The position numbers and the translations under genes were made by a program. From assembly GCA_003152795.1 (NCBI GenBank), contig PMBA01000123.1:1-10219 (forward strand): a stretch of 10,219 bases of DNA, given 5' to 3'. Position 1 is the stretch's first letter, and each line of letters begins with the position of its first letter. Origin of the DNA: Acidobacteriaceae bacterium. GTDB lineage: Bacteria > Acidobacteriota > Terriglobia > Terriglobales > Acidobacteriaceae. The notes under the pieces are model-generated. The model was not told where the DNA came from and did no database searches. It was given only the letters and a program-made list of their open reading frames with translations. This document shows positions 1 through 10,219 of the stretch, one piece after another.

Positions 1-1094
1 GTGCGGGTCTGGTCGAAGTAGACGATGCGGAGCCAATCGGCGCGGCGAATCTCGCCTCCGGTCGGAGCGAGGTCGCCCTGCAACAGGCGGAGCAGGGTCG
101 TCTTGCCGCTGCCATTTGGGCCTACCAGGCCGACGCGCATTCCAGCGGTGAGGATGAAGTTCAGGCCGTCGAATAATGGGCGGGTTCCCATGGTGCAGGT
201 GACGTCTTGCAGTTCGATCAGGCGCTTGGTCTTGCGGTCGGTGGCGGAAAAATCGATTTGAGTCGCGGTGCTGCGGGTGCGCTGATTCAGATCGGCTAGC
301 TCTCCCATGAGTTCGCCGGCCTTGCTGATGCGGGCTTTGGACTTTCGGGTGCGGGCTTTCGCTCCGCGGCGGAGCCACTCGATTTCTCCGTGGACCAGAT
401 TCTCGAGCGCCTCCTGACGCTTGGATTGGGCGTGCAGGAACTGTTCTTTTTTCTCCAGAAACTGGCTGTAGTTGCCATGAACGCGGAGGGAGCCGTCGGG
501 ATAAATGCGATTCAGTTCGACCATGTCGGTGGTGACGTTCTCCAGAAAGTAGCGGTCGTGGCTGACGATTACGCTGGCAAAGGCCGCGCCTTCGAGCAGA
601 TCTTCCAACCACGTGATTCCGGGAAGATCGAGATGGTTGGTGGGCTCGTCGAGCAGGAGGATGTCGGGATGCTGGACCAGGGCTTCGACTATGGCTAGAC
701 GCTTCTGCCAGCCGCCGGATAACTCGGTCGCCTGCGCCTCGAGATCTTCAAAGCCAGCGCGGCCAAGAGTCTCGGCAAAGCGGGCGCCGCGCTCGGTTCC
801 GGAGATGGCGCTACGATCCAGAGCGCTTTCTATTACTGAGCGCACGGTGGCTCCGGCGATGAACCGAGAGTCTTGCTCGACGCAGGCGAGACGAGTGCGT
901 TTGCGAAACGACACTTCGCCGCTATCGGCATTGACTTCGCCGGCCAGAATTCTGAGGAGGGTAGATTTGCCGGAGCCGTTGGGGCCAATCAGGCCGATGC
1001 GGTCTCCTTCAGAAATGGTGAATGAAACATTCTGGAAGAGCGGGTTGGCTCCAAAGGCTTTCGTGATTTCCTGGGCGTTGACGATGGGCGGCAA
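1..1094 (-). CDS. uup: ABC-F family ATPase, Uup-like (3' end outside window)
   Basis: This is a soluble protein with two ATP-binding cassettes in one chain and no membrane segments, as in ABC-F proteins that act on ribosomes or nucleic acids; Uup is linked to ribosome function and to transposon precise excision. In the 364 residues present, cassette 1 has Walker A GPNGSGKST (37-45), signature LSGGWQKRL (125-133), Walker B LLLDEPTNHLD (146-156) and the SHD switch (178-180). A charged linker (about 200-290) contains RRGAKARTRKSKARI, typical of the Uup branch. The second Walker A is GPNGSGKTT (325-333). The second signature and the C-terminal end lie beyond the left edge. I chose TTG at 1094 because an AGGAG (1110-1106) precedes it, the frame closes upstream at 1136, and no ATG gives a full first cassette. 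It lies 89 bases after the nucleotidyltransferase on the same strand and may be co-transcribed. The ABC-F call is firm; the Uup subgroup is likely. Confidence 0.9.
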   Translation of the reverse strand, partial: MPPIVNAQEITKAFGANPLFQNVSFTISEGDRIGLIGPNGSGKSTLLRILAGEVNADSGEVSFRKRTRLACVEQDSRFIAGATVRSVIESALDRSAISGTERGARFAETLGRAGFEDLEAQATELSGGWQKRLAIVEALVQHPDILLLDEPTNHLDLPGITWLEDLLEGAAFASVIVSHDRYFLENVTTDMVELNRIYPDGSLRVHGNYSQFLEKKEQFLHAQSKRQEALENLVHGEIEWLRRGAKARTRKSKARISKAGELMGELADLNQRTRSTATQIDFSATDRKTKRLIELQDVTCTMGTRPLFDGLNFILTAGMRVGLVGPNGSGKTTLLRLLQGDLAPTGGEIRRADWLRIVYFDQTR

Positions 1095-1183
1095 TGAGGT
1101 GCGGTCTCCTGGTATGTGAGTGTATTCAGAGTATCAGGGGGCGGCGGACGCTACACCCAACACGTAGACACGACGCCACGATG

Positions 1184-1957
1184 CTACTGGGCAATTACGT
1201 TTTGCTCCAGATCGAGGGCGGCTCGAGCGACATCCTCGGACCGGCCCAGATCGCGCCAATAATATTCATCGGCGCGGAAGGCGAGGATTTTTTCTGCCTG
1301 GGCAGCGAGGCGCAAATAGGAGGTGATGATGGAGAAGGCGCCGCTTTCGGTCATCATCGGGAGAAGGCGCGGAGAAATAACGTGGATGCCGGAAAAGGCC
1401 AAGGCGTGAAGTGGCCGGGGTGGGACCAATGACGATGGAACCAGCTCAGGCGGTTGATCGCTCCCGGATCGGCGACCGCAGAGCTGAAGCTGGTCGTCGA
1501 AGAGCAGGTATCGAGAGGTCTTGCGGTCTTGCACGGCCAGGGTGGCAAGAGCCCGATTGTCTTCATGAAACTGCACCATGCGGCGGAGATCGATGGCGCT
1601 GAGAACATCGACGTTGTGCACGATGAAAGGGGTGTCGAGACGGCTGGAATCCTGAGCAGAATGCTCCGCGAAAAAAGCAGCGGCTTTTTTCAGGCCACCA
1701 CCGGTGTCGAGCAAAACATCCTCACGCGAAATTTCAATACGCATGCCGAAGTTGTGGTTTTTTTTCAGGTACTCCACAATCATGTCGGCGAAGTGATGGA
1801 CGTTGATAATGACTTCGCGAATCCCGAAACCGCGCAGGCGAGAGAGCGTGATTTGGAGCAGCGTGCGGCCATTGATTTCGACCAGCGCTTTGGGACGATG
1901 GTCGGTGAGGGGTCGCAACCGTGAGCCAAGGCCAGCGGCGAGAATCATAGCTTTCAT
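1184..1957 (-). CDS. MurU-like sugar-1-phosphate nucleotidyltransferase
   Basis: Probable NTP:sugar-1-phosphate nucleotidyltransferase of 257 residues with a Rossmann-like GT-A fold. The N-terminus MKAMILAAGLGSRLRPLT is the nucleotide-binding signature, followed by RPKALVEINGRTLL, the usual sugar-nucleotidyltransferase lysine motif. DTGGGLKKA and the HNVDVLS segment (usually NGD) sit where the base-binding and metal-binding loops occur; FSGIHVI and YYWRDLGRSEDV match the C-terminal substrate and metal region. The length fits MurU (N-acetylmuramate alpha-1-phosphate uridylyltransferase) better than the longer RmlA or GlmU enzymes, and no acyltransferase repeat domain follows. The gene upstream is an AmgK-like kinase, the partner of MurU in cell-wall recycling, which supports that role. 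Mannose-1-phosphate guanylyltransferase remains possible. I chose ATG at 1957 over GTG at 1963 because the family begins at the MKAMILAAG segment; neither has a clear ribosome binding site. The gap to the kinase stop is about 30 bases, so an operon is likely. Confidence 0.82.
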   Translation of the reverse strand: MKAMILAAGLGSRLRPLTDHRPKALVEINGRTLLQITLSRLRGFGIREVIINVHHFADMIVEYLKKNHNFGMRIEISREDVLLDTGGGLKKAAAFFAEHSAQDSSRLDTPFIVHNVDVLSAIDLRRMVQFHEDNRALATLAVQDRKTSRYLLFDDQLQLCGRRSGSDQPPELVPSSLVPPRPLHALAFSGIHVISPRLLPMMTESGAFSIITSYLRLAAQAEKILAFRADEYYWRDLGRSEDVARAALDLEQNVIAQ

Positions 1958-1988
1958 CGGCACACTGCTTTCATAGGGCTCGCTTTTG

Positions 1989-3434
1989 CTAATTCAGGTG
2001 CTCCTGCTCGCGATGATGGACCAGCACGTCCACTCCATCGTGGGCGCGTAAATGTTCTGCCAATTGCTCGGCCAAATAGACCGAGCGATGCTGGCCGCCG
2101 GTGCACCCGAACGACACCATCAGGTGCTTGAAGCCGCGGCGCTGATAGGTGGTGACGCTCGCGTCCACGAGCGAAATGGTGCTGGCTAGAAACTGGCGCA
2201 CGCTTTCCTGCTGACTGAGATAGTCGATGACCAGCTGGTCTTTGCCGGTAAGGGTTTTGAAGCGTTCTTCGCGACCGGGATTGGGGAGGCTGCGGCCATC
2301 GAAAACGAAACCTCCGCCGTTTCCAGTGTCGTCATGGGGCAGGCCTCGATGGAATGAGAAGCTAAAGACCCGCACCGTCAACTTTTCCGTTTTTTCTGCG
2401 GCGGAGGTGAGGCCTTGCAGCTTCTCCGAGGCCACTATGCTCTTGAAGGCTTCCATCAGGGCCGGCAACGCGATGGGCAGCTCCACGTTGTGAAGCAGCC
2501 AGCGCAGGTTTCTCAAGGCATAGGGGACGCTTTGCAGGAAATGTTCCTTGCGCTCGTAAAAGCCGCGAAAGCCATAAGCGCCCATGGCCTGCATCATGCG
2601 AACGTAGACGAAGGCGTAGTAAAACTGCATGAACAGGGCGCGATCAAGATCGAGGAAACCGGCAAGGGCATCGAGGTAATGATCGAGCAGTTGCTGGCGC
2701 AGATCGGGAGGCAGGTCGGCTTTGGCATCGTAAAGAAGGGAGGCGATATCGTATTGCAGGGCGCCCCTGCGGCCTCCCTGGTAGTCGAGGAAAAATGGCT
2801 GGTCCTGGTCCAGAATTGGGCGCAGCATGATGTTGCGGGATTGGAAATCGCGGTAGAGAAAATAGTCGCGGCTGGCGGTCAACAGGAATCTCGTCAGGCG
2901 GCTGAAATCGTGTTCCAGAGCTTGTTCGTTGAAGGGAATGCCGGCAAGTCTCAGGAAGTAATACTTGAAATAATTCAGGTCCCACGCGATGGACTGGCGA
3001 TCGAAGCTGGCGCGCGGATAACAGACTTTGTAGTTCAAATCGCGACCAGCTTCGACTTGAAAGCGCGGCAACAGAGCGACAACTTTGCGATAGGCTGCAA
3101 CGGCCTCGGGAGCAATGGAGGCGCCGTTGCGATGGTTGGAGAGAAACTCAAAAAGCGTAGTGTTGCCGAAGTCTTCTTCCAGATACGCGCCATGGCTCAA
3201 ATCTTCGGCATAGATATCCGGTACGGGCAGGCCGTGCCGGCGGAAGTGGCGGGAGAATTCGAGGAAGGCGACATTCTCTTCGCGCACGTCATAGAGGATG
3301 CCGATCGCGCTGATGGTTTCCGTGGAAAGGCGGATAATTTTTCGGCCGGAGCCACCAAGTTGGCCCTGCAGCGGCTGCACTCGCTCAACCGGCGCGTGGA
3401 AATGCCGCTCAAAAAGTCTCTTGAGAACTTCCAT
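1989..3434 (-). CDS. AmgK-like sugar kinase fused to a RapZ C-terminal domain
   Basis: Two-domain cytoplasmic protein of 481 residues from ATG 3434. Residues about 5-325 are an aminoglycoside-phosphotransferase-type kinase close to AmgK, which phosphorylates MurNAc or GlcNAc at the anomeric position. The catalytic loop is YRDFQSRN (194-201), with Tyr where His is usual, and the metal-binding segment is LDYQGG (216-221). Residues about 352-481 match the C-terminal half of RapZ: SFSFHRGLP, FVFDGRSLPNP, TGKDQ and GCTGGQHRSVY (443-453) are the family's hallmark segments. The P-loop half of ordinary RapZ is absent and the kinase takes its place. In E. coli the RapZ C-terminal domain binds small RNAs and senses glucosamine-6-phosphate. 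The frame extends to TTG 3515 with an ATG at 3494; I prefer 3434 because the kinase homology starts there, but none of the three has a strong ribosome binding site. It precedes the MurU-like gene, which supports cell-wall sugar salvage. The domain calls are strong; the joint function is inferred. Confidence 0.85.
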   Translation of the reverse strand: MEVLKRLFERHFHAPVERVQPLQGQLGGSGRKIIRLSTETISAIGILYDVREENVAFLEFSRHFRRHGLPVPDIYAEDLSHGAYLEEDFGNTTLFEFLSNHRNGASIAPEAVAAYRKVVALLPRFQVEAGRDLNYKVCYPRASFDRQSIAWDLNYFKYYFLRLAGIPFNEQALEHDFSRLTRFLLTASRDYFLYRDFQSRNIMLRPILDQDQPFFLDYQGGRRGALQYDIASLLYDAKADLPPDLRQQLLDHYLDALAGFLDLDRALFMQFYYAFVYVRMMQAMGAYGFRGFYERKEHFLQSVPYALRNLRWLLHNVELPIALPALMEAFKSIVASEKLQGLTSAAEKTEKLTVRVFSFSFHRGLPHDDTGNGGGFVFDGRSLPNPGREERFKTLTGKDQLVIDYLSQQESVRQFLASTISLVDASVTTYQRRGFKHLMVSFGCTGGQHRSVYLAEQLAEHLRAHDGVDVLVHHREQEHLN

Positions 3435-3528
3435 GAAGGTGATTCCAGCGATTGCTAACCTCACCAAGATAACATCGCGGAATATGTCCGACATTGTCGC
3501 GCGTGATACGCGCAAGTAAGATGAGTCT

Positions 3529-4473
3529 GTGAAGACGCTGAACGAACTGTATTCATCGCTGACCGCGCGGCGGCGTTACGAAGTCTGGTTTGTGCGTCTT
3601 GGACTGGCGGACGGCAGCGGGGCGTGGTGGTTCCGATATTTGCTGATGAACCCTGGCCGGGGCGGTTGCGCAGGCGACCCGCGCGGGATGCCGGTCCAGG
3701 TGTGGGCCACGTGGTTTCCGCGGGACGGTAAAGCAGAGAGCTTTATTCAAGGACTTCCATTGGCCGGCCTGGAACTCAGCGCCCGCGGGCAAAGTCCATT
3801 CCACATGCAAATCGGCAACCATGGGGTCGGCGAGAACTCGTGCCGGGGAGAGTTGGAGGTTGAGGGGCATTCTATTTCGTGGGACCTGCAGTTTCGTTCC
3901 GCGTTTCGCGTCACGCTTAGCAACAAGGGTTGGATCGGATTTTCGCGAACGCCGCATTCCGATGGGCTTTTTTCCGGGCAGATCACGCTGGATGGCAAGA
4001 GTTTTGCGGGGGATCCATTGGGGTTTGGAGTGCAAGGGCACAATTGCGGATACCGGCATCGTAACTTCTGGACATGGACCCATGCCTATTTTCCCCGGCC
4101 CGATGCGCGTCCAAGCACGTTCGAAGCGTTGGTATACGAAATGCCATTCGGGCTGGTGTTTCGCAAAGCGGTGCTCTGGCATGAGGGGAAGGAGCACGAA
4201 TTCCGGAATCTGCAGGAGAGCAGGAGAGATGCGAACGAATTCGTGTGGAAATTTGGTTGTGCCACGAAGGATGGATTGCGACTGGAAGGAGCGATCAATG
4301 GCGGTGGTCCGAGCGTGCATCGTGTTCCCTACGTGAAGACCGATTGCGGGGGCAGATTTGAAGTCACGAACAACAGCCTGGCGAGGGCAGTCGTGCGCCT
4401 GGAACGGCGTGGCGGGGCGATTGAAACTTTAGAGACTGATATCGGGGCGGTGCTGGAGATGGTCGGCCGCTAG
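3529..4473 (+). CDS. CrtC/AttH-like lipocalin-type protein, function unknown
   Basis: A 314-residue protein rich in Trp, Phe, Tyr and Gly, with beta-strand-like alternation throughout. The opening RRRYEVWFVRLGLADGSGAW, the central GFGVQGHNCGYRHRNFWTW (about 165-183) and the closing beta-rich half resemble the double-lipocalin fold of CrtC (hydroxyneurosporene synthase)/AttH and tocopherol-cyclase-like proteins. The HNCGYRH block (171-177) corresponds to the conserved Gly-x-Asn/His-x-Gly segment of such folds and would line the cavity. There is no signal peptide or membrane helix. No carotenoid, quinone or tocopherol gene lies nearby, so no substrate can be proposed. It is transcribed away from the kinase-RapZ gene, about 95 bases apart, and nothing follows it on its strand for more than 1.7 kb. 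The start is GTG 3529; the preceding ATG at 3521 closes after three codons. The family placement is by pattern memory only and is moderate; that it is a real gene is well supported by its length. Confidence 0.65.
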   Translation: MKTLNELYSSLTARRRYEVWFVRLGLADGSGAWWFRYLLMNPGRGGCAGDPRGMPVQVWATWFPRDGKAESFIQGLPLAGLELSARGQSPFHMQIGNHGVGENSCRGELEVEGHSISWDLQFRSAFRVTLSNKGWIGFSRTPHSDGLFSGQITLDGKSFAGDPLGFGVQGHNCGYRHRNFWTWTHAYFPRPDARPSTFEALVYEMPFGLVFRKAVLWHEGKEHEFRNLQESRRDANEFVWKFGCATKDGLRLEGAINGGGPSVHRVPYVKTDCGGRFEVTNNSLARAVVRLERRGGAIETLETDIGAVLEMVGR

Positions 4474-4547
4474 AGTGGTGCGCTGAAAATAACGACCGTT
4501 ATGTTCGCGTCGATCTGGAATGAATTTTGGCGTGAGGGAAGTCGAAG

Positions 4548-4591
4548 GCGGTTACCACGGGGGAGACAGAGGGACACGGGGGAAATCGGGG
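4548..4591. repeat. Purine-rich tract, possible dispersed repeat
   Basis: A short low-complexity segment made of CACGGGGGAGACAGAGGG-like and GACACGGGGG units lies in the noncoding gap after the CrtC-like gene. Similar stretches of the type 'accacgg-ggcacag-ggcacgg' recur between genes in some acidobacterial and planctomycete genomes, in my recollection. There is only one copy here, so calling it a dispersed repeat is inference. Confidence 0.3.
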
Positions 4592-4659
4592 ACTCATAAA
4601 GGTCGATCGTCTGACGCACTACGCTAGGGTAAGTTCATACTTGCTGTGGCCACGGGCAG

Positions 4660-4680
4660 CTGCCGAGATGCGCTCGGCAG
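4660..4680. repeat. Perfect 8-bp hairpin repeat, first of a pair
   Basis: CTGCCGAG (4660-4667) and CTCGGCAG (4673-4680) form a perfect stem with a five-base loop. It shares the bases CAG (4678-4680) with the next hairpin, so only one of the two can be fully formed at a time. It lies in the gap between two convergent genes. No T-run follows on either strand, so it is not an obvious intrinsic terminator. It may belong to a short palindromic repeat family. Confidence 0.6.
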
Positions 4681-4705
4681 GGACGGCCGAGGGCGGCCGT
4701 CCCTG
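4678..4705. repeat. Perfect 12-bp hairpin repeat, second of a pair
   Basis: CAGGGACGGCCG (4678-4689) pairs without mismatch with CGGCCGTCCCTG (4694-4705) around a four-base AGGG loop. The stem is very GC-rich and sits 12 bases past the 3' end of the convergent hydrolase gene. It could slow polymerase from both sides or protect the 3' ends of both transcripts, but there is no T-run. The sequence resembles REP-like palindromes dispersed between genes; copy number cannot be judged from this window. Confidence 0.65.
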
Positions 4706-4716
4706 CACGAGTAAAG

Positions 4717-5529
4717 TCATTCGGAGGATTGCGCCTTGGCCAGGCGCTCGGCGACGATACTGTAGACCGAAGGATTAAATGCCAATCCGATGTGAGTGCC
4801 GGGGACCTCAAAGTCGACTTCAGGATTCAGGGTCATGCAATAGTGCCAGTCGACGATGCCGTCATCACGGGTGTAAATGGCGGTTTCGACCATGGAGTCT
4901 GGAACTTTACGTTTCAACGAGTCAATAAAATTGCAGGTGCAGCGACCGGTGTAGCAGTCGGGCAGCACGCCCTGGCCATGCTCCTGCTGGATTCGCTGGC
5001 GAATGCCTTCGGCGGCGTGGAGAACGGTTCGATTGGTAACCGTGCCGCGAAATGGCGAGGCCAGGGTGATGACGGAAGCGACATCTCGCGGGCGCTGGCC
5101 GGCGACGGAGCGAGCGATCACGCCTCCGAGGCTGTGACCGATCAAGTGAATTCTGCGCTCGGTTTCGGTCAGGGCTTTTTCTATGGTCTGGTTCAGTCGT
5201 CGCTGGACGAGGAGATTCGGGCACTCGGCGTTGATACCGATGCCGGAAAAATAGGGGCGGTATCCGATGCGCTCCAGCCAGCCGTGGAGTTCCATCAAAT
5301 AAAGATCGGTACCCAGGAAACCGGGAATAATGACCACCGCGGAGTCATCGCCGCGAGGCACGCCGAAGCCGTAATAGACGGGGGTGGCGTGCAGGAAGAG
5401 AATCTCAGCCGCAAACAGAGCTTCTGTCCAAGGGGAGATGTCGGCTTCCAGAACGGGCGGCGGCTGAGTTTGCTGCTGAGCCTTCGATGAACCGGCTGCG
5501 CTTTTCTGTTTGCCAGGCAATTTCTTCAT
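4717..5529 (-). CDS. Alpha/beta hydrolase, lipase/esterase type
   Basis: A 270-residue serine hydrolase. After a low-complexity N-terminus rich in Lys, Gln and Pro (1-30) the core opens with VVIIPGFLGTD (65-75), the oxyanion-hole region. The nucleophile elbow is GHSLGG (131-136, Ser133). The acid is probably Asp223 or Asp227 in TRDDGIVDW, and the histidine is His246 in GTHIGLA. This arrangement is typical of EstA/LipA-type lipases acting on ester bonds of lipids or polyesters. There is no export signal, so it should act in the cytoplasm. It lies 62 bases behind the PHA regulator on the same strand and is probably co-transcribed, so attack on the PHA polymer, its oligomers or granule lipids is a fair guess. 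Several cysteines cluster at 192-199 (CYTGRCTC), which is unusual for a cytosolic lipase. The start is ATG 5529, preceded by only a weak ribosome binding site. The hydrolase call is strong; the substrate is unknown. Confidence 0.82.
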   Translation of the reverse strand: MKKLPGKQKSAAGSSKAQQQTQPPPVLEADISPWTEALFAAEILFLHATPVYYGFGVPRGDDSAVVIIPGFLGTDLYLMELHGWLERIGYRPYFSGIGINAECPNLLVQRRLNQTIEKALTETERRIHLIGHSLGGVIARSVAGQRPRDVASVITLASPFRGTVTNRTVLHAAEGIRQRIQQEHGQGVLPDCYTGRCTCNFIDSLKRKVPDSMVETAIYTRDDGIVDWHYCMTLNPEVDFEVPGTHIGLAFNPSVYSIVAERLAKAQSSE

Positions 5530-5591
5530 GAGTCAGCCCAGCGTCCACGCACAATCCAGCGCGTAGCGGGCGCACGCTTGTTCACAGCGGA

Positions 5592-6134
5592 TTATACCCT
5601 GCCCTTTTGCTTCCGGCGTACGGCTGGTTTTCCTGGTGTTGGTTTTGCGAGCCGGGCCTCGAGTTCAGCGACTCGCTTGCGCAAGGCATCGAGTTCGGGC
5701 GCGGCCGGGGCTCGGGGCGGAGATGGGGGCGCGGCCGCGCCCATGAACTTCTTCATCATGTCTACGGGCGAGAGGATGGCAGACTGGACTTCGCCCAGGC
5801 GGCTCTGCACCGAATCCTGCACCTTCTGATAGGTGTCAAAAGCGGACTTCAGATACCACATGACGAACTCCTGCCGCACTTCGTCGGAGGCGACGATGAG
5901 TTGACGAAGGAGTTCGAGGGGCAGGCCTGTCGGCTTGCCCTTTGCGTCTTCAGTAATGATTTGTGTCAGGGTGACGCGGGTGAGATCATGGCCGGTCCTG
6001 GCATCGACTACCTTGACATTTCTACCTTCGCGGACGAACCGGGCGATGTCGTCGAGATTGACATACTGACTGCTCGAGGAATCGTACAACCTGCGATTCC
6101 CATATTTTCTGATCAGGACGGGAGCGGGGTTCAT
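5592..6134 (-). CDS. phaR: PHA synthesis regulator, PhaR-type repressor
   Basis: A 180-residue DNA-binding regulator of polyhydroxyalkanoate storage. Residues 7-62 carry the family's DNA-binding signature: LIRKYGNRRLYD (7-18), SQYVNLDDIARFVREG (22-37), VVDARTGHDLTR (42-53) and TLTQIITED (55-63). Residues 68-100 (GLPLELLRQLI, then VRQEFVMWYLKSAF) match the PHB-accumulation regulatory segment thought to bind polymer. The C-terminal third is Ala/Pro-rich and ends in a heptad-like segment (149-163) followed by a basic tail (about 168-180). In the known model, PhaR represses the phasin gene until it is titrated onto new PHA granules. The divergent gene here is phasin-like and its leader has a matching operator, so the model fits. 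The start is ATG 6134; an upstream ATG near 6148 closes after five codons. The hydrolase gene follows 62 bases downstream. The assignment is strong. Confidence 0.92.
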   Translation of the reverse strand: MNPAPVLIRKYGNRRLYDSSSSQYVNLDDIARFVREGRNVKVVDARTGHDLTRVTLTQIITEDAKGKPTGLPLELLRQLIVASDEVRQEFVMWYLKSAFDTYQKVQDSVQSRLGEVQSAILSPVDMMKKFMGAAAPPSPPRAPAAPELDALRKRVAELEARLAKPTPGKPAVRRKQKGRV

Positions 6135-6164
6135 GCGGATCGATCCATACGAAATTCACCCTTG

Positions 6165-6175
6165 CTGCTGCGCAC
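6165..6175. promoter_or_regulatory. Imperfect PhaR operator-like site near phaR
   Basis: CTGC-TGC-GCAC matches the reported PhaR half-site pattern CTGC-N3-GCAG at seven of eight defined positions. It lies about 30 bases upstream of the phaR start codon, where binding could give autoregulation. A single imperfect match this short could be chance. Confidence 0.4.
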
Positions 6176-6191
6176 AAAACACAAATACATA

Positions 6192-6220
6192 TTGACACAA
6201 TCGATTGGGAATCGTACAGT
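6192..6220 (+). promoter_or_regulatory. Sigma-70-type promoter for the phasin gene
   Basis: A full-consensus -35 box TTGACA (6192-6197) is followed, after exactly 17 bases, by TACAGT (6215-6220), a four-of-six match to the -10 box. Transcription would start near 6227, giving a leader of about 33 bases before the start codon at 6260. The operator at 6229-6243 would lie just past the start point, where a bound repressor blocks polymerase. Confidence 0.65.
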
Positions 6221-6228
6221 TTAGCTGA

Positions 6229-6243
6229 TGCTGCAATGCAGCA
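6229..6243. promoter_or_regulatory. Palindromic PhaR operator upstream of the phasin gene
   Basis: TGCTGC-AAT-GCAGCA is a perfect six-base inverted repeat. Its core CTGC-N3-GCAG (6231-6241) equals the consensus reported for PhaR of Rhodobacter sphaeroides, and the Paracoccus PhaR target is also TGC-rich. It lies between the predicted transcription start and the ribosome binding site of the phasin gene and next to divergent phaR. This is the expected place for phasin repression by PhaR. Confidence 0.75.
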
Positions 6244-6246
6244 AAA

Positions 6247-6252
6247 TGGAGG
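6247..6252 (+). promoter_or_regulatory. Strong ribosome binding site of the phasin gene
   Basis: TGGAGG followed by seven bases and ATG at 6260. This decides the start: the frame stays open upstream to 6236, but that codon lies inside the operator palindrome and has no such site. Confidence 0.8.
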
Positions 6253-6259
6253 TACTAAA

Positions 6260-7183
6260 ATGCCAACGACGGTAGGTCCTCGAAGTCATTCCGGGGAGTC
6301 ATCTTTTGTCAATCTTGTGTCAGGTTGGGCGCAGCAGGGAGTCCAGAGCTTCTTTGCGACGCAACGGATCCTGCTGGATCTGGCGATGCGGCAGAACGCA
6401 AGCCTGATGCACTCTCTGCGGCAACAATTGTCCGATCCGAATCATTCCCCGACTGCCATTCTGAGCGAAGTGGCTGCCGAGAGTGTGTCGAACTTTATTG
6501 AAGGGCAAAAAGTTCTACTTGATCTGGGGCTAAAACAGAACGAAATCCTGATGACCGGCGTGAAGGACCGTGTGGGAGACTGGCCGGCAGCGGAGGCGGT
6601 TACGGACCTGCTGCGGCGCAGCGTGGAAACGTTCATCGGGATGCAGCATGAGTTCCTGAAGATTGCCGGCAAGCAAACCCACACCTGGGTAGAGGCAGCC
6701 AAAGCCGGGAAGCCGTACCAGGGCGAGCAAATGGTGGAACTGGCGCGCGAAGCGATGGAGAACTTCGTGAAAGCCCAGAAACACTTCATGGACGTGATCG
6801 CCGAGGAAACCGCCAAGGCAACTGGCGGCAAGCACACCAATGGCGTCAAGAGAATGAAGAAAACGGAGTTGTCGCAACTGGCGCGGCATGCCACTGAGAC
6901 TTTCATCGAAGCGCAGAGGAAGCTGGTGGATGTAGCCGGGAAGCAGATGAACGCCAACGTGAAAACCGCGGGCAAGACTCTGGAACTGTTGCGGCCATTT
7001 CCGTTCGTGCCGTTAGCAGAGTTGACGCGGGAAGGTGTAAAGAGCTACGTCGACGCCCAAAAAGAGCTGATGGAGGTCATGGTGAAGCCGGGTGGCGAGC
7101 ACAAACCGGCGCACAAGACCGCACACAAGACAGCACATCGGGCGAAACGGTCGCCGAAGAAGCACGCCGTGGCAGCAGCCTAA
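6260..7183 (+). CDS. Phasin-like granule protein with six helical repeats and a basic tail
   Basis: A 307-residue protein that looks like an unusually long phasin, the amphipathic coat of PHA granules. It holds six copies of an approximately 30-residue helical unit of the form F/Y-[IVF]-x-x-Q-[KRH]-x-[LF]-[LMV]. The invariant glutamines are at 35, 83, 129, 173, 219 and 267, spaced 48, 46, 44, 46 and 48 residues. Many units begin with LAREAMENF-like segments. Typical phasins have a single such domain and about 110-200 residues. The C-terminus (about 281-301) is Lys/His/Ala-rich with KPAH-KTAH-KTAH repeats, then RAKRSPKK. This resembles histone H1-like and PhaF-like tails that bind DNA and help share granules between daughter cells. 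No signal peptide or membrane helix is present. A consensus promoter, a PhaR-type operator and a strong ribosome binding site precede it, phaR is divergent, and a hairpin terminator follows. The phasin role is inferred from repeat pattern and context. Confidence 0.82.
   Translation: MPTTVGPRSHSGESSFVNLVSGWAQQGVQSFFATQRILLDLAMRQNASLMHSLRQQLSDPNHSPTAILSEVAAESVSNFIEGQKVLLDLGLKQNEILMTGVKDRVGDWPAAEAVTDLLRRSVETFIGMQHEFLKIAGKQTHTWVEAAKAGKPYQGEQMVELAREAMENFVKAQKHFMDVIAEETAKATGGKHTNGVKRMKKTELSQLARHATETFIEAQRKLVDVAGKQMNANVKTAGKTLELLRPFPFVPLAELTREGVKSYVDAQKELMEVMVKPGGEHKPAHKTAHKTAHRAKRSPKKHAVAAA
7103..7138 (+). repeat. Three 12-base coding repeats, KPAH/KTAH/KTAH
   Basis: Three consecutive 12-base units in frame encode KPAH, KTAH and KTAH within the basic tail of the phasin-like protein. 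Codons differ between units (AAA CCG GCG CAC; AAG ACC GCA CAC; AAG ACA GCA CAT), so this is not a recent perfect duplication: the protein pattern has been kept while the DNA drifted. Confidence 0.7.
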
Positions 7184-7274
7184 AGAGCTGCGGAAGATTG
7201 CAGTCTGCCTGGGAAGAACGACCGCCGGGGTAAGGCCCTGTTTTCTTAGGGATTTACGCGGCTTTGAAGGTAAG

Positions 7275-7327
7275 AGCGCCAACGGGACCTTGAGTACGAC
7301 GAAGGTCCGTTGGCGCTTTCCGTTTTG
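7275..7327 (+). terminator. Hairpin terminator of the phasin gene
   Basis: AGCGCCAACGGGACCTT (7275-7291) pairs with AAGGTCCGTTGGCGCT (7302-7317) around a ten-base loop, with a single bulged G in the left arm. A TTTCCGTTTT stretch follows. The position about 90 bases past the stop codon fits an intrinsic terminator, though the T-run is interrupted. Confidence 0.7.
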
Positions 7328-7599
7328 GTAGTGTGTTGCGTTTCGCAATAGGTCCCAGCGGTGCGATCCCACTCGGTGATCGAGACCGGCGAGGCCGGTA
7401 TCCCTCTGGCCGGGCGGGGACGCCCAGCGCTCCAGCCCCCTATCTGCCGCACTGGACCGCGCGCAGCACTGTTCCGCTCCCCCTCATACCCGCCCAAACG
7501 TTATGGGGTCACAAAGTAGTGTGACCGCGGGTACGGTCCTGTCGGACGCGCGGTGGTGTAGTGATCTGGCATCCCTATCGAGGACCGCGAGGAGATCCG
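7328..7599. other. Noncoding gap with small GC-rich hairpins
   Basis: I see no convincing gene here. The segment 7340-7470 contains short perfect hairpins: ACCGGC/GCCGGT (7385-7399) and GGGCG/CGCCC (7412-7425). They are set in text resembling intergenic GC-rich repeats of acidobacteria. A further 7-bp inverted repeat lies at 7507-7526. Promoter elements of the following gene probably fall here, but I find no clear -35/-10 pair. Confidence 0.4.
7507..7526. repeat. Perfect 7-bp inverted repeat GGTCACA-N6-TGTGACC
   Basis: GGTCACA (7507-7513) and TGTGACC (7520-7526) form a perfect inverted repeat with a six-base centre, about 75 bases upstream of the small membrane protein start. It could be a protein-binding site or a short hairpin. 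It is the inside-out form of a CRP-type site (TGTGA-N6-TCACA), so it should not be read as one. Confidence 0.4.
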
Positions 7600-7986
7600 A
7601 TGGAATTGCGAGAGTGGTCGAAGTCGAATACGGATTATGGCCGGAGGCTTTTACATTCCGGAATCGAGGGAGCGCGTTCTGGTCAAGAAGAATTTCTGGA
7701 CGGAGAATCTCTCACTCCGTTTCTAAGCGAGTCAGTGCGAAGCGCGCTCACTGCGGCGGCCGTTGGAGTATGCGTGGGCGTGTTAGGCAGTTATCCGGGA
7801 TATCGGCAGAAATCGGTTGCGAGGGCGCTGGCATTCGGGTTGCTGGGCGGCGTCCTCGGCTTGGGCGCGGGCGTCGTTTGGGAAAGCCGCCGATTAACGG
7901 CGAGCGTCGCAGGCAGTGCGTTGAAGAACATTGGCAAGGTGCGCGATGAGCGCTGGCTAACCAAACATCCCATCGACTACGCATAG
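7600..7986 (+). CDS. Small hypothetical membrane protein with two helices
   Basis: A 128-residue protein that I do not recognise. A hydrophilic N-terminus (1-44) is followed by two membrane helices, about 47-65 (ALTAAAVGVCVGVLGSY) and about 75-94 (ALAFGLLGGVLGLGAGVVW). The second is glycine-spaced (GLLGGVLGLGAG), a pattern that favours tight helix packing. A short basic/polar C-terminus follows (about 95-128). The two helices are joined by a loop of about ten residues (PGYRQKSVAR) rich in positive charge, which would place it on the cytoplasmic side and both ends outside. ATG 7600 is chosen over the GTG at 7561 because GAGGAG (7589-7594) lies five bases before it. It stands alone between the phasin terminator and adhE, 146 bases before adhE on the same strand. 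No function is proposed. Confidence 0.65.
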   Translation: MELREWSKSNTDYGRRLLHSGIEGARSGQEEFLDGESLTPFLSESVRSALTAAAVGVCVGVLGSYPGYRQKSVARALAFGLLGGVLGLGAGVVWESRRLTASVAGSALKNIGKVRDERWLTKHPIDYA

Positions 7987-8132
7987 AACTAAAGAGACAT
8001 TTCACCGCCATCCGAGTGCGGCAATTGTAGTCAGGAGATCGATCAGAAGATCCGATTGCGAGAACTGAAAGCATAAAGCCAAGAGCGCTCCTACAGGCAA
8101 GAGACTCCGAAGGATAGTTATGGGGGGCAGCG

Positions 8133-10219
8133 ATGATCACGCATGAAGCAGCGCAGGAGCGGATTCCGATCCCGCTGGCTGCGGAGAGTCTAAGTGAAGA
8201 ACGAATTGCCACCCTGGATCGACTAGTCAGTCAAGCCCGAACCGCCGCCGCCGTCTTTACCCAATTCAGTCAGGAGGACGTTGACCGCATTGTGAAGGCG
8301 ATGGTTCTGGCGGGCCTGGAAAACGCTCAATATCTTGCCCGGCTTGCGTTTGAGGAAACCAGGCTGGGAGTGATGGAAGACAAGGTCATCAAGAACATGG
8401 TGGCCACGGAGTTCGTCTACAACTACATAAAGGATAAGCGCACGGTTGGGGTCATTCGCGAATTTCCGGAGCGCGATCTGGTAGAGGTGGCGGAACCGAT
8501 CGGGGTCATCTTCTCGATCACGCCGATTACGAACCCGACTTCCACGGTGCTTTTCAAATGCATCATGGCTATCAAGACGCGCAACGCGGTGATTTTCAGT
8601 CCTCATCCAAGCGCGTGGCGGTGCTGCTCCGAGGCGGTGAGGATCATGTATGAAACCGCGATGAAGCATGGCGCGCCCGAAGGTGTATTCAGCTGCCTGG
8701 AGTCGCACACGCTGCTGGACAACGCCTACCTGATGCGGCACAAAGACGTGGGCCTGATCGACGCCACGGGCGGGCCGGGCGCGGTGAAAGCCGCCTATAG
8801 TTCGGGCAAACCGGCGCTGGGCGTCGGGCCGGGCAACACGCCGGTCTACCTGGAAAAAACGGCGGACCTGAGTACGGCGGTGACGGACATCATCCTCTCC
8901 AAGACTTTCGATAACGGAACGATCTGCGCTTCGGAGCAAACGGCGGTGATCGACGATGAGATTTACGACGTCGTGCTGACGAAATTCGCCGAGTTGGGCA
9001 CGCACATCTGCAACGAAAAAGAGACGGAACTGCTGGCGCGCACGGTGATCGATCCCAAGACCGGGTTCATGCAACCCATGGCGGTCGGGCAGAAGGCTGG
9101 CGATATCGCCCGTCTTGCCGGTATTTCCGTGAAGGCGGGAACCAAACTATTGATTGCGCCGATTCAAGGCGTGGGCCGCGGACATCCTCTGTCGGTGGAG
9201 AAATTGTTCCCCGTGCTGTCGGTCTATCGGGCGAAATCCGTGGATGAGGCGCTGAAGGTATGCGTCGATGTGAATCACGCCGGCGGACTGGGGCATACGG
9301 CGGTGATTTTCTCGCGTAACGAGGAGGTCATCCGAAGGTTCAGCGAGGTGATCAACGCGGGGCGGATCCTGGTGAACTCGCCGGGCTCAGTCGGAGCGGT
9401 GGGCGGCGTTTACAACGATCTGGCGCCTACTTTTTCATTCGGATGCGGCACCGGCGGCGGCAACAGCACCACCGACAACGTAAATATCTATCACTACCTC
9501 AATATCAAGCGAGTGGCTCGGAGGACCCAAGCCCATATGTGGTTCCGAGTTCCCAATCAGATTTATTTCAACATGAACGCGGTGGAGAACATACACCAGT
9601 TTCCATCGCAATCGACCATCATTATTACCAGCCCGGCACTGGAACAATTCGGCCACGTGGATATCGTCCGGCGCTACATTCCCGAGGGGACCCATGTTCA
9701 CGTCTCGGTCATTCCGGATGCGGAACCTGAGGTCAAGGTAGTGATGCAGGGAGTAGAGGCGCTGAATTTCTACAAGGCGGACCAGATCATCGCGCTGGGC
9801 GGCGGGTCGGTGATCGATGCGGCGAAGATCATGAAACTGAAATACGAGTCGCCGGACGCTGACCTGGAAGAACTGACCGTACCGTTTCTGGATCTGCGCA
9901 AGCGCGTGGTCCAGTACCCGACGGAGAAAGTCAACCGGGCGCGGCTGGTTGCCATCTCCACCACCAGCGGAACGGGGAGCGAAGTTACTCCGTTTGCCGT
10001 CCTGACGGACAAGGAACGCGGGCGCAAGGTGACTTTGGCGGACTACTCGCTGACTCCGGATGTAGCGATCGTCGATCCGCAATTTGTAATGTCGATGCCA
10101 AAGGGCCTTACCGCCGATACCGGAATCGACTGCCTGACCCACGCGCTGGAGGCGGCCGTTTCCAGTTTCGCTTCGGCGTACACCGACTGCAATGCGATGC
10201 AGGCGATCCGGATGGTGTT
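8133..10219 (+). CDS. adhE: Bifunctional aldehyde-alcohol dehydrogenase AdhE (3' end outside window)
   Basis: Two-step enzyme that reduces acetyl-CoA to acetaldehyde and then ethanol with NADH, and can run in reverse. The window holds 695 codons of a protein usually near 870-900 residues, without a stop. The N-terminal part (about 15-450) is a CoA-acylating aldehyde dehydrogenase: EPIGVIFSITPITNPTS, GGPGAVKAAYSSGKPALGVG and FDNGTICASEQ, with the catalytic Cys at residue 265. A linker (GGGNSTTDNV, then VARRTQ) leads to the iron-dependent alcohol dehydrogenase from about residue 469 (MWFRVPNQIYF). There, GGGSVID (556-562) binds NAD, TTSGTGSEVTPFAVLTD follows, and Asp666 and His670 in the GIDCLTH segment are two metal ligands. 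The remaining metal histidines lie beyond the edge. ATG 8133 follows a run of six G (8122-8127) at a five-base distance; the ATG at 8120 is out of frame. No frameshift is seen. AdhE enzymes usually form long filaments called spirosomes. Confidence 0.96.
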   Translation, partial: MITHEAAQERIPIPLAAESLSEERIATLDRLVSQARTAAAVFTQFSQEDVDRIVKAMVLAGLENAQYLARLAFEETRLGVMEDKVIKNMVATEFVYNYIKDKRTVGVIREFPERDLVEVAEPIGVIFSITPITNPTSTVLFKCIMAIKTRNAVIFSPHPSAWRCCSEAVRIMYETAMKHGAPEGVFSCLESHTLLDNAYLMRHKDVGLIDATGGPGAVKAAYSSGKPALGVGPGNTPVYLEKTADLSTAVTDIILSKTFDNGTICASEQTAVIDDEIYDVVLTKFAELGTHICNEKETELLARTVIDPKTGFMQPMAVGQKAGDIARLAGISVKAGTKLLIAPIQGVGRGHPLSVEKLFPVLSVYRAKSVDEALKVCVDVNHAGGLGHTAVIFSRNEEVIRRFSEVINAGRILVNSPGSVGAVGGVYNDLAPTFSFGCGTGGGNSTTDNVNIYHYLNIKRVARRTQAHMWFRVPNQIYFNMNAVENIHQFPSQSTIIITSPALEQFGHVDIVRRYIPEGTHVHVSVIPDAEPEVKVVMQGVEALNFYKADQIIALGGGSVIDAAKIMKLKYESPDADLEELTVPFLDLRKRVVQYPTEKVNRARLVAISTTSGTGSEVTPFAVLTDKERGRKVTLADYSLTPDVAIVDPQFVMSMPKGLTADTGIDCLTHALEAAVSSFASAYTDCNAMQAIRMV

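Follow-up and report, generated by a model that had tools for sequence, protein, structure and literature searches.

The window, i.e. the whole stretch of DNA analysed here (10,219 nucleotides, contig PMBA01000123.1 of the Acidobacteriaceae bacterium assembly GCA_003152795.1), carries on its minus strand a gene in which an AmgK-type kinase is fused to the C-terminal domain (CTD) of RapZ, and downstream of it a gene for a MurU-like protein. The features of the locus are the following:

1989..3434, minus strand: fusion gene, AmgK-type kinase plus RapZ C-terminal domain, 481 aa (translation, Pfam, solved-structure search)
2415..3434, minus strand: kinase part, residues 1-340 (Pfam APH match at residues 54-257; 3csv over 13-323)
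2832..2855, minus strand: kinase catalytic loop YRDFQSRN, residues 194-201
2772..2789, minus strand: motif LDYQGG, residues 216-221
2004..2378, minus strand: RapZ C-terminal domain PF22740, residues 353-477
2310..2324, minus strand: fusion-type insertion G-[N/H]-G-G-G, residues 371-375, immediately preceding the strand that corresponds to RapZ YVFD
2274..2276, minus strand: Gly387, at the position of E. coli RapZ His190
2082..2105, minus strand: phosphate-binding loop CTGGQHRS (C-X5-R), residues 444-451, matching E. coli C247-S254
1184..1957, minus strand: gene for a MurU-like sugar-1-phosphate uridylyltransferase, 31 bases downstream of the fusion gene, start assumed at ATG 1957

The stop codon of the fusion gene occupies positions 1989-1991, and the ATG at 3434 was assumed as its start (in the program-made list of open reading frames the frame begins upstream, at TTG 3515); the plus-strand frame over the same span is interrupted by three stops. 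At E <= 0.001 Pfam recognizes in the protein the families APH (38.7 bits, cut-off 23.2) and PF22740 (123.3 bits, cut-off 27, profile positions 2-120 of 121) and no others. In the search of solved structures, residues 13-323 match 3csv, an aminoglycoside phosphotransferase, and residues 347-477 match E. coli RapZ. The NCBIfam model of RapZ (NF003828) is matched over positions 147-277 of 278 with 118.1 bits, below its equivalog cut-off of 244. The N-terminal P-loop (Walker A/B) domain of canonical RapZ is absent, Pfam and NCBIfam giving APH/AmgK in its place. A separate canonical RapZ is also present in the source genome (82% complete, 475 contigs). The earlier note, made from the letters alone, had described one uninterrupted frame with an AmgK-type kinase and a complete RapZ CTD, the P-loop half being missing; all of this agrees with the profile and structure matches, and the four motifs it quoted are found in the translation.

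Failure to find the RapZ CTD by profile, or a sequencing error joining two separate genes, had been named beforehand as the points on which the fusion could fail. The profile was found, and a survey of the genus showed that 22 of 24 genomes hold a second RapZ_C match in an open frame of 455-577 aa; one of the exceptions (G015) has a fragment at a contig end, and the other (G005, 71% complete) has none. Furthermore, 99 distinct fusions were collected (from 120 or 135 fusion entries, after removal of identical stretches). The recurrence of the frame in the genus and the size of this collection confirm that the fusion is a real gene and not an assembly artefact joining two genes. Besides the 99, a second set was selected by homology: a scan of genome contigs matched at least 589 stretches, of which 578 were confirmed and the best 80 kept, giving 81 loci together with the window.

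The kinase half retains its catalytic motifs. RDFQSRN is invariant across 27 aligned kinase parts, and so are D217, Q219, G220 and G221 of LDYQGG, which we take to be the usual metal-binding motif of APH kinases. RDFQ[S/A]RN is found in 80 of the 81 homology-selected loci; in the remaining one (L078, which for the same reason stands outside the 99) an assembly gap hides the motif. Two NCBIfam AmgK models match all 27 kinase parts and are the only NCBIfam families common to all of them, the window's own kinase part scoring 55.8 against a cut-off of 500. Like AmgK of Pseudomonas putida (MurNAc/GlcNAc 1-kinase), the fusion has an APH-family kinase with intact catalytic motifs whose gene is followed by a MurU-like gene; in contrast to AmgK, it has an added C-terminal RapZ-type domain, and the whole protein reaches 54.4 bits against 500, below the equivalog level. 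Unfused relatives of the kinase (28-29% identity) were found in four genomes of the Acidobacteriota set (G227, G322, G326, G332).

For the downstream gene, the best NCBIfam family is MurU (125.1 bits, cut-off 250) and the best solved structure 4y7t; heptose-1-phosphate guanosyltransferase and phosphocholine cytidylyltransferase are matched more weakly. In 72 of the 81 loci the fusion gene is followed, on its own strand, by a MurU-like frame scoring 100 bits or more, which overlaps it by four bases (by the assumed start) in 37 of the 72; among the 72 are a frameshifted copy (L082) and a locus with MurU 325 bases away (L098). Of the nine loci that do not have it, three (L077, L080, L102) are at or near a contig end and six belong to Bacteroidota. 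When all neighbours within six genes were clustered over the 81 loci, MurU was the only family widely common across phyla. The next most common cluster (9 of 81 loci) runs on the opposite strand over the position of MurU and looks like a shadow frame, and a seemingly three-part single frame of kinase, CTD and MurU in L082 leaves the CTD inside the phosphate loop and is a frameshift. The conserved MurU-like neighbour supports the link to MurNAc/GlcNAc salvage that the earlier note had drawn, and it is well supported that the CTD is one component of a cassette for cell-wall-sugar salvage, consisting of likely counterparts of AmgK and MurU plus a third part.

Directly upstream of the fusion gene lies a divergent frame of 314 aa (3529-4473, plus strand), which matches no Pfam or NCBIfam family at E <= 0.001. 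It is followed by an alpha/beta hydrolase gene (4717-5529), a PhaR-like polyhydroxyalkanoate repressor gene (97.3 bits, NCBIfam cut-off 109.45) with an adjoining, divergent gene that weakly matches a PHA synthase subunit (20.6 bits, cut-off 25.7; both within 5592-7183), and an AdhE-type bifunctional acetaldehyde-CoA/alcohol dehydrogenase gene (8133-10217, 921 bits, cut-off 951) cut by the window end.

The same three parts also occur as separate genes. In a sample of 296 genomes of the phylum of Draconibacterium (Bacteroidota), 36 have the domain. Its frame is 478-524 codons long in 27 of them, one of which has an internal stop within the match, and 134-155 codons long in the other 9. Of these 36 loci 30 were obtained, and 26 have the kinase in the same frame; MurU is downstream in 20 of the 26 and not in six, Draconibacterium orientale belonging both to these six and to the six MurU-less Bacteroidota loci among the best 80. 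When 14-15 kb around each of the nine short frames were examined, seven were found to have genes for the kinase, the CTD and the MurU-like protein in that order on one strand. Pfam confirms all three for two of the seven (L218, L221), and for the two split-cassette neighbours that were scanned MurU comes out as the top family. RDFQ[S/A]RN and a DYQ/DFQ motif are present in the split kinases; compared with two fusion kinases, six of the seven show 26-34% identity, and that of L221 45-50%. In L221 (5682-7810) nothing but a stop codon lies between kinase and CTD, which share one frame, and the MurU-like gene has an overlap with that of the CTD; this locus is an apparent intermediate between the fused and the split forms. 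In L215-L220, a LOG/lysine-decarboxylase-like gene and a DUF6702 gene follow the split cassette (by Pfam in L218, by similar-looking frames in the others). The other two short frames, L214 7083-7493 and L222 6935-7336 (both minus strand, Bacteroidota, PF22740 by Pfam), are stand-alone fusion-type CTDs with no kinase or MurU nearby. In the protein collection, 45 of the 120 listed CTD-profile matches (of 7496) begin with Met and are no longer than 150 aa; the Gly-rich insertion is present in 42 of these short proteins and NPGR in all 45.

Within Acidobacteriota, the phylum of the window, the fusion gene is patchy: of 297 evenly drawn genomes, 11 contain two or more RapZ_C matches, a count that would miss genomes with the fusion alone, and seven of the 11 (G000, G105, G114, G147, G195, G258, G277) carry a full-length fusion. 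Outside it, the titles of the best 80 contig records name, besides Acidobacteria, Calditrichaeota, KSB1, 'Deferribacteres', Elusimicrobia, Opitutia/Opitutae, Bacteroidetes, Ignavibacteriales and Neomarinimicrobiota; by these titles the architecture is found in at least eight phyla. Two protein searches gave at least 8000 homologues each, and among the 120 listed of each nearly all combine PF22740 with PF01636. Most of those listed are nameless, others being called 'aminoglycoside/choline kinase family phosphotransferase', 'phosphotransferase' or 'RapZ C-terminal domain-containing protein'. The fusion is therefore widespread and already in the databases, as the earlier note had supposed when it spoke of automatic names, and partly under a misleading name (see below). 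No functional study of such fusions was found in the open-licence literature, and we know of no activity for any of them.

In a tree of the CTDs (51 of the 99 fusions and 34 canonical CTDs, a short alignment), a single branch separates the fusion from the canonical domains (100/99 support; present in all of 200 bootstrap trees). A single origin of the fusion-type CTD is the simplest reading of this alignment, and the fusion is probably old. Among 40 fusion genomes, nearly all of them from other lineages (their completeness is not given), 15 have more than one RapZ_C match and 25 a single one, in a fusion-sized frame; therefore the fusion does not seem to depend on canonical RapZ.

The fusion CTD shares PF22740, including the loop C-T-G-G-x-H-R-S, with RapZ (E. 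coli; YvcJ in Bacillus), whereas it has neither the P-loop N-terminal domain nor the basic tail of canonical RapZ, carries Gly for His190 and Arg/Lys for Trp191, contains the extra G-[N/H]-G-G-G and falls into a separate clade. The insertion is present in 81/81 homology-selected loci and 99/99 distinct fusions and in none of the 33 proteins classed as canonical RapZ; note that these 33 are not all that were fetched, seven loci (L009, L016, L148, L149, L151, L153, L155) having been left unclassed, several of them with RapZ-like P-loops. Equally constant is Gly at the His190 position (81/81 and 99/99); among the 33 canonical proteins this site is occupied by His in 21, Asn in 6, Tyr in 5 and Phe in 1. 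Position 191 is Arg or Lys in 98/99 fusions. In E. coli RapZ, as described in PMC5737377, the YVFD strand mediates the self-contact of the CTD and W191 touches the P-loop domain; this contact partner of W191 is missing from the fusion.

The phosphate-binding loop is retained. In the window's protein the equivalents of the pocket residues C247, T248, G249, H252 and R253 are kept and H190 is replaced by Gly. The loop Cys is present in all 79 homology-selected loci in which the region is intact (78 CTGG, and CTAG in L120), a count that leaves out L077, cut by the contig, and L082, which is frameshifted. The 99 distinct fusions keep, in E. coli numbering, C247, T248, G249 (98/99), G250, H252, R253 and S254, partly by selection: they were chosen by a pattern demanding the loop Cys and HR, so that 99/99 is uninformative at these residues, for which the homology-selected loci are used. 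CTGGxHRS is also found in 120/120 listed CTD-profile matches of the 7496, the candidates for that search having been picked by shared words. C-X2-G-X2-R-S is the motif of cysteine-dependent phosphatases, and at this short motif the loop of the fusion CTD appears to resemble enzymes of the PTP type, whereas similarity at the profile level was not found. A profile and structure search with the CTD at E <= 10 gave only RapZ chains and two weak matches to hydroxylamine reductase (E 0.55 and 0.93); in a Pfam scan over 30 CTD members PF22740 was the only family matched by more than one, and no phosphatase family appeared; furthermore, neither Pfam nor NCBIfam finds in the fusion protein a HAD-type phosphatase domain as in MupP. 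The pocket of RapZ has been likened to the phosphatase loop of Cys-dependent tyrosine phosphatases, and hydrolysis of GlcN6P has been proposed there as a hypothesis (PMC7199280). PMC9841335 reports that C247A and C247S each abolish the activity of E. coli RapZ, that H190A abolishes its function, and that the crystal structure of the CTD obtained in the presence of GlcN6P probably contains a 'chemically transformed product'.

In Pseudomonas, AnmK makes MurNAc-6-phosphate, MupP dephosphorylates it, AmgK phosphorylates C1 and MurU converts the product to UDP-MurNAc, as outlined in PMC5371407. AmgK and MurU of Tannerella forsythia permit labelling with MurNAc probes in E. coli (PMC13041923). The present cassette shares with the Pseudomonas pathway a kinase and a uridylyltransferase, likely counterparts of AmgK and MurU; the third component, in contrast, is a RapZ-type domain, fused or encoded next to them, and not the HAD-type phosphatase MupP, whose role it would take. 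AnmK is found above the family cut-off in 35 of the 40 fusion genomes that come nearly all from other lineages and is absent in 5. MurQ gives a strong match (E at most 1e-60) in 28 of the 40 and exceeds the curated cut-off in 19. Nine of the 12 genomes with no strong MurQ match have AnmK, i.e. a Pseudomonas-like gene set, and therefore their MurNAc-6-phosphate needs another outlet. In the window's phylum AnmK is above the cut-off in 20/22 fusion genomes and in 40/44 genomes with no fusion (the 66 were picked partly for having the fusion, and 22/66 is not its frequency); the two fusion genomes that do not have it are G258 (identical to G340, also in the set of 40) and G040 (100% complete). MurQ is above the cut-off in all 22 fusion genomes. 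In this phylum, no link of the fusion to the presence of AnmK or MurQ was found, both being near universal with or without it. These numbers allow a phosphatase role of the CTD and do not require it. In the window's own genome AnmK consists of two adjacent pieces in separate frames (G000 C34:1050-2160; L122, L123), being one piece in most relatives; this is either an assembly frameshift or a broken gene.

We suggest, tentatively and with somewhat less than even confidence, that the fusion is a salvage-cassette gene encoding a phosphatase-kinase that turns MurNAc-6-phosphate into MurNAc-1-phosphate for MurU. The CTD would bind a sugar-6-phosphate in its Cys-X5-Arg loop, our best guess being MurNAc-6-phosphate made by AnmK, and would remove the phosphate by catalysis in this loop, the step before the kinase. 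The N-terminal half would then phosphorylate MurNAc (perhaps GlcNAc) at C1, and the MurU-like neighbour would convert the sugar-1-phosphate to UDP-MurNAc, bypassing MurA/MurB. One chain would thus do the jobs of MupP and AmgK, two proteins in Pseudomonas. The linkage to MurU, the split genes, the kept Cys loop, the literature on E. coli RapZ and the genomes with AnmK and no strong MurQ match all point in this direction. Several observations speak against it: beyond the short loop motif the CTD matches no phosphatase family or structure; MurQ in most fusion genomes gives MurNAc-6-phosphate another fate there; AnmK is missing in some fusion genomes and does not track the fusion; and there are loci with no MurU, as well as the partnerless CTDs of L214 and L222. 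The scores of the kinase and MurU, far below the NCBI equivalog cut-offs, likewise appear to weaken it.

The main rival, which we regard as a real possibility, is that the CTD is a sensor that binds an amino-sugar phosphate (GlcN6P or MurNAc-6-phosphate) with no turnover and switches the AmgK-type kinase on or off, in the fusion or as a partner protein. The E. coli CTD binds GlcN6P and RapZ acts as a sensor according to PMC7073468 and PMC9841335, the former describing a high conservation of the GlcN6P site across diverse bacteria; the fusions retain most residues of the pocket, and attachment to the kinase of the committed salvage step would suit feedback control. However, the position of His190, needed in E. 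coli RapZ, is Gly in 81/81 homology-selected loci (canonical RapZ also varies here, with His in 21/33), and this weakens a switch run by GlcN6P exactly as in E. coli. The CTD also stands as a gene of its own in nine Bacteroidota genomes, and stand-alone CTD genes beside kinase and MurU fit a separate enzyme at least as well as the allosteric switch considered in the earlier note. Finally, a loop residue other than Cys was never seen where the selection did not demand Cys.

It is unlikely that the kinase and the nucleotidyltransferase act on another sugar or alcohol (e.g. heptose, or choline as in LicA/LicC), with the CTD dephosphorylating or sensing that compound. The low scores of both enzymes relative to the AmgK and MurU equivalogs, the weaker matches of the neighbour to guanosyl- and cytidylyltransferases and the absence of AnmK from some fusion genomes would agree with it, whereas the AmgK models are the sole NCBIfam families matched by all 27 kinase parts, and MurU is both the best family and the source of the best structure for the neighbour; it is also the top-scoring family in both split-cassette neighbours that were scanned.

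Very improbable is the other role named in the earlier note, that of an RNA-binding regulator; the CTD would then bind small RNAs, as it does in E. coli, and couple wall-gene expression to salvage. The E. coli domain contacts GlmZ, partly via the same pocket (PMC9841335), and some basic contacts remain in the fusions (R184 in 99/99, Lys/Arg at position 196 in 78/99), whereas E. coli R238 is Phe in 99/99 and K251 is Gln in 88/99 (Gln being usual there in canonical relatives too, and not fusion-specific), the net charge of the C-terminal tail is at most zero in 90/99 (a rough cut, no tail being found in 23), the fusions lack the P-loop half of RapZ from which the RNA-binding tetramer is built, and PMC7073468 states that the RNA-binding domain is restricted to Enterobacteriaceae. 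PMC5737377 gives K270, K281, R282 and K283 as the basic C-terminal RNA-binding residues of E. coli RapZ; such a basic end is missing from the window's protein, which ends HREQEHLN. GlmZ had no match in any of 31 genomes, at most 52 candidates being scored per genome and the E. coli control being positive, and Rfam finds no family in the window. Given the missing basic tail, the replacement of some RNA contacts and the failure to find GlmZ in the 31 genomes, RNA binding by the fusion CTD is unlikely.

Returning to the phosphatase-kinase, a broader proposal seems possible, which we advance with clear reserve: that the RapZ CTD began as a cysteine-dependent amino-sugar-6-phosphatase of wall recycling, that it was recruited to RNA binding in E. 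coli only late, and that the fusion is a bifunctional MurNAc-6-phosphate phosphatase/MurNAc 1-kinase, which replaces MupP without being homologous to it and completes the MurU pathway in at least eight phyla. Metabolite-controlled signalling has been speculated to be the primordial function of RapZ (PMC7073468). The fusion and its stand-alone relatives make the primordial role testable with one small purified protein, as they offer a CTD with neither P-loop partner nor RNA-binding tail, within or beside a MurNAc-type salvage cassette. As far as our searches go, the three-part cassette in its fused and split forms and the consistent change of the pocket are new. The proposal predicts the missing phosphatase step for MurU-type recycling outside Proteobacteria. 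Likewise, 'RNase adapter RapZ' would be an incorrect automatic name for some of the proteins deposited; this name stands on 7 of the 120 listed Bacteroidota-type fusions, though a kinase domain replaces the P-loop half in them.
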